Source: Streptomyces sp. DG2A-72 (GTDB taxonomy: Bacteria; Actinomycetota; Actinomycetes; Streptomycetales; Streptomycetaceae). From it: DNA of 64,000 bases. This document shows, piece after piece, positions 1 through 64,000 of this stretch (positions within the stretch are counted from its first letter, which is position 1; every line of letters starts with the position of its first letter). The notes under the pieces were generated by a model. It had not been told where the DNA came from, did no database searches, and saw only the letters and a list, made by a program, of their open reading frames with translations. The stretch covers positions 7,960,001 to 8,024,000 of the forward strand of contig NZ_JASTLC010000001.1 in the NCBI RefSeq assembly GCF_030499575.1. The letters are read 5' to 3'. The translations under genes were made by a program, and so were the position numbers.

Positions 1-1
1 G

Positions 2-451
2 ACGACGTTCGACCAGAACGAGGTGCGGCGGCATGTGACGGTGCTCGTCCTCACCGGCAACCGCTTCATCGTCAGCCACACCGATGAGCAGGCGGCCGAC
101 AGCACCTCGCCGACGCCGTACGCCACGACCTCCACCGAGTCGGTCAAGCTCAGCCGGATCTCGTCCGTCGTGGTCAGCCGGGTCGTCGCCAACCCGGAGT
201 CGTACACGCCGGGCAAGCTGCCCCGCGAGGTCGTGCTGACCATCGGCTGGGGCGCCGTCTCCCGGCTCGACCTGGAGCCCGCCGCCTGCGGTGACCCCAA
301 CTGCGAGGCCGACCATGGCTACACGGGCAGTTCGACGGCCGACGACCTCAGCCTGCGGGTCAGCGAGGCCGGCGACGGCCCGGAGACGGTCCGCCAGGCT
401 CTCGCCTTCGCCCAGTCGCTCTCCGAGGCGATCGCGGATCTCGACAGCTGA
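2..451 (+). CDS. DUF5998 family protein, C-terminal part (5' end outside window)
   Basis: The reading frame is open from base 2, so the gene begins upstream of the window; the GTG at 23 is internal. The visible roughly 150 residues match my memory of the actinobacterial DUF5998 family: a beta-rich domain with VTVLVLTGNRFIVSHTDE near the start and an ELDPxxC-like CGDPNCEADHGYTG segment carrying two cysteines and a histidine. No function is known for this family. Its TGA stop shares one base with the ATG of the next gene (TGATG at 449-453), so the two are translationally coupled. It may serve with the phosphodiesterase downstream, but that is inference from position only. Confidence 0.7.
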   Translation, partial: TTFDQNEVRRHVTVLVLTGNRFIVSHTDEQAADSTSPTPYATTSTESVKLSRISSVVVSRVVANPESYTPGKLPREVVLTIGWGAVSRLDLEPAACGDPNCEADHGYTGSSTADDLSLRVSEAGDGPETVRQALAFAQSLSEAIADLDS

Positions 452-1647
452 TGGTTCAGCCAGCCTGGGACACCCACCCGGAACCCCTCACCGTCGACTC
501 CGCCCCCCGGCCCGAGTACGGCAGCGGCTCACTCGCCGACCTGCTCCCCACGCTGGCCGCCGGCATGGACGTACCCGGAATGACCGCGGCCATTGAGGAG
601 CTGACCGCGGCCGACCGCAACTGCGTGTTCCTGATCGACGGCCTCGGCTGGGAGCAGCTGAAGGCGCACCCGCAGGACGCGCCCTTCATGACCTCCCTCA
701 TCAGCAGCTCGCGCGGGGGCACGGGCCGTCCGCTCACCGCCGGATACCCGGCGACCACCGCGACCTCCCTCGCCTCCGTCGGCACCGGCCTGCCGCCGGG
801 CGCCCACGGCCTGCCCGGATACACCGTCCGCAATCCGGCCACCGGCGAGCTGATGAACCAGCTGCGCTGGCATCCGTGGACCGCGCCGCGCCCCTGGCAG
901 CCGTACCCCACGGTCTTCCAACTGGCCCAGGACGCGGGCGTGCACGCGGCTCAGGTGACCTCTCCCGCCTTCCAGAACACCCCGCTGACGAAGGTGGCGC
1001 TCAGCGGCGGAACGTTCCACGGGCGGCTGACCGGCGAGGACCGCATGGATCTCGCGGCCGAGCAACTGGCCGCCGGCGACCGCGCGCTCGTCTACACGTA
1101 CTACGCCGAACTCGACGGCGCCGGCCACCGCTTCGGCGTCGACTCCGACACCTGGCGCGGCCAGCTGATGTACGTCGACCGGCTGGTCCAGCGCCTCGCC
1201 GAGCAACTGCCGCCGCGCACCGCGCTGTACGTCACCGCGGACCACGGCATGATCGACATCCCCTTCGACGAGCAGCACCGCATCGACTTCGACGAGGACT
1301 GGGAACTGCGCGCCGGCGTCGCCCTGCTGGGCGGCGAGGGCCGCGCCCGCCACGTCTACGCGGTGCCGGGCGCCGAGAACGACGTACTGACCTGCTGGCG
1401 CGAGGTGCTCGGCGAGCAGTTCTGGGTGGCGTCGCGGGACGAGGCGCTCGCGGCGGGCTGGTTCGGGCAGCCCGGGGAATGCGACGAGCGGGTGTACGAC
1501 CGGATCGGCGACGTCGTCGCGGCGGCACGGGACGACGTACTGATCATCGCCTCGGAGCGGGAGCCGAAGGAGTCGGCGATGGTCGGCAACCACGGCTCGA
1601 TGACCCCTGCCGAGCAGCTGGTCCCGCTGCTCGAAGTACGCTCCTGA
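451..1647 (+). CDS. Nucleotide pyrophosphatase / phosphodiesterase (alkaline phosphatase superfamily)
   Basis: A 398-residue type I phosphodiesterase of the alkaline phosphatase superfamily, expected to hydrolyse phosphodiester or pyrophosphate bonds with two metal ions. Visible motifs are VFLIDGLGW (metal-binding Asp near residue 63), YPATTATSLASVGTG holding the nucleophilic Thr, YYAELDGAGHRFG, TADHGMID and GNHGSM, in the usual order. There is no signal peptide, so it should be cytosolic. It overlaps the DUF5998 gene by one base and lies 43 bases upstream of tdk, so the three probably form one operon. The substrate cannot be read from sequence. Family assignment is secure; the exact activity is not. 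Confidence 0.85.
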   Translation: MVQPAWDTHPEPLTVDSAPRPEYGSGSLADLLPTLAAGMDVPGMTAAIEELTAADRNCVFLIDGLGWEQLKAHPQDAPFMTSLISSSRGGTGRPLTAGYPATTATSLASVGTGLPPGAHGLPGYTVRNPATGELMNQLRWHPWTAPRPWQPYPTVFQLAQDAGVHAAQVTSPAFQNTPLTKVALSGGTFHGRLTGEDRMDLAAEQLAAGDRALVYTYYAELDGAGHRFGVDSDTWRGQLMYVDRLVQRLAEQLPPRTALYVTADHGMIDIPFDEQHRIDFDEDWELRAGVALLGGEGRARHVYAVPGAENDVLTCWREVLGEQFWVASRDEALAAGWFGQPGECDERVYDRIGDVVAAARDDVLIIASEREPKESAMVGNHGSMTPAEQLVPLLEVRS

Positions 1648-1690
1648 CGCCCACTCTCGTAGATCCTTGCCGAAAGGTGCTCAACTCCCC

Positions 1691-2341
1691 ATGCCCGAGC
1701 TGGTGTTCTTCTCAGGGACGATGGACTGCGGGAAGTCAACTTTGGCGCTACAAATCGAACATAATCGATCGGCGCGTGGTCTGCAGGGGCTGATCTTCAC
1801 GCGTGACGACCGTGCGGGTGAGGGCAAGCTGTCGTCGCGTCTGGGGCTGGTGACCGACGCGGTGGAGGCCGGGCCGGGGCTGGATCTGTACGGGTATGTG
1901 GTGGAGCAGTTGTCTCGGGGTGGCCGGGTCGACTACGTGATCGTGGACGAGGCCCAGTTCCTGCTGTCCGGGCAGATCGACCAACTGGCCCGGATCGTGG
2001 ACGACTTGGAGCTGGACGTCTTCGCGTTCGGCATCACCACTGACTTCCGGACGAGGCTTTTCCCTGGCTCCCAGCGTCTGATCGAACTTGCCGATCGTCT
2101 GGAGACTTTGCAGGTCGAGGCGATGTGCTGGTGCGGTGCGCGGGCCACGCACAATGCACGCACCGTGGGTGGAGAGATGGTCGTCGAGGGGGAGCAGGTC
2201 GTCGTGGGCGACGTGGCTCAGTCGGCGGCGGAGGTCGGGTACGAGGTGCTCTGCCGACGTCATCACCGCAGGCGGATGACGAGCGCCACGGCGCGGGCGG
2301 CGGCGCTGTCGCCGGACGTGCTGCCGATCACCGCCACTTGA
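1691..2341 (+). CDS. tdk: Thymidine kinase, hybrid of native 5' end and island-borne 3' part
   Basis: A 216-residue type II thymidine kinase that phosphorylates thymidine to dTMP in the salvage pathway. It has the P-loop GTMDCGKST (residues 9-17), the DEAQF motif (86-90), the lasso region, and zinc ligands CWC (146-148) and CRRHH. The ATG at 1691 is preceded by AAAGG 13 bases upstream; an in-frame GTG at 1667 would add eight unlikely residues. From about codon 16 (1736) onward the DNA looks different from the flanks, with AT-rich codons such as CTA CAA ATC GAA CAT AAT CGA. A second, 5'-truncated tdk lies at 10816-11415. I infer that an element integrated here and rebuilt tdk with its own 3' part. 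The protein looks functional. Confidence 0.92.
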   Translation: MPELVFFSGTMDCGKSTLALQIEHNRSARGLQGLIFTRDDRAGEGKLSSRLGLVTDAVEAGPGLDLYGYVVEQLSRGGRVDYVIVDEAQFLLSGQIDQLARIVDDLELDVFAFGITTDFRTRLFPGSQRLIELADRLETLQVEAMCWCGARATHNARTVGGEMVVEGEQVVVGDVAQSAAEVGYEVLCRRHHRRRMTSATARAAALSPDVLPITAT

Positions 2342-2610
2342 CCTCCGGCCGGCGAGAAGCGCGTCGACTTGCCTGTCGGCCGCTGGCCATGGGGGAGCGA
2401 GTGTTGGGGAGCGGGAGGCTCTGGGCCGTGGGTTCAGGAGGGGCGGCCTTGGCCGCAGGTTTGAATCCTGGGCGGAAGTCGCAAACATGGGAAGCCGGAT
2501 CGACGCCGGGCAGGGGCGGATCATTGGTGGTGACGATCCCTGTCGCACTCCGAATGTGGTGCCGCCGGGGGAGTCGTGCCTCTGCGCAGGTTCGATGCCG
2601 ACACGGGTGG
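2342..2610. other. Non-coding left-end region of the island
   Basis: The space lies between convergent tdk and the beta-propeller gene. No convincing gene is visible. It contains a stretch resembling a tRNA T-arm around 2458-2472, but no matching acceptor stem or CCA. If the element kept regulatory or recombination arm sites, they would lie here, but I see no clear repeats. Confidence 0.4.
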
Positions 2611-4452
2611 TCATGTGTCTCCCTGGGGCTGCCCGGAGTGGGAGGCGGAGTCACGGGTGAGGGCGATGTCGTGTGGACCGGCGGACGGGACGGCGTCCGC
2701 GGTGCCGGGGGCGATATCGCCGTCGAACCGGTCGGTGAGGCAGTGCGCCAGCAGGCCGAGCGCGTCCCGTACGGCGGGATCGCCGATCCTGGTGCATAGG
2801 TCCCGCGCCTCAAGCAGGTGCTCGGGGCGGCAGTGCAGAAGCGGGCGCTCCAGGAGGGCGCGGGCGGCGGGCAGGTGAGGGCTGTGCACCTCGAAGCTCT
2901 TGCTGCCAGACGCCGCGATCGTGACGAACATGTCCTGGCCCGGAGACAGGGTGAGCAGCTGCCTGTACGCCGGCCACAGCGAACGGGGCGGAAGCCAGGG
3001 CAGGTCGTCGGTCACCCCGGGGTTGTACGCGCGGGCGGCGAAGGCGTCGTCGAGGACCGGCACCCGCCACCTGGAGAGGGGCCAGCCGTCACGGAGCTTG
3101 CCCAGGCGCCGTTCGACGAGGCTTGGGGCACCGTCGGGCGGGAACTCCCAGATCTCGGTGACCTCGTTCTCGGGCGGGGAGGCCAGACAGTGCAGCACCA
3201 GCACGTCCGGGGCAAGGAAGGAGAGCGCGGGGTGGTGGCGCGCGGTGCCGTCGGAGGTTTCGTACGCCGTCGTCTTGGCCAGGATGTCCCCGTCCTCGCT
3301 CGCCATGTACACCTGTCCTCTGCTGACGAACGCGAGGAGACGGGCCCCGGGCAGCGTCGCCAGGGCGGAGTACACGGAGTACGTCGACAGCCTGTCGCTC
3401 CCGGTGAATTGCGGCAGCGGCCGGTGTCGCAACCCGTCCGCGCCGGGGTCGAGGAAAGCCGGTCCCTCGGGACACAGCACCACCGCGCCGCGGCTCGTGC
3501 GCCGCAGGCGCGCCATACTCGCGGGCCCGCCGACGCGCTCGTTTGCGGGAAGGATCCGGAGAATCCGGTCGCGCCTCTTCGCCGCGACCGTGATCAGCAC
3601 CTCGTCGCCGAGGTGCAGGACCGAGTCGCCGGTCTCCGTTCCCCACAGGTCGCTTCCGCTGAAGCGGGGCGTGACCTCGCCCTCGCCTGTGCCGATCCGG
3701 AGTGTCTCCACATGGAGTTCGGTGGTCCCTCCAAACCTCCATCGGAGGTACCTCAGGGCGAGTTCGGAGGTGTCCGGCGAGAAGGAGGCGCCGTGGAGGC
3801 TGCTGTTGACCGGAAGGTCATGGGAGATCCTTCGGTATTGCGGCAACCGGTCGGTCAGGGCCCGCAGCGGGCCGGGTGAGGCCCTCGCGAGCAGTTCCAC
3901 GGCCTCCGCGGTGCGCTCCCGCGCGGGCAGCAGCCGGGCCGCCGTGACCGCCTTGGGCAGGGGCAGGTCGCGGGTGAGGCGGCGTAGCTCCGCCCACTCC
4001 TGACGCTCCGCCAACTGGTGGCCGAGATAGTCGAGTTCGTCGTACGACAGCTCCGCGACGCGGTCGCGCCGGTCGCCGGAGACCACCACCCGGACGACGT
4101 CGGCGTTCCCGTCGGCGGCCATAACCGTACGCAGCCGCTCGCGCACCTCCCCGGCCGCCGCCCGGTATCCCAGGGCCAGCAGGGAACCGTCCGGATCCAG
4201 CGCCTGCCGCTGGGCGTGTTGTCCGATCAGGGTCAGGTAGGCGGCCCGGTCGGCGGGTTGCTCGGGGGCGGCTGCCAGCAGGTCGAGGACGTCGGGTTCG
4301 GGCAGTTCGGCGGTGCGTACGGCGTCTTGCGCGGCAGGGTCGCCCTCCGCGCACGCCCGTACCAGGCGGCGCCAGGCGAACCGGGCGAGCGGGCCTCGGG
4401 AGCCGTCGCGGCGGCGACGCAGGGCGCGGTCACTCCAGGGGGCGGTGCGCAT
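2611..4452 (-). CDS. Alpha-solenoid / beta-propeller (WD40-like) protein of island cargo
   Basis: A 613-residue protein with a helical N-terminal third (motif GQHAQRQALDPDGSLLALGY, then a segment ending AERQEWAELRRLT) followed by about 300 residues of beta-propeller-like repeats with recurring xxFSPDxxELAL and LHLGDEVLITV strands. It ends in a short domain, CTRIGDPAVRDALGLL ... DIALT, that recurs in two neighbours. The ATG at 4452 is chosen over an upstream start at 4494 because it overlaps the end of the preceding gene by 23 bases, as expected for coupling. No signal peptide or membrane segment is visible. Such proteins accompany DUF2997/radical-SAM modules; I infer a scaffold or sensor role. 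It looks intact, unlike its paralogue upstream. Confidence 0.7.
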   Translation of the reverse strand: MRTAPWSDRALRRRRDGSRGPLARFAWRRLVRACAEGDPAAQDAVRTAELPEPDVLDLLAAAPEQPADRAAYLTLIGQHAQRQALDPDGSLLALGYRAAAGEVRERLRTVMAADGNADVVRVVVSGDRRDRVAELSYDELDYLGHQLAERQEWAELRRLTRDLPLPKAVTAARLLPARERTAEAVELLARASPGPLRALTDRLPQYRRISHDLPVNSSLHGASFSPDTSELALRYLRWRFGGTTELHVETLRIGTGEGEVTPRFSGSDLWGTETGDSVLHLGDEVLITVAAKRRDRILRILPANERVGGPASMARLRRTSRGAVVLCPEGPAFLDPGADGLRHRPLPQFTGSDRLSTYSVYSALATLPGARLLAFVSRGQVYMASEDGDILAKTTAYETSDGTARHHPALSFLAPDVLVLHCLASPPENEVTEIWEFPPDGAPSLVERRLGKLRDGWPLSRWRVPVLDDAFAARAYNPGVTDDLPWLPPRSLWPAYRQLLTLSPGQDMFVTIAASGSKSFEVHSPHLPAARALLERPLLHCRPEHLLEARDLCTRIGDPAVRDALGLLAHCLTDRFDGDIAPGTADAVPSAGPHDIALTRDSASHSGQPQGDT

Positions 4453-6940
4453 CGGTGGCGTATCCCCTCTCTCCCCGTGTCTCTCCCAGCGCAATCGCGT
4501 CGCCGGGTGGCGCGTCCGGCGGGACGCCGATTCCGATGTCGTGGCGGAAGCGGTGTTCCAGGCAGGCCCGCAGCAGGGTCAGCACCGCGCGGGACTCCTG
4601 GTCGAGGGCGGGGTTCTGCTCGACCGCGATCACGTCCGCCAGGTTGTGCCGCGTCATCAGGCCCAGGGGCCGGGCGACGAACGGGGGCAGGGTGAGGACG
4701 CCGAGGGCGTACAGGTTGATCGCGTTGTGCTTGTCGTCCACGGCGAGTACGTCGCCTCGCGGTGACAGCCGTGCCTCGGTCGCCGCGTCCTGGCTTCCGA
4801 CGAGGGCGATGCTCGCGGAGACGGGATGGTGCTCGTCCCGGGTCGGCGGGACGTCGAGGAGCTGCAGATGTGCCCGGGTGACCGCCAGGAAGCGGTTCAG
4901 CGCGGGCGACCAGAAGACGGCGCTGGGGCGCTCCCGTAGCAGCCCTCCCTTGCCATAGCGCAGCCGGGGGCCGGTCGTCGCCGGTGGACCCACTGCGGTG
5001 AGCGGGTCGTGCCACACGTGCAGACGGCCCTCGAAATCGCAGCTGATCAGGGTCGCAGGCGACAGGGCGGCCTGCCATGTGGCATTGCTCCGGGGCGAGC
5101 CGTCCGCGCCCTTGGGCAGTCTGTTCGCCTCGGCACCGCCGAGCCGGACGAGCACGCCCTCGTTGTCGTCGAACACGGCGATCAGCCGGCCTTCCGGATC
5201 CACCGCGGTGGCTCTCGGATGGATGCCGTCGACACCACCGAGTCCGGCCGGCGGCACGTCGGAGTCGGCGGTGAGCACCGTGCACCCCGCGGGGCGGTCC
5301 GTGGACACGATGAAGGACCGGTCTCCGGCGACGCGCTCCAGGGCGAGGATCTCGCCCGCTCCGAAGCCGGGCTCTGTTCGCACACCGTTGTGGTCGGCGA
5401 GGTGGATGCGCATCGTGTGGTCGACATCCGCGGTGGCGAGGAAGGACTCCGGGTCGTACTCCGCGACCGCGACCGTGTCGGAGCCGAGATGAGCGACGTA
5501 CCCCAGCGGATAGGTGAAGCCCGTGTGGAGCTGCGAGAGTGTTCTGCCGGTGAGGTCCACGATTCCGGCGACGTCGTCCGTGGCGCCGGGCGGGAGGCCT
5601 TCGACGGAACCCGAGCCGATGAAGGCGAGTTGGGTGCCGTCCGGCGCGAAGTCGAAGGTGCGGAAGACGTCGATCCGCTCGTCGAGCTCTTCGGGCCTGA
5701 TCCGGGTGTGCGGGGTGTCCCAGGACGACGGTACGGCGGACCAGGCGTCCACGCGGTCCCGTACGGCGGCCGGGTCCACGGCACGCAGCGCCTCGAACAG
5801 CCGGCGGTCGTCCTCACCGGCCGGCCGCCAGGCGCCGAACGCGCGGACCGTGCCGACGGCTTCGGCCAGCGGCAGCAGCGGGGTGATCCGCTAGAGCCCG
5901 GCCCAGTCGCGTCGGTCAGTCAACTGCCGTACCGCGTACGCCCGTTCCTGCTCGTCCAAGGCGGTGGCGGTGGGCTGCGTGGCGTCGCCCGCCAGCACCC
6001 GTAGAACGTCGAGGCCGCCGAGCCCGGTCATCGCTTCCCGCAGCGCCGAGCGCTCCTCGGACGGTGCGCCGCGGTAGCCGAGCGCCAGCAGCACGCCGTC
6101 GGGATCCAACGCCCGGTAATGGCTGTGCTGTCCGGTGCGGACGAAGAAGACGACGCGCTCCACCTCGCCGGCGGGAGCCAGCCCCCGCGCCACGCAGAAG
6201 GCGATCGCCTCCGGTACATCCCGGTCCACCGCCGCCGCACAGAACAGGTCTACGGCTTCGGGGTCACCCGACGTGAGGAGGCGGGCGCGGGCGCGTTCCC
6301 CGAGGGGGTGAGTGAAGCGGAGGGCGGCGTCGGCGAGGACGTCCGAGGGGAGCGGGATGGTGTCCTGGGGCTGGGGCTCGCTGGGTGTCTCGACGGGTGC
6401 CTTGCCGGGTTTCTCCTCGGGCATCGCGCCGCTCCCGCCCTCCGGTTGCCGTGCGCGGGTAGGCGTGGGCGAGAGTGCCAGTCGGCTGTGGGCCCACGTC
6501 CGGGGATCCGTGGGCGTCGCGGCACGCGCCCAGCCCTCCAGCAGCGACCACAGTGCCGGATCGTGGGCGTTCAGCCAGTCATGCCAGGCCGCGTCAACGA
6601 CCGCGTCGGGCACCGGCGTCGCGGTCTCCAGGAGCAGGGGCACGGCCGGGGTGCTCCAGCGGGCCGGGGCCGGTCCGGACACCGCGGGGTCCAGCCAGGC
6701 CCGCCACACTGCCTCGGCACCCTGGGATCTGACGGCCCGGGCGAGCGGGCGCGTGACCCCCGGTGCGCCGGAAGCGGCCGCGCGCAGCACGCGCCGCGTG
6801 GCCCACCGGATCGGGAGGGAGCCCTTCGGGAGCGCCGACCGCAGCACGAGCGCGGCGGTGCGCAGGTCCATGTGCCGCGGATCCGTGTGTCTTGGTCCCG
6901 TGCGCCGCGACTCCACACGCCTCATTCCCACGCCCCTCAC
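4430..6940 (-). pseudogene. Second solenoid/beta-propeller gene interrupted by an in-frame TAG
   Basis: Reading from a GTG at 6940, the frame is open for 349 codons to a TAG (bases 5891-5893) and then stays open in the same frame to 4430, for 836 codons in total. The stop falls inside conserved sequence: DRRDWAGL-stop-RITPLLPL aligns with QEWAELRRLTRDLPL of the downstream paralogue. The N-terminal part carries GQHSHYRALDPDGVLLALGY; the C-terminal part is a beta-propeller (residues about 400-770) and ends with the shared short domain (FRHDIGIG ... DAIALG). Either this is a nonsense mutation or two fragments are made: an internal ATG at 5779 has no convincing ribosome site. Pseudogene is the simpler reading. 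Confidence 0.75.
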
Positions 6941-6943
6941 CCC

Positions 6944-7228
6944 TCACCTCTCCTGTCCCTCGCCGAGCCCTCGCTCCCCGCCGAGTGCGATGTCCGTGGC
7001 CCCGCCTGCCACCACGGGCCGCGCCGACCCCAGTCCGATGTCGTGTCCGAAGCGTTCCTCCAGGCCGTACTGGAGACGGCGGAGGGCGTCTCGCACCGCC
7101 GGGTCGCCGATCCTCGGCAGCAACTCCTGAACCTTCCGGAGCTGTTGCGGATCACCGTGTGCCGGCGGCCGTCGCAGCAGCTCGCGTGCGACAGGGAGGA
7201 TCTCGTCACGGATGCCCACGCTGCCCAC
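6944..7228 (-). CDS. Small standalone copy of the propeller-protein C-terminal domain
   Basis: A 94-residue protein beginning GTG at 7228 behind AAGGAG. It carries PRIGDPAVRDALRRLQYG ... RFGHDIGLG ... TDIALGGE, nearly the same motif that ends the two beta-propeller proteins downstream. It stops three bases before the GTG of the next gene, so it belongs to the same transcript. The function is unknown. A small, partner-recognition or assembly domain shared by all three proteins is a reasonable inference. It could alternatively be the surviving tail of a third propeller gene that was deleted, but its own start and ribosome site look normal. Confidence 0.6.
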   Translation of the reverse strand: MGSVGIRDEILPVARELLRRPPAHGDPQQLRKVQELLPRIGDPAVRDALRRLQYGLEERFGHDIGLGSARPVVAGGATDIALGGERGLGEGQER

Positions 7229-7256
7229 TCAGAACTCTCCTTCCGCGCCGACCGGC

Positions 7257-7750
7257 TAGGCCATGCCGGTGAACGTCACCGTCGCGTCGCCGGCGACGGT
7301 GACGTCCAACTACGGTACGGCGGTCAGGTCACCGGCGTGCAGCGGCCGGTGCGCAGCCAGTACTCCTTGTTCGACGAGCCCCGCAGCCCCCGGGCCAGCT
7401 GGAGCCGCGGGTTGTAGCGTCCGGCGATCACCAGATCGGCGTCGGCGACGGCCGCCGACCGGGCCGCGTCCACCTCGATGCCGGCGCGGGAGAACCCGCT
7501 CAGCACGATTACCGACAGGCTGCCCCAGCGGCTCGCCGCCGGTCAGGGTGACGCCGTCGATGTGCGCGGCGTCGGCCAGCGCCTCCTCGGCCACCCCGTC
7601 GGCCGTAGGCACGAGAGCGGAGCCGGCTGCCGAGTGGGTCTCGGGATTGAAGCACCCCGGGCAGCCCAGGGCGCACCCCTGGCTCCAGACGACGAACCGG
7701 ACCCTCGAGCCCTTGGCGGCACTTCGGGGCACGACGGCATGCACCGCCAC
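7257..7750 (-). pseudogene. Radical-SAM (NrdG-like 4Fe-4S) protein, frameshifted and internally deleted
   Basis: The N-terminal part reads VRFVVWSQGCALGCPGCFNP, with the CxxxCxxC cluster that binds the radical-SAM 4Fe-4S centre, and then the SAM-binding GVTLTGGEPL. Immediately after that the frame is lost near 7525. The next recognisable part, LSVIVLSGFSRAGIEV ... DLVIAGRYNPRLQ ... SNKEYWLRTGR, lies in another frame and stops at 7324, and the expected tail (LDVTVAGDATVTF) is in a third frame ending at 7257. Family members carry some 30-40 residues between GGEP and the LSVIV strand, so a deletion is likely. Such proteins accompany DUF2997. A GTG at 7750 is the likely start. Confidence 0.8.
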
Positions 7751-7766
7751 GGCGTGCGCGGGCCGC

Positions 7767-7985
7767 TCACCCCTGCCACAGGCGGTCCTGCTCCTCGGCC
7801 GCGCCCTGCTGGTAGGCCTCCTCGGTGAGCACCTGGTGCTCCACCGTTCCACCGAGCAGCCGGACCAACTCGTCGGTGTCCTGCAGACACCGTGTGCCGG
7901 AGACCCCTTGGACGTGCACCTCCACGGTGCCGTCCGCCGCGATGACGACCTCGATACTCTCCTCCGCCATCAACTCACCCTTCAC
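7767..7985 (-). CDS. DUF2997 family protein
   Basis: A 72-residue small beta-alpha protein: IEVVIAADGTVEVHVQGVSG followed by a conserved CLQDTDELVRLLG helix, the typical DUF2997 layout. The start may be ATG 7985, which overlaps the stop of the upstream gene (ATGA), or ATG 7970 (MAEES). From family knowledge, DUF2997 proteins are encoded beside DUF1257 (Ycf35-like), a Ycf46-like AAA ATPase and a radical-SAM protein; here only the broken radical-SAM neighbour remains, and the ATPase and DUF1257 genes are absent. The biochemical role is unknown. The gene itself looks intact. Confidence 0.75.
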   Translation of the reverse strand: MKGELMAEESIEVVIAADGTVEVHVQGVSGTRCLQDTDELVRLLGGTVEHQVLTEEAYQQGAAEEQDRLWQG

Positions 7986-8236
7986 CCGGGGGAAATGACT
8001 CCACTCACTATGCGGGGCGGGACTCGGGAGGGGTCCCAGGGGAAGCGGGCGTCATCGGACGGCTTGGTGTCGGTGCCGGAGGCGATGAGGGCGAGGATGG
8101 CCCGGACCGTGTACTCCGGCTGGAACACGCCACCGGCGTCTCGCAATCCCCAGATCATGCGCGGGCCCAGATAGAGGAGGAGCAGCGCGGCCGTCACCGT
8201 CGCCGTGATGCGGGCGCGACGGCATGCACCCGCCAC
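7982..8236 (-). CDS. Small hypothetical protein with one membrane segment
   Basis: An 84-residue reading frame from a GTG at 8236, with one N-terminal hydrophobic helix (ITATVTAALLLLYLG, residues about 10-24) and a soluble tail containing YTVRAILALIASGTD and FPWDPSRVPP. Its stop overlaps the start of the DUF2997 gene by four bases, which supports real translation. I do not recognise the family. It is divergent from the membrane-protein gene at 8366. It could be the tail of a lost larger gene, since the first codons lack a clear ribosome site. Confidence 0.5.
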   Translation of the reverse strand: MAGACRRARITATVTAALLLLYLGPRMIWGLRDAGGVFQPEYTVRAILALIASGTDTKPSDDARFPWDPSRVPPRIVSGVISPG

Positions 8237-8365
8237 GGCGTTTGACGTGTGCGGGGCGCTCGGGGGTCATGCCCGGGACCGTACGTCCGAAGCTCCGGGA
8301 CCCCTCCCAGACGCAGAGTCGCACCATTCGGTGAGCCAGACGTCCTGCGATCGAGGGAGATCAGC

Positions 8366-9770
8366 ATGGGCAACCCGACGTACGCCGCCGGGCCCGTGGT
8401 GCCGGAGCCGGCCGAGGGCAGGGCGTACGACCCGCTGGCCGTCGCCCTGGGCAACGCCTCCCTGCTCGGCGTCGGCTGTCTGTTGATGCGGCGGTGGAAG
8501 CTCGCCGTCGCCGCCGCAGCCGGCACCGTCATACTCGTCTCCCGGCTCGTGTCGACCGAAGAGGCGTCGTACGAGATCACAGTGCTCGTGTGGTGGGCAG
8601 CCGTCATCATCCACGGGTGGTATCTGGCAGGCAGGGGCGCCGACCGGGTCGCCGTACCCCGTCAGCGCCTGGTCACGCTGCCGGTGCTGCTGACCGCGCG
8701 GCTTGCGCGGTTCGACGCCTCCCAGATCGGGCAGAGCGTCACCGATGCCCGCGAACGCGGCGATCGCGCAGGGGTGTTGAGCGCCCAGGACGAGGTGTGG
8801 TTCGGGCACCGCATCGCCGATGCGCCACTCGCCGCCCGCGGCGACGAAGCCGTATGAGCCTGCGAGCGGCTGCAGACGGCCCGGACCGAGCTGACCACCG
8901 GGCTCACCGGGGACACCGAGGCTCTGGAGGACGGCTTCGGCACGCTCGCCTCGGTGCTCGCGGAGCCCGGCAACGACAAGACGGTCGAGACAACCCTGAA
9001 CGGATTCCTCCGCGGCCTGCCCGCCAAAGACCCCTGCGACACGGTCACCGTCACCGACTGGCTCCGCGACCGGAAGCGGAGCAACGACGTTCTGGACCAG
9101 ACCTCCGACACGGTCGAACGGATCGAGCCCGCCGCGCTCGTCGGGTGCGCCGACGGCCTCATGGCGGACGACAGCTGGGAGTCGGCCCGCGCACACTACG
9201 AGCAGCTGCTCGACCAGTACCCCGACGACGACCTTGCGGACCAGGCCCGGACGGGAGCCAGGAAAGCCACGCTGAACATACATCGAGCTGGCCAACGTCC
9301 GCAGCCTGCTCGCGGGCGGCACCGGCGCACAGCCCAAGTACTGCTCCAGCCCGGCGAAGTACAGCGGAGCCAAGCCCATGGGCACCAACCCCGCGCTGTT
9401 CTACCCCGACAGCGAGTATGCCATCGACCACTCGGAGAAACTCCCCGGCTCCTGGAAGGCCGACGGCCCCACCGACGCTGTCCTGGTGGTCTGCATGGGC
9501 GAGACGACGTTCGGAAGCCCCGTCGAGACCTGCTCGTATTACCAGAGCGGGTCTTCCGGCGCTGTCTCGAACGTGTCCTTCTACAAGATCGCGATCCCGG
9601 TAAAGGTGTACGAGTTGCGCACGGGGAAGATCGTCGTCAACCGCACGATCCGGATCAACGGCACGAGTTGCCCGGAGACCATCTACACATCCAAGGACTC
9701 GACAAGCGAGTACGTCGTGGAGACCACGTCCGACGTGAAGGCTGCCTTCCGGCCGCTGGTCGTCCGGTGA
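8366..9770 (+). pseudogene. Membrane-anchored repeat protein broken by TGA and a 4-bp duplication
   Basis: The ATG at 8366 follows GAGGGAGA. The N-terminal part has hydrophobic segments LGNASLLGVGCLLM, LAVAAAAGTVILVS and ITVLVWWAAVIIHGWYL. An in-frame TGA at 8855-8857 interrupts it, after which the same frame continues with a helical, TPR-like stretch (ARAHYEQLLDQYPDDDLADQ). At 9276-9283 ACAT is duplicated, which shifts the frame; the new frame then reads ELANVRSLLAGG and runs to 9770. The last part is a beta-rich extracytoplasmic-looking domain with two cysteine pairs (VVCMGETTFG, ETCSYYQSG). Intact relatives occur in Streptomyces as hypothetical proteins. Function is unknown. Confidence 0.8.
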
Positions 9771-10017
9771 GCGGTGGCGCGGACCGTGGCTTCGGAGGAT
9801 GGACGTCCTGGGACGGCTCGCGGGCAAGGCCAGTGAGCATGAGGCCGACGGCCGCAAGGAGCTGTGCTGGTCCAGAAAGGTCTGGAAGGCAGTCGGCGGC
9901 GATACCGACCGGAGCGGCTGGTCGTGGTTCTGGTCCTGGAGCCCGTTGATCGGGCTCATCGGGCTGTTCGGGTTCCTCTGTGAACGCGGCGGCCCGAAGA
10001 CCAACGAGTACGGTCGC

Positions 10018-10555
10018 ATGGACATGCCTGCACGAGTGAAGCGCGTCGCGGCGGTGGTGGTCGCGGGCGTACTGGCCGTCGGCGGTTGTTCGTCGGACAA
10101 GGACACGGACACATCCGAGGCCAAGCCGTCACCCGGCGCCTCCAAGCCCGCTGAACCCGCGTCCCCGAGCCCGTCTCCGACCGGCCCACTGCCCAAGGCC
10201 AAGGACGGCAAGGACACCGGAGCCTGCAAGGACGGGAACTGCGAAATCCTCGTCACCGAGCCGGTGGCCGTCGTGATCGGCGACGGGTATCTGCACGCGC
10301 TTCGAGTCCTCGGAATTCCTGGGCTATGTGAGCTTCGGCAACGGCGGGGAAGCCGCGTTCTCCACAGCGGGCGGCAAGAAGACCACCGTCGACGCCACCG
10401 CGGTCAACAAGGATGGCGCCATACTTGAAGTTCAGTACGAAGTAGCTCCGCAGGGGGAGAAAGAGGCTGAAGCTTCCCTTGGACTGGACACCGAACCCGA
10501 TTGCTCGCGGTCTTCTCGCGGTCGTCGTCCTGCCCTTCGGCGACCTACAGGGTAA
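10018..10555 (+). pseudogene. Secreted lipoprotein gene with a single-base frameshift
   Basis: From ATG 10018 (or 10024) the product has a lipoprotein signal peptide: MPARVKR, a hydrophobic AAVVVAGVLAVGG stretch and the lipobox cysteine, then a Ser/Pro/Lys-rich linker and TGACKDGNCEILVTEPVAV. Near 10298-10301 the frame changes by one base: the sense continues in another frame as FESSEFLGYVSFGNGG ... VDATAVNKDGAILEVQYEV. Removing one C at about 10300 restores continuity. The 3' end after 10500 also looks degenerate. Between 9771 and 10017 I see no convincing gene, only a weak open frame. The role is unknown; it presumably sat outside the cell near the preceding membrane protein. Confidence 0.7.
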
Positions 10556-10592
10556 ACAGGGCACGCCGGTCGCAGCATTTGGCCGTTGTCCA

Positions 10593-10781
10593 GCTCACCC
10601 GGCCGCCATGGCGGAGTGGGCTAGGAACAGCGTCCCTGCGCTGCTGGCCATCTACGCTCGCCGCATTTCGGGATCCCGGTCGTCTGCGACCGCAACGGGC
10701 ATCAGGAACAAGGCCACTCACACATGGCAGATCGGCCCATCCGCACCCGCCACCATCCCGGGCCAGCGGGCCTCATTCTGA
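10593..10781 (+). pseudogene. Relic of a phage-type tyrosine integrase C-terminus
   Basis: One frame reads AAMAEWARNSVPALLAIYAR followed by RISG. Streptomyces tyrosine integrases end with a closely similar block (VAEWAGxSVxVLLxxYAxCIxG), in which the Tyr is the nucleophile. No upstream catalytic Arg or His box is present, and no start fits, so only the last part survives. It reads toward the right junction and stops at 10781, about 35 bases before the truncated tdk begins, which is where an integrase is expected in an integrative element. The match is short and made by eye. Confidence 0.6.
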
Positions 10782-10815
10782 AAGATCAGTAGATGGTGGA
10801 TGGTCAAGCAAAAGG

Positions 10816-11415
10816 ACGCTGGCTCTCCAGATAGAGCACAACCGTTCGGCGCGCGGACTGCAGGGCGTGATCTTCACGCGCGACGACCGTGCGGGCGAGG
10901 GCAAGCTGTCGTCCCGGCTCGGGCTGGTCACGGACGCGGTGGAGGTCGAGGACGGGCAGGACCTGTACGCCTACCTCGTCGACCACCTCTCCCACGGTGG
11001 CCGCGCGGACTACGTCATCGCGGACGAGGCGCAGTTCCTCGCGCCGGAGCAGATCGACCAACTCGCGCGCGTGGTCGACGATCTGGGCCTCGACGTCTAC
11101 GCCTTCGGCATCACGACCGACTTCCGCTCCAAGCTGTTCCCGGGGTCCCAGCGCCTCGTCGAACTCGCCGACCGGGTCGAGGTCCTCCAGGTCGAGGCCC
11201 TGTGCTGGTGCGGTGCCCGCGCCACGCACAACGCCCGCACGATAGGCGGCGCGATGGTCGTCGAGGGTGCCCAGGTCGTCGTCGGCGACGTCAACCAGGC
11301 CGACGACATCGGCTACGAGGTCCTGTGCCGCCGCCACCATCGCCGCCGTATGACCGCGGCGACGGCACACGCGGCGGCGCTGTCACCGGATGTCCTGCCG
11401 GTTTCGTCGGCCTGA
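10816..11415 (+). pseudogene. tdk: Displaced native 3' part of thymidine kinase (5'-truncated)
   Basis: From 10816 the frame encodes TLALQIEHNRSARGLQG and then the whole remainder of a thymidine kinase, including DEAQF, CWCGA and the CRRHHRRR zinc end, closely matching residues 17-216 of the intact copy at 1691. The first 16 residues, including most of the P-loop (GTMDCGKS), are missing and replaced by unrelated island sequence. Without a P-loop it cannot bind ATP, and no suitable start or ribosome site is present. Its codon use matches the following core genes better than the left copy does, which suggests that this is the original 3' end. Confidence 0.88.
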
Positions 11416-11459
11416 GCGAAGCCGTACCGAGCCGCACCGCCGGTCTCACCGACCTGAGC

Positions 11460-12254
11460 TCAGGCCGGGCTCTGGACCAGGCAGAACCTGGCGCCCTCGG
11501 GGTCCGCGACCGTGGCCACGCGGCCGTGTTCGGTGTCGTGGGCCGGCTTGAGGACATGCCCGCCGAGGTCGGCGACCTGGGCGAGGCTCTCGTCCGTGTC
11601 GGCGACTTCGAAGTACGTCACCCAGTGCGGACCCCGGTCACGGGGCAGGGAGTTGCCGACGCCGTGGATACCGGCGACCGGGCGGCCGTCGATGAGCAGG
11701 GTCACGTGGTCGAAGTCGGCGGAGACCACCGGCTCCTCGTCGTAGGCGAACACGGTCTCGTAGAACTTGGCGACGCTCGCCGACTCGAAGGTCAGCAGGT
11801 CATGCCAGGCCGGAGTGCCGGGCACCCCGGCGATGGCCGTGCCGCGATGCGCCGCCGCCTGCCACACGCCGAAGACCGCGCCCGACGGATCCGAACCGAT
11901 CACCAGCCGCCCGGCCTCCTCCGCGTCCAGCGGGCCCACCCCGACGGTGCCGCCGCACAGCCGTACCGTCTCGGCGGTCAGATCGACGTCGTCCGAGGCC
12001 AGGTAGGGCGTCCAGGCGATGGGGAGATGCCGGTCCGGCGGGAGCTGGCCGATGCCGGCCACTTCACAGCCGTCGAGCAGCGCCCGCACATAGGGGCCGA
12101 GCTGCCGGGGGCCGGGCCGGAACTCCCAGCCGAACAGAGCCCCGTAGAACTCCTGGGTCGTGGCCAGTCCGTGCGCCATCAGACTCACCCAGCAGGGCGT
12201 GCCGGGCGCGTGCGTTTCGCCGTTCGGGCCGGCCGACCCCCGTGCCTCGGTCAT
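11460..12254 (-). CDS. Two-domain VOC (glyoxalase/bleomycin-resistance fold) family protein
   Basis: A 264-residue protein of two vicinal-oxygen-chelate modules. The first (residues about 20-135) opens with PCWVSLMAHGLATTQEFYG and ends DPSGAVFGVWQ; the second (about 145-262) opens PAWHDLLTFESASVAKFYE and ends DPEGARFCLVQS. The ATG at 12254 has CGAGGAGAG upstream. No signal peptide is visible. Such proteins often act as small-molecule hydroxylase-like or resistance enzymes, but the substrate is unknown. It is convergent with the tdk relic; a perfect 12-base palindrome, CCTGAGCTCAGG (11453-11464), overlaps its stop. Confidence 0.8.
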   Translation of the reverse strand: MTEARGSAGPNGETHAPGTPCWVSLMAHGLATTQEFYGALFGWEFRPGPRQLGPYVRALLDGCEVAGIGQLPPDRHLPIAWTPYLASDDVDLTAETVRLCGGTVGVGPLDAEEAGRLVIGSDPSGAVFGVWQAAAHRGTAIAGVPGTPAWHDLLTFESASVAKFYETVFAYDEEPVVSADFDHVTLLIDGRPVAGIHGVGNSLPRDRGPHWVTYFEVADTDESLAQVADLGGHVLKPAHDTEHGRVATVADPEGARFCLVQSPA

Positions 12255-12551
12255 CGTCACTCTCTCCTCGACCCCTTGCGGCAGCCGTGTCGCCGCCGCT
12301 CTGCGGACCCCCGTGCCGATGCTCGCACCCCCGTGGGACCGCGCGCTCCGGGCGCGCCGCCGTCTTTGCGGCCCATGCCCGGAGAATGACCGGTGTGCGG
12401 TTCCTCGCCCATTTCGGTGCGATTGCCGACGGATGTCGATCTGCTGTACAGCATGTGCCCGATCCCGTACGCCTCGTGATCGGGGCTGTACGGCCGAGCA
12501 GAGTAGCCGGACATGGACGACGCGGCCACCCCATACGCAAGGATGGTGGCC

Positions 12552-13406
12552 ATGAACGCCATCATCTTCGCAACCGAACTCGCGAGCGAGCTGGCGGGAG
12601 TGACCCCGCCCGTCCTGCTCGATGTCCGCTGGCAGCTGAGCGTGGCCAAGGCGGCCGGCGAACCGCCCTTCGACGGACGGGCCGAGTACGAGGCCGGGCA
12701 CCTCCCCGGCGCGGTCTACGTCGATCTGGACCGGGAACTCGCGTCGGCACCGGGCGAACGCGGCCGGCATCCGCTGCCCGACATGGCGGAATTCGGTACG
12801 GCCATGCGCCGGGCCGGTGTCTCGTCATCGGTCCCCGTGGTCGTGTACGACGGCGGCCAGGGCTGGGCCGCGGCACGCGCCTGGTGGCTGCTGCGCTGGA
12901 CGGGGCATCCGGAGGTGCGGGTCCTCGACGGCGGGCTGCCCGCTTGGCAGGGCCCGCTGGAGACGACCGTGCCCGTGCCGGCCGAGGGCGATTTCCAGCC
13001 GGTGCCGGGGGCGGTGGACATGCTGGATGCCGATGGGGCCGCGGCGTTGGCACGGAGCGGCGTGCTGCTCGACGCGCGGGCGGGGGAGCGGTACCGGGGA
13101 GAAGTGGAGCCGATCGATCCGGTAGGTGGGCACATTCCGGGCGCCGTGTCCGCGCCCACGAACGAGAACGTGGCGCAGGACGGCCGCTTCCTCGCCGCGG
13201 ACGAGCTCCGGGCCCGGTTCAAGACTCTGGGTGTGTCCGAGGACGGCCCGGAGGTCGGCGTGTACTGCGGTTCGGGAGTCTCCGGCGCCCATGAGGTACT
13301 CGCCCTGGCGGTCGCGGGGATTCCGGCGGCGTTGTACGTGGGGTCCTGGTCGGAGTGGTCCGCGGATCCGTCCCGGCCGGTTGCCGTGGGGCCGGATCCT
13401 CAATAG
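12552..13406 (+). CDS. Sulfurtransferase with two rhodanese domains
   Basis: A 284-residue thiosulfate/3-mercaptopyruvate sulfurtransferase. An N-terminal, inactive rhodanese domain (LLDVRWQL ... HLPGAVYVDLD) is followed by a C-terminal catalytic one (DARAGERYRGEVEPIDPVGG) whose active-site loop is CGSGVSG, with the Cys that carries the persulfide. The CGSGV loop is the type seen in mercaptopyruvate enzymes, not the CRKGV of classic rhodaneses. ATG 12552 is preferred because AAGGA lies nine bases upstream; ATG 12543 is possible. It is monocistronic and ends in a strong shared terminator with sepH. Confidence 0.88.
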   Translation: MNAIIFATELASELAGVTPPVLLDVRWQLSVAKAAGEPPFDGRAEYEAGHLPGAVYVDLDRELASAPGERGRHPLPDMAEFGTAMRRAGVSSSVPVVVYDGGQGWAAARAWWLLRWTGHPEVRVLDGGLPAWQGPLETTVPVPAEGDFQPVPGAVDMLDADGAAALARSGVLLDARAGERYRGEVEPIDPVGGHIPGAVSAPTNENVAQDGRFLAADELRARFKTLGVSEDGPEVGVYCGSGVSGAHEVLALAVAGIPAALYVGSWSEWSADPSRPVAVGPDPQ

Positions 13407-13423
13407 CCGTTCAGCCGTACGAC

Positions 13424-13460
13424 AGTGGGGCCCGCGCCTTGGCTCGGCGCGGGCCCCACT
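13424..13460. terminator. Bidirectional terminator between rhodanese gene and sepH
   Basis: A perfect 15-bp stem pairs 13424-13438 with 13446-13460 around a seven-base loop, and an outer GTAC/GTAC arm extends it. It sits between two convergent genes and should stop transcription from both. Confidence 0.85.
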
Positions 13461-13473
13461 CTCGTACGACCGG

Positions 13474-14514
13474 CTACTCCTGCTTCTTGCGCCGTGTCCC
13501 GAACACGATCTCGTCCCAGCTCGGCACCGCTGCCCGGCGGCCGGGGCGGACACCGTCGGCTTCGGCCTGGCGGTCGGTGGAGCCGATCAGGCGGTCGCGG
13601 TGGCTGCCGACGGACCGGGGCATGAGGACGTCGGCGTAGGCGGAACCGGCCCCGGCCGAGGCGGCGGGCGCCGGGGGTTCCTCCTCGGCGGGTTCGGGAG
13701 CGGCGGGAGGTTCCTCCACCGGCTCCGGCGCCGGGCGTTCCGGGACGACCATGTCGCCGCGGAAGCTCGGCACCGCCTCCAGGAGGCTGGTCAGCGAGTC
13801 GCGTTCGCCGGTGCTCTCCACCTCGGGTTCGGGGGAGGGTGACGGCAGCACCGGACGCTCCGGGCGGTCCATCGGGCGATCGCGCGGCAGCCGGGCGATG
13901 CGGGGCACGAACGGGAAGCTGGGCTCCGCCGTGGCGAGGTCCTCGGACTCGCCGATCAGCGAGCGCGCCTCCTCGTCGACGGCCTGCACGAGCCGCCGCG
14001 GCGGGTCGTACGTCCAGCTCGCCGAGTGCGGTTCGCCCGCGACGAGGTAGACCAGCAGGACTTCCCAGGTGCCGTCGTCACGGCGCCACGAGTCCCACTG
14101 GACGCTGTCCTTCTCGGCGCCGCGCAGCAGCAGCCGCTCCTGGACGGTCTCGCCGAGCTGCGGTCCGGCGGCGTTCTCGCCGGGCCTGCGGACGGGTGTC
14201 TTGCGGGCCCGCTCGGCCATGAAGGCGCGCTCGGCCAGCACCGGGCCCTCGAAGCGGCGTACGCGGTCGACCGGAATTCCGGCCATCTGTGCGACCTCTT
14301 CCGCGGTCGCACCCGCACGTATGCGCGCCTGGATGTCACGGGGGCGGAGATGGCTCTCCACCTCGATCTCGATCTGGCCGAGGCGCGGCCGGTCGCCGCG
14401 CACGGCGGCGCGCAGCCGTTCATCAATCGGGAGGGTGTACTCCGTCGAGTCGGCAGCCTTGAGCACCAGCCGTGTGCCGTCATTGGAGACGGCCACGACA
14501 CGCAGTTCGGGCAT
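13474..14514 (-). CDS. sepH: Cell-division regulator SepH
   Basis: A 346-residue actinobacterial SepH (DUF3071). In Streptomyces SepH binds FtsZ and stimulates its assembly for sporulation septa. The conserved N-terminal domain (MPELRVVAVSNDGTRLVLK ... LRPRDIQARIRAGATAEEVA) has the predicted helix-turn-helix at residues about 70-105; the C-terminal half is Pro/Glu-rich and disordered, ending in the conserved DEIVFGTRRKKQE tail. ATG 14514 has GGGAGG just upstream; an in-frame extension to 14601 lacks family similarity. It is probably transcribed alone. Confidence 0.93.
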   Translation of the reverse strand: MPELRVVAVSNDGTRLVLKAADSTEYTLPIDERLRAAVRGDRPRLGQIEIEVESHLRPRDIQARIRAGATAEEVAQMAGIPVDRVRRFEGPVLAERAFMAERARKTPVRRPGENAAGPQLGETVQERLLLRGAEKDSVQWDSWRRDDGTWEVLLVYLVAGEPHSASWTYDPPRRLVQAVDEEARSLIGESEDLATAEPSFPFVPRIARLPRDRPMDRPERPVLPSPSPEPEVESTGERDSLTSLLEAVPSFRGDMVVPERPAPEPVEEPPAAPEPAEEEPPAPAASAGAGSAYADVLMPRSVGSHRDRLIGSTDRQAEADGVRPGRRAAVPSWDEIVFGTRRKKQE

Positions 14515-14940
14515 GGGGACCTCCCGGGTGGTGCCTGCCGACGTCACGTGCGTCGCTGCTTCCGCTAGTCGAGTGTGGCCTGCCCGGGTGCAGCCTGCCA
14601 CAACCTTGCCGAGTTGCCCGGCGTGTCGGGCCAGGGCCCTGGATCGCCGTTATGGCACGGTTACCTATTCGCAACGCTAAGTGACATACTCCGTCACCCT
14701 GTGCAACTAGCCCCCTCACGGCGGTCCTTGAAGGCCACGGACGCCCTGGCGGGAGACCGGACCCAGGGCTCGCAACAGTACTCCATTCGGGCCACGTGCG
14801 TGGATTGGCTCGCCGCCCAACTTCTGGCAAGGGGTCGGACTTGGTCGTCCGGGCGCGGGTTTTCGGGATCTCGAACGTGGCGCACTTCACGCAATCGGCG
14901 GAAACGGAACCAATGGCTTCGCGCCTGCGTCACGAGTCGG
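14515..14940. other. Intergenic region upstream of sepH
   Basis: This stretch of 426 bases has several reading frames but none with convincing codon pattern or family similarity. It must hold the sepH promoter on the minus strand; TTGCGA ... TAGGTA-like boxes around 14660-14680 are possible but weak. I see no RNA gene. Confidence 0.4.
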
Positions 14941-16260
14941 CTACGACCCCAGCACCCTCCGCAAGTAGTCGTTCTGGAACCGCCGTTCGGGATCGAGCCG
15001 ATCCCGCAACGCCGTGAACTCACCGAACCGGGGGTAGACCGCGGCGAAGTACTCGGCGTCCCGGGTGTGCACCTTGCCCCAGTGCGGCCGGCCCTCGTGG
15101 GCGGTGAAGATGCGTTCGGCGGCGGTGAAGTACGCCTGATAGGGCGTCCCCTTGAACATGTGGACGGCGATGTAGGCGGTGTCGCGGCCGGACGCCGTGG
15201 AGAGCGTGATGTCGTCGGCGGGGGCCGTGCGCACCTCGACCGGGAAACTGATCCTCAGGCCGGATCGGTCGACCGTCGTCTTCAGTTCGCGCAGCGTCTC
15301 GACGACGGCCTCGCGCGGAACGGCGTACTCCATCTCCACGAAGCGCACCCGGCGCGGAGAAGTGAAGACTTTGTAGGGAATGTCGGTGTAAGTCCGCGCG
15401 GACAGCGCCTTGCTGGAGATCTGGGCGATCGCCGGGACGGTGGCGGGCACCGCGCGGCCGGCCCACTGGGCCACCTGGAAGACGCCGTTGGAGAGGAACT
15501 CGTCCTCGAACCAGCCCGCGAGCTGCCCCACCGGCTGTTCCGGGCCCGCGCTGCGGTTGTTGCGCTTGGTGTTGGTGTTGCCGGTGTGCGGGAACCAGTA
15601 GAACTCGAAGTGCTCGTTCTCCGCCCAGAGTTCGTCGAACCGGCTGGTGACCTGGTCCAGACTCATCGGCTCCTCACGGGCCGTGAGCAGGAAGATCGGC
15701 TCCACGGCGAAGGTGATCGCGGTGATGATGCCGAGGGCGCCCAGGCCTGTGCGCGCGGCCGCGAAGACCTCCGGATGCTCTTTCTCCGAGCAGGTGAGCA
15801 GTGAGCTGTCGGCCGTGACCAGCTCAAGGCCCTTGATCTGGGCGGCTATCGAGGCCGAGTCGCGGCCGGTGCCGTGGGTGCCGGTGCTGGTGGCTCCGGA
15901 GACCGTCTGCTCCATGATGTTGCCCATGTTCGTGAGCGACAGGCCCTCACGGGCGAGAGCCATGTTGAGTCTCTTGAGCGGGGTGCCGGCCTCCACCGTG
16001 ACGGTCCCCGCTTCGCGATCAATATTGCGGATGCCGGTCAACAGTTGAGGGCGGATCAACACACCGTCTGTGGCGGCAACGGACGTGAACGAATGCCCGG
16101 AACCGACGGCCTTCACCGTCAGCCCGTCCTCCGCCGCTTTCCGTACGGCCGCGGCCAGTTCGTCCACGGAGGCGGGTTCGACCTGCCGCGCCGGCCGGGC
16201 GGCGACGGTGCCGCCCCAGTTACGCCACGTGCCGTTCCTGCCGCTCACTGTGGTGCTCAA
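14941..16260 (-). CDS. FAD-linked sugar-lactone oxidase (D-arabinono-1,4-lactone oxidase family)
   Basis: A 439-residue oxidase with an N-terminal FAD-binding domain (VKAVGSGHSFTSVAATDGVLI, then MGNIMEQTVSGATSTGTHGTG) and a C-terminal ALO domain (ending HWGKVHTRDAEYF and the family RRFQNDYLRRVLG tail). It should oxidise an aldono-lactone or sugar alcohol using covalently or tightly bound FAD. The TTG start at 16260 is chosen because GGAGG lies five bases upstream; it lies within the end of the MFS gene (41-base overlap), so translation is coupled. The substrate is unknown. Confidence 0.85.
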   Translation of the reverse strand: MSTTVSGRNGTWRNWGGTVAARPARQVEPASVDELAAAVRKAAEDGLTVKAVGSGHSFTSVAATDGVLIRPQLLTGIRNIDREAGTVTVEAGTPLKRLNMALAREGLSLTNMGNIMEQTVSGATSTGTHGTGRDSASIAAQIKGLELVTADSSLLTCSEKEHPEVFAAARTGLGALGIITAITFAVEPIFLLTAREEPMSLDQVTSRFDELWAENEHFEFYWFPHTGNTNTKRNNRSAGPEQPVGQLAGWFEDEFLSNGVFQVAQWAGRAVPATVPAIAQISSKALSARTYTDIPYKVFTSPRRVRFVEMEYAVPREAVVETLRELKTTVDRSGLRISFPVEVRTAPADDITLSTASGRDTAYIAVHMFKGTPYQAYFTAAERIFTAHEGRPHWGKVHTRDAEYFAAVYPRFGEFTALRDRLDPERRFQNDYLRRVLGS

Positions 16261-17458
16261 CGGTGCCTCCCCGCCGTGGAGCCGGCCTGCTGAGCCGGCG
16301 GTACCCGAGGAAACCGACCGCGACCGCGACGGCCCCGGACACCGCCGGAACCCCGTACCCGGCACGCGCTCCGGCCGCGTCGATCACCCAGCCGGCCACG
16401 GAGGAGCCGAGTGCGACCCCGACCGCGAGCCCTGTGCTCACCCAGGTCATGCCTTCGGTGAGCTGCGCGCGTGGTACGTGCTCTTCGATGAGGGACATGG
16501 TCGTGATCATCGTGGGAGCGATGGACAGACCCGCAACGAACAGCGCCACGGCCAGAAACGGCAAGTTTCCGACCAGTAGGAGGGGGATCATACTCACGGC
16601 CATCATGAATACGCCCAGCAGCCAGCGACGTTCGGGCGCCCCATGGAACCGCAGCAGCCCGAACACGGCTCCTGCTGCGCAGGAGCCCGCAGCGTAGATC
16701 GCCAGCACGAGGCTGGCTGCGCCCTTGTGCCCCTGCTCCTCGGCGAAGGCCACGGTGACCACGTCGACGGCCCCGAAGATCGCTCCGGTCGCCACGAAGG
16801 TGGCCACCAGGACCTGCAGACCGGGTGCGCGCAGCGCGCTGCCGCCGCTGTGGTGCTCGCGCGGATGCGGCTTCGGCTCGGTCGCGCGCTGTGCGGTGAG
16901 CCAGAAGACCCCGGCCGCCAGGAAGCAGGCGGCGAGCAGCGGTCCGGCCTCCGGGAACCACGCCGTGGACAGGCCGATGGAGATGATCGGCCCGAAGATG
17001 AAGCAGATCTCGTCCACCACGGACTCGAAGGAGTACGCGGTGTGCAACTGCGGGGTGCCCCGGTACAGCGCCGCCCAGCGGGCACGGATCATGGCCCCGA
17101 TGCTCGGCACGCAGCCGATCCCGACGCAGGCCACGAACAGCACCCAGTCCGGCCACCCGTAGTGCGCGGCGAACAGCAGCAGGGCCGCCGCGACGAGCGA
17201 CACCAGCGTCGCCGGGCGCAGCACCCGCCGCTGCCCGTACCGGTCCACCAGCCGCGACACCTGCGGGCCCGCGATCGCGGCCGCCAGCGCGATGGTGGCC
17301 GACAGGGCGCCCGCCAGCCCGTACCGCCCGGTGATCTGGGAGATCATCGTGACGACGCCGATGCCCATCATCGACAGCGGCATCCGCCCGAGGAAGCCGG
17401 CGGCGGAGAAGCCCTTGGAGCCGGGGGCGGCGAACAGGGCGAGATAGGGGCTGGGCAC
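16220..17458 (-). CDS. MFS transporter
   Basis: A 412-residue major-facilitator permease with about 12 hydrophobic segments and a typical loop-2 motif (VSRLVDRYGQRRVLRPA, residues about 65-80). It starts GTG at 17458. Its 3' end overlaps the FAD oxidase start and includes that gene's ribosome site, so the two form one operon: transporter plus oxidase may handle the same small molecule. No substrate can be named. The gene is divergent from hemH. Confidence 0.88.
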   Translation of the reverse strand: MPSPYLALFAAPGSKGFSAAGFLGRMPLSMMGIGVVTMISQITGRYGLAGALSATIALAAAIAGPQVSRLVDRYGQRRVLRPATLVSLVAAALLLFAAHYGWPDWVLFVACVGIGCVPSIGAMIRARWAALYRGTPQLHTAYSFESVVDEICFIFGPIISIGLSTAWFPEAGPLLAACFLAAGVFWLTAQRATEPKPHPREHHSGGSALRAPGLQVLVATFVATGAIFGAVDVVTVAFAEEQGHKGAASLVLAIYAAGSCAAGAVFGLLRFHGAPERRWLLGVFMMAVSMIPLLLVGNLPFLAVALFVAGLSIAPTMITTMSLIEEHVPRAQLTEGMTWVSTGLAVGVALGSSVAGWVIDAAGARAGYGVPAVSGAVAVAVGFLGYRRLSRPAPRRGGTVEHHSERQERHVA

Positions 17459-17639
17459 GGGGTCTCCGGTACGGCGGGTGCGGGTGTCCCTCGGCCGGGC
17501 ACTGGCCCGGCGCGGGCTGGGGTAAGGCGTAAACAGGGCTGATACAGATTACGAGCCATGTCACCCACGTGCACCACCGGGACCGCACTGGTCACCCCGC
17601 CGTTTCCCGGCTGTCAGTACCGGGTGGCAGGATCGGGTC

Positions 17640-18767
17640 ATGCCAGACGCGCTCGATGCCACCCCCTATGACGCCCTGCTCCTGCTCTCGTTCGGCGGCC
17701 CGGAGGGCCCGGACGACGTGGTCCCGTTCCTGGAGAACGTGACGCGGGGGCGCGGCATCCCCAAGGAACGCCTCAAGGAAGTCGGCCGGCACTACTTCCT
17801 GTTCGGCGGGGTCAGCCCGATCAACGACCAGAACCGCGCCCTTCTCGACACCCTCCGCAAGGACTTCGCCGATCACGGCGTTGACCTGCCGATCTACTGG
17901 GGCAACCGCAACTGGGCGCCGTACCTGACGGACACCCTGCGCGAGATGGTCGCCGACGGCCGCCGCCGCATCCTGGTCCTCGCCACCAGCGCCTACGCCT
18001 CGTACTCGGGCTGCCGCCAGTACCGCGAGAACCTCGCCGACTCGCTCGCCGCGCTTCAGGCCGAGGGTCTGGAGCTGCCGAAGATCGACAAGCTGCGGCA
18101 CTACTTCAACCACCCCGGCTTCCTGGAGCCCATGATCGACGGCGTGCTCCAGTCACTGGCCGACCTCCCCGAGGACGTCCGGGACGGCGCGCACATCGCC
18201 TTCACCACCCACTCGATCCCGACGGCCGCCGCGGACACCTCCGGCACGGTCGAGGACCACGGCGACGGCGGTGCCTACGTCGAGCAGCACCTGGACGTCG
18301 CGGAGTTGATCGCTGACGCCGTGCGCGAGCGCACCGGCATCGACCACCCCTGGCAGCTGGTGTACCAGTCGCGCTCCGGAGCCCCCCACATCCCGTGGCT
18401 GGAGCCCGACATCTGCGACCACCTCGAGGAACGGCACGCGGCCGGGGCGCCGGCGGTCGTCATGGCGCCCATCGGTTTCGTCTCCGACCACATGGAGGTC
18501 CTGTACGACCTCGACACGGAGGCCAAGGCGAAGGGCGAGGAGCTGGGGCTGCCGTTGCGCCGCTCCGCCACCGTCGGCGCCGACCCGCGGTTCGCCGCCG
18601 CGATCCGCGACCTCGTCCTGGAGCGGGCCGCCGTCGAGCGCGGCCAGGAGGCCACACCGTGCGCCCTGGGCGCCCTCGGCCCGAGCCACCACCTCTGCCC
18701 GGTGGGCTGCTGCCCGGCCCGTGCCCCCCGTCCCGCCGCCGCGGGCGCCGACAGCACGTACGCGTGA
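17640..18767 (+). CDS. hemH: Ferrochelatase (coproporphyrin type)
   Basis: A 375-residue ferrochelatase that inserts Fe2+ into the porphyrin; in Actinobacteria the substrate is coproporphyrin III and the product goes to coprohaem (CpfC type). Visible motifs are [20 protein letters not shown] at the N-terminus, [15 protein letters not shown], the catalytic His in AFTTHSIP, and [10 protein letters not shown]. The C-terminus has a cysteine cluster (CALG ... LCPVGCC) fitting the 2Fe-2S site known in actinobacterial enzymes. It is followed at once by the inositol monophosphatase gene. Confidence 0.93.
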
Positions 18768-18775
18768 GGAGCGCC

Positions 18776-19591
18776 GTGACCGACCCCCTGCACTCGGACC
18801 TGCTCGCCCTGGCGCAGGAGGCCGCCCGACAGGCGGGCGAGCTGCTGCGTGACGGCCGCCCGGCCGACCTCGCGGTCGCCGCCACCAAGTCCAGCCCGAT
18901 CGACGTGGTGACCGAGATGGACATCGCGGCCGAGAAGCTGATCACCGGGCTGATCGCCGACCGCCGCCCCGACGACGGTTTCCTCGGCGAGGAGGGCGCC
19001 TCCGTCGAGGGCGCGAGCGGCATCCGCTGGGTGATCGACCCGCTCGACGGCACAGTCAACTACCTGTACGGGCTGCCCACTTGGGCCGTCTCCATCGCGG
19101 CCGAGCAGGACGGCGAGCGAGTCGTCGGTGTCGTCGCGGCGCCGATGCGCGGTGAGACGTACCACGCGATACGCGGCGGCGGCGCGTGGGCCACGGGCGC
19201 GTGGGACGGTGAACGGAAGCTGACCTGCCGCCCGGCGCCACCCCTCGACCAGGCCCTGGTCTCGACCGGCTTCAACTACGTCTCCGAGGTCCGCGCCCAC
19301 CAGGCCGACGTCGCCCAGAAACTCATCCCGCTCCTGCGTGACATCCGGCGCGGCGGCTCGGCCGCGGTCGACCTGTGCGACGTCGCCGCGGGCCGCCTGG
19401 ACGGCTACTACGAGCGGGGCCTGCACCCTTGGGACCTGGCCGCCGGTGACCTGATCGCCCGCGAAGCAGGCGCGCTGACCGGCGGACGCCCCGCACAGCC
19501 CCCGTCGAACGCCCTGACGGTCGCGGCCACACCGGGCGTCTTCGAGCCCCTTCAGCGACTTCTGGAGGACTTCGGCGCCTGGCACGACTGA
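18776..19591 (+). CDS. Inositol monophosphatase family protein
   Basis: A 271-residue member of the Mg2+/Li+-sensitive phosphatase family, which hydrolyses inositol-1-phosphate or related sugar or nucleotide phosphates. Metal-binding motifs are present: GEEGA, WVIDPLDGTVNYLYG, and HPWDLAAGDLIAREAG. The GTG at 18776 has GAGGAG five bases upstream; an earlier GTG at 18764 overlaps the hemH stop. Together with hemH it forms an operon closed by a strong terminator. The natural substrate is uncertain. Confidence 0.87.
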   Translation: MTDPLHSDLLALAQEAARQAGELLRDGRPADLAVAATKSSPIDVVTEMDIAAEKLITGLIADRRPDDGFLGEEGASVEGASGIRWVIDPLDGTVNYLYGLPTWAVSIAAEQDGERVVGVVAAPMRGETYHAIRGGGAWATGAWDGERKLTCRPAPPLDQALVSTGFNYVSEVRAHQADVAQKLIPLLRDIRRGGSAAVDLCDVAAGRLDGYYERGLHPWDLAAGDLIAREAGALTGGRPAQPPSNALTVAATPGVFEPLQRLLEDFGAWHD

Positions 19592-19631
19592 GCAGGAAAC
19601 CACGACTGAGCAAGAACCACGTCCCCAAACA

Positions 19632-19664
19632 ACAGTCCCCGGCGCTGGATTCGCCGGGGACTGT
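19632..19664. terminator. Terminator after inositol monophosphatase gene
   Basis: A perfect 13-bp stem (19632-19644 with 19652-19664) and a seven-base loop lie between convergent genes. Confidence 0.85.
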
Positions 19665-19684
19665 CGTCGTGCGCGTGCTGTGGA

Positions 19685-19858
19685 TCAGACGCTGGACGCG
19701 CCGACCTCCACACCGTGCTCGGCCGCCAGGCGGCGCAGGTCGTCGAGTTCGCCCTGCTCCACCTCGACGAGGAAGTCGTCGCCCTCGTCACGAGCCCGCG
19801 TCAGGTCGGACTCGGTCGCCCTTATGCGCTGCAGAAGTCCTGCGGTGAATGCGTCCAT
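19685..19858 (-). CDS. Small conserved hypothetical protein
   Basis: A 57-residue acidic, helical protein (MDAFTAGLLQRIRATESDLT ... VEVEQGELDDLRRLAAEHGV) that I recall as conserved at this place upstream of cutR in Streptomyces. It looks like one long coiled-coil hairpin. ATG 19858 is chosen because family similarity starts there; the open frame further upstream is Arg-rich junk. It is convergent with the phosphatase gene and divergent from cutR. Function unknown. Confidence 0.7.
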   Translation of the reverse strand: MDAFTAGLLQRIRATESDLTRARDEGDDFLVEVEQGELDDLRRLAAEHGVEVGASSV

Positions 19859-20221
19859 GCTGCGCCCCCTCGTCCTGGGTCGTGGGTCGGTGGCACGGGG
19901 GTGTGCCGTTCGGAAGGGGCGATCACGTCTCCTGTGGATGCCCAGCGCTGCCCGGGCTGGGCGGCGACGGTGCCGGACACCCACGTCCGCTCTGCGGAAA
20001 GCGGATTGCGGCGCACCGCATGGTGCTGCGGTACATGCAGAGCGTGATCGCGGGGTGTAATCGGTCCTCCCCCCGCTCCCTTCCGCGGAAACCTCAACCG
20101 GAGGAGAAAATCTCGTATTCCCGGTCGCCGCACCCTCCTCCAGGGCCCCGGGTCCCCGCCTTACCGCCGACTTATGGCCGAAAAGGGCAGGATGGAGGTC
20201 AACAATCCCACGTAGACCCTG

Positions 20222-20251
20222 CCCGCGTGCGCCCTGGAGGCGCTACGCGGG
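20222..20251 (+). promoter_or_regulatory. Leader hairpin just upstream of the cutR ribosome site
   Basis: The 416-base gap 19859-20274 holds no gene. Near its end a hairpin can form: 20222-20233 pairs with 20239-20243 plus 20245-20251, with a five-base loop and one bulged T. It ends about eight bases before the AGGAAGGA ribosome site of cutR, so it could affect translation. Confidence 0.5.
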
Positions 20252-20274
20252 TGGACACAGGAAGGACAAGCGAC

Positions 20275-20928
20275 GTGCGCGTACTCGTCGTCGAGGACGA
20301 GCAACTGCTCGCCGATGCGGTGGCCACCGGACTGCGCCGGGAGGCCATGGCCGTCGACGTCGTGTACGACGGTGCGGCCGCCCTGGAGCGCATCGGCGTC
20401 AACGACTACGACGTGGTCGTCCTCGACCGTGACCTCCCGCTGGTGCACGGCGACGACGTCTGCCGCAAGATCGTCGAACTCGGCATGCCCACACGCGTGC
20501 TGATGCTCACGGCGTCCGGCGACGTCAGCGACCGGGTCGAGGGCCTGGAGATCGGCGCCGACGACTATCTCCCCAAGCCCTTCGCGTTCAGCGAGCTGAC
20601 GGCACGCGTGCGTGCCCTGGGCCGGCGCACCAGCGTGCCGCTGCCGCCCGTCCTGGAGCGCGCCGGCATCAAGCTCGACCCGAACCGCCGCGAGGTCTTC
20701 CGCGACGGCAAGGAGGTCCAGCTCGCGCCGAAGGAGTTCGCCGTCCTGGAGGTGCTGATGCGCAGCGAGGGCGCGGTCGTCTCCGCGGAACAGCTGCTGG
20801 AGAAGGCCTGGGACGAGAACACGGACCCGTTCACCAACGTCGTGCGCGTGACCGTGATGACCCTGCGCCGCAAGCTGGGCGAGCCACCCGTCATCGTCAC
20901 CGTCCCCGGCTCCGGTTACCGGATCTGA
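20275..20928 (+). CDS. cutR: Response regulator CutR
   Basis: A 217-residue OmpR-family regulator. The receiver domain (residues 1-115) has the acidic pair EDE at 7-9, phospho-acceptor Asp51 in VVVLDRDLP, and KPF at about 102-104; the winged-helix domain (about 125-215) ends VIVTVPGSGYRI. Length and sequence match CutR of S. lividans/S. coelicolor, part of the CutRS system first linked to copper-related and antibiotic phenotypes and later to secretion stress. The GTG at 20275 follows AGGAAGGA. cutS begins four bases after its stop. Confidence 0.93.
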   Translation: MRVLVVEDEQLLADAVATGLRREAMAVDVVYDGAAALERIGVNDYDVVVLDRDLPLVHGDDVCRKIVELGMPTRVLMLTASGDVSDRVEGLEIGADDYLPKPFAFSELTARVRALGRRTSVPLPPVLERAGIKLDPNRREVFRDGKEVQLAPKEFAVLEVLMRSEGAVVSAEQLLEKAWDENTDPFTNVVRVTVMTLRRKLGEPPVIVTVPGSGYRI

Positions 20929-20932
20929 TCCA

Positions 20933-22165
20933 GTGGCTGCCACACCGGCGCCTCCCCAGGCGCCCCCGAAGCCCACCTGGGACCCCCGCAGGCCGGAGGC
21001 CCCGTTCCCCTGGCTGCGCCCGACCATCCGGATACGGCTCACGCTGCTGTACGGCGGCATGTTCCTGATCGCGGGCATCCTGCTGCTGTCGATCATCTAT
21101 CTGCTGGCGGCGCAGGCGCTGAACGTCGGAAGTGACCTCCCCTTCAAGATCGTCGAGGGCAAGGTCACCAGCGACATCTGCAACCTGCCCGACAGCGCCT
21201 CGCCGAGCACGTTCAACAGCGCCATGAACGACTGCGTCAACGAGCAGCGCCAGCACGCCCTGGACAACCTCCTCAGCCGCTCCCTCCTGGCCCTGCTCGG
21301 CCTCGCCGTGATCGCCTTCGCCTTCGGCTACGCCATGGCGGGCCGCGTCCTGTCGCCGCTGGGCCGGATTCTGCGCACGGCACGCGCGGTGGCGGGCTCG
21401 GACCTGTCCCGCCGGATCGAGCTGGACGGCCCGGACGACGAGATCAAGGAACTGGCGGACACCTTCGACGACATGCTGGAGCGGCTGCAGAGAGCCTTCA
21501 CCGCCCAGCAGCGCTTCGTCGGAAACGCGTCGCACGAGCTGCGCACCCCGCTCGCGATCAACCGCACGCTCCTCGAAGTGCACCTGTCCGACCCGAACGC
21601 GCCGATGGAGCTCCAGCAACTGGGCAAGACGCTGCTGGCCACCAACGAGCGCAGCGAGCAGCTCGTGGAGGGCCTCCTGCTGCTCGCGCGGAGCGACAAC
21701 CAGATCGTCGAGCGCAAACCGGTGGACCTCGCCGAGGTCGCCGCGCAGGCCGTCGACCAGGTGCACGCCGAGGCGCAGGCCAAGGGCGTGCGGATCGAGG
21801 GCGAGCAGAAACCGGCGGTGGTCCAGGGCAACGGCGTACTGCTGGAGCGGATCGCGCTGAACCTCGTGCAGAACGCCGTGCGGTACAACGTCCCGGAGGG
21901 CGGCTGGGTCGAGGTCAGCACCGAGGTCCAGCACGGTCAGGCGGTCCTGGTCGTCACGAACACGGGCCCGGTCGTCCCGGCGTACGAGATCGACAATCTC
22001 TTCGAGCCGTTCAGACGGCTGCGCACCGAGCGCACGGGCAGCGACAAGGGCGTCGGACTCGGGCTGTCCATCGCCCGGTCCGTGGCCCGGGCACACGGCG
22101 GGCACATCACGGCGCAACCGCGTGAGGGGGGAGGGCTCGTGATGCGGGTCACCCTGCCCGTCTGA
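20933..22165 (+). CDS. cutS: Sensor histidine kinase CutS
   Basis: A 410-residue kinase that partners CutR. The layout is a proline-rich cytoplasmic N-terminus, membrane segment 1 (residues about 38-60), an extracytoplasmic sensor loop (61-115) with two cysteines at about 83 and 101, membrane segment 2 (118-138), HAMP, the HisKA box NASHELRTPLAI and an HATPase domain (NLVQNAVRYN, GVGLGLSIARSV). The two cysteines outside the membrane fit a sensor of thiol or disulfide state. Start is GTG 20933; the stop is followed by a long leader for the DUF4193 gene. Confidence 0.93.
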   Translation: MAATPAPPQAPPKPTWDPRRPEAPFPWLRPTIRIRLTLLYGGMFLIAGILLLSIIYLLAAQALNVGSDLPFKIVEGKVTSDICNLPDSASPSTFNSAMNDCVNEQRQHALDNLLSRSLLALLGLAVIAFAFGYAMAGRVLSPLGRILRTARAVAGSDLSRRIELDGPDDEIKELADTFDDMLERLQRAFTAQQRFVGNASHELRTPLAINRTLLEVHLSDPNAPMELQQLGKTLLATNERSEQLVEGLLLLARSDNQIVERKPVDLAEVAAQAVDQVHAEAQAKGVRIEGEQKPAVVQGNGVLLERIALNLVQNAVRYNVPEGGWVEVSTEVQHGQAVLVVTNTGPVVPAYEIDNLFEPFRRLRTERTGSDKGVGLGLSIARSVARAHGGHITAQPREGGGLVMRVTLPV

Positions 22166-22343
22166 GATCATGCCGCGACACACACGGGGATGTTCGCTTT
22201 GCGCGGAATTTTCGCGGGCCGCTCTTGGCGTCTCCGTGTGTGATCGATCACAAAGGCAACTTTCCGGCCATCTACTCTCAGTGATCATGCACGCTGTCGG
22301 AAAGCCGGGAAAATCCCGGTTTTCGGGGGGCTTGATCACGGGA

Positions 22344-22389
22344 AGTACACGGTGAGACGCCTTTGAAGTGCGGCATCAGGACCGTGTAC
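22344..22389. promoter_or_regulatory. Inverted repeat in the long leader of the DUF4193 gene
   Basis: The 394-base gap 22166-22559 holds no gene. GTACACGGT (22344-22352) is repeated inverted as ACCGTGTAC (22381-22389) with 28 bases between. It could be an operator or a hairpin in the leader. The region is AT-richer than its surroundings, as expected for a promoter. Confidence 0.4.
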
Positions 22390-22559
22390 GGTCCGCATCG
22401 CCATCCAAGCCGATCACTCTTGAGGAGTCCGGTTGGGTGTCGATTGAGTAACAGACCTTGATGTGAGGCAAAATCTCCGCCTCGGGTCGGGCACAAGTCC
22501 GGCCTCTCACGCGTTACGTGCGCTGGAGACACCGCAGACACCCAGAGGGGGAGAGCGAC

Positions 22560-22856
22560 ATGGCAACGGATTACGACACCCCACGCAAGACCGACGACGA
22601 CGTCGACTCGGACAGCCTTGAAGAGCTCAAGGCCCGTAGGAACGACAAGTCGACCTCCGCAGTGGACGTCGACGAGTTCGAGGCCGCGGAAGGCCTTGAG
22701 CTGCCCGGCGCGGACCTCTCGAACGAGGAGCTGGCCGTCCGGGTGCTGCCCAAGCAGCAGGACGAGTTCACTTGCATGAGCTGCTTCCTGGTGCACCACC
22801 GCAGCCAGCTGGCCCGGGAGAAGAACGGTCAGCCGATCTGCCGCGACTGCGACTGA
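22560..22856 (+). CDS. DUF4193 zinc-ribbon protein
   Basis: A 98-residue actinobacterial protein with an acidic N-terminal half (LEELKARRNDKSTSAVDVDE) and a C-terminal zinc-ribbon made of CMSC and CRDC around LVHHRSQLA. DUF4193 proteins are nearly universal in Actinobacteria and I recall small size and an RNA-polymerase or ribosome link being suggested but not settled. ATG 22560 follows AGAGGGGGAGA, a very strong ribosome site, so high expression is likely. It is followed 13 bases later by the next gene. Confidence 0.88.
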   Translation: MATDYDTPRKTDDDVDSDSLEELKARRNDKSTSAVDVDEFEAAEGLELPGADLSNEELAVRVLPKQQDEFTCMSCFLVHHRSQLAREKNGQPICRDCD

Positions 22857-22869
22857 GGACGGGTCGGCC

Positions 22870-23781
22870 GTGACTGGCTCGACCCCTCCCTGGAAGCGCC
22901 GCTTCCCGTGGGGAGCGGACGAAGGGCCGCTCGACGGTCCTCATGGCGCGCGTGACGACGAGCGGGGCTCATCCGATTCAGGATCGGCCTCGCTCGAACC
23001 GGCCGACCCGGCTGACCTCCCGGTGCCGGTTCCGACGGAGGCTCCGGCACCCGTCGCACGGCGACGTGCGGCGGTCATCCGGGACAGGGCAAGGGAAGGC
23101 GTCCGCAAGGGCGGCAGCCGGGCCCGGGCGGGCCTGGCGTACCTCGCCGACCGGATGATCGAGATCGCCCCGCGGATCCCCGTACGCGACCTCGAGACGC
23201 TGCGCCGGCAGTTCCCGGGCCTCGGGCCCGAGGAACTCGCGGACAAGCTCGTGACGGGCGCGGCGAACGCGACGTCCACGGTCGGCGCCGGCATCGGAGC
23301 GGTGGCCATGCTGCCGGTACCGCCCGCGATGCCGACCGAACTGGCCGCCGAGATCACCGGCGTCGCGGCCATAGAGCTGAAACTGATCGCCGAGCTGCAC
23401 GAGGTCTACGGCGTACGCCCGCCCGGCAATCTCAAGCAGCGCAGCACCGCGTATCTGAACTCCTGGTCGGGAGAGCGCGGGGTCGACGTGACGAAGCCGT
23501 CGACCTTCAGCGCGGCGATGAACGGGCAGATGAAGCGCCAGCTGCGCCAGCAGATCATGAAGCGCATGGTGCGCAACCTGCCGAACCTGATGCCGTTCAT
23601 GGTCGGGGCCGCGGTCGGGGCGGTCATGAACCGCAGAGACACCCGCAAGCTCGCCGAGCACATCCGCAAGGACCTGCGCAAGGCACAGGTGCCGTGGGAG
23701 ACGCTGACCGAGCTGCCACCGCTGGAGACCCCGGCGGATCCGCTGCGCATCGGCGAGATCCCCAAGGAACTCGGGAACTGA
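22870..23781 (+). CDS. Conserved hypothetical protein with glycine-rich hydrophobic core
   Basis: A 303-residue protein. An acidic, disordered N-terminus (residues 1-65) is followed by a helical domain with the hydrophobic, glycine-rich segments GAGIGAVAMLPVPPAMPTEL (about 135-155) and NLMPFMVGAAVGAVMNRRDT (about 237-257). The arrangement recalls EcsC-type proteins, but I would not name it firmly. It starts GTG at 22870 and shares a transcript with the DUF4193 gene. Its membrane association is likely through the two hydrophobic helices. Function unknown. Confidence 0.65.
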   Translation: MTGSTPPWKRRFPWGADEGPLDGPHGARDDERGSSDSGSASLEPADPADLPVPVPTEAPAPVARRRAAVIRDRAREGVRKGGSRARAGLAYLADRMIEIAPRIPVRDLETLRRQFPGLGPEELADKLVTGAANATSTVGAGIGAVAMLPVPPAMPTELAAEITGVAAIELKLIAELHEVYGVRPPGNLKQRSTAYLNSWSGERGVDVTKPSTFSAAMNGQMKRQLRQQIMKRMVRNLPNLMPFMVGAAVGAVMNRRDTRKLAEHIRKDLRKAQVPWETLTELPPLETPADPLRIGEIPKELGN

Positions 23782-23814
23782 ACCGAAACTTTGCCCGGCA
23801 GGCAGAAGCTTTAC

Positions 23815-24279
23815 CTAGGAGGCCGCCCCGCGCGCCGCCTCCAGCGCCTCCGCCAGCCGCTCGGGCTCCCGCGTCGACAGGTACAGATACGGCGTCGGGT
23901 CGTCCGGGTCGGTGACCTCGACCTTCAGCGCGGTCGGGATGTAGGCGCGCAGCAGCAGGAACGCGCGCGTGTCCGCCTTGTACGTGCGCCAGGCGCGCGC
24001 CTCCTCCGGGTCCAGGATCTCCGCCTCGCCCAGGGCGGTCACCGGGATCTTCGCCTCGCCCGCGATCAGCGAGCCGCCGACGACGCGGATGCGCGGCGAG
24101 CCGTACGAACTGGCGACGACGGCCGCGGCCGCGGTGCCGCCGGCCAGGCCGCCGAGCATCGGCAGCGTGCCGAACGGCAGCAGGATCAGCGCCATGGAGA
24201 CCCCGACCAGGAAGCTGATCAGCCACCAGGAGCGGGGTGCGGTGAGGCGTTCTTCGTAGGGGGCGGCGGAGAGCTGCAT
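23815..24279 (-). CDS. DUF3093 family membrane protein
   Basis: A 154-residue protein matching the actinobacterial DUF3093 family: YEERLTAPRSWWLISFLVG, two adjacent membrane helices (residues about 17-34 and 39-62), then a soluble C-terminal domain with AWRTYKADTRAFLLLRAYIP and a YLYLSTREPERLAEAL end. ATG 24279. It is divergent from the thioesterase gene, while its neighbour on the other side is convergent. Function unknown; the family commonly sits beside dut as here. Confidence 0.88.
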   Translation of the reverse strand: MQLSAAPYEERLTAPRSWWLISFLVGVSMALILLPFGTLPMLGGLAGGTAAAAVVASSYGSPRIRVVGGSLIAGEAKIPVTALGEAEILDPEEARAWRTYKADTRAFLLLRAYIPTALKVEVTDPDDPTPYLYLSTREPERLAEALEAARGAAS

Positions 24280-24391
24280 GGGCCAAGCTTGGCACGGTGT
24301 CGGTATATCTCCGAGATCGGGGGCAGCCAGCGCGAAGCGCTGTCAGGCAGGGTGGCGGTGGGTGACGGGCGGGCGGGTAAGGTCTGCGGCT

Positions 24392-24976
24392 GTGAGTGGT
24401 TCGTCCGCAGTTCTCAAGCCTCCCGCCGACGCCAGGAAGCCGGTGCGTCATCCCGACGCTCCCGCGCCCGGTGAACTGCTCGGCGCGCACTACGGCCAGT
24501 GCTTCGGCTGCGGCGGCGAGCAGGCTCACGGACTGCATCTGGAGGCGCGGGCGGGCGACGGTGTCTCCCTCACCGCCGAGTTCACCGTGCGGACCGCACA
24601 CCAGGGCGCCCCGGGGCTCGCGCACGGCGGCGTGCTGGCGACCGCCCTCGACGAGGCCCTCGGCTCGCTGAACTGGCTGCTGCGGACGATCGCCGTGACC
24701 GGCCGCCTGGAGACTGACTTCGTCGCGCCGGTGGCGGTGGGCACCACGCTGCATCTGACCGCCGAGGTCGTGGCGGTGGCCGGACGGAAGATCTACTCGA
24801 GGGCCGTCGGACGCATCGACGGTCCCGACGGACCCGTGGCCGTCCGCGCCAACGCGCTCTTCATCGAGGTGAAGGTCGATCACTTCGTCGACAACGGCCG
24901 CCCGGAGGAGATCCGGGCCGCCATGGACGACCCGGACCAGATCAGGCGCGCCCGCGCCTTCGAGGTGAATCCGTGA
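24392..24976 (+). CDS. PaaI-type hotdog thioesterase
   Basis: A 194-residue acyl-CoA thioesterase-like protein of the hotdog fold. The N-terminus carries CFGCGGEQAHGLHLEA, and the catalytic loop APGLAHGGVLATALDEALG has the GG and Asp/Glu expected for the family. It starts at GTG 24392, only about ten bases after TAAGGT (24378-24383), a good -10 hexamer, so its mRNA may be leaderless. Its stop overlaps the dut start (GTGA). The acyl substrate is unknown. Confidence 0.85.
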   Translation: MSGSSAVLKPPADARKPVRHPDAPAPGELLGAHYGQCFGCGGEQAHGLHLEARAGDGVSLTAEFTVRTAHQGAPGLAHGGVLATALDEALGSLNWLLRTIAVTGRLETDFVAPVAVGTTLHLTAEVVAVAGRKIYSRAVGRIDGPDGPVAVRANALFIEVKVDHFVDNGRPEEIRAAMDDPDQIRRARAFEVNP

Positions 24977-25524
24977 GCCGTGACCCCGTGAACGTGCTGA
25001 TCCGGCGCGTCGACCCGGACGTACCGCTTCCGTCGTACGCGCACCCCGGTGACGCGGGAGCCGATCTGCGCACCACCGAGGTGTGCGAACTGGAGCCCGG
25101 TGAACGGGCCGTGCTGCCCACGGGGGTGTCTGTCGCGCTCCCGGAGGGGTACGCGGCCTTCGTGCATCCGCGATCCGGTCTCGCCGCCCGCTGCGGTGTC
25201 GCCCTCGTCAATGCCCCGGGGACGGTTGATGCCGGGTACCGTGGAGAGATCAAGGTGATCGTGGTGAATCTCGACCCGCGCGAGGCCGTGCGGTTCGAGC
25301 GCTTCGACCGGATTGCCCAACTGGTCGTCCAGCAGGTCGAGAGGGTCCGCTTCCAGGAGGTTGCGGAGCTTCCCGGGTCGGCGCGGGCCGAAGGGGGCTT
25401 CGGATCCACCGGCGGCCATGCCGCGGTGACCGGAACGAGCAGCACAAGCGGTCAGGCCGCCGTGGGCGGCGCGACGGGTGGGAATCGATACGCTTCGGTC
25501 GTATCCGACCGGGAAGGACAGTGA
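24973..25524 (+). CDS. dut: dUTP diphosphatase
   Basis: A 183-residue trimeric dUTPase that hydrolyses dUTP to dUMP, protecting DNA from uracil and supplying dTMP synthesis. All five motifs are present: AHPGDAGADL, HPRSGLAARCGV, NAPGTVDAGYRGEI, RFDRIAQLVV and the C-terminal GGFGSTGG that closes the active site. About 30 residues of Ser/Gly-rich tail follow motif 5, longer than usual. GTG 24973 overlaps the previous stop by four bases. The DUF3710 gene follows directly. Confidence 0.95.
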   Translation: MSRDPVNVLIRRVDPDVPLPSYAHPGDAGADLRTTEVCELEPGERAVLPTGVSVALPEGYAAFVHPRSGLAARCGVALVNAPGTVDAGYRGEIKVIVVNLDPREAVRFERFDRIAQLVVQQVERVRFQEVAELPGSARAEGGFGSTGGHAAVTGTSSTSGQAAVGGATGGNRYASVVSDREGQ

Positions 25525-25525
25525 C

Positions 25526-26287
25526 GTGTTCGGACGTCGCAAGAAGAAGGGTGCCGCCGACGACGCGGCCGGCGAGGCCGAGCAGGTCGTCGACAGTGTC
25601 GACACTGAGGCGGACGTTGAGGTAGAGGGCGGGCGCGTGCGGCTCGAGCCGGAGCCGCGGCCCGACGGGCCCTGGGACAGCTCAGAGGTGAGCGATCCGG
25701 CCGAGGGCCGGGTCGACCTGGGCGGCATCTTCGTGCCGGGTGTCGACGGCATGGAGCTGCGGGTCGAGGTCGCGGGCGACGCGATCGTCGCGGCGACCGT
25801 CGTGCTGCGCGACAGCGCCGTCCAGTTGCAGGCCTTCGCCGCTCCCAAGCGCGAGGGCATCTGGGGCGAAGTACGTGAGGAGATCGCCGGCGGCATCACT
25901 CAGCAGGGTGGCATCGTCGACGAGGTCGAGGGCCCGCTGGGCTGGGAGCTGCGCGCCCAGGTGCCGGTGCAACTGCCGGACGGCACGGGCGGCTTCCAGG
26001 TCGTGCGGTTCGTCGGTGTGGACGGGCCCCGCTGGTTCCTGCGCGGGGTGATCTCCGGGCAGGGTGCGGTGCAGCCGCAGGCCGCGGGGCTGCTCGAGCA
26101 GATCTTCCGGGACACGGTCGTGGTCCGCGGCGAGGGCCCGATGGCGCCCCGCGACCCGATCGTCCTGAAGCTGCCGAACGACGCGCAGATGGTCCCCGAG
26201 AGTGTCCAGCAGGAGGAGGCGGGCTCGCGCTTCTCCGGTGGCATGGGGCAGTTGCAGCGCGGGCCGGAGATCACCGAGGTCCGCTAG
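25526..26287 (+). CDS. DUF3710 family protein
   Basis: A 253-residue actinobacterial DUF3710 protein: a basic start (VFGRRKKKGAADDAA), an acidic linker, then a beta-rich domain with VDLGGIFVPGVDGMELRVEV, GIWGEVREEIAGGI and GVDGPRWFLRGVISGQGA. The GTG at 25526 follows GGGAAGGA and lies one base after the dut stop. It is a regular neighbour of dut in Streptomyces. No enzymatic motif is visible; function unknown. The transcript ends in the strong terminator just after it. Confidence 0.88.
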   Translation: MFGRRKKKGAADDAAGEAEQVVDSVDTEADVEVEGGRVRLEPEPRPDGPWDSSEVSDPAEGRVDLGGIFVPGVDGMELRVEVAGDAIVAATVVLRDSAVQLQAFAAPKREGIWGEVREEIAGGITQQGGIVDEVEGPLGWELRAQVPVQLPDGTGGFQVVRFVGVDGPRWFLRGVISGQGAVQPQAAGLLEQIFRDTVVVRGEGPMAPRDPIVLKLPNDAQMVPESVQQEEAGSRFSGGMGQLQRGPEITEVR

Positions 26288-26298
26288 TCAGACACGGG

Positions 26299-26332
26299 AA
26301 GGGCCGCACCCCGGGTTCGGGGTGCGGCCCTT
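26299..26332 (+). terminator. Intrinsic terminator of the thioesterase-dut-DUF3710 operon
   Basis: A 15-bp perfect stem (26299-26313 with 26318-26332), a GGTT loop and a run of five T at 26331-26335. This is among the most classic terminators in the window. Confidence 0.92.
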
Positions 26333-26379
26333 TTTCGTGCGCGGACCCTTGACGGCGCATTGGTCTGTACCTACGGTCT

Positions 26380-27028
26380 CCGGCCGGCAGCAAGGTCAAC
26401 GCCGGCGCCCAGCCCTGGAAGGGCGCCTTCGGCAAGATGATGGCGAGCAGGTACGCCGACCTGAACCGCACGCCCAAGCCCCGCGCGACCGTCGAGTGCG
26501 GCTCGTACTCGAACCCGAACCACGGCTGCACCGACGAGCGCGAGGACGCCCTCGCCGCGTACACCGACGTCCTCGCCGCCGTCGGCATCTCGGTCTTCCT
26601 CGAGGACAAGACGTCGTACGACAAGGCCATGGCGAAGTTCCGCACCCGCACCGCCGCCTACGTCCCAGGAAACCTGCCGCGACCTCACCCACACCGGCTA
26701 CGGCATCTCCGTGATCTCGCACGTCGCCGAGACCAGCCGGATCCAGGGGCGGGACCTGTACGGCACCGATGTAGGCGAGCGGCTGCGGCATGCGCTCGGG
26801 TTCCAGGCGAAGTACGAGCTGGGGACGGCCGCGCCGAGCTGGCTGTGCGGCGGATCGCTGCACCTGGGGCTCGGCCCGGTCGCCGAGGTCGGCCACAACG
26901 CCCTGCACAACCGTCTCGGCCACGCCATGACCAACACCCAGACCGTCACCGAGCGAGGCCGGCCGGCGGGCAGCAACAACCTCTTCGTCGCCTGGGAGAC
27001 GCTCACCCATGGGGACAACCCGAGCTGA
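26380..27028 (+). pseudogene. Alginate lyase family pseudogene
   Basis: From about 26380 one frame reads QPWKGAFGKMMASRYADL, then VECGSYSNPNHGCTDEREDA; this is the start of the alginate-lyase (alpha/alpha toroid) domain without its signal peptide or start codon. After AMAKFRTRTAAYV (about 26665) the frame changes, and the other frame carries CRDLTHTGYGISVISHVAET to GSNNLFVAWETLTHG, the domain's end. The middle of the domain is mostly missing, so deletions and a frameshift have destroyed it. An intact enzyme would be secreted and cleave uronic-acid polymers. Confidence 0.82.
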
Positions 27029-27096
27029 GCCGTCAGGGTTCCGTCAAAGACGTCCCCTGGCGCCTACCTCGTCCCGTTTGTCCACATCGTTGGCCG

Positions 27097-27120
27097 TAAG
27101 GTCGACGCTGCGTACGCAGC
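27097..27120 (+). promoter_or_regulatory. Putative kdpDE promoter with perfect 14-bp palindrome
   Basis: TAAGGT at 27097-27102 resembles a -10 box. A perfect palindrome, GCTGCGTACGCAGC, lies at 27107-27120, at or just past the expected start point and 24 bases before the kdpD ATG. It is a candidate operator. Confidence 0.5.
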
Positions 27121-27144
27121 AGTGAACGGGAAGACAATAGGGCC

Positions 27145-29712
27145 ATGGGACGCGGCAAGCTTCGGATCTACCTCGGTGCGGCACCGGGGGTGGGCAAGAC
27201 GTACGCGATGCTGTCCGAGGCGCATCGGCGGGTCGAGCGGGGCACGGACTGTGTGGTGGCGTTCGTGGAGCATCATGGCCGGCCGCGGACCGAGGTGATG
27301 CTGCACGGTCTGGAGCAGATCCCGCGCCGGGAGCTGGAGTATCGCGGCGGTCTCTTCACGGAGATGGACGTCGATGCCGTCCTCGCGCGCCGACCCCGGG
27401 TGGCCCTGGTCGACGAGCTGGCGCACACCAACATTCCCGGGTCGCGGAATGCCAAGCGGTGGCAGGACGTGGAGGAGTTGCTGGCGGCCGGGATCGATGT
27501 GGTCTCGACGGTGAACATCCAGCATCTGGAGTCGCTGGGCGATGTCGTCGAGTCGATCACGGGGGTGCGGCAGCGGGAGACGGTGCCGGACGAGGTGGTG
27601 CGGCGGGCGGATCAGATAGAGCTGGTCGACATGTCGCCGCAGGCGCTGCGGCGGCGGATGGCGCACGGCAACATCTACAAGTCCGACAAGGTCGACGCGG
27701 CGCTGTCGAACTACTTCCGGCCCGGGAATCTGACGGCGTTGCGGGAGCTGGCGCTGCTGTGGGTGGCGGACCGGGTCGACGAGTATCTGCAGCAGTACCG
27801 CAGCGATCACCGGGTGTCGGCGATCTGGGGTTCGCGGGAGCGGATCGTGGTGGGGCTGACGGGGGGTCCGGAGGGGCGGACGCTGATTCGGCGGGCGGCG
27901 CGGCTGGCGGAGAAGGGGGCCGGGGGTGAGGTGCTGGCGGTGTATATCGCCCGCAGCGACGGGTTGACGTCGGCCTCGCCGAAGGAGCTGGCGGTGCAGC
28001 GGGCGCTGGTGGAGGACCTGGGTGGGACGTCTCATCATGTGGTGGGGGATGACGTTCCTGCCGCCCTGCTGGAGTTCGCGCGGGGGGTGAATGCCACGCA
28101 GATAGTGCTGGGGGTGTCGCGGCGTAAGAGCTGGCAGTACGTGTTCGGGCCGGGTGTGGGGGCTTCGGTGGCCCGGGATTCAGGGCCCGATCTCGACGTC
28201 CATCTGATCACCCATGGCGAGGCGGGCAAGGGGCGAGGCCTGCCCGTCGCCCGGGGTGCGCGCCTGGGTCGGTCCAGGATCATCTGGGGCTGGGCGGTCG
28301 GGCTGGCCGGCCCGGCGCTCCTGGCGGTGCTGCTGAACGCCGTCGATCTCGGCCTGGCCAACAACATGCTGCTGTTCCTGACGGTGGTCGTGGCGGCGGC
28401 GCTGCTCGGCGGGCTCTTCCCGGCGCTGGCCTCGGCGGCCTTCGGGTCGCTGCTGCTGAACTACTTCTTCACCCGGCCCCTGCACCGGCTGACGATCGCG
28501 GACCCGAAGAACATCGTCGCCCTCGTGATCTTCGTCGGGGTGGCGGTGTCGGTGGCGTCGGTGGTGGATCTGGCGGCCCGGCGTACTCAGCAGGCGGCGC
28601 GGCTGCGGGCCGAGTCGGAGATCCTGTCGTTCCTGGCGGGCAATGTGCTGCGCGGTGAGACCGGGCTGGAGGAGTTGCTGGAGCGGGTGCGGGAGACGTT
28701 CGGGATGGAGTCGGCGGCGCTGCTGGAGCGGCAGAGCGATGTGGAGCCGTGGACCTGTGCCGGGAGTGTGGGGCCGCGGCCGTGCGCGGGTCCGGAGGAC
28801 GCGGATGTGGATGTGCCGGTGGGGGATCACATGGCGCTGGCGCTGACCGGGCGGGTGCTGCCGGCGGAGGACCGGCGGGTGCTGGCCGCGTTCGCCGCGC
28901 AGGCGGCGGTGGTGCTGGACCGGCGGCGGCTGCGGGCGGAGGCCGACCGGGCGCGGGCGCTGGCGGAGGGCAACCGGATCCGTACCGCGCTGCTGGCCGC
29001 CGTCAGCCATGACCTGCGTACCCCGCTGGCGGGCATCAAGGCGGCGGTGACCAGCCTGCGCTCGGACGATGTGGCGTGGTCTCAGGAGGATCAGGCGGAG
29101 CTGCTGGAGGGGATCGAGGACGGTACCGACCGTCTCGACCATCTGGTGGGCAATCTGCTGGACATGTCGCGGCTGCAGACCGGCACGGTCACCCCGATCA
29201 TCCGGGAGATCGATCTGGACGAGGTGGTGCCGATGGCGCTGGGCGGGGTGCCCGAGGACAGCGTGGAACTCGACATCCCCGAGACCTTGCCGATGGTGTC
29301 CGTCGACGCCGGGCTGCTGGAGCGGTCGGTGGCCAACCTGGTCGAGAACGCGGTCAAGTACAGTCCGGACGGCAAGCTCGTCCTGGTGTCCGCCAGCGCC
29401 ATCGCCGACCGGGTGGAGGTGCGGGTGGTGGATCGCGGGCCCGGTGTCCCGGACGAGGCCAAGGTACGTATCTTCGAGCCGTTCCAGCGTTACGGCGATG
29501 CCCCGCGCGGCGCCGGAGTCGGCCTCGGTCTCGCCGTCGCCCGCGGTTTCGCCGAGGCGATGGACGGCACCCTGCACGCCGAGGACACCCCCGGCGGCGG
29601 CCTCACCATGGTCCTCTCCCTCCACGGGACCGGCTCCCGCCCGCCGGACGCGGCCGGACCGCACGCGCAGGAACCCCTTCACCCCGCTCGACCGGAAAGG
29701 CAGTCCCTATGA
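27145..29712 (+). CDS. kdpD: Sensor histidine kinase KdpD
   Basis: An 855-residue KdpD, which senses K+ limitation or salt stress and phosphorylates KdpE. The N-terminal KdpD domain has the Walker A-like GAAPGVGKTYAM (residues about 11-22) and VDELAHTNIPGSRN; a universal-stress-type domain follows (about 235-370); then membrane helices (about 378-480), a GAF domain (about 495-600) and a kinase core with AVSHDLRTPLAGIKAA, NLVENAVKYS and GVGLGLAVARGFAEA. The length is normal. Its stop overlaps the kdpE start (ATGA). No kdpFABC genes are visible in this window, so the ATPase is encoded elsewhere or absent. Confidence 0.93.
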   Translation: MGRGKLRIYLGAAPGVGKTYAMLSEAHRRVERGTDCVVAFVEHHGRPRTEVMLHGLEQIPRRELEYRGGLFTEMDVDAVLARRPRVALVDELAHTNIPGSRNAKRWQDVEELLAAGIDVVSTVNIQHLESLGDVVESITGVRQRETVPDEVVRRADQIELVDMSPQALRRRMAHGNIYKSDKVDAALSNYFRPGNLTALRELALLWVADRVDEYLQQYRSDHRVSAIWGSRERIVVGLTGGPEGRTLIRRAARLAEKGAGGEVLAVYIARSDGLTSASPKELAVQRALVEDLGGTSHHVVGDDVPAALLEFARGVNATQIVLGVSRRKSWQYVFGPGVGASVARDSGPDLDVHLITHGEAGKGRGLPVARGARLGRSRIIWGWAVGLAGPALLAVLLNAVDLGLANNMLLFLTVVVAAALLGGLFPALASAAFGSLLLNYFFTRPLHRLTIADPKNIVALVIFVGVAVSVASVVDLAARRTQQAARLRAESEILSFLAGNVLRGETGLEELLERVRETFGMESAALLERQSDVEPWTCAGSVGPRPCAGPEDADVDVPVGDHMALALTGRVLPAEDRRVLAAFAAQAAVVLDRRRLRAEADRARALAEGNRIRTALLAAVSHDLRTPLAGIKAAVTSLRSDDVAWSQEDQAELLEGIEDGTDRLDHLVGNLLDMSRLQTGTVTPIIREIDLDEVVPMALGGVPEDSVELDIPETLPMVSVDAGLLERSVANLVENAVKYSPDGKLVLVSASAIADRVEVRVVDRGPGVPDEAKVRIFEPFQRYGDAPRGAGVGLGLAVARGFAEAMDGTLHAEDTPGGGLTMVLSLHGTGSRPPDAAGPHAQEPLHPARPERQSL

Positions 29713-30392
29713 CCCGGGTGCTCGTGATCGAGGACGAGCCGCAGATCGTGCGCGCCCTAGTGATCAACCTCAAGGCCCGCAAGTACGAGGTCGACGCGGC
29801 CCACGACGGCGCCACCGCCCTCCAGCTCGCCGCCGCCCGCCACCCCGACGTCGTGGTGCTCGACCTGGGACTGCCCGACCTCGACGGCGTCGAGGTGATC
29901 AAGGGGCTGCGTGGCTGGACCCGGGTGCCGATCATCGTGCTCTCCGCCCGGCACACCTCCGACGAGAAGGTCGAGGCGCTGGACGCGGGCGCCGACGACT
30001 ACGTCACCAAGCCCTTCGGCATGGACGAGCTGCTGGCCCGGCTGCGGGCCGCCGTCCGCCGCGCCGAGCCCACCGGGGGCGGCGAGGACGACGTGACGGT
30101 GGAGACCGACGAGTTCACCGTCGACCTGGCCGCCAAGAAGGTCAACCGCGCCGGCAAGGACGTACGGCTGACCCCCACGGAGTGGCACCTCCTGGAGGTC
30201 CTCGTCCGCAACAGCGGCCGCCTGGTCAGCCAGAAGCAGCTGCTGCAAGAGGTGTGGGGGCCGTCGTACGGGACGGAGACGAACTACCTGCGGGTGTACA
30301 TGGCCCAGCTCAGGAGGAAGCTGGAGGCCGACCCGTCGCACCCGAAACACTTCATGACGGAGCCGGGGATGGGGTACCGGTTCGAGCGCTAG
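29709..30392 (+). CDS. kdpE: Response regulator KdpE
   Basis: A 227-residue OmpR-family response regulator paired with KdpD. The receiver domain has acidic residues EDE at 8-10, phospho-acceptor Asp52 (VVVLDLGLP) and KPFG; the C-terminal winged helix ends FMTEPGMGYRFER as in KdpE. ATG 29709 overlaps the kdpD stop by four bases. Its natural targets would be kdpFABC, which are not nearby; the adjacent TrkA and KimA-like genes are reasonable alternative targets, but no binding-site evidence is visible. Confidence 0.92.
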   Translation: MTRVLVIEDEPQIVRALVINLKARKYEVDAAHDGATALQLAAARHPDVVVLDLGLPDLDGVEVIKGLRGWTRVPIIVLSARHTSDEKVEALDAGADDYVTKPFGMDELLARLRAAVRRAEPTGGGEDDVTVETDEFTVDLAAKKVNRAGKDVRLTPTEWHLLEVLVRNSGRLVSQKQLLQEVWGPSYGTETNYLRVYMAQLRRKLEADPSHPKHFMTEPGMGYRFER

Positions 30393-30435
30393 GACGGGGG
30401 GTACGTAGCTGTCGGCGCCCCGGTACGCTTCAGAT

Positions 30436-30834
30436 ATGGGTGGTGTTCCTCGTTCCGAAAAGCCGGTGGGCCGGTTCCGGCGCATGCTCGACCGGCTCTC
30501 CTCGTCGCAGGAGGACCTGGAGTCGGAGGAGCTGCGCGAGGACGCCGACACCGCAGGCTGTATCCGCATAGGTGACTGCCACGACCGTCAGATAGTGACC
30601 GTTACTGGTACCTTGCGCACGGTCACCCTGCGGCCGCGTGCGGGAGTCCCGGCTCTGGAGGCCGAGTTGTTCGACGGCTCCGCCGCGCTGGACGTGGTGT
30701 GGCTCGGCCGGCGCTCCATCGTGGGGATAGAGCCCGGACGCAAACTGATCGCATCGGGCCGGATCTCGATGAGCCGCGGACGCCGTGTGCTGTTCAACCC
30801 GAAATACGAACTGAGACCCCTCGGACGGGAGTAG
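30436..30834 (+). CDS. OB-fold nucleic-acid-binding domain protein
   Basis: A 132-residue protein with a basic N-terminus (RFRRMLDRLSSSQEDLESEE) and an OB-fold domain (residues about 45-130: VTVTGTLRTVTLRPRAGVPA, then LEAELFDGSAALDVVWLGRR, ending RRVLFNPKYELRPL). The family is conserved in Streptomyces next to DUF3159 and TrkA genes. It probably binds single-stranded nucleic acid, yet no partner is known. ATG 30436; the stop lies four bases before the DUF3159 start, so they share an mRNA. Confidence 0.8.
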   Translation: MGGVPRSEKPVGRFRRMLDRLSSSQEDLESEELREDADTAGCIRIGDCHDRQIVTVTGTLRTVTLRPRAGVPALEAELFDGSAALDVVWLGRRSIVGIEPGRKLIASGRISMSRGRRVLFNPKYELRPLGRE

Positions 30835-30837
30835 CCG

Positions 30838-31620
30838 GTGACGTCGCTCGACAAGCCGACCACAGACACCGAAGACACCGAAGACACCGCAGCCGCCGGG
30901 CACGACGCCCGGGCGGTGACCGAGGCAGCGCTGTTCGAGGCGTTCGGCGGCCTGCGGGGCATGATCGAGACGGTGCTGCCCGGTCTTCTCTTCGTCACCA
31001 TCTACACGATCAACAAGGACCTGCACCTGTCGGCGATCGCCGCCCTCGGTGTGTCCCTGCTGCTGGTCGTGGTCCGCCTGGCGATGAGGGACACCGTCAA
31101 GCACGCCTTCAGCGGAGTCTTCGGCGTCGCGTTCGGTGTCGTGTTCGCGATGATGACGGGCAACGCCAAGGACTTCTACCTGCCCGGCATGCTCTACACG
31201 CTGGGCCTGGCGCTCGCGTACATCATCACGACCCTGGCCGGCGTCCCGCTGCTCGGCCTGATCCTCGGCCCGGTCTTCAAGGAGAACCTCTCCTGGCGCA
31301 CCCGCAACCCGGGCCGAAAGAAGGCGTACGCCAAGGCCAGTTACGCCTGGGGACTGATCCTGCTCGCCAAGTGCGCGATCCTTTTCCCGCTGTACTGGTG
31401 GGCCGACACCACCCAGCTCGGCTGGGTCCTGGTCGCCCTGAAGATCCCGCCGTTCCTGCTGGCCGTCTGGCTGACCTGGGTGTTCCTGGCGAAGGCTCCG
31501 GCACCCATCGACGTGTTCGCCGAGATGGAGGCGGAGGAGAAGGCCGAGCAGGAACGCAAGGCAGCTCTCACGCCGGAGCACGGCGAGGCCACGGCGGGCC
31601 GGCACCGCCGGGACGCCTAG
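30838..31620 (+). CDS. DUF3159 family membrane protein
   Basis: A 260-residue actinobacterial DUF3159 protein. After an acidic N-terminus it has about six hydrophobic helices: VLPGLLFVTIYTI, SAIAALGVSLLLVVV, HAFSGVFGVAFGVVFAMM, YTLGLALAYIITTLAG, LILLAKCAILFPLYWW, and PPFLLAVWLTWVFLA. A polar tail ends it. It starts GTG at 30838. The family is always near OB-fold and TrkA-like genes in Streptomyces and a role in transport has been guessed, but none is proven. Confidence 0.87.
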   Translation: MTSLDKPTTDTEDTEDTAAAGHDARAVTEAALFEAFGGLRGMIETVLPGLLFVTIYTINKDLHLSAIAALGVSLLLVVVRLAMRDTVKHAFSGVFGVAFGVVFAMMTGNAKDFYLPGMLYTLGLALAYIITTLAGVPLLGLILGPVFKENLSWRTRNPGRKKAYAKASYAWGLILLAKCAILFPLYWWADTTQLGWVLVALKIPPFLLAVWLTWVFLAKAPAPIDVFAEMEAEEKAEQERKAALTPEHGEATAGRHRRDA

Positions 31621-31646
31621 GCGCTCCGCTGGAGGTGCCGCGATAT

Positions 31647-31737
31647 GCCGTCGATCGTCTGCGGCGCCGTCGTAGCTCGTCGCGCCCACGCGGCGGAGCC
31701 GCATATAGATACAGCCCCGCGCCCCTTCAGGGCGCTG
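31647..31737. repeat. Dispersed Streptomyces intergenic repeat, copy 1
   Basis: This 91-base unit aligns without gaps with 62017-62107. It contains two hairpins (GCGGCGGAGCCGC and GCGCCCCTTCAGGGCGC) and a conserved CATATAGATACAGCCCCGC core. I recall this unit as very common between Streptomyces genes. It lies just after the DUF3159 stop. Confidence 0.85.
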
Positions 31738-31780
31738 CCGAACCGCAGCAGACATCGCCGGACCGCCTAGCAAGCGGTTC

Positions 31781-31831
31781 TACGACGACGGAGGGCGCCC
31801 CGCGAGTCGCGGGGCGCCCTCCGTCGTCGTA
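31781..31831. terminator. Very long bidirectional terminator hairpin
   Basis: Bases 31781-31805 are an exact inverted repeat of 31807-31831, giving a 25-base stem minus the few bases forming the loop. It lies between convergent DUF3159 and TrkA genes. Confidence 0.88.
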
Positions 31832-31844
31832 ACCCTGGAACGGC

Positions 31845-32522
31845 TCAGCTCACCGTGTCCTCGCGCCGCACCGACAGCAGATCCTCCAGCTGCTCCTCGC
31901 GGGCCTGGGCCGCCACGAACAGCAGCTCGTCGCCCGCTTCCAGGGAGTCCTCCTGGGACGGGGTGAGGACGCGGTTGCCGCGGATGATGGTGACCAGGGA
32001 GGTGTCCTGCGGCCACTCGACATCGCCGACCTGCGTGCCGGCCAGAGCCGACTCCTCCGGCAGGGTCAGCTCGACGAGGTTGGCGTCGCCGTGGCTGAAG
32101 CGCAGCAGCCGGACCAGGTCGCCGACGCTGACCGCCTCCTCGACGAGGGCGGACATGAGACGGGGGGTGGAGACGGCGACGTCGACGCCCCAGGACTCGT
32201 TGAACAGCCACTCGTTCTTCGGGTTGTTCACCCGGGCGACGACGCGCGGGACGCCGTATTCCGTCTTCGCCAGCAGGGAGACGACCAGGTTCACCTTGTC
32301 GTCGCCGGTCGCGGCGATCACGACGTTGCAGCGCTGGAGCGCGGCCTCGTCCAGGGACGTGATCTCGCAGGCGTCGGCGAGCAGCCACTCCGCCTGCGGC
32401 ACGCGCTCGACCGAGATGGCGGTCGGCGCTTTGTCGATGAGCAGGACCTCGTGGCCGTTCTCCAGCAGTTCGCCCGCGATCGAGCGGCCCACCGCACCGG
32501 CACCGGCAATGGCGACCCTCAT
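31845..32522 (-). CDS. TrkA-type potassium-channel/transporter regulatory protein (second of pair)
   Basis: A 225-residue RCK protein: an N-terminal NAD-binding Rossmann domain (MRVAIAGAGAVGRSIAGELL, then VVIAATGDDKVNLVVSLLA) and a C-terminal TrkA-C domain (residues about 140-220). Such proteins gate K+ uptake in response to nucleotides. ATG 32522 shares one base with the stop of its partner upstream (TGATG), so the two are made together and probably form a hetero-octameric gating ring. The membrane subunit is not adjacent; the nearest K+ permease is the KimA-like gene. Confidence 0.88.
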   Translation of the reverse strand: MRVAIAGAGAVGRSIAGELLENGHEVLLIDKAPTAISVERVPQAEWLLADACEITSLDEAALQRCNVVIAATGDDKVNLVVSLLAKTEYGVPRVVARVNNPKNEWLFNESWGVDVAVSTPRLMSALVEEAVSVGDLVRLLRFSHGDANLVELTLPEESALAGTQVGDVEWPQDTSLVTIIRGNRVLTPSQEDSLEAGDELLFVAAQAREEQLEDLLSVRREDTVS

Positions 32523-33193
32523 CAGTGACCGCCCTCCTCTTCGGGACCCTTGGCGAACGCCGCCTCGACCTTGTCGACCTCGTCGGCACGCATCATCACG
32601 TGCACCAGGTCGCCCTCCTGCAGCACCGTCTGCGAGGAGGGCAGCACCGCCTCACCGAGGCGGGTCAGGAACGCCACGCGGACGCCCGTCTCCTCCTGCA
32701 GCTTGCTGATCTTGTGACCGACCCAGGCGGTCGAGGCGTGCACCTCGGCCAGCTGGACACCGCCGGTGGGGTCGCGCCACAGCGGCTCGGCACCCGAGGG
32801 GAGCAGACGGCGCAGCATCTGGTCGGCGGTCCAGCGCACGGTCGCGACGGTGGGGATGCCGAGGCGCTGGTAGACCTCGGCGCGGCGGGGGTCGTAGATA
32901 CGGGCCGCGACGTTCTCGATGCCGAACATCTCGCGCGCGACGCGGGCGGCGATGATGTTCGAGTTGTCGCCGCTGGAGACGGCGGCGAAGGCGCCGGCCT
33001 CCTCGATGCCGGCCTCGCGCAGGGTGTCCTGGTCGAAGCCGACGCCGGTGACCCGGCGGCCACCGAACGAGGAGCCGAGCCGTCGGAAGGCGGTGGGGTC
33101 CTGGTCGATCACGGCGACCGTGTGCCCCTGTTGCTCCAAGGTCTGGGCGAGAGCGGAGCCCACTCTGCCGCAGCCCATGATGACGATGTGCAC
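32522..33193 (-). CDS. TrkA-type potassium-channel/transporter regulatory protein (first of pair)
   Basis: A 223-residue RCK protein with a Rossmann motif (MHIVIMGCGRVGSALAQTL), a second conserved stretch (AFAAVSSGDNSNIIAARVAR) and a TrkA-C domain with GEAVLPSSQTVLQEGDLVHV. It differs from its partner enough to be a distinct subunit. ATG 33193. A 31-residue membrane peptide and an 11-bp repeat array lie upstream, then the divergent KimA-like permease. Role in K+ uptake control is by family and neighbourhood. Confidence 0.88.
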   Translation of the reverse strand: MHIVIMGCGRVGSALAQTLEQQGHTVAVIDQDPTAFRRLGSSFGGRRVTGVGFDQDTLREAGIEEAGAFAAVSSGDNSNIIAARVAREMFGIENVAARIYDPRRAEVYQRLGIPTVATVRWTADQMLRRLLPSGAEPLWRDPTGGVQLAEVHASTAWVGHKISKLQEETGVRVAFLTRLGEAVLPSSQTVLQEGDLVHVMMRADEVDKVEAAFAKGPEEEGGH

Positions 33194-33310
33194 GACCGTC
33201 CTTCCGCTGTCAAAGAGTCGTTGACTAGGTCTGAACAGGGTCTCAGACCGCCGCCCAAGCTACACACGCGCGGTCGGCGGAGGGGACCCCCGTGCACGGG
33301 TCACTGCGGG

Positions 33311-33406
33311 TCAGCGGCGGCTGATGCTGCGGACGCTGACCAGGGTCAGGATGCCGAGGCCGACGAGGGCGGCCGCGGCGCCGATCAGCTGGGCGGTGCT
33401 GTGCAT
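33311..33406 (-). CDS. 31-residue membrane peptide
   Basis: A short frame, MHSTAQLIGAAAALVGLGIL followed by TLVSVRSISRR, with a single hydrophobic helix (residues about 6-24) and a basic end. Its ATG at 33406 has a very good ribosome site (GGAGG six bases upstream). It sits between the divergent TrkA pair and the KimA-like permease. It could be a small subunit or regulator of K+ transport (as KdpF is for Kdp), but this is inference. Confidence rests on the strong ribosome site and clean membrane helix. Confidence 0.65.
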   Translation of the reverse strand: MHSTAQLIGAAAALVGLGILTLVSVRSISRR

Positions 33407-33431
33407 GGATCCTCCAGAGGTCGGCAACGGC

Positions 33432-33494
33432 CGGGAGACGGACGGGAATCGGGCGGGAGTCCACCGGGAATCGATCGGGAATCAGTCGGGCTTT
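33432..33494. repeat. Six-unit 11-bp-period direct repeat array
   Basis: CGGGAATC-like units begin at 33432, 33443, 33454, 33465, 33476 and 33487, exactly 11 bases apart: CGGGAGAC, CGGGAATC, CGGGAGTC, CGGGAATC, CGGGAATC, CGGGCTTT. The array lies in the divergent spacer, 26 bases before the small peptide gene. CATATAGGCATAGG (33497-33510) beside it looks like promoter -10 sequence. Confidence 0.75.
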
Positions 33495-33622
33495 GTCATA
33501 TAGGCATAGGTGCCAGGCGGCCCGCGGAAACCGCCCCCGCACCGGTCCCTGTTTTCACCCGGTGAGCAGATGTGGGGTGGCAGGTGGGCGGCCCCCCGTT
33601 CGAACGCCTACGATCCTCTGTT

Positions 33623-35671
33623 GTGTCCAAACTGACCGACGTGCCCAAACGGATTCTGATCGGGCGCGCACTGCGCAGTGATCGGCTGGGGGAAACACTC
33701 CTGCCGAAGCGCATCGCCCTCCCCGTCTTCGCCTCCGACCCGCTGTCCTCCGTGGCGTACGCGCCCGGAGAGGTGCTGCTGGTCCTCTCGATCGCGGGCG
33801 TGTCGGCGTACCACTTCAGCCCCTGGATCGCGGTCGCGGTCGTCGTGCTGATGTTCACGGTGGTCGCCTCCTACCGGCAGAACGTGCGCGCCTACCCGAG
33901 CGGCGGCGGCGACTACGAGGTGGCCACCACCAACCTCGGCAACAAGGCGGGCCTGACCGTCGCGAGCGCGCTGCTCGTCGACTACGTCCTCACCGTTGCC
34001 GTGTCGATCTCGTCCGGCATCGAGAACCTCGGCTCCGCGATCCCCTTCGTGGTCGAGAACAAGGTGGTCTGCGCGATCGCCGTGATCCTGCTGCTGACAC
34101 TGATGAACCTGCGCGGCGTCAAGGAGTCCGGCAAGCTCTTCGCGATCCCGACGTACGTGTTCGTCGCGGGCGTGTTCATCATGATCGCGTGGGGCGCGTT
34201 CCGCGGGCTGGTGCTGGACGACCCCATGCGGGCGCCGACGGCGTCGTACGAGATCAAGGCGGAGCATCAGGGACTGGCGGGCTTCGCTCTGGTCTTCCTG
34301 CTCCTGCGCGCCTTCTCCTCCGGCTGTGCCGCGCTCACCGGTGTCGAGGCGATCTCCAACGGTGTCCCGGCCTTCCGCAAGCCCAAGTCGAAGAACGCGG
34401 CGACCACGCTGGCGATGATGGGTCTGCTCGCGGTCACCATGTTCTGCGGGATCATCGGGCTGGCCATGGCGACCAAGGTCCGCATGGCCGAGAACCCGGC
34501 CGTCGACCTGCTCAGCAACGGTGTCGCGCTCGGCTCCGACTACGTCCAGAACCCGGTGATCACCCAGGTCGCCGAGGCCGTCTTCGGCAAGGGCAGCTTC
34601 TTCTTCATCGTGCTCGCCGCGGCCACCGCCCTGGTGCTGTTCCTCGCGGCCAACACCGCGTACAACGGCTTCCCGGTGCTCGGCTCGATCCTCGCCCAGG
34701 ACCGCTATCTGCCCCGCCAGCTGCACACCCGCGGCGACCGGCTCGCCTTCTCGAACGGCATCGTGCTGCTGGCCGGCGCGGCCATGTTGCTGGTGTGGGT
34801 GTACGGCGCCGACTCGACCCGGCTGATCCAGCTGTACATCGTCGGCGTGTTCGTCTCCTTCACGCTCAGCCAGACCGGCATGGTCCGCCACTGGAACCGC
34901 CACCTGGCCACCGAGAAGGACCCCGCCAAGCGCCGCCACATGGTCCGCTCCCGCGCGATCAACACCTTCGGCGCCTTCTTCACCGGCCTGGTGCTGGTGG
35001 TCGTCCTGGTCACCAAGTTCACCCACGGCGCCTGGGTCGCGCTGCTCGGCATGGTGATCTTCTATGTCACGATGACGGCCATCCGCCGCCACTACGACCA
35101 CGTCTCCGAGGAACTCGCCGCCCCCGAGGGCCCGAGCGACGACAGCGTACGGCCGTCCCGCGTGCACTCCGTCGTGCTGATCTCCAAGATCCACCGCCCC
35201 ACCCTGCGGGCTCTGGCCTACGCCAAGCTGATGCGCTCGGACACCCTTGAGGCGCTCAGCGTCAACGTCGACCCGGCCGAGACCAAGGCGCTGCGCGCGG
35301 AGTGGGAGCGGCGCGGGATCGACGTACCGCTGAAGGTGCTGGACTCGCCGTACCGGGAGATCACCCGGCCGATCATCGAGTACGTCAAGAACGTGCGCCG
35401 TCAGTCGCCGCGCGACGTCGTGTCGGTGATCATCCCCGAGTACGTCGTCGGCCACTGGTACGAGCAGCTGCTGCACAACCAGAGCGCGCTGCGGCTGAAG
35501 GGCCGGCTGCTGTTCACGCCGGGTGTCATGGTGACCTCGGTGCCCTACCAGCTGGAGTCGTCCGAGCTCGCGAGGAAGCGGGCGCGGAAGCGGCAGGAGT
35601 GGAACGCGCCGGGGTCGGTGCGGCGTGGTCCGGCGGAGCAGCGGGCGAAGGAGCCGAGCGGGAAGGAGTGA
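33623..35671 (+). CDS. KimA-like APC-family potassium permease
   Basis: A 682-residue permease with a signature near the start, PKRILIGRALRSDRLGE and PVFASDPLSSVAYAPGEVLL, very close to the start of Bacillus KimA (K+/H+ importer controlled by c-di-AMP). About 12 membrane helices run from residue 45 to 500; a soluble C-terminal region (about 515-640) resembles the regulatory universal-stress-type domain. The tail is Arg/Lys-rich. GTG 33623. With two TrkA proteins opposite, K+ transport is the best guess; an amino-acid permease is the alternative. Confidence 0.8.
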   Translation: MSKLTDVPKRILIGRALRSDRLGETLLPKRIALPVFASDPLSSVAYAPGEVLLVLSIAGVSAYHFSPWIAVAVVVLMFTVVASYRQNVRAYPSGGGDYEVATTNLGNKAGLTVASALLVDYVLTVAVSISSGIENLGSAIPFVVENKVVCAIAVILLLTLMNLRGVKESGKLFAIPTYVFVAGVFIMIAWGAFRGLVLDDPMRAPTASYEIKAEHQGLAGFALVFLLLRAFSSGCAALTGVEAISNGVPAFRKPKSKNAATTLAMMGLLAVTMFCGIIGLAMATKVRMAENPAVDLLSNGVALGSDYVQNPVITQVAEAVFGKGSFFFIVLAAATALVLFLAANTAYNGFPVLGSILAQDRYLPRQLHTRGDRLAFSNGIVLLAGAAMLLVWVYGADSTRLIQLYIVGVFVSFTLSQTGMVRHWNRHLATEKDPAKRRHMVRSRAINTFGAFFTGLVLVVVLVTKFTHGAWVALLGMVIFYVTMTAIRRHYDHVSEELAAPEGPSDDSVRPSRVHSVVLISKIHRPTLRALAYAKLMRSDTLEALSVNVDPAETKALRAEWERRGIDVPLKVLDSPYREITRPIIEYVKNVRRQSPRDVVSVIIPEYVVGHWYEQLLHNQSALRLKGRLLFTPGVMVTSVPYQLESSELARKRARKRQEWNAPGSVRRGPAEQRAKEPSGKE

Positions 35672-35768
35672 CGTGCGGCTGAGCACGTAGACTGGTGGGC
35701 TGTTGTCCAGCTGATCCCCTTGAGCGCCCGTTTTCCTCTTTCCTTTGACGTTGTGGAGTCACCCCGCC

Positions 35769-37100
35769 ATGCAGGCAGAACCGAAGAAGTCACTGGTCGG
35801 GGAGGAGTACGAGGTCGAGATCGGGCCCGTCGCGCACGGCGGGCACTGCATCGCCCGTACGGAGTCGGGGCAGGTGCTGTTCGTCCGGCACACGCTGCCC
35901 GGTGAGCGGGTCGTGGCGCGGGTGACGGAGGGCGAGGAAGGCTCCCGTTTCCTGCGCGCGGACGCGGTGGAGGTGCTGTCCGCCTCCAAGGACCGGGTCG
36001 AGGCGCCCTGCCCGTACGCCGGTCCGGGGCGCTGCGGCGGCTGCGACTGGCAGCACGCCAAGCCCGGCGCCCAGCGGCGGATGAAGGGCGAGGTCATCGC
36101 CGAGCAGTTGCAGCGGCTGGCGGGGCTGACGCCCGAGGAGGCCGGCTGGGACGGCACGGTGATGCCGGCCGAGGGCGACAAGCTGCCTGCCGGTCAGGTC
36201 CCGGCGTGGCGGACGCGGGTGCAGTACGCCGTGGACGCCGAGACGGGACGGGCGGGTCTGCGCCGGCACCGCTCGCACGAGGTGGAGCCGATCGACCACT
36301 GCATGATCGCGGCCGAGGGTGTCAGCGAGCTGGGGATCGAGAAGCGTGACTGGACGGGCATGGAGTCCGTCGAGGCGATCGCGGCGACGGGATCGCAGGA
36401 CCGCCAGGTGATCCTGACGCCGAGGCCGGGCGCGCGGCTGCCGCTCGTCGAGCTGGACAAGCCGGTGTCCGTGCTGCGGGTGGAGGAGAAGGACGGCGGC
36501 GTCCACCGCGTCCACGGCCGCCCCTTCGTCCGCGAACGCGCCGACGGCCGCACCTACCGCGTCGGCAACGGCGGCTTCTGGCAGGTCCACCCGAAGGCCG
36601 CGGACACGCTTGTGACGGCGGTCATGCAGGGGCTGCTCCCACGCAAGGGCGAGATGGCGCTCGACCTCTACTGCGGCGTCGGCCTCTTCGCCGGCGCCCT
36701 CGCCGACCGGCTCGGCGAGAAGGGCGCGGTGCTCGGCATCGAGTCCGGCAAGCGCGCCGTCGAAGACGCCCGGCACAACCTCGCCGACTTCCCCCGCGTC
36801 CGCATCGAGCAGGGCAAGGTCGAGTCGGTCCTGCCGCGCACGGGTATCACCGAGGTCGACCTGATCGTCCTCGACCCGCCTCGGGCGGGAGCGGGACGGA
36901 AGACGGTCGAGCACCTGTCGTCGCTCGGCGCGCGTCGTATCGCATACGTGGCGTGCGATCCGGCGGCGCTGGCGCGGGATTTGGGGTACTTCCGGGATGG
37001 GGGGTATCGGGTGCGGATGTTGCGGGCGTTCGATCTGTTTCCGATGACGCATCATGTGGAGTGCGTGGCGATCCTCGAACCGGTGGCGAAGGGTTCCTGA
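35769..37100 (+). CDS. TRAM-domain class I SAM-dependent RNA methyltransferase (TrmA/RumA family)
   Basis: A 443-residue RNA uridine-C5 methyltransferase. It has an N-terminal TRAM domain (residues 1-60), an iron-sulfur cysteine set (CPYAGPGRCGGCDW, about 80-93), the SAM motif LDLYCGVGLFAGALADRLG, the catalytic LDPPRAGAG, and the nucleophile Cys in YVACDPAALARDLGYF. ATG 35769. It probably methylates U in 23S rRNA or tRNA; the position cannot be read. It stands alone; repeated TGACGCT boxes begin just beyond its end. Confidence 0.9.
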   Translation: MQAEPKKSLVGEEYEVEIGPVAHGGHCIARTESGQVLFVRHTLPGERVVARVTEGEEGSRFLRADAVEVLSASKDRVEAPCPYAGPGRCGGCDWQHAKPGAQRRMKGEVIAEQLQRLAGLTPEEAGWDGTVMPAEGDKLPAGQVPAWRTRVQYAVDAETGRAGLRRHRSHEVEPIDHCMIAAEGVSELGIEKRDWTGMESVEAIAATGSQDRQVILTPRPGARLPLVELDKPVSVLRVEEKDGGVHRVHGRPFVRERADGRTYRVGNGGFWQVHPKAADTLVTAVMQGLLPRKGEMALDLYCGVGLFAGALADRLGEKGAVLGIESGKRAVEDARHNLADFPRVRIEQGKVESVLPRTGITEVDLIVLDPPRAGAGRKTVEHLSSLGARRIAYVACDPAALARDLGYFRDGGYRVRMLRAFDLFPMTHHVECVAILEPVAKGS

Positions 37101-37155
37101 CCTGCGGTTTTGTGCGTGCGCATTATGTGCGGTGTGGGCGTTACGGGCGATATCT

Positions 37156-37195
37156 TGACGCTGAAATGACGCTCGTGACGCTCATTTGACGCTCG
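37156..37195. repeat. Tandem 20-bp repeat built of four TGACGCT boxes
   Basis: TGACGCT occurs at 37156, 37167, 37176 and 37187. This equals two 20-base units (37156-37175 and 37176-37195) differing at three positions. It is in the space between convergent genes. Two more boxes, also 20 bases apart, occur at 38959 and 38979. Confidence 0.75.
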
Positions 37196-37326
37196 TTCTG
37201 ATGGGGTGTCAGGTGCGTTGCTGGGCTGGTCAGGCCACCTGAAAGGGCGGAGTGACAGGGGCTTGCTTCGGACCCAGGAGCTCATGACTGTGTCACCGGG
37301 TCGTATGTCTCTGTGCTGCTGCCTGG

Positions 37327-37860
37327 TCAGGGCGACGGGGTGTTGCCCATCTCCGCGGTGAAGGCCACGGGGTCGCTGTCGAACCCTCGGACCATCTCGT
37401 GAAACTCCCACGCTCCGGAGGTGTCCCGGGTGAACTCTGCGACGGTCGCGGCGGTGGATCCGGAGACCTGCGCGAAGTCGTCCTTGAGTAGTTCCTTGTA
37501 CCCCTCGACGACCAGCACTCCGGCGTTGGATATGTCACCGAAGGTTTTTGGGCCGGTGTTCTGGTGGATCGCCACGCCCACGACCACCCGTGCGAAGGAG
37601 GAGGCGAGGCGATGGAGCTCCAGAGTCATCGTTTCGACATAGCCGAAGCCCTGACCGGTCTGGCTGTGCCGGCTCATGTTGATGGTGCCGTCCGGTGAGC
37701 GGCTCTCGAAGTGGACGACGTAGACAGGCCGCCCGTAGGGGGCATCCGCCGAGTAGGTCGTGGCGACGATGTCGAGATGGTGAGGTGGCTGATTCCAGGG
37801 ACTCGGGTCCCACTTGAGCCGTACCTCAACCTTCCCCACTTCCTGGCTGTCGCTGCTCAC
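37327..37860 (-). CDS. TerD family (tellurite/stress) protein
   Basis: A 177-residue protein with the TerD fold: KVEVRLKWDPSPWNQPPHHL, then GYVETMTLELHRLASSFARV, IHQNTGPKTFGDISNAGVLV and ending GAWEFHEMVRGFD. TerD proteins bind Ca2+ and are abundant in Streptomyces, with roles in stress and differentiation. Acid residues of the calcium sites are partly replaced, so Ca2+ binding is doubtful. Start GTG 37860 is behind GAGGAAG. It heads the block flanked by TGACGCT boxes. Confidence 0.72.
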   Translation of the reverse strand: MSSDSQEVGKVEVRLKWDPSPWNQPPHHLDIVATTYSADAPYGRPVYVVHFESRSPDGTINMSRHSQTGQGFGYVETMTLELHRLASSFARVVVGVAIHQNTGPKTFGDISNAGVLVVEGYKELLKDDFAQVSGSTAATVAEFTRDTSGAWEFHEMVRGFDSDPVAFTAEMGNTPSP

Positions 37861-38089
37861 CGGATTGCTTCCTCTCCATGCCAAGCCACCACGGGATGAT
37901 CCCCGCATGGTCAAGTATGGCTCTTGGCCAACCTGTTGAAGCCTTGTGCAGCTGGCTCCTTGGACGGGCCGGTGCGTTCGCGCGTGCCCCGGCATCGGTC
38001 GAGGCGGTTGGGTGGGCAGTGACGTCCATGATGAAAGCCCGGAACGCCGGGGCACCGTGCATCGGCGGACCGTTACGGACCGGGGTGTT

Positions 38090-38440
38090 TCATCCCTGGG
38101 CGCGGACCTTGGTCCCGATCACGTCCTCCTCCGCGAGGACGGGCCATACGGGCTCTGGGCGACAGGTCGCCGGGTCGGTCACGGTGAAGCGGGCGGACAG
38201 CGGGGAGGTTTCCAGCGCGTGCACCTTCCAGCCGCGGGCTTCCAGGCCGGCGCGAAGCGTGGCGGCGATGTCGGCCATGGGCGCCGGGTTCTCGGTGGCG
38301 ACGTCGAGGTCCTGGCTGGGGCGGTTCACGAGGCGGTGTGCCCGCACGGCGTATCCGCCGGTGAGGACCAGTGGATAGGGGGAGCCGAGGGCGATCACGT
38401 CCGCCAGGAGCCGGGTGTGCAGCTCCGGCATGTCCGTCAC
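38090..38440 (-). CDS. AbiEii-like nucleotidyltransferase, C-terminally truncated
   Basis: A 116-residue protein with the nucleotidyltransferase signature LVLTGGYAVRAHRL and the acidic pair in QDLDVATENP, like AbiEii toxins. Full-length relatives are roughly twice as long and continue after the VIGTKVRA helix; here a stop follows VRAQG directly, so the C-terminal half is lost. GTG 38440 overlaps the previous stop by four bases. It is probably a non-functional remnant or reduced toxin. The 38089-37861 region beyond it shows no clear continuation. Confidence 0.65.
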   Translation of the reverse strand: MTDMPELHTRLLADVIALGSPYPLVLTGGYAVRAHRLVNRPSQDLDVATENPAPMADIAATLRAGLEARGWKVHALETSPLSARFTVTDPATCRPEPVWPVLAEEDVIGTKVRAQG

Positions 38441-38817
38441 GCGGCTGCCCGGGTGCGGGAGGCGAGTTGGGGGAAGGCGTCTTCCCATACGGCGCGCACG
38501 GTGCGGCCGACGAGGGTGCGCAGCACCGGCCACAGCTGGAGGAGCAGGTCCTGGTTGAGGTGGCGGGGCAGGTCGTCGTGCAGGACGGTGCGGTACAGGC
38601 CCATACGCTGGCGCGGCTTGCCCAGGTCGTACGAGGTCATCCCCGACCAGGCCATGTGCAGCGGTAGCTCCACGACCCCCTGAGCGGGGCCCTGCAACTC
38701 GTCCAGCGACTTCGGCAGGCGCCGCCGGAACTTCTCCCGGTACAGCGCGAGGTCCTCGGCGTCCGCGCCCGAGACGTCCCTCGGGGTGGGTGCGGGGTGC
38801 CGTGGGCTGGAGGGCAT
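38437..38817 (-). CDS. Conserved hypothetical partner of the AbiEii-like gene
   Basis: A 126-residue protein: DLALYREKFRRRLPKSLDEL, QGVVELPLHMAWSGMTSYDL, LNQDLLLQLWPVLRTLVGRT. I recall this family next to nucleotidyltransferase genes in Streptomyces. ATG 38817; translationally coupled (GTGA) to the AbiEii-like gene. It could be the antitoxin or regulator of a type IV-like pair, though AbiEi similarity is not evident. Two TGACGCT boxes lie about 145 bases upstream. Confidence 0.6.
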   Translation of the reverse strand: MPSSPRHPAPTPRDVSGADAEDLALYREKFRRRLPKSLDELQGPAQGVVELPLHMAWSGMTSYDLGKPRQRMGLYRTVLHDDLPRHLNQDLLLQLWPVLRTLVGRTVRAVWEDAFPQLASRTRAAA

Positions 38818-38958
38818 GACTCCATTATGGCGGCCGGAGAAGTGGTGCGGATCATGATGCGCGAGCCGGCGTCCGGCGTGAGCGTCGGTGGGCTCGTGCA
38901 GGGGGAGCTGGTCGTGCAGCCTGTTCCGCTCCGAAGAGGAGGGGCGGACTGCTCGTCA

Positions 38959-38985
38959 TGACGCTCGCGACGGCCGTTTGACGCT
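38959..38985. repeat. Second pair of TGACGCT boxes
   Basis: TGACGCT at 38959-38965 and 38979-38985, start-to-start 20 bases as in the array at 37156. With that array it brackets the TerD/AbiEii block. The surrounding 383-base gap (38818-39200) has no gene. Confidence 0.65.
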
Positions 38986-39138
38986 GCGCCGTGACGGTGG
39001 CTTTTACCACCCCACGCTGACCAGCGAAGCAAGGTTTACGCAAGGTTCCTGCCCACATGCACGTCACACCGTAGGGGCCTCAAAAGGCTTCATCCACGTC
39101 GTACACCAGCAAGGTCTGCTGGGCCGGTAGCCGCCAGT

Positions 39139-39164
39139 CGTGAGTTCGCACCGCCGAACTCACG
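39139..39164. promoter_or_regulatory. Perfect 10-bp-arm inverted repeat upstream of the His-rich peptide gene
   Basis: CGTGAGTTCG (39139-39148) and its exact complement CGAACTCACG (39155-39164) surround six bases, ending 36 bases before the ATG at 39201. It may be an operator or leader hairpin. Confidence 0.55.
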
Positions 39165-39200
39165 CAACTTGTCATTCATCCAGTCCACGGAGGAGAGCAG

Positions 39201-39419
39201 ATGCGTTTGCGCAAGCGTTCAGTTGCCACCGTATTCCTGGTCACAGCAGCGTGCAGCGTCCTCGGCCCGGGTGCCTTGGCCGCTCCCATGCCTTGGGACT
39301 CGCACAGGACCCCCGCGGTTTCACAGGGCGGTGTGTCTGACCGTGGTGGCCCGGACGGCTTCCATGACAGCGGCTACCACGACAACGGGCACCATGAGAA
39401 CGGGCACCACGACAGTTGA
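39201..39419 (+). CDS. Small secreted protein with His-rich tail
   Basis: A 72-residue precursor. The N-terminal signal peptide (MRLRKRSVATVFLVTAACSV ... ALAAP, cleavage near residue 28) is clear. The mature part of about 44 residues ends in repeats of HDNGHHENGHHD, with eight histidines in the last 18 residues, so a metal-binding role (Zn, Ni or Cu) is plausible. ATG 39201 has GGAGGAGAG upstream. It is the only gene on its strand between two blocks, behind a perfect inverted repeat. I do not recognise the family. Confidence 0.75.
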   Translation: MRLRKRSVATVFLVTAACSVLGPGALAAPMPWDSHRTPAVSQGGVSDRGGPDGFHDSGYHDNGHHENGHHDS

Positions 39420-39549
39420 TCGGGCCTGCGGGGTGCAGCCTGCCGTTCCCCGGCGGTCTGTCTTGATCGGAGCAGACCGCCGGGCTTGTGACCTGGGCTG
39501 TCGCGCCGTGCGGCCGAGGAGCTTTCCCGGGTCCGGTCGGACGGGTGGA

Positions 39550-40383
39550 TCAGCGCAGTCCGGCGAAGAGATCGTTCTCGGGTGTGGCCGCGCCGGTGGC
39601 GTCCTTGACGCGTACGAAGGTCTCCATGCCCATCAACTCGCCGAACCTCTCCTTGCCCATCTTGAGGAAGAAGATGTTCTCGCCCTGACTGGCGTGCGCG
39701 GCCAGCGCATCGAACTTCTGATCGCTGAACGCGGTGGTGTCCACCCATGTGGTGATCTCATCGTCGGGGAGGCCGATCTCGGCCAGCGCGGCGGCCTCGG
39801 CAGGGTCCGGCTCCGGCATGTCCGGATGGAACTCGCGCATGGTCTCCCCGAATCGCTGCATCATCGAGCGGGGCGCCGTCGTCCAGTACACCTTCGGCGT
39901 CAGCTCGGTCAGCTCCAGCGCCGCCATCGTGATGCGGTGTGCCTGGATGTGGTCGGGGTGGCCGTAGAAGCCGTTCTCGTCGTAGGTGACGACCACATCG
40001 GGTCGGTAGTGCCGCATGAGTTCCGCAAGTCGGGCGGCGCCTTCCTCCACGGGGGTCTGCCAGAACGCCCCGGGGGCGTCGTTGCTCGGCCAGCCCATCA
40101 TCCCGGAGTCGGCATAGTCCAGCATCTCCAGATCGCTGACCTTCAGGACGTCACAGCTCGCCTTGAGTTCTTGACGGCGCATCAAGGCGACGGACGCCGG
40201 ATCATGCCCGGGATCGCCCGGCTTGACACCCCCCGGTCCGTCACCGCAACCGCCGTCGGTACACGTCACGAGAACCGTGCGTATGCCTTCCGCCGCATAC
40301 CGCGCGAGGACCCCTCCGGTTCCGGTGGCCTCGTCGTCGGGGTGGGCGTGTACTGCCATGAGCGTCAAGGGCCGGTCAGACAT
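39550..40383 (-). CDS. PIG-L family N-acetylglucosamine/mycothiol-type deacetylase
   Basis: A 277-residue zinc hydrolase of the LmbE/PIG-L family, as in MshB and Mca of mycothiol metabolism. Zinc motifs AVHAHPDDEATG at residues about 8-19 and the YGHPDHIQAHR motif near residue 143 are both visible. ATG 40383 follows AGGAGG at good distance. The frame stays open upstream to 41403, but that region has no family similarity. It may act on a GlcNAc-type glycoside or thiol conjugate; specificity is unknown. Confidence 0.85.
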   Translation of the reverse strand: MSDRPLTLMAVHAHPDDEATGTGGVLARYAAEGIRTVLVTCTDGGCGDGPGGVKPGDPGHDPASVALMRRQELKASCDVLKVSDLEMLDYADSGMMGWPSNDAPGAFWQTPVEEGAARLAELMRHYRPDVVVTYDENGFYGHPDHIQAHRITMAALELTELTPKVYWTTAPRSMMQRFGETMREFHPDMPEPDPAEAAALAEIGLPDDEITTWVDTTAFSDQKFDALAAHASQGENIFFLKMGKERFGELMGMETFVRVKDATGAATPENDLFAGLR

Positions 40384-40582
40384 GAAACAGTCCTCCTGCA
40401 GAAATACGTCGTCTTGGTATGAGTGCGCGGCGGGCATACCGCGATCCTGGGGCCCGGATCCTGGTAGGCCGGACGACCTTGCGGTCTCCGGGTCCTTCGG
40501 TCGAGGCAACCTGCCGGCCGGCCCGGCTGTTCCCGGCGCGGCCGCTCGGCCTTCCAGGCTTCGGCGTTTCGACGCGAACGAG

Positions 40583-40601
40583 GTACAGGCGTGACCTGTA
40601 C
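40583..40601. promoter_or_regulatory. GTACAGG inverted repeat between deacetylase and hydrolase genes
   Basis: GTACAGG (40583-40589) and CCTGTAC (40595-40601) with a five-base gap lie just after the stop of the isochorismatase-like gene (same strand). It could be an operator for the deacetylase, or a weak terminator. Confidence 0.4.
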
Positions 40602-40610
40602 GTCTCGGCG

Positions 40611-41195
40611 CTACGTCGGATCCGACTTCGGTCCGACATCGACGATGGCTTTGAGCCAGTCCTCGACGGTGAGGACATCTGCCCACTGCGGGAACAGCTT
40701 TTCGGTGAGCATCGTGTGCACCTCGGGGTCGGTGTCGAGGCAGGCATCTGCCAGGACGGTGAGGCCGAAGTCCAGGTCGATGGCGTGCCACAGGGTGGAC
40801 AGCACTACCGCGCTGGTGGCGATGCCGGTGAGAACAAGGCTGTCGATATCGCGAGCCCGGAGTACCAAGTCGAGGTTGCTGCCCGAGAACGCGCTCCCCC
40901 GCCTCTTGGTCACCACGACATCGCCCTGCTGGGGCACGACGTCCTGATGGATCTCGGTGCCAGGGGCACCCTCGGTGAACAGGCCGGCCCGTACGGCGTT
41001 GGTCATCACCCTGTTGCGAGGGCTGACTTCTGGATCGCCCGGCCGTAACCCGATCACCACGTAGATCACGGGGATGCCGGCAGCCCGGGCACCGTCGATC
41101 GCCCTGCGCAAGCGCGGCAGATATCCGGAACCGTCGTCGGCGATGGCCACGACGTCCCGTTGGACGTCCATCACCAGAAGCGCGCTGTTCGCCAT
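40611..41195 (-). CDS. Isochorismatase-fold protein lacking the catalytic cysteine
   Basis: A 194-residue cysteine-hydrolase-family protein. The catalytic Asp (LLVMDVQRDVV) and Lys (VVVTKRRGSAF) are present, but the segment where the nucleophilic Cys belongs reads TGIATSAVVLSTL, with Val at the Cys position. This variant GIATSxVVLST is common in some Streptomyces paralogues. It may have a different chemistry or be a non-catalytic binder. ATG 41195; it may share a transcript with the PIG-L gene. Confidence 0.82.
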   Translation of the reverse strand: MANSALLVMDVQRDVVAIADDGSGYLPRLRRAIDGARAAGIPVIYVVIGLRPGDPEVSPRNRVMTNAVRAGLFTEGAPGTEIHQDVVPQQGDVVVTKRRGSAFSGSNLDLVLRARDIDSLVLTGIATSAVVLSTLWHAIDLDFGLTVLADACLDTDPEVHTMLTEKLFPQWADVLTVEDWLKAIVDVGPKSDPT

Positions 41196-41273
41196 GCTTG
41201 CCGTCCCTTCTCCGTTGGGAAACAAGAGCAAGTCTGGTATCAAGTCGCCCCCCGACGGCCGTCGGGTTCGGGT

Positions 41274-41548
41274 TCACGAACAGCAGCCCGAACTGCCCGT
41301 ACGCGTGCTGGGCTGTCCGCTGTGGAGGTCGTCGTCGTGGCCTGTGGTCCAGTACGTCTCGTAGACGCGGTCCCCATCGCGGAGGTAGCACGCCTTCACC
41401 CACGCTGGTGCAGATAGGACAGTTCGTTGCTTCCGACGAGCGGGGCTGAGGGGTCCGCCTCGGTCATGGGCAGCCGTCGCCGGGCGGCGGCGATCGCGGC
41501 CGGCCATTCCTGGCGGGAGACGACCGGCGGCTTGTTCACATCAGTCAT
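41274..41548 (-). pseudogene. DUF899 (thioredoxin-like) gene remnant
   Basis: From ATG 41548 the frame reads MTDVNKPPVVSRQEWPAAIA, then LVGSNELSYLHQRG, close to the DUF899 N-terminus, and stops. A frameshift near 41400 leads to VKACYLRDGDRVYETYWTTG in another frame, another typical DUF899 segment but from near the end of the usual protein. The middle is deleted. The 213 bases after it (41549-41761) show no gene. Confidence 0.7.
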
Positions 41549-41761
41549 GGCTCTACTGACTCCGCAGCTCACAAGAAATCATCGGTGGAGCCCGGCGGGT
41601 TCTCTGACCGCGACCTCGCGAGGTGGCACGGACGGAGAAACGGCTTGATTTCCCCATCGGGAAGCCACTGAGCGGTTCAGATGTCCGAGGCACGCCGCCC
41701 GCGTGGGCGCATTCCGGCGCGCCTGGGGACCATTGGCGGCGGCCATGCTGCGGATGCAGCC

Positions 41762-43450
41762 TCACTCCCGTCCTGGCCTCGTGCCCCGCTCATGGACCGT
41801 GAGCCTGCCGTCGTCGATCTGCCACAGGGCGTCCGCGCGTGCGGCGAGCCTGGGTTCGTCGGTGACGTAGACGACGGTGCCCGGGTATCGGTCGAGCAGA
41901 CGTTCCAGTAGGTCGGAACCCGGCGCCCTTTCCGGCCTGGCTTCGTCCAGCAGCAGGACCCGGGGGCCGCTGCGCAGTGCTCGTACCATCGCCACCTGGT
42001 AGCGCACGGTCGTGGAAAGGCCGTGCCCGCCTTCACCCACGCGGGTGCGCAGGCCGTCGGGAAGCAACTCGGCCAGGGCCTCGATGTGTTCCTCGTCCGC
42101 AGCCGTGGCCGTGTGGGGTGGTTCGCCGTGTCGCAGGTTCTTGCCCACGCTGCCGCGGAGCAACGGCAGTTCGGGGCTGGTCAGCCTGATCATCCGCCGT
42201 ACGGATTCGGGGTCGTGCCGGGCGAGGTCCTGGCCGTCGAGGAGTACGGTGCCGGCGTCCGGTTCCTGGAGTCGGGCGATGAGGCGAAGCAGCAGCGACT
42301 TTCCCGCGCCCGGAGGGCCCTGCAGTACGATCCGCTGCCCGGGCCGTGCGACGGCCGACGCGTCCAGGACGCCGTACACGCGCAGCCCCGCGAGTTCCAG
42401 GCGCCCGGGCCCTTCCGCGAGCGGCTCGGCCCGGCGCCGCCTGCGCAGCGGCGCCGGTGCCGCGAGGACCTCGGCTATGCGACGGCGCGCGACGCGCGAC
42501 TGCTGCCAGTGCTCCTGCACACGGACCAGCGAGGCCAGGGGCCCGCCGAGGAAGTTCGCCACCGTCAGCAGCGAAGCGAGGACCTCCCAGCTGGTGCCCG
42601 CCACCAGGCCCGCGGTGACCACGATCAGCAGGATCCCGATGCCGCACGCCTCGGCCGTCGCCGACATCACTCCGGTGAGCCGGGCCTGGCGCACCATGGC
42701 GCGACCGTACTCACGGCTGCGCCGCCGCATCACCCGGCGCTCCTGCTCGATGCGTCCGAGGGACTGAATGACGGCCGTGTGCGTGACCCGTTCGTTGACG
42801 AAGGCGGCGAGCCGGCCGTTGTGCCGTCTGGTCTCGCGTACGCGTTCGCGCAACCGCCGCCCGAACAGCGCGACGGTGGCCGCGGCGAGGAGGATCATCG
42901 CCGCCGAAAGCGTGCCGATCCTCGGCGCCATGACGGCCAGTGCGACGAGCGCGCACGCCACGAACACCCCGTCCACCAGCAGTGGTGCCACGCCCTTGCT
43001 GATCCACAGTCGGAGGGCGGATGCGTCGCCGGTGAACCGGAGCACGGTGACGCCGACCGTACGCCGGTCCGGGCCCCATGCCTCGCTTCCGGCGACGTGG
43101 TCGAAAAGACGCATTCTGACGCTGTGTACGTAGCTCTGGGCCAGCCGTTCCGCGAGCGGTTCGCCTGCCGCCCTGAGAAGTACGGTCGCGCACGCCGACG
43201 TGAGGAGTCCGGCGGCCAGTGTGCCGGGCGCGTAACCGGCGACGTGGGTGTAGATGGCGCTGCGGTCGTGGCCGGACGCCATCTCCCCGCCGTGCGTGAT
43301 GCGGTAGGCCGCGCCATGCACCAGGAGGGCGAAGCCGACCACGCAGACCGCCTGCCCGAACCCCGCGAGGACCAGGAGGAGCATGAGCCGGCGCCGTACA
43401 CCGCCGAGGGTGTGCGGCATCCGGACGCGCTGCCGTCCCGCCGCGGTCAA
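41762..43450 (-). CDS. ABC transporter ATP-binding/permease fusion with degenerate ATPase motifs
   Basis: A 562-residue half-transporter: six membrane helices in residues about 20-290, then a nucleotide-binding domain. Walker A is intact (LQGPPGAGKS) and Walker B is LLLDEARP, but the signature is GLSTTVRYQVAMV in place of LSGGQ, and the H-loop His is replaced (VVYVTDEPRL). This suggests an impaired or regulatory site, perhaps working with another subunit. It starts TTG at 43450 overlapping the previous stop, or ATG 43420. No ligand can be named. Confidence 0.8.
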   Translation of the reverse strand: MTAAGRQRVRMPHTLGGVRRRLMLLLVLAGFGQAVCVVGFALLVHGAAYRITHGGEMASGHDRSAIYTHVAGYAPGTLAAGLLTSACATVLLRAAGEPLAERLAQSYVHSVRMRLFDHVAGSEAWGPDRRTVGVTVLRFTGDASALRLWISKGVAPLLVDGVFVACALVALAVMAPRIGTLSAAMILLAAATVALFGRRLRERVRETRRHNGRLAAFVNERVTHTAVIQSLGRIEQERRVMRRRSREYGRAMVRQARLTGVMSATAEACGIGILLIVVTAGLVAGTSWEVLASLLTVANFLGGPLASLVRVQEHWQQSRVARRRIAEVLAAPAPLRRRRRAEPLAEGPGRLELAGLRVYGVLDASAVARPGQRIVLQGPPGAGKSLLLRLIARLQEPDAGTVLLDGQDLARHDPESVRRMIRLTSPELPLLRGSVGKNLRHGEPPHTATAADEEHIEALAELLPDGLRTRVGEGGHGLSTTVRYQVAMVRALRSGPRVLLLDEARPERAPGSDLLERLLDRYPGTVVYVTDEPRLAARADALWQIDDGRLTVHERGTRPGRE

Positions 43451-44598
43451 GCCACTGATTCGGCCGTCAGAGGGCCGCTGCAGTCCGTCAGTCGACTGTG
43501 GTCCTCCGGCAGGCCGCTCTCGTCCCTCACGAGGCTCCCGCCCGCCATGGCACCCGTGAGGATCCGGCCGGCGACGGAGGGGTCGGACAACTCGGCCGCT
43601 TCGAACACGGGGATGTCCACACTGGCCACCGCTTCGGCCATGGCCAGCGGAGAGGCCGTCAGCACCCCGCTCAGGGCCATGACGGGAAGCCCCTCCTCAC
43701 GCAGCAGCCGTACTCCCGCCACCGCGCTGACCGAGTCACCGGCCGCGAACACGATGCCGTCCACATCGGCACGGAATTCCGGTGTCCGCATCAGCGCCGC
43801 CGTCTCCCGTTGCAGGATCCCGTCCGCGATTTCCAGCACTATGGCATCTGCCTGGTGGCTCGTCAGATCCGTGACCGCGCTGCGCAGAATGCGGATCACC
43901 TGCGCCATCGGCAGCTGGTAGGTGGTGGGGAAGCCCAGGTCGGTGAAGTCGATGACCCGTGACGCGCCCGCGTCGGCCATCAGCGTCGGATCCCCGGGCG
44001 CACCGGTGCCGGTCACCTTTGCCGCGCCGACCCGGCGGCCGGCCAGGCTGAGGCCGCGTATGAGGGCGGCGGCCACGGTCGTCTTGCCCGCGTTCATCGA
44101 TGTGCCGAGTACGGCGATGGTGCGCGGGCGCGGTGCGAGGGCCGGCACGACGGGCCGGGCCAGGCGGGCGAGGTTGATGACCGCGCCGTGCTCGTCGGTG
44201 ACCAGACCAAGGGGCTGCAGCCGGGTGGGAGGGTTCATTCTGGAGTGCGAGGAGACGACCCGGCCGGCTATGCCGCCTCCGGCGGCCAGGTCACACGGGC
44301 CGAGGTCGCCGGGCACCTCTGCCTCGAATTGGTCGGGGGCGTAGCGTGCGCCATATGCGACCACTATCGTGTCGCCGACGAACAGCCGATTGCGCTTTCC
44401 GTGTGCTTGCCCGAGGGATTTGTGATGGCCGATTTCGGTCACCCGGCACAGCACCAGGTCGCCTGCCCGCGGACGGGCATCCTGCCTGCTCAGCCCCAGT
44501 GTGCCGGTGCTTCCGTGGCCCAGCTCGACAAGGCGGCGGGCCGTATAGGAAACTTTCGCCGCCGCATTGCCGGAAGCGTTGAACCGCGCGCTCTGCAT
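43447..44598 (-). CDS. P-loop NTPase of the MobB/dethiobiotin-synthetase-like group
   Basis: A 383-residue protein. Residues 1-170 form a beta-rich domain; then comes a P-loop, VLGTSMNAGKTTVAAALIRG (about 173-192), followed by GAAKVTGTGAPGDPTLMADA and LEIADGILQRETAALM, a layout like MobB or dethiobiotin synthetase. I recall only hypothetical or DUF1611-type annotation for relatives. ATG 44598 has AAGGAG nine bases upstream; a longer frame to 44913 shows no similarity. Its stop overlaps the ABC gene start, so the two are coupled. Function unknown. Confidence 0.65.
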   Translation of the reverse strand: MQSARFNASGNAAAKVSYTARRLVELGHGSTGTLGLSRQDARPRAGDLVLCRVTEIGHHKSLGQAHGKRNRLFVGDTIVVAYGARYAPDQFEAEVPGDLGPCDLAAGGGIAGRVVSSHSRMNPPTRLQPLGLVTDEHGAVINLARLARPVVPALAPRPRTIAVLGTSMNAGKTTVAAALIRGLSLAGRRVGAAKVTGTGAPGDPTLMADAGASRVIDFTDLGFPTTYQLPMAQVIRILRSAVTDLTSHQADAIVLEIADGILQRETAALMRTPEFRADVDGIVFAAGDSVSAVAGVRLLREEGLPVMALSGVLTASPLAMAEAVASVDIPVFEAAELSDPSVAGRILTGAMAGGSLVRDESGLPEDHSRLTDCSGPLTAESVA

Positions 44599-44840
44599 GG
44601 ATTTCTCCTTATTCGCACGAGCTGAAAATCGCCCCGTGGAGCACCTTAGGGATTCTTCATCACTCAAATCCGCGGCGACCAAAAGAGAAACTTGAGGGGA
44701 GATCACCCGGGAGGGCGGGGTCTCAATATGCCCAGCGGCGATCGTCGTCGGCAACATGCCGACAGCCATTCGTGGCCGCACGTCGAAGAGGGGAGCCGCG
44801 GAGATGAGGCCCCTCATTCCGGCGACCGCACAATGGTCCC

Positions 44841-45275
44841 GTGGCCCATGTTCCGATCGCTCGTCATCTGCTCCGCGCCAGGGATCTCGTGGACGCCCAC
44901 TACTCCGAGGCACTCACCGTGGCCGACATGGCTGCGGCCGCCGCGCTGTCCCCGGCCCACTTCAGCCGCTGCTTCAAGGCCGCGTTCGGCGAGTCGCCGC
45001 ACCAGTACCTGCTGACCCGCCGCCTGGAGCGCGCCGCCGCCCTGCTGCTGGCAACCGACTGGACGGTGGCCGCGATCGGCGTCGCTGTGGGGGTGCGGAG
45101 CATCGGTTCGTTCACGACGAGTTTCCGCAGGATGTACGGGATGACCCCGCAGGCCTACCGTGCGGCCCATCCGCCCGCCGCACGGCATGTGCGTATCCCG
45201 CGCTGTGTGGCGATGGCGTACGGACGGCCGCAGAACCGCACATTTCGAGAAGACACGGCCTTGCCCGCTGCCTAG
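44841..45275 (+). CDS. AraC-family transcriptional regulator, DNA-binding domain only
   Basis: A 144-residue protein made almost only of the two helix-turn-helix units of the AraC family (VADMAAAAALSPAHFSRCFK, then the RSIGSFTTSFRRMYGMTPQA consensus). It has no N-terminal sensor domain. GTG 44841. The next gene, a VOC protein, starts 33 bases later on the same strand, and the pair is a common Streptomyces arrangement in which the AraC protein is presumed to control the VOC gene. The gap 44599-44840 must hold its promoter. Confidence 0.85.
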   Translation: MAHVPIARHLLRARDLVDAHYSEALTVADMAAAAALSPAHFSRCFKAAFGESPHQYLLTRRLERAAALLLATDWTVAAIGVAVGVRSIGSFTTSFRRMYGMTPQAYRAAHPPAARHVRIPRCVAMAYGRPQNRTFREDTALPAA

Positions 45276-45308
45276 CGTCGGTTCCAGGCAACCGACCGAG
45301 GAGCGACC

Positions 45309-45746
45309 ATGACGACGATCAAAATTGCCAACGCGCAGTTCTGGGTGCACGACCAGGACGAGGCGCTGGACTTCTACACCGGCAAACTCGGCTGGGAGGT
45401 CCGGGCGGACGTGCGGATGGAGGCATGGAGTTTCCGGTGGCTGTGCGTCGGTCCGCCCGGCGGGGACGGTCCGGCGCTGGTGCTGATGCCGATACCGGGG
45501 CAACCGATGCTGGACGAGGCGAGCAGTGCCCAGCTGTCGGATCTGGTGGCCAAGGGCGCGGGCGGCACGCTGTTCCTGGAGACCGACGACTGCAAGGCCG
45601 CGTATGACGAACTGTCCGCCCGTGGCGTCGAGTTCAACGACCCGCCGACGGTCCAGCCGTACGGGATCGACACATCGTTCCGGGACCAGTCGGGCAACAA
45701 CATCCGGCTGACGCAGGTGCTGGAGTTCGATCCGGAGCAGCACTGA
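45309..45746 (+). CDS. VOC family protein (glyoxalase-like)
   Basis: A 145-residue single-module vicinal-oxygen-chelate protein: IANAQFWVHDQDEALDFYTG at the start, FLETDDCKAAYDELSARGVE in the middle, and FRDQSGNNIRLTQ near the end. Metal-ligand positions include His at residue about 13 and Glu near the end. ATG 45309 follows GAGGAGCGACC. It is co-transcribed with the AraC gene. Substrate unknown. Confidence 0.85.
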   Translation: MTTIKIANAQFWVHDQDEALDFYTGKLGWEVRADVRMEAWSFRWLCVGPPGGDGPALVLMPIPGQPMLDEASSAQLSDLVAKGAGGTLFLETDDCKAAYDELSARGVEFNDPPTVQPYGIDTSFRDQSGNNIRLTQVLEFDPEQH

Positions 45747-45770
45747 CCCGTGCCGCTGATCGGGCCGCCG

Positions 45771-47066
45771 TCAGTCGTCCTCGTCCCCCTCCTCGTCCCC
45801 CTCCTCATCCTGACGTCCGTCGTGTCGCTTCTCCCGCTCCGGCTTCTCGGCGTCACGCTGTTCCCGGCTGTCACTCGGCTCTGCCGTCGGGCTCGGGGCG
45901 GCGGTGGAAGCCGGGCTCGATGCCGGGGGAGAGGCGGAGGCGGGAGCGCTCGTACGGGGCGACGGCTCGGATTCCGTGCCCGTCGCCGCGGTGTTGTCGG
46001 GGGCGAACCACAGCACGCCGAGGACCATCGCGGCCACGAAGAGCACGGCTGCGGCTGCCGTGGCCGCCACACGCGGCCGACGTGCGAGGCGGGTGAGAAG
46101 CGCCGGTCGTTCCGGACGGCGTGCCCGGGACCGGCCGGCGGTGGCGCTGCCTTGGACGGAGGGCAGTGCGTACGTGGTCGGGGCGCTGGTCTCGCCCAGT
46201 TGCTGTGCCCCCGGCCGGGGGGCCGGTGTCGCGTCGGGGAGCGGTTCTGGGCGCCCGAGCCAGGCGCCGTCGGCGAACCATTCGGCGGCCTGCTGGGCGG
46301 TGGGCCGGTGCTCCGGGTCCTTGGCGAGCAGGCCGAGGAGGTAGTTCTCGAAGGCGGGCGGGAGACCGGGGATGCCCAGTTCGCGGGGTGGTACGGGGGC
46401 GGCGTCGAGGTGCTGGTGCAGGATGGCGACGGCGGTGTCGGCCTGGAACGGCGGGCGGCCGGTGAGGAGTTGGTAGAGCACGCAGCCCAGCGCGTACACA
46501 TCGGAGGCCGGGCCCGCCGGCTGTCCGAGGGCGCGCTCGGGGGCGAGATAGAGACTCGTGCCGACGATCTGCCCGGTGGCCGTCAGCGCGGCGCCGGGGT
46601 CGTCGAGGAAGCGGGCGATGCCGAAGTCGCCGATCTTGAGGGTGCCGTCGGCGTCCAGGAGCAGGTTGGCGGGCTTGATGTCCCGGTGGACGATGCCCTG
46701 CCGGTGCGCGGCGGCGAGCCCGGCGGCGGCTTGCGCGGCGATCGAGGCCACGCGGTCGGCGGGCAGCGCGCCCGACTGGGCCAGCGCGCGGGCGAGGCTG
46801 TCGCCCTCGACGAGTTCCATCACCAGGAAGAGCCGGTCGTCGTACTCGCCGAAGTCCAGGACGCCGACCACGTTCGGGTGGTCGATCCGGGCCGCGGTCT
46901 GCGCCTCCAGCCGGAAACGGGAGGTGGCGGTGGGGTCGGTCTCCTGGGGCAGCAGGAGCTTGACGGCCACCGGCCGGGCGAGAGTCTCGTCGTATGCCCG
47001 CCAGACCTCCCCCATCCCACCGCGTCCGATCGACTCGTCCAGCCGGTAGCGGCCCGCCATCAGCAC
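45771..47066 (-). CDS. Membrane-anchored serine/threonine protein kinase (PknB type)
   Basis: A 431-residue kinase: glycine loop IGRGGMGEVW, catalytic Lys (VAVKLL), HRDIKPANLLL, DFGIARF and APERALG, so the kinase domain (residues about 8-265) is complete. One membrane helix follows (VAATAAAAVLFVAAMVLGVL, about 337-357). The short extracellular tail is Ser/Pro-rich and ends in highly charged repeats (EEGDEEGDEDD); no PASTA domain is present. GTG 47066 is preferred over ATG 47060 on ribosome-site distance. Targets unknown. Confidence 0.92.
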   Translation of the reverse strand: MLMAGRYRLDESIGRGGMGEVWRAYDETLARPVAVKLLLPQETDPTATSRFRLEAQTAARIDHPNVVGVLDFGEYDDRLFLVMELVEGDSLARALAQSGALPADRVASIAAQAAAGLAAAHRQGIVHRDIKPANLLLDADGTLKIGDFGIARFLDDPGAALTATGQIVGTSLYLAPERALGQPAGPASDVYALGCVLYQLLTGRPPFQADTAVAILHQHLDAAPVPPRELGIPGLPPAFENYLLGLLAKDPEHRPTAQQAAEWFADGAWLGRPEPLPDATPAPRPGAQQLGETSAPTTYALPSVQGSATAGRSRARRPERPALLTRLARRPRVAATAAAAVLFVAAMVLGVLWFAPDNTAATGTESEPSPRTSAPASASPPASSPASTAAPSPTAEPSDSREQRDAEKPEREKRHDGRQDEEGDEEGDEDD

Positions 47067-47200
47067 CTGTTGTCATCCTCTTGCCGTGAGACGTCGCGGT
47101 CGCCGCAGGCCGTAACTCACCGCGTGGGAACGGGTGATGGTGGGGGGTGCCGCAGCCGCCTCAGCATACCGGCGGCTCAGCACGGGCTGTCCTTCGTGCC

Positions 47201-47240
47201 GCCGGTCCTGTCCGGTCCTGTCCGGTCCTGTCCCGTCCTG
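47201..47240. repeat. Four 10-bp tandem units
   Basis: GCCGGTCCTG, TCCGGTCCTG, TCCGGTCCTG and TCCCGTCCTG follow each other at 47201-47240. The 440-base gap 47067-47506 between the divergent kinase and VanW genes holds this array and presumably both promoters, but no gene. Confidence 0.75.
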
Positions 47241-47506
47241 GGGGCGACGGCTCGGAGCCGGGCGCCGAGGCCGAATCGATCTCGGGTGCTGAGGGGGAAC
47301 CGATCTCTGTGTTCGCGGATTGAACCATCACGGCGATTCGACCGTGGAGAACACACGGGGCGGCGGCACTGTGCGGTTGCTCCGGAGCCCCCGCGTGACG
47401 TGGGACATATGCGTTTTCGGTCCGATTGTGGCTACCTTGGGACGCTTGCCCTGTGCGCAGTGTCGCGTCCTCCGGTGCACCGTCCCATTCATCGTCCAGG
47501 AGACCC

Positions 47507-49210
47507 ATGCGCCCCCGAATACCCTCCGTTCCGCCTCTCGCCCTGGCCGGCGGCGCTCTGACCGTCGGTGTGGGTGGCCTGTATCTCGCCGGGCTGCTGC
47601 TCGCGGGCGGGGACATCGACACCGGTACGACGGTGCGCGGTGTGGACATCGGGGGCCTGACCCGCGCGGAGGCCACCCAGAAGCTGGAGGAGCGCCTGGG
47701 GGAGGCCGCGTCGCAGGACCTGGCCGTGACGGTCGGTGACCGCAGGGGCACGGTCGATCCGCAGCGGGCCGGGATCGCCTTCGACATCGAGGAAACGGTC
47801 GACCGGGCAGCGCGCACCGGCGACGCCGATCCGTTCAGCGTGATCGGCGGTCTCTTCCGCTCCGGCGGCGCCGTCGAGCCGGTCGTACGCGTCGACGAGG
47901 ACAAGGCCCACTCCGCCCTCGGAAAGCTCGCGAGGTCCCTCGACCAAAAGGTCCGCAACGGTGGCGTCACCTTCGCGGACGGCCAGGTCCGGCAGGTCGC
48001 TCCGCGCAACGGCCACGCGCTGGACGTGGACGCCGCGGTCGACCCCCTGCGCACCGCCTTCCTGCGCGGCGAGGCCGGCTCCACCACCGCGCTGCCCACC
48101 CGCGAGACGAAGCCGAAGGTCACGGCGGAGGAGGTGCGGCGGGCGGTGCGCGAGTTCGCGCAGCCGGCCATGTCGGCCCCTGTCACGCTCACCGCGGGCG
48201 GCAAGCGGTTCACGATCGACCAGGCCGTCCTGGGCGCATACCTGACGATGCGGCCTGACAGCACCGGCAGCCTGACCCCGAAGCTGGACGGCAAGGGCCT
48301 GCGCGCCGCCCCCGCGGTGGCCCAGTCCCTCGCCGACCTGCCCGCCAGGGCCGAGAACGCCGTGCTGCGCCTCGACGGCGACAAGGTCGCGGTGGCCGAG
48401 GACGGCCGCCCCGGCCAGGAGGTCACCGACAAGGCGCTGAGCAAGGCCGTACTGCCGCTGCTCACCAAGTCGGGCACCGCACGGACCGGCGAGGTGGCCA
48501 CGCGGCTGACCCAGCCGCAGGTGACCCGCGAGAACGCCGCGCGGCTGGGGCTGAAGGAGAAGATGTCGTCCTTCACCGTCAACTTCGAACCGGCCCCGTA
48601 CCGCACGAAGAACATCGGCCGGGCCGTGGAACTGATCAACGGCTCCGTCGTCATGCCGGACGAGACCTGGAGCTTCAACCGGACCGTGGGCGAGCGCACC
48701 GAGGCCAACGGCTTCGTCGAGGGCATCATGATCCTCGACGACCAGTTCACCAAAGCGCCCGGTGGCGGTGTCTCCGCCGTGGCCACGACCATGTTCAACG
48801 CGGTGTTCTTCGCCGGGGTAAAGCCCGTGGAGTACGGCGCCCACTCCTTCTACATAGAGCGCTACCCGGAGGGCCGCGAGGCCACGGTCGCCTGGGGCAG
48901 CCTGGACCTGAGGTTCACCAACGACTCCGGCAACGCCATCTACATCCAGGCCGAGTCCACCGACACCTCGGTGACCATCACGTTCCTCGGCACCAAGAAG
49001 TACGACGAGATCGAGTCGGTGACGGGACCGCGTACGAACGTGAAGCAGCCGGAGGAGAAGGTCAGCACCGACAAGGAGTGCGTGCCGCAGACTCCGCTGG
49101 AGGGCTTCGACGTCACCGTGGAGCGGGTCTTCCGCGATGGTGGCCAAGAGGTGAAGCGGGAGCCGTTCCGCACCCACTACACGCCGCGCAACGAGATCAC
49201 CTGCGAATAG
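47507..49210 (+). CDS. VanW family cell-envelope protein
   Basis: A 567-residue exported protein. An N-terminal membrane helix (PPLALAGGALTVGVGGLYLA) is followed by two peptidoglycan-binding-like domains (residues about 45-330), the second marked by a VanW-typical lead, and the VanW domain (about 355-500: YRTKNIGRAVELINGSVVMP, TWSFNRTVGERT, GGGVSAVATTMFNAVFFAG, then AHSFYIERYPEGREATVAW). Usual VanW domains have Cys-Gln where this one has Ser-Ala. ATG 47507 has AGGAG seven bases upstream. Function in cell-wall or antibiotic response is suspected, not shown. Confidence 0.88.
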   Translation: MRPRIPSVPPLALAGGALTVGVGGLYLAGLLLAGGDIDTGTTVRGVDIGGLTRAEATQKLEERLGEAASQDLAVTVGDRRGTVDPQRAGIAFDIEETVDRAARTGDADPFSVIGGLFRSGGAVEPVVRVDEDKAHSALGKLARSLDQKVRNGGVTFADGQVRQVAPRNGHALDVDAAVDPLRTAFLRGEAGSTTALPTRETKPKVTAEEVRRAVREFAQPAMSAPVTLTAGGKRFTIDQAVLGAYLTMRPDSTGSLTPKLDGKGLRAAPAVAQSLADLPARAENAVLRLDGDKVAVAEDGRPGQEVTDKALSKAVLPLLTKSGTARTGEVATRLTQPQVTRENAARLGLKEKMSSFTVNFEPAPYRTKNIGRAVELINGSVVMPDETWSFNRTVGERTEANGFVEGIMILDDQFTKAPGGGVSAVATTMFNAVFFAGVKPVEYGAHSFYIERYPEGREATVAWGSLDLRFTNDSGNAIYIQAESTDTSVTITFLGTKKYDEIESVTGPRTNVKQPEEKVSTDKECVPQTPLEGFDVTVERVFRDGGQEVKREPFRTHYTPRNEITCE

Positions 49211-49239
49211 GGCAGCGGGTCGGACCTGGCGCGCGGTGG

Positions 49240-49518
49240 CTACCGGCCCGCTCCGTCCCTGAGTTCCGCCAGGGCGTTCTCGATCCGCCGCAGTCGCGTT
49301 TCGGGTTTCTTCGCGCTGTCGATGGCGAGGACATGCTGCCGCTTGCGGCCCTGAGGCAGGCGGTCGTAGGCGTCGCGGGCGGCCGGGTCTGCGTCCAGGG
49401 CGCGGGCGAAGTCCTCGGGCTCGACCAAGAGGGCCGCCGGTGCCGGTGCCGACGCGGTGGGCGGTACCTCCAGCCCCTTCATGGGCTCCGGGGGCTCCAC
49501 ATGGGTTCGGAACTTCAA
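49240..49518 (-). CDS. YdeI/OmpD-associated family protein, internally shortened
   Basis: A 92-residue protein that begins like DUF1905 proteins (LKFRTHVEPPEPMKGLEVPP) and then goes directly to the YdeI C-terminal part (DPAARDAYDRLPQGRKRQHV, KKPETRLRRIENALAELR). Relatives carry about 60 further residues between these, so an internal deletion has joined the ends in frame. TTG 49518 overlaps the stop of the VOC gene (TTGA); GTG 49533 is the alternative. Whether it is functional is doubtful. Confidence 0.65.
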   Translation of the reverse strand: MKFRTHVEPPEPMKGLEVPPTASAPAPAALLVEPEDFARALDADPAARDAYDRLPQGRKRQHVLAIDSAKKPETRLRRIENALAELRDGAGR

Positions 49519-50126
49519 GCCGCGGGCTCCCACACGAACCCGTCCGGGTCGGCGAAGGTCCCGGCGTCGCCGCCGATCGCGAGCCGGTGGGACCCGCTGC
49601 CCTCCGGCGGGACTCCGGCGACCTTGGCCAGGCCGCGATGTCCGTACAGCGAAAGTCTGACGGGACTCGACGAAGCGTCGAACTCGACGTACTTGCTGCC
49701 GAAGCTCTTCGCGACTTTGAGGCCGCGGTCGACGTAGAAAGCCTTGGTCGCGGCCATGTCCGAGACACCAAGGAGGAGAACGATCTCATCGATCTGCCGG
49801 CTGTCCGGGCCGGTGTCCTTCTTCGACGAGCTTGCGAGCTGCCAGATCGTCCCGTCGGGGGCCTGTACGACACCGCCGTAACCCCACAACGACTTCTTGG
49901 CGGGCTTCAGCTCGGTGGCGCCGGCGGCCAGGGCGGCGCCGAACAGGCCATTGACTATCGACGGCTGGGAGACCACGAGCGACACCGTGAAGCCGCGGAA
50001 GCCGGACGTCGGCTCCTCCGAGGCCCGCAGACGTACCTGTTTGCCCAGGCCGAAGGCATCGGTGTAGAAGCGCTCGGCGGCCGTGGGGTCGGCCACCTCG
50101 AGGGTGACGCAATCGATGGAGGTCAT
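49515..50126 (-). CDS. Two-module VOC (glyoxalase-like) protein
   Basis: A 203-residue protein with an N-terminal VOC module (DCVTLEVADPTAAERFYTDA ... APDGTIWQL) and a C-terminal one (IVLLLGVSDMAATKAFYVDR ... DPDGFVWEP). ATG 50126. It is translationally coupled to the YdeI-like gene. It may be a glyoxalase-type enzyme, but the ligand residues do not allow naming a substrate. Confidence 0.82.
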   Translation of the reverse strand: MTSIDCVTLEVADPTAAERFYTDAFGLGKQVRLRASEEPTSGFRGFTVSLVVSQPSIVNGLFGAALAAGATELKPAKKSLWGYGGVVQAPDGTIWQLASSSKKDTGPDSRQIDEIVLLLGVSDMAATKAFYVDRGLKVAKSFGSKYVEFDASSSPVRLSLYGHRGLAKVAGVPPEGSGSHRLAIGGDAGTFADPDGFVWEPAA

Positions 50127-50578
50127 GGCATTCACGCTAAGCGCGGCTCGGTGACCGGCGCTTCTTGAATCCTGACCGGTCCTCGACGCGCTCACCCCGG
50201 CAGCGGTCGGACCGTCGGGATCTGCTGGGCGTGGCCGACCGGGCCGTCGATGTCGTGCAGGACCGTGCTGGTCAGGCCCTGCCTCGTGAGACCGAAGGCG
50301 ACCGTGGTGTCCAGGCCGGTCCAGGCGCCGCACGGCCGGCGGTGCGAGATACGACGCGAGCGGGCTGGCTGACCGGAACGTCGGCGACCAGGTCCAGGGG
50401 CGTGGAGACCTGGGCGGTCGTACGGCCCGGACGGGGCGGGGTGAGCGGGCGGGGTGAGGCGGTCGTCGGGGCCTCTCGCGACCGGGCAGCTTACGGCTGG
50501 TCCTCGAAGGTGACGACGACCTTCTCGGCCGCTCCGGGGGTCAGTGTGAGCTAGGATGTGCCGTTTTACGGTGTATTG
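50127..50578. other. Region without an intact gene, possible relic on minus strand
   Basis: No full gene is visible here. The minus strand has coding-like stretches (LTLTPGAAEKVVVTFEDQ, then a stop, then STPLDLVADVPVSQPA) that read like the end of a glycosidase or surface protein with stops, so it may be a very decayed pseudogene. TAGGAT at 50552-50557 looks like a -10 box for the next gene. Confidence 0.4.
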
Positions 50579-51181
50579 ATGCGACTTGTGCCATGGTGGG
50601 CCTTGCTGTCATCGGCGTGTGCGCCTCTCGTGCTGATCGGCGGCTGGTCGGCCGCGGCGCTGCTCGAGGGGCCTGCCTATGACCCCGCCACCCAGACGAT
50701 CAGTGTGCTGGGGGCCTACGGGGCGTCGGGGTACTGGGTGATGACCGCGGCCCTGTTCGCGCTGGGGGTCTGCCATCTGCTCACCGCTTGCGGCCTGCGG
50801 CCGGCCGCGTTCGCCGGGCGTGTGGCGCTCGGCGGGGGCGGACTGGCGGCGTTGGTGGTGGCGCTGGTGCCGCCGCCGAGCAGCGGGGGTTCGCTGCGGC
50901 ACGGTTCGGTCGCTGTGGTCGGCTTCACGTTCCTGGCGGTGTGGCCGGTGCTGGCCGCCGTGCGCGATGCGGCCGCACCCTGGGGCCTGCGGCCGGGGCC
51001 CTCCCTCGCGGCGACCGCGCTGATGGGTCTCGCCGCACTCTGGTTTCTGATCGAGATGCAGCAGGACGACGGTGCCATCGGAGCCGCCGAGCGTCTGGTG
51101 ACGGCGATGCAGGCCCTGTGGCCCTTCGTGGTCGTCGCGTCCTGCGCACGGCGCCCCTACGGCGATCGGCCGATGAACTGA
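50579..51181 (+). CDS. DUF998 family membrane protein
   Basis: A 200-residue integral membrane protein with six hydrophobic segments, opening with WWALLSSACAPLVLIGGWSA and the DUF998-typical TQTISVLGAYGASGYWVMTA, and continuing LGGGGLAALVVALVPPP and SVAVVGFTFLAVWPVLAAV. Function unknown. ATG 50579 lies about 15 bases from the predicted start point given the TAGGAT at 50552; a GTG at 50558 is also possible. The next gene follows 10 bases after its stop. Confidence 0.8.
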   Translation: MRLVPWWALLSSACAPLVLIGGWSAAALLEGPAYDPATQTISVLGAYGASGYWVMTAALFALGVCHLLTACGLRPAAFAGRVALGGGGLAALVVALVPPPSSGGSLRHGSVAVVGFTFLAVWPVLAAVRDAAAPWGLRPGPSLAATALMGLAALWFLIEMQQDDGAIGAAERLVTAMQALWPFVVVASCARRPYGDRPMN

Positions 51182-51191
51182 CGTTCCGGTT

Positions 51192-51596
51192 TTGAAAAGT
51201 TTCAATGCCCGTTCAATTTTCGCTGTGCTCGCCGTGAGCGTGAGTACGGCGGTCGCGGCGGCGGTGACGACGGGGAGAGGTACGGCGTATGCCGCGCCGC
51301 CCGCTTCGGCTGGCACCTGCGCTCGCCTGCCCGGGGCCGACGCCAGACGTCTCCCCCTACGGCGAGATCGTCAGCGAGTGGAGCGCGTCACGGGGGCGAC
51401 GTTCACCCACCGGTCCGTGGTCCCGCCCAGCACGACGGCCACCTGGCGCGTCCCGACGGCCGATCCGGAATCGGTGCGGGAAGGACGGACACCGCTTGCT
51501 CGTGTGCCCGGGGTGAAGTATCTGGGTTACGCGGACGGGACAGCCAACTGCCGGATTCCGTCCGGCAGTTACCGGGTGACCTGCGCGTTGCGGTGA
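51192..51596 (+). CDS. Small secreted protein, possible compensated frameshift
   Basis: From TTG 51192 a 134-residue product with a signal peptide (IFAVLAVSVSTAVAAAVTTG, cleaved after AYA) and a conserved end: TGATFTHRSVVPPSTTATWR and CRIPSGSYRVTCAL. The middle (ADARRLPLRRDRQRVERV) is Arg-rich and looks out of frame, while the +1 frame over the same bases reads CPGPTPDVSPYGEIVSEW, a far more natural sequence. One early and one later frame change would explain this. No ribosome site is obvious, so it may be a pseudogene. Confidence 0.5.
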   Translation: MKSFNARSIFAVLAVSVSTAVAAAVTTGRGTAYAAPPASAGTCARLPGADARRLPLRRDRQRVERVTGATFTHRSVVPPSTTATWRVPTADPESVREGRTPLARVPGVKYLGYADGTANCRIPSGSYRVTCALR

Positions 51597-51636
51597 CGAC
51601 AGGCTGTGAGCGCGTACGCCGTCGAAGCCCGGGACG

Positions 51637-52611
51637 TCACCACGTGGGACCCAGCGCCAGCAACCGCTCCCGTACCCGTACGACGTCCGGATTCTCCGGT
51701 GTCCCCGGGCGCTGGACGAGATAGCCGGTGTTGATCGGCGGATCGTCCGTCTCGTGCAGCAGGACCAGTGCGCCGTCGGCGAGTTCGGCAGCGCAGAGAT
51801 AGCGGGGCAGGACCGTGAAGCCCGCGCCCGCCGTGACCGTTGCCAGGACGCCGCGCAGGTCGGGCATGGTGACGGCGGCGCGGCAGTTGAGGCGTTGCTC
51901 GAAGACATGGCGCCAGTAGCGGCGGACGATGGGCAGGTCCTCGGCGTACGTGATCAGCGGGACGGTGTGCAGGACGCCGGGGCCCTCCGTGGTGAGGCGG
52001 CCGGCGAGGTGCTCGGCCCACTTCGGCGCGGCGACGAGGACGAACTCCTCGTCCAGCAGCGGCATCGCGGCCAGCGTCCGGCCGCGCGGGCGCGTGGTCG
52101 CGATGACCAGGTCGTGGCGGCCGGACCGCAGTTCGTCGAGGAGCGGGTCGGTCAGGCCCGGCGTGATCCGCATCTGCACACCGTCCGCGACGAGCGGTGC
52201 CAGCGCGGGCAGCACCCGGACGCAGAGGAGTTCGGCGGGACCGGCCAGATGGACCGGAGCGGTGGCCGGCGCCTCCGCCGGGTCGTGGCCGGCGGCGGCC
52301 AGCAGGGCGTCGAGCGGGCCCGCGATCCGGGTCGCCAGGTCATGGGCGTACGGCGTCGGCGTGACGCCGCGCGGCAGCCGGGCGAACAGCTCGCGCCGCG
52401 ACTGCCGTTCCAGGGCCCTGACCTGCGTGGTCACCGTCGGCTGCGAGATACCGAGCAGCTGGGCGGCGGCGGTGAAGGAGCCGGAGCGGTAGACGGCGAG
52501 GAACGTACGGACGAGGTTCAGGTCCAGCGGCGGGGGCGGGGAGTGCGGCGCCCCGTCCGGGTCCCGGGGTTCGCGGGACCCGTGGGGGCCATTGGAATCC
52601 TTATGCCTCAT
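51637..52611 (-). CDS. LysR-family transcriptional regulator
   Basis: A 324-residue regulator with a winged-helix N-terminus (LNLVRTFLAVYRSGSFTAAA, then LLGISQPTVTTQVRALERQS, residues about 30-90) and a LysR substrate-binding domain (about 115-310). A Pro-rich lead of about 28 residues precedes the DNA-binding domain. ATG 52611. It lies 44 bases downstream of the DJ-1 gene on the same strand; co-transcription is likely. Its effector is unknown; the operator at 53447 may belong to it or to another factor. Confidence 0.9.
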   Translation of the reverse strand: MRHKDSNGPHGSREPRDPDGAPHSPPPPLDLNLVRTFLAVYRSGSFTAAAQLLGISQPTVTTQVRALERQSRRELFARLPRGVTPTPYAHDLATRIAGPLDALLAAAGHDPAEAPATAPVHLAGPAELLCVRVLPALAPLVADGVQMRITPGLTDPLLDELRSGRHDLVIATTRPRGRTLAAMPLLDEEFVLVAAPKWAEHLAGRLTTEGPGVLHTVPLITYAEDLPIVRRYWRHVFEQRLNCRAAVTMPDLRGVLATVTAGAGFTVLPRYLCAAELADGALVLLHETDDPPINTGYLVQRPGTPENPDVVRVRERLLALGPTW

Positions 52612-52655
52612 AGCGATGAGCCTAGCTCTCGGCTATGGCTTGCGGCCCTGCCCGG

Positions 52656-53351
52656 TCAGGCCAGCTTCTTCAGCAGCTCGGTGGCGACCGGGGCGGCGGA
52701 GGCCGGGTTCTGTCCGGTGACCAGGTTGCGGTCGACGACCACATGCGGCGCCCAGGGCTCGCTGACCCGGACGTCCACGCCGGCCTCGACGAGACGGGTC
52801 TCCAGCAGCCACTTCGCCTTGTCGGCGAAACCGGACTGCGTCTCTTCGGCGTTGGTGAAGGCCGCGACCCGGTAACCCGCGAAGGCGTTCTCGCCGCCGG
52901 CCCGGACGGCGGCCAGCAGTGCGGCAGGACCGTGGCAGACGACGCCGAGCGGCTTGCCGGAGTCCAGGGTGTCGATGAGCAGCCTGCCGGAGGTGGCGTC
53001 GACGGAGAGGTCCTCCATCGGGCCGTGACCGCCCGGGTAGAAGACGGCGTCGTAATCGTCGAGCCGGACGTCCTCCAGCTTGACCGGCTGCTGAAGCTCG
53101 GTGATCGAGGCGAGTGCGGTCGCGACCCGGTCGGCGCCCTCCTGGCCGCCGTTGAACTCCGGCGCCAGGCTGGCCCGGTCCACGGTCGGTACGACGCCGC
53201 CGGGCGTGGCGACCACGATCTCGTGACCGGCAGCCTTGAACGCCTCGTACGGGGCGACGGCCTCCTCGGCCCAGAAGCCGGTCGGGTGCCGGGAGTCGTC
53301 GGCGAGCGTCCAGTGGTCGACACCGGTTACTACGAAGAGGATTTTTGACAT
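52656..53351 (-). CDS. DJ-1/PfpI family protein (type 1 glutamine amidotransferase-like)
   Basis: A 231-residue protein of the Hsp31/HchA-like branch of the DJ-1 superfamily. The nucleophilic Cys sits in GVVCHGPAALLAAV (residues about 126-139) and the supporting residues in DAVFYPGGHGPMEDL are seen. Members act as chaperones or glyoxalase III. ATG 53351 is behind GGTGG. It is divergent from the SnoaL-like gene, sharing an upstream region with a clear palindrome. Confidence 0.88.
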   Translation of the reverse strand: MSKILFVVTGVDHWTLADDSRHPTGFWAEEAVAPYEAFKAAGHEIVVATPGGVVPTVDRASLAPEFNGGQEGADRVATALASITELQQPVKLEDVRLDDYDAVFYPGGHGPMEDLSVDATSGRLLIDTLDSGKPLGVVCHGPAALLAAVRAGGENAFAGYRVAAFTNAEETQSGFADKAKWLLETRLVEAGVDVRVSEPWAPHVVVDRNLVTGQNPASAAPVATELLKKLA

Positions 53352-53446
53352 GCGTCCACCGTAGGCGGGCCTGCCATAGCGATCCAATGAGGAAACCAAT
53401 GCGTGCCATAGGTAATCCGATGCCGACGGGACCTCACCCGATACGC

Positions 53447-53466
53447 TTATTCAACTTGTTGAGTAA
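53447..53466. promoter_or_regulatory. Palindromic operator between DJ-1 and SnoaL-like genes
   Basis: TTATTCAAC (53447-53455), two bases, then GTTGAGTAA (53458-53466): arms of nine bases with one mismatch, in an AT-rich spot 20 bases before the GTG at 53486. Typical of a dimeric MarR/TetR or LysR-type site. Confidence 0.6.
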
Positions 53467-53485
53467 TCTACTGTGAGGTGATCTC

Positions 53486-53881
53486 GTGCACCCCTTCCGC
53501 AAGGCCGTCGAGGACCGTGACATCGCAGCCGTGGAGGCGCTGCTGGCCGACGACGTCGTGTTCACCAGCCCCGTCGTCTTCAAGCCCTACGCGGGCAAGG
53601 CGATCACCGCCGCGATCCTGCGCGGTGTCCTGCGCGTCTTCGAGGACTTCACCTACGTCCTGGAGATCGCCAACCCCGACGGCCGCGACCACGCGTTCGT
53701 CTTCACCGCCACCGTGGCCGGAAAGCAGCTCCAGGGCTGCGACTTCCTGCACTTCGACGAGGAGGGCCGCATCGACGAGCTCACCGTCATGGTCCGTCCG
53801 CTGTCCGCCGCCAACGCGCTGGCCGAGGCGATGGGCGCGCAGTTCGAGCAGATCGAGCGGGAGGCGGCCGGCGCGCAGTGA
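53486..53881 (+). CDS. SnoaL/NTF2-like protein
   Basis: A 131-residue single-domain NTF2-fold protein: HPFRKAVEDRDIAAVEALLA, DDVVFTSPVVFKPYAGKAI, then TATVAGKQLQGCDFLHFDEE and IDELTVMVRPLSAANAL. Proteins of this type bind small hydrophobic ligands or act as cyclases or isomerases. GTG 53486 follows GAGGTG. Divergent from the DJ-1 gene behind a palindrome that probably controls both. No ligand can be named. Confidence 0.82.
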   Translation: MHPFRKAVEDRDIAAVEALLADDVVFTSPVVFKPYAGKAITAAILRGVLRVFEDFTYVLEIANPDGRDHAFVFTATVAGKQLQGCDFLHFDEEGRIDELTVMVRPLSAANALAEAMGAQFEQIEREAAGAQ

Positions 53882-53990
53882 CGCGCGCCGCATATATGAG
53901 CCACATGGATCACATGGGACATACGGCTTCGCACTCCATGCCTTCCCTGTGCGGCTGGAGCCGTTGCCGCGAGGTTTCGCCGCCGGCCCC

Positions 53991-56963
53991 TCACATACGA
54001 GGCAACCCCGACGCCAGCAACTCCGCCAAGTGCACCCCCTCATGCCCCCCACTGTCCAACTCATGGATCTGCGTACGGCAACTGAACCCATCCGCCAGAA
54101 CAGCCACACCCGCATCCGTCTCCCGCAACCGCGGCAACAACACCCGCTCTGCGCAAGCCTTGCTCACCTCCAAGTGCCCCCGCTCGAACCCGAAGTTGCC
54201 GGCCAGTCCGCAGCATCCGGACTCCAGCCGCTCGGCTTCGACTCCCGCCCGGCCGAGCAACTCCCGGTCGGCGTCCCACCCCAGCACCGCATGCTGATGG
54301 CAGTGCACCTGGACCAGCGCCTTTCGGCCGGGCAGCCGCGGGGGCTCGTAGCCGGGGGAGTGCTCGGTGAGCAGTTCGGCCAGCGTCACGGTCTGCTCGC
54401 GCAGCCTGCGCACATCCCGGTCACCGGGGAACAGCTCTGCCGCGTCCGACCGGAACACGGCCGTACAGCTCGGTTCGAGACCGATGACCAGGCCGCCGTC
54501 GCGGACATGCCCGGCGAGGCGGCGGACGGTCCGCCCGAGCACCCGTTCGGCGACGCTGAGCTGCCCGGTGGAGATCCATGTCAGCCCGCAGCACAGTGGC
54601 TCGCCGGGCAGCTCGACCCGCCAGCCCGCGTGCTCCAGCAGCCGGACGGCGGCCTGACCGACGTGCGGGTGGAAGAAGTTGGTGAAGGTGTCCGGCCACA
54701 GCAGGACCGTCCCGCGCGCCCCGTCGCCGTACGGCCTGTGCCGGGTGAGCCGCTGTTGCAGGGTGCGACCGGTGAACCGCGGCAGCTCCCGCTCCTCGAC
54801 CCCCGCGAGTGCCACGGCCGCCTTCGACAGCGGTGGCAGGTGTGTGAAGGCGTTGACCATCGGCCCCAGCCGCGTGCGGCCCACCGCCTGGGCGACGACC
54901 GGCAGCCAGCCCATGGTCAGGTCGGAGCGTGGCCTGCGCCATGGCCGGCGCGCGTAGTGGTGGGCCAGGAACTCGGCCTTGTACGTGGCCATGTCGACGT
55001 CGGCGGGACAGTCGCTCTTGCACCCCTTGCACGCCAGACACAGATCGAGGGCGTCCTTCACCGCCTCCGACCGCCAGCCCTCCCGGATCGCGCCGTCGCC
55101 GTGCCCGTCGAGCATCTCGAACAGCAGGCGGGCCCGTCCGCGCGTGGAGTGCTCCTCCTCCAGGGTGACTTGGTAGGAGGGGCACATCACCGCGCCGCCG
55201 TTGTTGGTGAGTTGGCGGCACTTGCCGACGCCCACGCACCGGTTCGCGGCCTCGGCGAACGACCCGCCGTCGTCCGGGAAACGGAAGTGCAGATCGCGCG
55301 GGTCGTACGGGGCCCAGTCGCCGCCCAGCCGCAGATGCTCGTCGAGCCCGTACGGCGCCACGACCTTGCCGGGGTTCATCCGGTCCCGCGGATCGAACAC
55401 GGCCTTGAGCCGGCCGAACGCCTCGACCAGTTCCTCCCCGAACATCCGCGCCAGCAGCTCGCCCCGGCTCTGCCCGTCCCCGTGCTCGCCGGAGAAGGAC
55501 CCGCCGAACTCGGCGACCAGATCGGCCGCCCGTTCCATGAAGCGCCGGTAGGCGGCCACACCGTCGGCGGAGTACAGGTCGAAGGGGATCCGGGTGTGCA
55601 CACAGCCCTGCCCGAAGTGGCCGTAGAGGCTGGGGCCGGTGTCGCTGCGGTAGCCGAACTCCTCGATCAGGTCCTGCAGCCGGCGCAGATAGTCACCGAG
55701 GCGTTCGGGCGGAACGGCGGAGTCCTCCCAGCCCTCGAAGGTGTCGGGCCGGTGCGGGACGTGCGCGGTGGCGCCGAGCCCGGCCTCGCGGACCTGCCAC
55801 AGCTCCTCCTCGCGGTCAGGGTCGTCCACGAACGCGACCTCGGGATCGTGCTCGCTCTCGTCCAGCGCGGCCAGCATGCGATGCGCCCGCTGGTCCGACT
55901 CCTCGAGCGTGTCGCCCCCGAACTCGACCATCAAGTAGGCCTTGCCTTGGGGCAGTTCGGAAATCGCCTGCGGATTGAGGTTCTTGAGCTGCTCGTCGCG
56001 GATCAGTTTGGAGTCGACGCCCTCCAGTGCCATCGGCTCGTACGGCAGGATCTCCGGCACCGAGTCGGCGGCGCGCTCGACGCTCGTGAACCCGAGCACG
56101 ACCAGCGTCCGTTCCTTCACCACGGGCACCAGCTTCAACTCCGCACGCACCACGGTGACGAGCGTGGACTCGCTGCCGACCAGCAGTCCGGCGACGTCGA
56201 AACCGTGTTCCGGCAGCAGTGAGTCGAGGTTGTAGCCGGAGACGCGGCGCGGGATGTCGGGGAAACGGTTGCGTATCTCGTCGGCGTAGGTGTCGCGCAG
56301 GGCGCGCAACCGCCGGTAGACCGCCGAGCGGAGGTCGCCGTGCCGCTCGATCTCGGCGTACTCCTCGTCGTCGGTCGGGCCGCACCAGAAGCGGGTGCCG
56401 TCGTAGAGGAGCACTTCCAGGCGGGCGACGTTGTCGACCACCTTGCCGGTGGCCTGGGCGGTGGCGCCGCAGGAGTTGTTGCCGATCATGCCGCCGATCG
56501 TGCAGTTCATGTGGGTGGCGGGTTCGGGTCCGAAGCGCAGACCGGTGCCCGCGAGTCGCCGGTTGAGGTCGTCGAGCACGATGCCGGGCTGGACGACGCA
56601 GGTGCGGGCGTCGGTGTCCACGGACTCCAGGCGGTTGCAGTACTTCGACCAGTCGATCACCACGGCCGTGTTGGTGCACTGCCCGGCCAGGCTCGTCCCG
56701 CCGCCCCGGGACAGCACGGGTGCGTCGTACTCGCGCGCGACGGCAACCGCTTCCACGGCCGCTTCGGGGGCATGGGGGACGACCACGCCGATCGGGGTCT
56801 GCCGGAAGTTGGAGGCGTCGGTCGAGTACGCGGCCCGGCTCCCGGCGTCGAACCGCACCTCCCCGTCGACGCGTGCGCGCAGCGCCTCCTGAAGGCCACC
56901 GCCGTCGACCGGCGGCGCGGTCCCCCGGCGGGTGACGGGTGCGGGCAGGTCGGACACGGCCAT
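53991..56963 (-). CDS. FAD/Fe-S oxidoreductase (D-lactate dehydrogenase / YdiJ type)
   Basis: A 990-residue two-part enzyme. The N-terminal half has the FAD-binding domain (LSRGGGTSLAGQCTNTAVVI, then TIGGMIGNNSCGATAQATGK) and an FAD-linked oxidase C-domain with SFSGEHGDGQSRGELL. The C-terminal half has ferredoxin-type clusters (RCVGVGKCR ... MCPSY; CLACKGCKSDCP) and CCG motifs (PLCCGLTW, SGCCGLAGNFG). It should oxidise a 2-hydroxyacid such as D-lactate and feed electrons to the respiratory chain. ATG 56963 has AAGGAG. A separate promoter is expected; the MarR gene upstream is on the same strand. Confidence 0.9.
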   Translation of the reverse strand: MAVSDLPAPVTRRGTAPPVDGGGLQEALRARVDGEVRFDAGSRAAYSTDASNFRQTPIGVVVPHAPEAAVEAVAVAREYDAPVLSRGGGTSLAGQCTNTAVVIDWSKYCNRLESVDTDARTCVVQPGIVLDDLNRRLAGTGLRFGPEPATHMNCTIGGMIGNNSCGATAQATGKVVDNVARLEVLLYDGTRFWCGPTDDEEYAEIERHGDLRSAVYRRLRALRDTYADEIRNRFPDIPRRVSGYNLDSLLPEHGFDVAGLLVGSESTLVTVVRAELKLVPVVKERTLVVLGFTSVERAADSVPEILPYEPMALEGVDSKLIRDEQLKNLNPQAISELPQGKAYLMVEFGGDTLEESDQRAHRMLAALDESEHDPEVAFVDDPDREEELWQVREAGLGATAHVPHRPDTFEGWEDSAVPPERLGDYLRRLQDLIEEFGYRSDTGPSLYGHFGQGCVHTRIPFDLYSADGVAAYRRFMERAADLVAEFGGSFSGEHGDGQSRGELLARMFGEELVEAFGRLKAVFDPRDRMNPGKVVAPYGLDEHLRLGGDWAPYDPRDLHFRFPDDGGSFAEAANRCVGVGKCRQLTNNGGAVMCPSYQVTLEEEHSTRGRARLLFEMLDGHGDGAIREGWRSEAVKDALDLCLACKGCKSDCPADVDMATYKAEFLAHHYARRPWRRPRSDLTMGWLPVVAQAVGRTRLGPMVNAFTHLPPLSKAAVALAGVEERELPRFTGRTLQQRLTRHRPYGDGARGTVLLWPDTFTNFFHPHVGQAAVRLLEHAGWRVELPGEPLCCGLTWISTGQLSVAERVLGRTVRRLAGHVRDGGLVIGLEPSCTAVFRSDAAELFPGDRDVRRLREQTVTLAELLTEHSPGYEPPRLPGRKALVQVHCHQHAVLGWDADRELLGRAGVEAERLESGCCGLAGNFGFERGHLEVSKACAERVLLPRLRETDAGVAVLADGFSCRTQIHELDSGGHEGVHLAELLASGLPRM

Positions 56964-57026
56964 GGGGCGCTCCTTCGGCTGCGGTGGGCAGCCGGGTACC
57001 CCGGGCTCCTCGGGACAACCGGGGCG

Positions 57027-57530
57027 TCAGTGGCCTTCAGGCTCCTGGACGAGGTCTGGCACCAGACCGCACATGGCTTCCCGCTGGTCGGCCCCCATGA
57101 ACTGGGCGAGGGCCTCCTTGACCGTGTCGGCGAGGCCGCCGGAGGCCTCCGACAGCAGGCGGCGGGCCTTGTCCGTGAGGGTCACCTCGATGCCGCGCTT
57201 GTCGCCGCAGACCGATCTGCGGGAGACCAGGCCGGCGTGCTGGAGGCAGGCGATCTGGTAGGTGAGCCGGGTCTTGGGGCGGCCCAGGAGTTCGGCGATC
57301 CGGGTCATGCGCAGACCTGTCTCGGGCTGCTCGGCCAGCAGGCACAGGACCAGGAACTCGTCGTGCGAGACGTCCAGGCGCTCCTTGACCACGGCCCGCA
57401 GTCGCTGCTCCACGGCTCCTGTCGCGGCCAGCAGGACCATCCAGGCGCGCAGCTCCGCGGGCAGCAGTCCGCCACCCTGCGCGGAGGGGCATTCGGGCAG
57501 GTCGGCGGGGTGTGCGTCGGAGTCGGCCAT
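57027..57530 (-). CDS. MarR-family transcriptional regulator
   Basis: A 167-residue winged-helix regulator: LDVSHDEFLVLCLLAEQP, RMTRIAELLGRPKTRLTYQI as recognition helix, and the wing GLVSRRSVCGDKRGIEVTL. ATG 57530 is chosen over a longer frame to 57611 that would run through the operators. It is divergent from yceI with three palindromic sites between, so it very likely represses itself and the YceI gene. The inducer is unknown; an organic hydroperoxide or phenolic compound would fit the family. Confidence 0.9.
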   Translation of the reverse strand: MADSDAHPADLPECPSAQGGGLLPAELRAWMVLLAATGAVEQRLRAVVKERLDVSHDEFLVLCLLAEQPETGLRMTRIAELLGRPKTRLTYQIACLQHAGLVSRRSVCGDKRGIEVTLTDKARRLLSEASGGLADTVKEALAQFMGADQREAMCGLVPDLVQEPEGH

Positions 57531-57549
57531 GGATTCGAGTGTACCTGTT

Positions 57550-57619
57550 GTCCATTTTTGGACCGAGGGGTTGTTCAGATTTGGATAGTCGGCTAGCGTG
57601 AGGTCATCCAAATTTGAAT
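57550..57619. promoter_or_regulatory. Three candidate MarR operators between marR and yceI
   Basis: GTCCATTTTTGGAC (57550-57563) has perfect five-base arms. TTCAGATTTGGAT (57574-57586) and ATCCAAATTTGAA (57606-57618) are inverted copies of one sequence with a single mismatch. They lie in the promoter zone of both genes. Confidence 0.7.
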
Positions 57620-57653
57620 CATCAGGTAGTCATCAGGAAAGCAGGGAACGATC

Positions 57654-58169
57654 ATGACCGTCGCCGTGGAAACCGGACTGTGGCAGCTCGACACCACCGC
57701 CTCCACCGTCGCCCTCCGGCACAAGACGATGTGGGGCCTGGTCACGGTGAAGGGCACCTTCGGCGCCGTCACCGGCCAGGGCGAGGTGCGGCCCGACGGG
57801 TCCGCCGTCGGCACCGTGACCCTGGACGCCACCACCCTGGACACCGGCAACGCCAAGCGCGACACGCACCTGCGGTCCGCCGACTTCTTCGACGCCGACC
57901 ACCACCCCGAGATCACCTTCGCGGTCCGCGGCGCCGAACTCCGCGACGGCGACAAGGTCCACGTCGTCGGTCAGCTGACCGTACGCGGCATCAGCCGCCC
58001 CCAGTCCTTCACCGCCCGCCTGATCGGCTCGGACGCCGACTCGCTCACCCTGGACACGGAGTTCTCCGTGAACCGCGACCAGTTCGGCATGGGCTGGAAC
58101 CAACTGGGCATGATCCGCGGCCTCACGACGGTCGCCGCCACCCTCCGCTTCGTCCGCACCGCCGCCTGA
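57654..58169 (+). CDS. YceI family protein
   Basis: A 171-residue lipocalin-like YceI protein, a beta-barrel that binds isoprenoid-type lipids: GLWQLDTTASTVALRHKTMW, LDTGNAKRDTHLRSADFFDA, HPEITFAVRG and a closing FSVNRDQFGMGWNQLGMI. No signal peptide, so it is cytosolic as in other Streptomyces copies. ATG 57654. Together with the divergent MarR gene it is a standard regulator/YceI pair. Confidence 0.9.
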   Translation: MTVAVETGLWQLDTTASTVALRHKTMWGLVTVKGTFGAVTGQGEVRPDGSAVGTVTLDATTLDTGNAKRDTHLRSADFFDADHHPEITFAVRGAELRDGDKVHVVGQLTVRGISRPQSFTARLIGSDADSLTLDTEFSVNRDQFGMGWNQLGMIRGLTTVAATLRFVRTAA

Positions 58170-58261
58170 CGGGACGTCAACCCTCCAACCCGCAGGCGCA
58201 CATCCGCACTCGACAGCGTCTGCGGTACGGCGGTACGGGCAGGGTCGCCGGGCCTCGCCCG

Positions 58262-58925
58262 ATCGACCCTGCGGGTGCGTGCCCTGGCCCGTGGTGAGCA
58301 TGAAGTGCGGCGACAGGGCGCTGCCGCCCGCGTTGGTGACGCGGAGGTTCAGCAGGGAGAGCCTGTCGGCCGACGTCCGCCGCACCGAGGTCACCTGCAT
58401 CCGCAGCGGCGGCGTCCCCGTCGCCGCCCGGACCGCGCTCGCGAGCGCCGGGGCGAGCAGCAGCACCGTCGCCGCGATCCGCGCCGGACGGCGCCCGGCA
58501 CCGGACAGCGCACGCGGCTGCGACGCCTCTGCGTCAACGGCAGCGCGATGCCCCGGACCCAGTCAGCCGGCTCGCTCACCACGAAGTACGTGTTGATCAG
58601 CAGCCATACGGTGGCGGCGACCCCGACGATCTTGAGCAGCACCAGCGTCGCCGCCCGCGATCTCGGCTCCCCGCGCCGTAGGGCGTAGATCCCGGCCCGC
58701 AGGAACGGCGCCAGGAACCACGGCAGTTGCTGCGCCGCGCACGCCGCCCCCAGACACGCGGCCCGCGCCACCCCCGGCTGCCCCGAGCCGCCCGCCCCGC
58801 CCGCTCCGCGGCCAGCGCACCACTACCGGCACCAGCAGGGCCAGTGCCACGATCGCCGGGTAGCCGAGTCGGCCGTACGACGGCAGCAGCCCGAAACCGA
58901 GGCACACCATGGTCGCCACCGACCG
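58262..58925 (-). pseudogene. Remnant of a large polytopic membrane protein gene
   Basis: Three fragments in two frames read in order: VCLGFGLLPSYGRLGYPAIV (start side); RAACLGAACAAQQLPWFLAP through TVWLLINTYFVVSEPADWV; and LRMQVTSVRRTSADRLSLLN with VTNAGGSALSPHFMLTTGQG (C-terminal end). I recall intact Streptomyces membrane proteins with these same blocks about 600 residues long, so the gene lost its beginning and an internal part and carries frameshifts. Function unknown. Confidence 0.7.
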
Positions 58926-59320
58926 GCGCGCCCGTGCTCACGAGGGTGGCCGAGGGCGCCGTGCCCCACCCGCGGCAGGGGCGGGGCCAGCGGGGGACAG
59001 CCGTGAGTCACCTTCTCGGCCGTGAACGGACGAACAACCGCCTTGACGGGCGCGGGACCGGTGACAAGGCCCCACACCCGGAGGACCCCGGTGACGCCAG
59101 CCCTTCCAAGGGCTCGCAGACCGGCTGAACCAGCCCAGCGGACGCTGCGCCGCGCCGGACGCGGTGCCCTGTAAGAGGAGGCGAGCCAGCAGGGTCCGGA
59201 CAAGAGTGACGCTTGTCATGTGCCGGGCGCGGGACCGTGTCGCGGTTGGGCCGAACGGGTGGCGTGGCGTAAGAATTGGCTGGTGCAGGCATTGAAGGCG
59301 AGTCAGTTCGGGGGGAACCG
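58926..59320. other. Region with no recognised gene, upstream of the SepF paralogue
   Basis: About 395 bases contain several Arg/Pro-rich frames on both strands but none I can support. The last 40 bases, with TAAGAATTGG before the GGGGGAAC ribosome site, probably include the promoter of the SepF-like gene. Confidence 0.35.
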
Positions 59321-59704
59321 GTGAACGGTCATGACGTCACCGATGAACAGTGGGAAGGGCTCGCCCAGGTCGTACCGCTGCGTGGTCGCGATGCCTGGCC
59401 GTCCGCGGTGGACCACCGTGCGCTTCCGGACGCGGTCACCGAACAGCGGCGCCGGTTCGTCGTCCTGAGGGTGAGTGTCTTCGGCGACGCCCGCGAGGTC
59501 GCCGAGACGCTGATGGCGGGCGTCCCGGTGCTGCTCGACCTGACCGGAGCGGAGACCGAAGTCGCCAAGCGCGTCCTGGACTTCAGCACCGGCGTTGTCT
59601 TCGGCCTGGCGAGCGGGATGCACCGCGTCGACCGCAATGTGTTCCTGCTGACGCCGCCGGGCACCGAGGTGAGCGGCCTGATGGAAGGCGTGGCCGGCCC
59701 GTGA
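59321..59704 (+). CDS. SepF-like protein (cell-division paralogue)
   Basis: A 127-residue protein with the SepF core: RRFVVLRVSVFGDAREVAET, VPVLLDLTGAETEVAKRVLD, FSTGVVFGLASGMHRVDRNV, FLLTPPGTEV. SepF anchors FtsZ to the membrane; Streptomyces carry three SepF-type proteins, of which this is one of the short extra copies without an evident membrane-binding amphipathic helix. Its start is GTG 59321 behind GGGGGAAC. It is probably monocistronic. Confidence 0.88.
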   Translation: MNGHDVTDEQWEGLAQVVPLRGRDAWPSAVDHRALPDAVTEQRRRFVVLRVSVFGDAREVAETLMAGVPVLLDLTGAETEVAKRVLDFSTGVVFGLASGMHRVDRNVFLLTPPGTEVSGLMEGVAGP

Positions 59705-59784
59705 GGCCGCGCCGGTCCCCCGATCGTAGGAAGCCGGACGGGGCGGAACGGTTCGGCTGACGGACGGAGCCCTACGGTCCGGAT

Positions 59785-60990
59785 ATGCCCGCGTCATCCG
59801 TGTCGCCGGGGACTCCCAGGTCTTCGGCGTCCTCTTCGTCCTCGCCTTCTTGCGCCCCCGCAACCGGCGGGAACCGACCCGACCGGCCCTGTGTCACCGA
59901 GTTGCGGCTGTCGGCGTTCGCCGGGCACCGACGGGCCGGGTTTCCGCTCGGGCCGCTCACCCTGTTCGCCGGCCGGAGCGGCTGCGGGAAGACGAGTGCG
60001 CTCAGGGCGTACGAGGCGCTGGCGCGGCTCGGTGGAGGGGCGGAGCTCGGTGAGGTGTTCCCGGATCCGGTCGCCTGCGTTCCCGAGCGGGCCCGGCCCG
60101 ACGCGCAGCGCCGCCGCGGCTTCCGCATCGGCTGCACGGCCGACGGTCCCGAGGGTCCGGTCCGGCTGGATGTCGCCGTCCAGGCCGAGCCCGAACTGCG
60201 CATCGTGGGCGAGCGGTTGAGCGCCGGGGGGCTCGTCCTCCTGGAGACCGCCCTGCGCGACCCCGGGCGCCGTGCCGTACAGGCCGCCTGGCATACGGCT
60301 GGATCGGCGCCCGTCACCCGCGCCCCGCTGCCGGACGACCGGCTCGGTACCGCGCTGCTGCCGCTGCGGGTGGCCGGCAAGACGGACGGGCAGCGCCGCG
60401 TCCTCGCCGCCGCCGAGCAGATGGTCGTCGCCCTGCGCTCCGTCTTCGCCTGCGACCCACGGCCCGACCGCATGCGCAGGCCCGTGCCGCTCGGCTCCGG
60501 CCGGCTCCTCGGCGGCTGCGACAACCTCGCCGACGTCCTGTGGCGCACCCGCACCGAGTGCGGCCGGCGGCACGCGCAACTCGTCGCGGCGGTGCGCGCC
60601 GGATGCGCGGGACCCGTCGCGGACGTCCTCGCCGAACCGCTCGGCGACGGCACGGTCCGCGCCGTACTCGACCGGGGCCACGGCCCGCGCACCGCCCTCG
60701 AACGGCTCGGCGACGGCGAGTTGAGGCACCTCGCGCTGACGCTGGTCCTGCTCACCGGGCCCGGCGTCCTCGAAGTCGACCCGGCCGGAGAGGTGCCCGC
60801 CGCCATGCAGACGCTCACCGTCCTCGCCGACGGTCTCGACCGCTCCCTGGACCCACGGCAGCGCGACGGGCTGCTGCGGCTGGCGACGCGGATGTGCGAG
60901 CGCGGGCACATCCGCCTCCTCGGCGCGGTGAGCGACGCGTCCTGGGCCGCGGGGACGGACGGCGTCACGGTGGTACACCTTGACGCGTGA
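59785..60990 (+). CDS. AAA/SMC-like ATPase
   Basis: A 401-residue ATP-binding protein. A Ser/Pro-rich lead (residues 1-36) is followed by LRLSAFAGHRRAGFPLGPLT and Walker A FAGRSGCGKTSAL (about 56-68), as in RecF/SMC-type ATPases that sit alone. A signature-like LGDGELRHLALTLVLLTG appears near residue 314, followed by a weak Walker B (VLEVDPAGEV). Partner proteins are unknown. Its stop overlaps the MazG start (GTGA), so the two are co-translated. Confidence 0.75.
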   Translation: MPASSVSPGTPRSSASSSSSPSCAPATGGNRPDRPCVTELRLSAFAGHRRAGFPLGPLTLFAGRSGCGKTSALRAYEALARLGGGAELGEVFPDPVACVPERARPDAQRRRGFRIGCTADGPEGPVRLDVAVQAEPELRIVGERLSAGGLVLLETALRDPGRRAVQAAWHTAGSAPVTRAPLPDDRLGTALLPLRVAGKTDGQRRVLAAAEQMVVALRSVFACDPRPDRMRRPVPLGSGRLLGGCDNLADVLWRTRTECGRRHAQLVAAVRAGCAGPVADVLAEPLGDGTVRAVLDRGHGPRTALERLGDGELRHLALTLVLLTGPGVLEVDPAGEVPAAMQTLTVLADGLDRSLDPRQRDGLLRLATRMCERGHIRLLGAVSDASWAAGTDGVTVVHLDA

Positions 60991-61328
60991 CTGACGACCT
61001 GGACCTGGCGAAACTGCAGCGCAGGCTGGCCGAGTTCGCCGCCGCGCGGAACTGGCAGCCGTACCACACCCCCAAGAACCTCGTCGCCGCGCTCAGCGTG
61101 GAGGCCTCCGAACTCGTCGAGATCTTCCAGTGGTTGACGCCGGAGGAATCGGCCGGGGTCATGGACGAGCCCGACACCGCGCACCGGGTCACCGACGAGG
61201 TCGCCGATGTGCTCGCCTATCTGCTGCAGCTCTGCGAGGTCCTCGGCATCGACCCACTGGCCGCGCTGGACGCGAAGATCGACCGGAACGAGCGGAGGTT
61301 CCCGGCGGCGGGGGAGCGGGACGAGTAG
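60987..61328 (+). CDS. MazG-like nucleotide pyrophosphohydrolase
   Basis: A 113-residue all-alpha NTP pyrophosphohydrolase, dimeric type: DLAKLQRRLAEFAAARNWQP, LVAALSVEASELVEIFQWLT and VTDEVADVLAYLLQLCEVLG, giving the EExxE and ExxD metal site. It removes pyrophosphate from non-canonical NTPs. GTG 60987 overlaps the ATPase gene stop. The link between an SMC-like ATPase and MazG suggests nucleotide or DNA quality control, as inference. Confidence 0.88.
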   Translation: MTDDLDLAKLQRRLAEFAAARNWQPYHTPKNLVAALSVEASELVEIFQWLTPEESAGVMDEPDTAHRVTDEVADVLAYLLQLCEVLGIDPLAALDAKIDRNERRFPAAGERDE

Positions 61329-61514
61329 GACACCCGGGGGAGTTGACGGCTCCATTTTCACTCTCCGCAGTCAAGAACCCGCCAGAATCCGATTTGTTGT
61401 CCGAGATTTCCGTCTTCCTCTGGCTTTTTGTCTCATCGGACCTCACTCTGGGTAGTGGACAGTGGAGTTCGGGCGAACGCGCGACGAGCGCGTCGGGACA
61501 GACTGGGGCAGCGC

Positions 61515-61991
61515 ATGGACGCGGTGCGGCTCATCGTGACGAGCAGGCGCGCGCTCGCGGGGAGCGGCGAGGCGCCACAGACCATGGCGGAAGCGTGGCA
61601 GGCACAGGCCCTCGCGCAGGCGATAGGCAGCCGCCTCGCGGTCTTGGGCCCACCCGAACTGCGGGGTGAGGCACTGGGGTTGACCGAACTCGCGGGCAGA
61701 GGCTGCGGTGTCCTGGACCGCCCGGACGTCCCCGACACCGACCTGCGCGCCGCCCAGCTCACCGAACTGGGCGACGCCCGGCAGGCGCTGATGTACCTCG
61801 GCGGTCTGCTCGGCGAGGTGGGTATCGCCCTGGTCGGCATCGCCTCGTCCGCGGACGACGAAGCGACGTACTGGCAGTGCATGGAGGCGATCGACGCGGC
61901 GGACGAATCCCGTGACCGGGTTCGGGAGATGCTGCGGCGGCTGACGGACCGGGATACGGGGGAGGCCTTACCGGAGCGGGAGGCGGGCTGA
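61515..61991 (+). CDS. DUF6099 family hypothetical protein
   Basis: A 158-residue helical protein: MDAVRLIVTSRRALAGSGEA, TMAEAWQAQALAQAIGSRLA, LGDARQALMYLGGLLGEVGI and ATYWQCMEAIDAADESRDR. I recall it as the Streptomyces DUF6099 family. ATG 61515 is preferred over an upstream start at 61428. It is separated from the MazG gene by 186 bases. Function unknown. Confidence 0.72.
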   Translation: MDAVRLIVTSRRALAGSGEAPQTMAEAWQAQALAQAIGSRLAVLGPPELRGEALGLTELAGRGCGVLDRPDVPDTDLRAAQLTELGDARQALMYLGGLLGEVGIALVGIASSADDEATYWQCMEAIDAADESRDRVREMLRRLTDRDTGEALPEREAG

Positions 61992-62016
61992 GCGCTCCGC
62001 GGAACGTGTCACTAAG

Positions 62017-62107
62017 GCCGTCGATCGTCTACGGGTCCGTTGTGGCTGGTCGCGCCCACGCGGCGGAGCCGCATATAGATGCAGCCCCGCGCCCCTTCGG
62101 GGCGCTG
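62017..62107. repeat. Dispersed Streptomyces intergenic repeat, copy 2
   Basis: Gap-free alignment with 31647-31737. The hairpin GCGCCCCTTCGGGGCGC is perfect here. It ends 28 bases before the ATG of the LLM oxidoreductase, so it may overlap that gene's promoter region. Confidence 0.85.
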
Positions 62108-62135
62108 CAGGGGTCGGAGCGTGCAGGATGGGTGT

Positions 62136-63059
62136 ATGGATCTGCGTATCTTCACCGAGCCCCAGCAGGGCGCCGGCTATGACACCCTCCTCGCGGTTGC
62201 CAAGGCCACGGAGGATCTTGGATTCGATGCCTTTTTCCGCTCCGACCATTACCTCAAGATGGGCTCCGGCGACGGACTTCCGGGCCCCACGGACGCCTGG
62301 ATCACCCTCGCCGGTCTGGCCCGGGAGACGCGGCGCATCCGGCTCGGCACGCTGATGACCGCCGGTACCTTCCGGCTGCCCGGTGTCCTCGCCATCCAGG
62401 TCGCGCAGGTCGACCAGATGTCGGGTGGCCGTGTCGAACTGGGCCTGGGCGCGGGCTGGTTCGAGGAGGAGCACAAGGCGTACGGCATCCCGTTCCCGAA
62501 GGAGAAGTTCGGCCGCCTCGAAGAGCAGCTGGAGATCGTCACCGGGCTGTGGGCCACGGAGGTCGGCCGCACCTTCGACTTCCACGGGAAGTACTACGAC
62601 CTCACCGACTCGCCCGCCCTGCCCAAGCCCGCGCAGCCGAAGATCCCGGTGCTCATCGGCGGCCACGGCGCCACCCGCACGCCCCGCCTCGCCGCGCAGT
62701 ACGCCGACGAGTTCAACATGCCCTTCGCCTCCGTCGAGGACAGCGAGCGCCAGTTCGGCCGGGTCCGTGCCGCCGCCGAGCAGGCCGGGCGCAAGGCCGA
62801 CGACATCGTCTACTCCAACGCCCTCGTCGCCTGTGTCGGCAAGGACGACCAGGAGGTCGCCCGCCGTGCCGCCGCGATCGGCCGCGAGGTCGACGAGCTG
62901 AAGACGAACGGCCTGGCCGGTTCCCCCGCCGAGGTCGTCGACAAGATCGGCCGCTACGCCGAGACCGGCTCCCGGCGCTTCTACCTCCAGATCCTCGACC
63001 TCGGCGACCTGGACCACCTGGACCTGATCTCCTCCGAGGTCCAGTCGCAGCTGGCGTAG
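62136..63059 (+). CDS. LLM class F420-dependent oxidoreductase
   Basis: A 307-residue luciferase-like (TIM-barrel) enzyme that uses F420 or FMN: DLRIFTEPQQGAGYDTLLAV, HYLKMGSGDGLPGPTDAWIT, GLGAGWFEEEHKAYGIPFP and IPVLIGGHGATRTPRLAAQY. Length and spacing are normal. ATG 62136; CAGGAT at 62123-62128 looks like a -10 box, which would give a leaderless or nearly leaderless mRNA. The substrate is unknown. Confidence 0.9.
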   Translation: MDLRIFTEPQQGAGYDTLLAVAKATEDLGFDAFFRSDHYLKMGSGDGLPGPTDAWITLAGLARETRRIRLGTLMTAGTFRLPGVLAIQVAQVDQMSGGRVELGLGAGWFEEEHKAYGIPFPKEKFGRLEEQLEIVTGLWATEVGRTFDFHGKYYDLTDSPALPKPAQPKIPVLIGGHGATRTPRLAAQYADEFNMPFASVEDSERQFGRVRAAAEQAGRKADDIVYSNALVACVGKDDQEVARRAAAIGREVDELKTNGLAGSPAEVVDKIGRYAETGSRRFYLQILDLGDLDHLDLISSEVQSQLA

Positions 63060-63079
63060 CACATTCCGGGCGAGGGACG

Positions 63080-63106
63080 GGCGCCCCGGAACCCTTCCGG
63101 GGCGCC
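63080..63106. terminator. Terminator between oxidoreductase and methyltransferase genes
   Basis: A perfect 12-bp stem (63080-63091 with 63095-63106) closes on a three-base loop, between convergent genes. Confidence 0.85.
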
Positions 63107-63124
63107 TCGGCGCAGGTCGTGCCA

Positions 63125-63850
63125 TCAGGCGCGCGCTGCCCCCAGGTACAGGGAGGACAGGTCGCGGGTCGGGTTGATCTTCAGGCTGCCGTCCTTGTTC
63201 TGGCCGCGGATCGCGAGGCCCGCGAGGCGGCCGAGAGGGGTGAAGCCGGCGGCGCCGAGGTAGGCGATCATCTCGGTGGGCGTGATGAAGTCGTTCCAGT
63301 CGTGGGCGCCCTTGGGGACGATGTCGAGTATCCGCTCAGGGAGCCAGATCATCATCACGCGCGAGCGGAACGTGCGGTTGATGGTGTCGTACAGGAACAC
63401 ACCGCCGGGCGCCAGCACCCGGTGGATCTCGCTGATCGCGAGCCCGGGGCTCTCCACGTGCTCCAGTACGTCCACGCAGGTCACGATGTCGAAGGAGCTG
63501 TTGGCGTAGGGCAGGGCCTCGGACTTGCCGACCGAGTACTCGATGTCCTTGCCGGTGTCCTTGGCGTGCCGCGTGGCCGCCTCGACGAGCCGCGGGGACG
63601 GGTCGATGCCCGACACGCGCGAGCCCCGCTGGTGCAGGAACTCGCAGGTGTAGCCGCCGCCGCAGCCGACGTCCAGGACCCGCTTGTCCGCCCAGGAGCC
63701 CTCCACGAACTGGTCGAAGTACTCGAAGCGGTACGGGTTGAAGGACTTGAGGGGGTTCATCTTGGAGCTGTCGTTCCACCACTCGTCGGCGTAGGACGAG
63801 AAGAAGTAGTCGTCCTGCGCGGGGGGAAGCTGCTGCTGAGCCATGGTCAT
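63125..63850 (-). CDS. Class I SAM-dependent methyltransferase (UbiG-like)
   Basis: A 241-residue methyltransferase with a UbiG-type lead (YFFSSYADEWWNDSSKMNPL) and the SAM motif RVLDVGCGGGYTCEFLHQRG (residues about 57-76), motif II IVTCVDVLEHVESPG and motif III VLAPGGVFLYDTINR. It probably O-methylates a small phenolic or quinone-like substrate. ATG 63850 (or 63844) follows GAGAGGAC. The next upstream gene on the same strand ends 25 bases before it, so they may form one operon. Confidence 0.88.
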   Translation of the reverse strand: MTMAQQQLPPAQDDYFFSSYADEWWNDSSKMNPLKSFNPYRFEYFDQFVEGSWADKRVLDVGCGGGYTCEFLHQRGSRVSGIDPSPRLVEAATRHAKDTGKDIEYSVGKSEALPYANSSFDIVTCVDVLEHVESPGLAISEIHRVLAPGGVFLYDTINRTFRSRVMMIWLPERILDIVPKGAHDWNDFITPTEMIAYLGAAGFTPLGRLAGLAIRGQNKDGSLKINPTRDLSSLYLGAARA

Positions 63851-63875
63851 GAGTCCTCTCGGGATCTGGGGAGGG

Positions 63876-64000
63876 TCAGATGTGCTGCGGAGTGCGGGTC
63901 CACCGTGTTCCGTACGCGACCTGCTCCTTCTCGGCGGCGGAGAAGGCGCGCGTGTTCCAGTTCCGGCGCATGAAGGCCTCGCGGGCCCGGATCGCCAGGG
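63876..64000 (-). CDS. C-terminal end of an unidentified gene (runs off the window)
   Basis: About 40 codons on the minus strand, ending in FMRRNWNTRAFSAAEKEQVA and the tail YGTRWTRTPQHI before TGA at 63876. The codon pattern is clearly coding. I do not recognise the protein from this piece. It lies directly upstream of the methyltransferase gene. Confidence 0.7.
   Translation of the reverse strand, partial: LAIRAREAFMRRNWNTRAFSAAEKEQVAYGTRWTRTPQHI

What the first reader, a model, noticed from the sequence alone, without database searches (positions are those of the whole stretch)
1691..11415. A 9-kb element inserted inside tdk that brings its own 3' tdk part
An intact tdk lies on the left, a 5'-truncated tdk on the right beginning at the codon for Thr17, and the core neighbours of tdk continue beyond it. 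The switch falls right at the P-loop lysine codons. Integration inside a housekeeping gene with restoration of its 3' end is well known for tRNA genes and a few protein genes, but I know of no described tdk site in Streptomyces.
Basis: partly seen in the sequence, partly recalled or inferred. Interest (0 to 1): 0.85.

Follow-up and report, generated by a model that had tools for sequence, protein, structure and literature searches.

The report
Mobile element that replaces its target
In this Streptomyces genome a decayed mobile DNA element sits inside the thymidine kinase gene; relatives show that such elements enter this gene at one fixed point in its active-site code and bring a complete replacement copy with them.

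Summary
Confirmed and extended. The left tdk (1691-2341) is intact and foreign from between codons 8 and 16 on; the right copy (10816-11415) is the native gene without its first 16 codons. Three relatives have an uninterrupted tdk there. The event recurs in Streptomyces: a right-junction pattern occurs in 15 of 392 genomes (25 places, reversed control 0); 30 of 31 right-junction loci continue in frame with Tdk residues 18-32. Exact left junctions occur in 6 of 392 genomes; in all six the native 5' stub is followed by an element end and a complete second tdk. Element ends are inverted repeats symmetric about the AC of the Thr17 codon, as in a serine-integrase attP, and in two genomes a 562-aa large serine integrase starts 19 bp from the right end. 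Element tdks show purifying selection and are AT-rich around the target. The window's copy has lost integrase and left arm. Ten literature searches found no described tdk site. I file it as a new variant of serine-integrase elements. That the AT-rich segment is recoding that protects the rescue gene is inference.

The parts
451..1647 (+). Left core neighbour, type I phosphodiesterase / nucleotide pyrophosphatase family
   Evidence: Pfam PF01663 180 bits; next to tdk in the relatives
1691..2341 (+). Intact hybrid tdk: native 5' end, element-derived from between codons 8 and 16 on
1739..1740 (+). AC of the Thr17 codon, the place of the crossover dinucleotide; the P' arm that relatives have here is missing
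   Evidence: Junction comparison; no attL match in G000
2342..10792 (.). Eroded interior of the element; parts shared with G022 (8084-9810, 85%) and G007
2611..6940 (-). Three open frames (627, 449, 349 aa) without a known family
   Evidence: Pfam, NCBIfam, PADLOC: no match
7310..7852 (-). Fragment of a radical-SAM activase
   Evidence: Pfam Fer4_12 and weak Radical_SAM; NrdG-like below cut-off
10793..10815 (+). P arm of attR (23 nt)
   Evidence: Pattern match at 10794 with 0 mismatches; symmetry of such arms; letters checked
10816..11415 (+). Native tdk lacking codons 1-16, beginning with AC of Thr17
11460..12179 (-). Right core neighbour, glyoxalase-like
12543..13406 (+). Right core neighbour, rhodanese
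   Evidence: found in 19 of 19 genomes

Best explanation
The window holds the eroded remains of an integrative element of a family that enters tdk by large-serine-integrase recombination. attP (about 48 bp, two 23-nt inverted arms around AC) crosses with attB, the P-loop codons of tdk, at the AC of Thr17. This leaves attL (native codons 1-17 plus the P' arm) on the left and attR (P arm plus native tdk from Thr17) on the right, so the host gene is cut in two. Just inside attL the element carries a complete tdk with its own start region, so the cell keeps a thymidine kinase. In the window, integrase and P' arm have since been lost, and recombination between the native 5' stub and the 5' end of the element's tdk restored the native upstream region and start, giving the fused gene seen now. 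Shown: junctions, arm symmetry, empty sites, integrase next to attR in two relatives, complete element tdks, purifying selection. Inferred: that this integrase does the reaction, the secondary fusion, and spread by conjugative mobilization.
For: Right junctions at the same place in 15 of 392 genomes, reversed control 0; 30 of 31 matched loci run in frame with Tdk residues 18-32. Exact left junctions in 6 of 392 genomes, complete tdk behind the P' arm in 6 of 6, one of them (G302) of the window's type. Arms symmetric about AC: 14, 14, 18, 15 of 23 in four genomes, at most 3 of 20,000 shuffles as high. 562-aa integrase with Resolvase, Recombinase and zinc-ribbon domains 19 bp from the arm in G012 and G257; N-terminal fossils of it in G302, G377 and G046. 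Empty sites in three relatives. Same cargo next to right junctions in different genomes at up to 98% or more. dN/dS 0.02-0.12 among 8 tdks, 28 pairs.
Against: No integrase and no P' arm in the window. Intact integrase next to a right junction in only 2 of the 15 genomes. Two further relatives of the integrase, in G175 (80%) and S. monashensis = G302 (70-82%), lie in the tdk islands but not next to a tdk. No free attP in viral contigs. The base states at 24, 27 and 30 of the left tdk do not give one clean switch point. The relaxase module rests on one rearranged locus, G012.
Confidence: 0.86

Rival explanations
1. Tandem duplication of tdk in this lineage, followed by divergence and insertion of unrelated DNA between the copies.
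For: Two tdk copies in tandem in the window.
Against: The copies fall in different, well-supported clades; relatives have one copy and contiguous flanks; junctions recur at one dinucleotide in other genomes.
Confidence: 0.02
2. A foreign tdk with flanking DNA came in by homologous recombination in tdk, without site-specific recombination; the arm motif is a by-product.
For: The left gene of the window is a hybrid, and arrays of tdk repeats offer homology for exchange.
Against: One fixed junction with symmetric arms and an adjacent integrase. Later exchange of whole modules between tdk repeats remains likely as a second process.
Confidence: 0.06
3. A DDE transposon of Tn7-like habit with terminal inverted repeats that targets tdk.
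For: The element ends are inverted repeats.
Against: A large serine integrase lies at the end in two genomes and the two arms meet symmetrically at a shared 2-bp AC. I did not run a targeted search for DDE/TniQ genes at the other ends.
Confidence: 0.03
4. The window's type of element brings only the 3' part of tdk inside its attachment site, as tRNA-integrating elements do, and the fusion is the direct product of integration.
For: Window, G007 and G022 show a fused gene without stub or P' arm.
Against: G302 carries the window's type of tdk complete, behind stub and P' arm, as does G191.
Confidence: 0.03

Closest known systems
Streptomyces phiJoe and SCO2603-type serine-integrase elements (PMC5311408, passages read)
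   Same: Large serine integrase next to attP; attP of 45-50 bp with imperfect inverted repeats and a central dinucleotide; the site is a hotspot with very variable cargo.
   Different: Their attB is 74 bp from the end of a radical-SAM gene, so the gene may stay functional; no replacement gene is described in the passages. Here codon 17 of 217 is cut and a complete gene is supplied.
Integrative and mobilizable elements with serine recombinases (PMC5704250, passages read)
   Same: Single serine integrase, relaxase and MobC at one locus (G012), specific site, accretion into composite islands.
   Different: The review passage says that integration of site-specific serine IMEs disrupts genes dispensable to the host; here the element carries a replacement.
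SCCmec / Enterococcus cassette chromosome at rlmH (PMC6222049, passages read)
   Same: Large serine recombinase islands in a conserved gene, variable cargo, att sites with dyad symmetry.
   Different: Site in the 3' region of the gene, CcrAB pair, no complete second target gene in the passages.
Elements that rebuild an end of their target gene (SXT at prfC, prophage e14 at icd, tRNA islands; recalled, not searched)
   Same: Element-borne sequence restores the interrupted gene.
   Different: They restore one end of the gene; here a complete second gene stands behind a displaced stub.
Engineered phiBT1 vectors pNG1-4 (PMC7460540, passages read)
   Same: The inserted DNA carries a copy of a gene (SCO4849) to undo the damage of its own integration.
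   Different: Made by people; the natural phage does not do this as far as the passage says.

Membership tests
Large-serine-integrase integrative element | Large serine recombinase encoded next to the attachment site | tested here: met
   Met in G012 and G257; in the window itself not met, no relative found
Large-serine-integrase integrative element | attP of about 45-50 bp, imperfect inverted repeat about a 2-bp crossover | tested here: met
   48 bp reconstructed from the junctions of G257, G012, G175, G302; no free attP seen
Large-serine-integrase integrative element | attL and attR are reciprocal hybrids at one chromosomal site | tested here: met
   Both junctions in G012, G175, G257 and, on two contigs, G302; the window has attR only
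Large-serine-integrase integrative element | Integration and excision by the integrase | not testable with these tools
   Needs an assay
Integrative and mobilizable element (IME) | Relaxase / mobilization genes, no transfer apparatus of its own | tested here: inconclusive
   Relaxase and MobC next to the G012 integrase, a relaxase fragment in G257; absence of transfer genes not tested; none identified in the window
AICE (pSAM2-like actinomycete ICE) | TraB/FtsK-type transfer gene and RepSA, RepAM or Prim-Pol | not tested
   No family search was run for these genes
SCC-type cassette chromosome | Insertion at rlmH | tested here: not met
   The site is tdk codon 17
Temperate phage | Phage structural genes, close integrase relatives in phages | tested here: inconclusive
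   Best phage integrases are under 60% identical, top rows about 32%; structural genes not searched

The most novel reading that the evidence does not exclude
A natural self-rescuing insertion system: the element targets the P-loop codons of a conserved enzyme gene, a segment whose sequence can hardly change, and carries a complete replacement gene whose target segment has been synonymously recoded so that the same integrase uses it poorly. Displaced tdk stubs, truncated copies and homologous exchange between tdk repeats turn the locus into a growing cassette array.
Probability: 0.35. Interest if true: 0.78.

Novelty: new variant of a known kind. Interest (0 to 1): 0.64.

Why it matters
It gives Streptomyces a new, well-defined candidate serine-integrase site (attP, attB and a 562-aa integrase that can be tested) and shows an unusual way of making a damaging insertion tolerable: bring the whole broken gene along. 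The arrays of truncated tdk copies record successive insertions and mark a place to look for strain-specific cargo. It also warns that the tdk of a number of strains is not the vertically inherited gene, which matters where tdk is used as a marker or counter-selection target.

Tried and rejected
Tandem duplication was rejected by the tree and the empty sites. A tRNA or structured RNA behind the left tdk, suggested by a T-arm-like motif at 2396-2464: none found (ARAGORN, Rfam). A free attP in viral contigs: no exact match of the pattern. Close integrase relatives in phages and plasmids: all matching records under 60% identity. tdk in phages: all matches under 60% and none covering 80% of the query; in plasmids one Streptomyces record at 80% (not followed up). 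Defence-system cargo in 7 window proteins: none. The idea that G012 carries a 147-kb element was dropped because the span contains what I read by eye as core genes such as the ATP synthase operon.

Recoding is kept only as inference. GC at third positions in codons 10-25 minus codons 34-164 is -0.18 to -0.28 in 6 of 6 tdks that stand behind a P' arm (5, G302); 38 natives have mean -0.049, SD 0.069, lowest -0.165 (40 native loci were listed, 38 gave a usable frame). Against it: the six are not independent (G012/G257, G191/G175 and G302 share stretches); of the hybrid or element-like copies only the window's (-0.26) is outside the native range, while G007, G022, G194 and G086 lie inside it; natives also dip near the start; and element-type tdks have themselves been targeted (truncated copies in G097, G377 and G635), so protection is not absolute.

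One search gave a wrong zero for tdk because of a bad program option; one search repeats it correctly.
Full report
Observation. The window lies at G000:C1:7960001-8024000, and both tdk matches of that genome are in it. The left one, 1691-2341, is complete (216 aa; thymidine kinase in Pfam and NCBIfam). The right one has native homology from the AC of the Thr17 codon at 10816 to the stop at 11415. AC to AC is 9,077 bp. In relatives G009, G001 and G013 the left flank and the right flank from 10815 are contiguous: empty sites.

Which copy is native. The truncated copy is 90% identical in DNA to native tdk of G009 and G017 and 77% to the left tdk. In a tree of codons 18 onward (63 rows) the right copy groups with G097's intact tdk and native G001 (98/95), with G009 joining at 95/79; the left copy groups with G007, G022, G191 and the truncated copies of G097 and G377 (100/99), then with the element copies of G175 and G239 (87/84, not a starred fork). 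The left gene is a hybrid. Of the positions where native G009 and the complete element tdk of G302 differ, 4, 10, 21 and 30 are native in the window, 24, 27 and all six from 48 to 63 are element-like; the 22 bases upstream match G009 (20 of 22 by eye) and not G302. The switch therefore lies between codons 8 and 16, or was more than one exchange.

Same event elsewhere. A protein search of 295 Streptomyces genomes found tdk in 287; 24 of the 295, the window's genome included, gave more than one match. Not all of these are insertions: G031 and G154 have a tdk split near codon 182, G041 and G146 are unclear, and G108, G110, G169 and G227 show only degenerate tails. The junctions show two signatures. 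Right: an element end like ATGGCGGAT(A/G)CCCAAGCAAAAGG, then AC and tdk from codon 17. Left: native tdk codons 1-17 up to AC, then an element end like CGACTTTCTTGGGTATTCGCCAT. A right-junction pattern (at most 2 mismatches) matched 25 places in 15 of 392 Streptomyces genomes, reversed pattern 0. In an overlapping draw of 391 genomes of the order, 6 matched, all Streptomyces; 0 of the 23 from other genera did. In 30 of the 31 distinct loci of both searches Tdk residues 18-32 follow in frame; the pattern itself fixes a few of those bases. A left-junction pattern matched exactly in 6 of 392 genomes (G191, G302, G175, G257, G239, G012), plus two three-mismatch hits that I take as chance because the control gave one. 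In all six a complete tdk starts 80-130 bases after the AC, behind its own GAAAGG-type ribosome-binding site. In G302 that tdk is 98% identical in protein to the window's left tdk.

Recombinase. In G012 and G257 (Streptomyces sp. AP-93, L129) a 562-aa protein with Resolvase, Recombinase and zinc-ribbon domains starts 19 bp from the right arm and reads into the element. N-terminal fossils of it lie at the same place in G302, G377 and one G046 site (read by eye, G302 also by alignment), and a weak one in G519. In the genus draw 15 of 295 genomes have a relative at E 1e-60, but only three are close (100, 98, 80%; the rest 42% or less). The 80% one (G175, Streptomyces sp. CB02959) and the one in S. 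monashensis lie within the tdk islands but do not abut tdk. Right and left arms of one genome are inverted repeats symmetric about AC: 14, 14, 18 and 15 of 23 positions in G257, G012, G175 and G302; at most 3 of 20,000 shuffles reach this, and registers shifted by 1-4 give at most 10. Passages on phiJoe describe the same form: attP of 45-50 bp, imperfect inverted repeat, central dinucleotide, 18 bp upstream of int (PMC5311408). Beside the G012 integrase lie a MobA/VirD2-like relaxase, MobC and an IstB-like ATPase; G257 keeps a relaxase fragment. I therefore think of mobilizable elements, but this rests mainly on one locus, and the span between the G012 junctions contains core genes (named by eye), so that locus is rearranged.

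Insertion and array growth. The left neighbour and the rhodanese gene were located in 19 of 19 genomes. In 16 both are on one contig. In 15 of the 16 the gap exceeds the native one of about 1.9 kb, from 3.1 kb (G167) to 172 kb (G012, rearranged); the window has 10.9 kb. The exception, G097, has the native spacing, so its locus is empty; a truncated window-type tdk with a right arm like the window's lies about 39 kb away on its contig. G046, G257 and G209 carry arrays: an intact tdk followed by five or six truncated copies or remnants with cargo between them. Cargo next to right junctions is shared between genomes in different combinations: G046 and G257 98% over 2.5 kb, G046 and G209 97%, G209, G321 and G199 95-96% (25 junctions compared). 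Discrete units ending at AC have thus moved between strains.

Why carry a tdk. Pairwise dN/dS of 8 left tdks over codons 18-165 is 0.02-0.12 (28 pairs), so they have been selected for function. tdk is not strictly needed: 8 of 295 genomes gave no match. The tdks behind a P' arm are AT-rich at third positions round the target: -0.18 to -0.28 in 6 of 6, against a native mean of -0.049 and lowest value of -0.165 in 38 natives. This fits recoding of the target in the rescue copy, but it could also reflect a new translation start, the copies are not independent, and element-type tdks have been hit as well (G097, G377, G635).

The window's copy. The P arm is present at 10793-10815; the P' arm and any relative of the integrase are absent. 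The interior has a radical-SAM activase fragment (7310-7852) and frames without known families. Parts are shared with G022 (8084-9810, 85%) and G007, which hold the same type of left tdk between the same neighbours with other deletions; G022 keeps only the tail of the native tdk. I read the three as one old insertion, or a few related ones, decaying separately (inference).

Comparison. Passages of an IME review say that integration of site-specific serine IMEs disrupts dispensable genes (PMC5704250). Passages on Streptomyces integration systems (PMC12924846; PMC7460540; PMC5311408) name no tdk site; in the first 'kinase' does not occur, in the second 'thymidine' does not. The actinobacterial ICE survey PMC3218068 has no hit for tdk or thymidine kinase. 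Ten full-text searches listed no paper on a tdk insertion site; I judged from listings, and the library is limited to open-licence papers. I file this as a new variant of the serine-integrase element: known machinery, a new site in a P-loop, and a complete, selected replacement gene.

The odds of the rival 'only the 3' part is brought' went down for that reason.

Noticed in passing
G012 chromosome 2473505-2629990 (L066, L067, L079, L080, L180-L184): Core genes (ATP synthase operon, rho, threonine genes; named by eye) lie between the two tdk junctions, so the chromosome has been rearranged around the element.
   Followed up: partly
G097:C131:2784-3395 (L143): A truncated window-type tdk with a right arm like the window's lies about 39 kb from an intact native tdk locus, next to a very long open frame (2,314 aa); how it got there is not explained.
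   Followed up: partly
window 2396-2464: A tRNA T-arm-like motif (GCAGGTTTGAATCCTG) behind the left tdk, with copies in G191, G022 and, twice, G097; no tRNA or Rfam family was found.
   Followed up: partly
L130 and L131, around 11680 in the reversed locus: Integrase relatives in CB02959 and S. monashensis start next to the same non-tdk sequence with a P-like arm; possibly a second target site within the islands.
   Followed up: no
G031:C1:1939818-1940552 and G154:C1:1885523-1886263 (L076, L077): tdk appears split near codon 182 in two genomes by a short extra stretch, unrelated to the P-loop junction.
   Followed up: no
G191 island (L038, L039): Extra copies of what look like isoprenoid-pathway genes (IspD, IspE, IspG-like, by eye) with an adenylation enzyme and an ATP-grasp enzyme: a possible biosynthetic cluster.
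   Followed up: no
8 of 295 Streptomyces genomes (G008, G045, G047, G050, G105, G152, G184, G198): No tdk match at all, in some of them although the genome is rated 99-100% complete.
   Followed up: no
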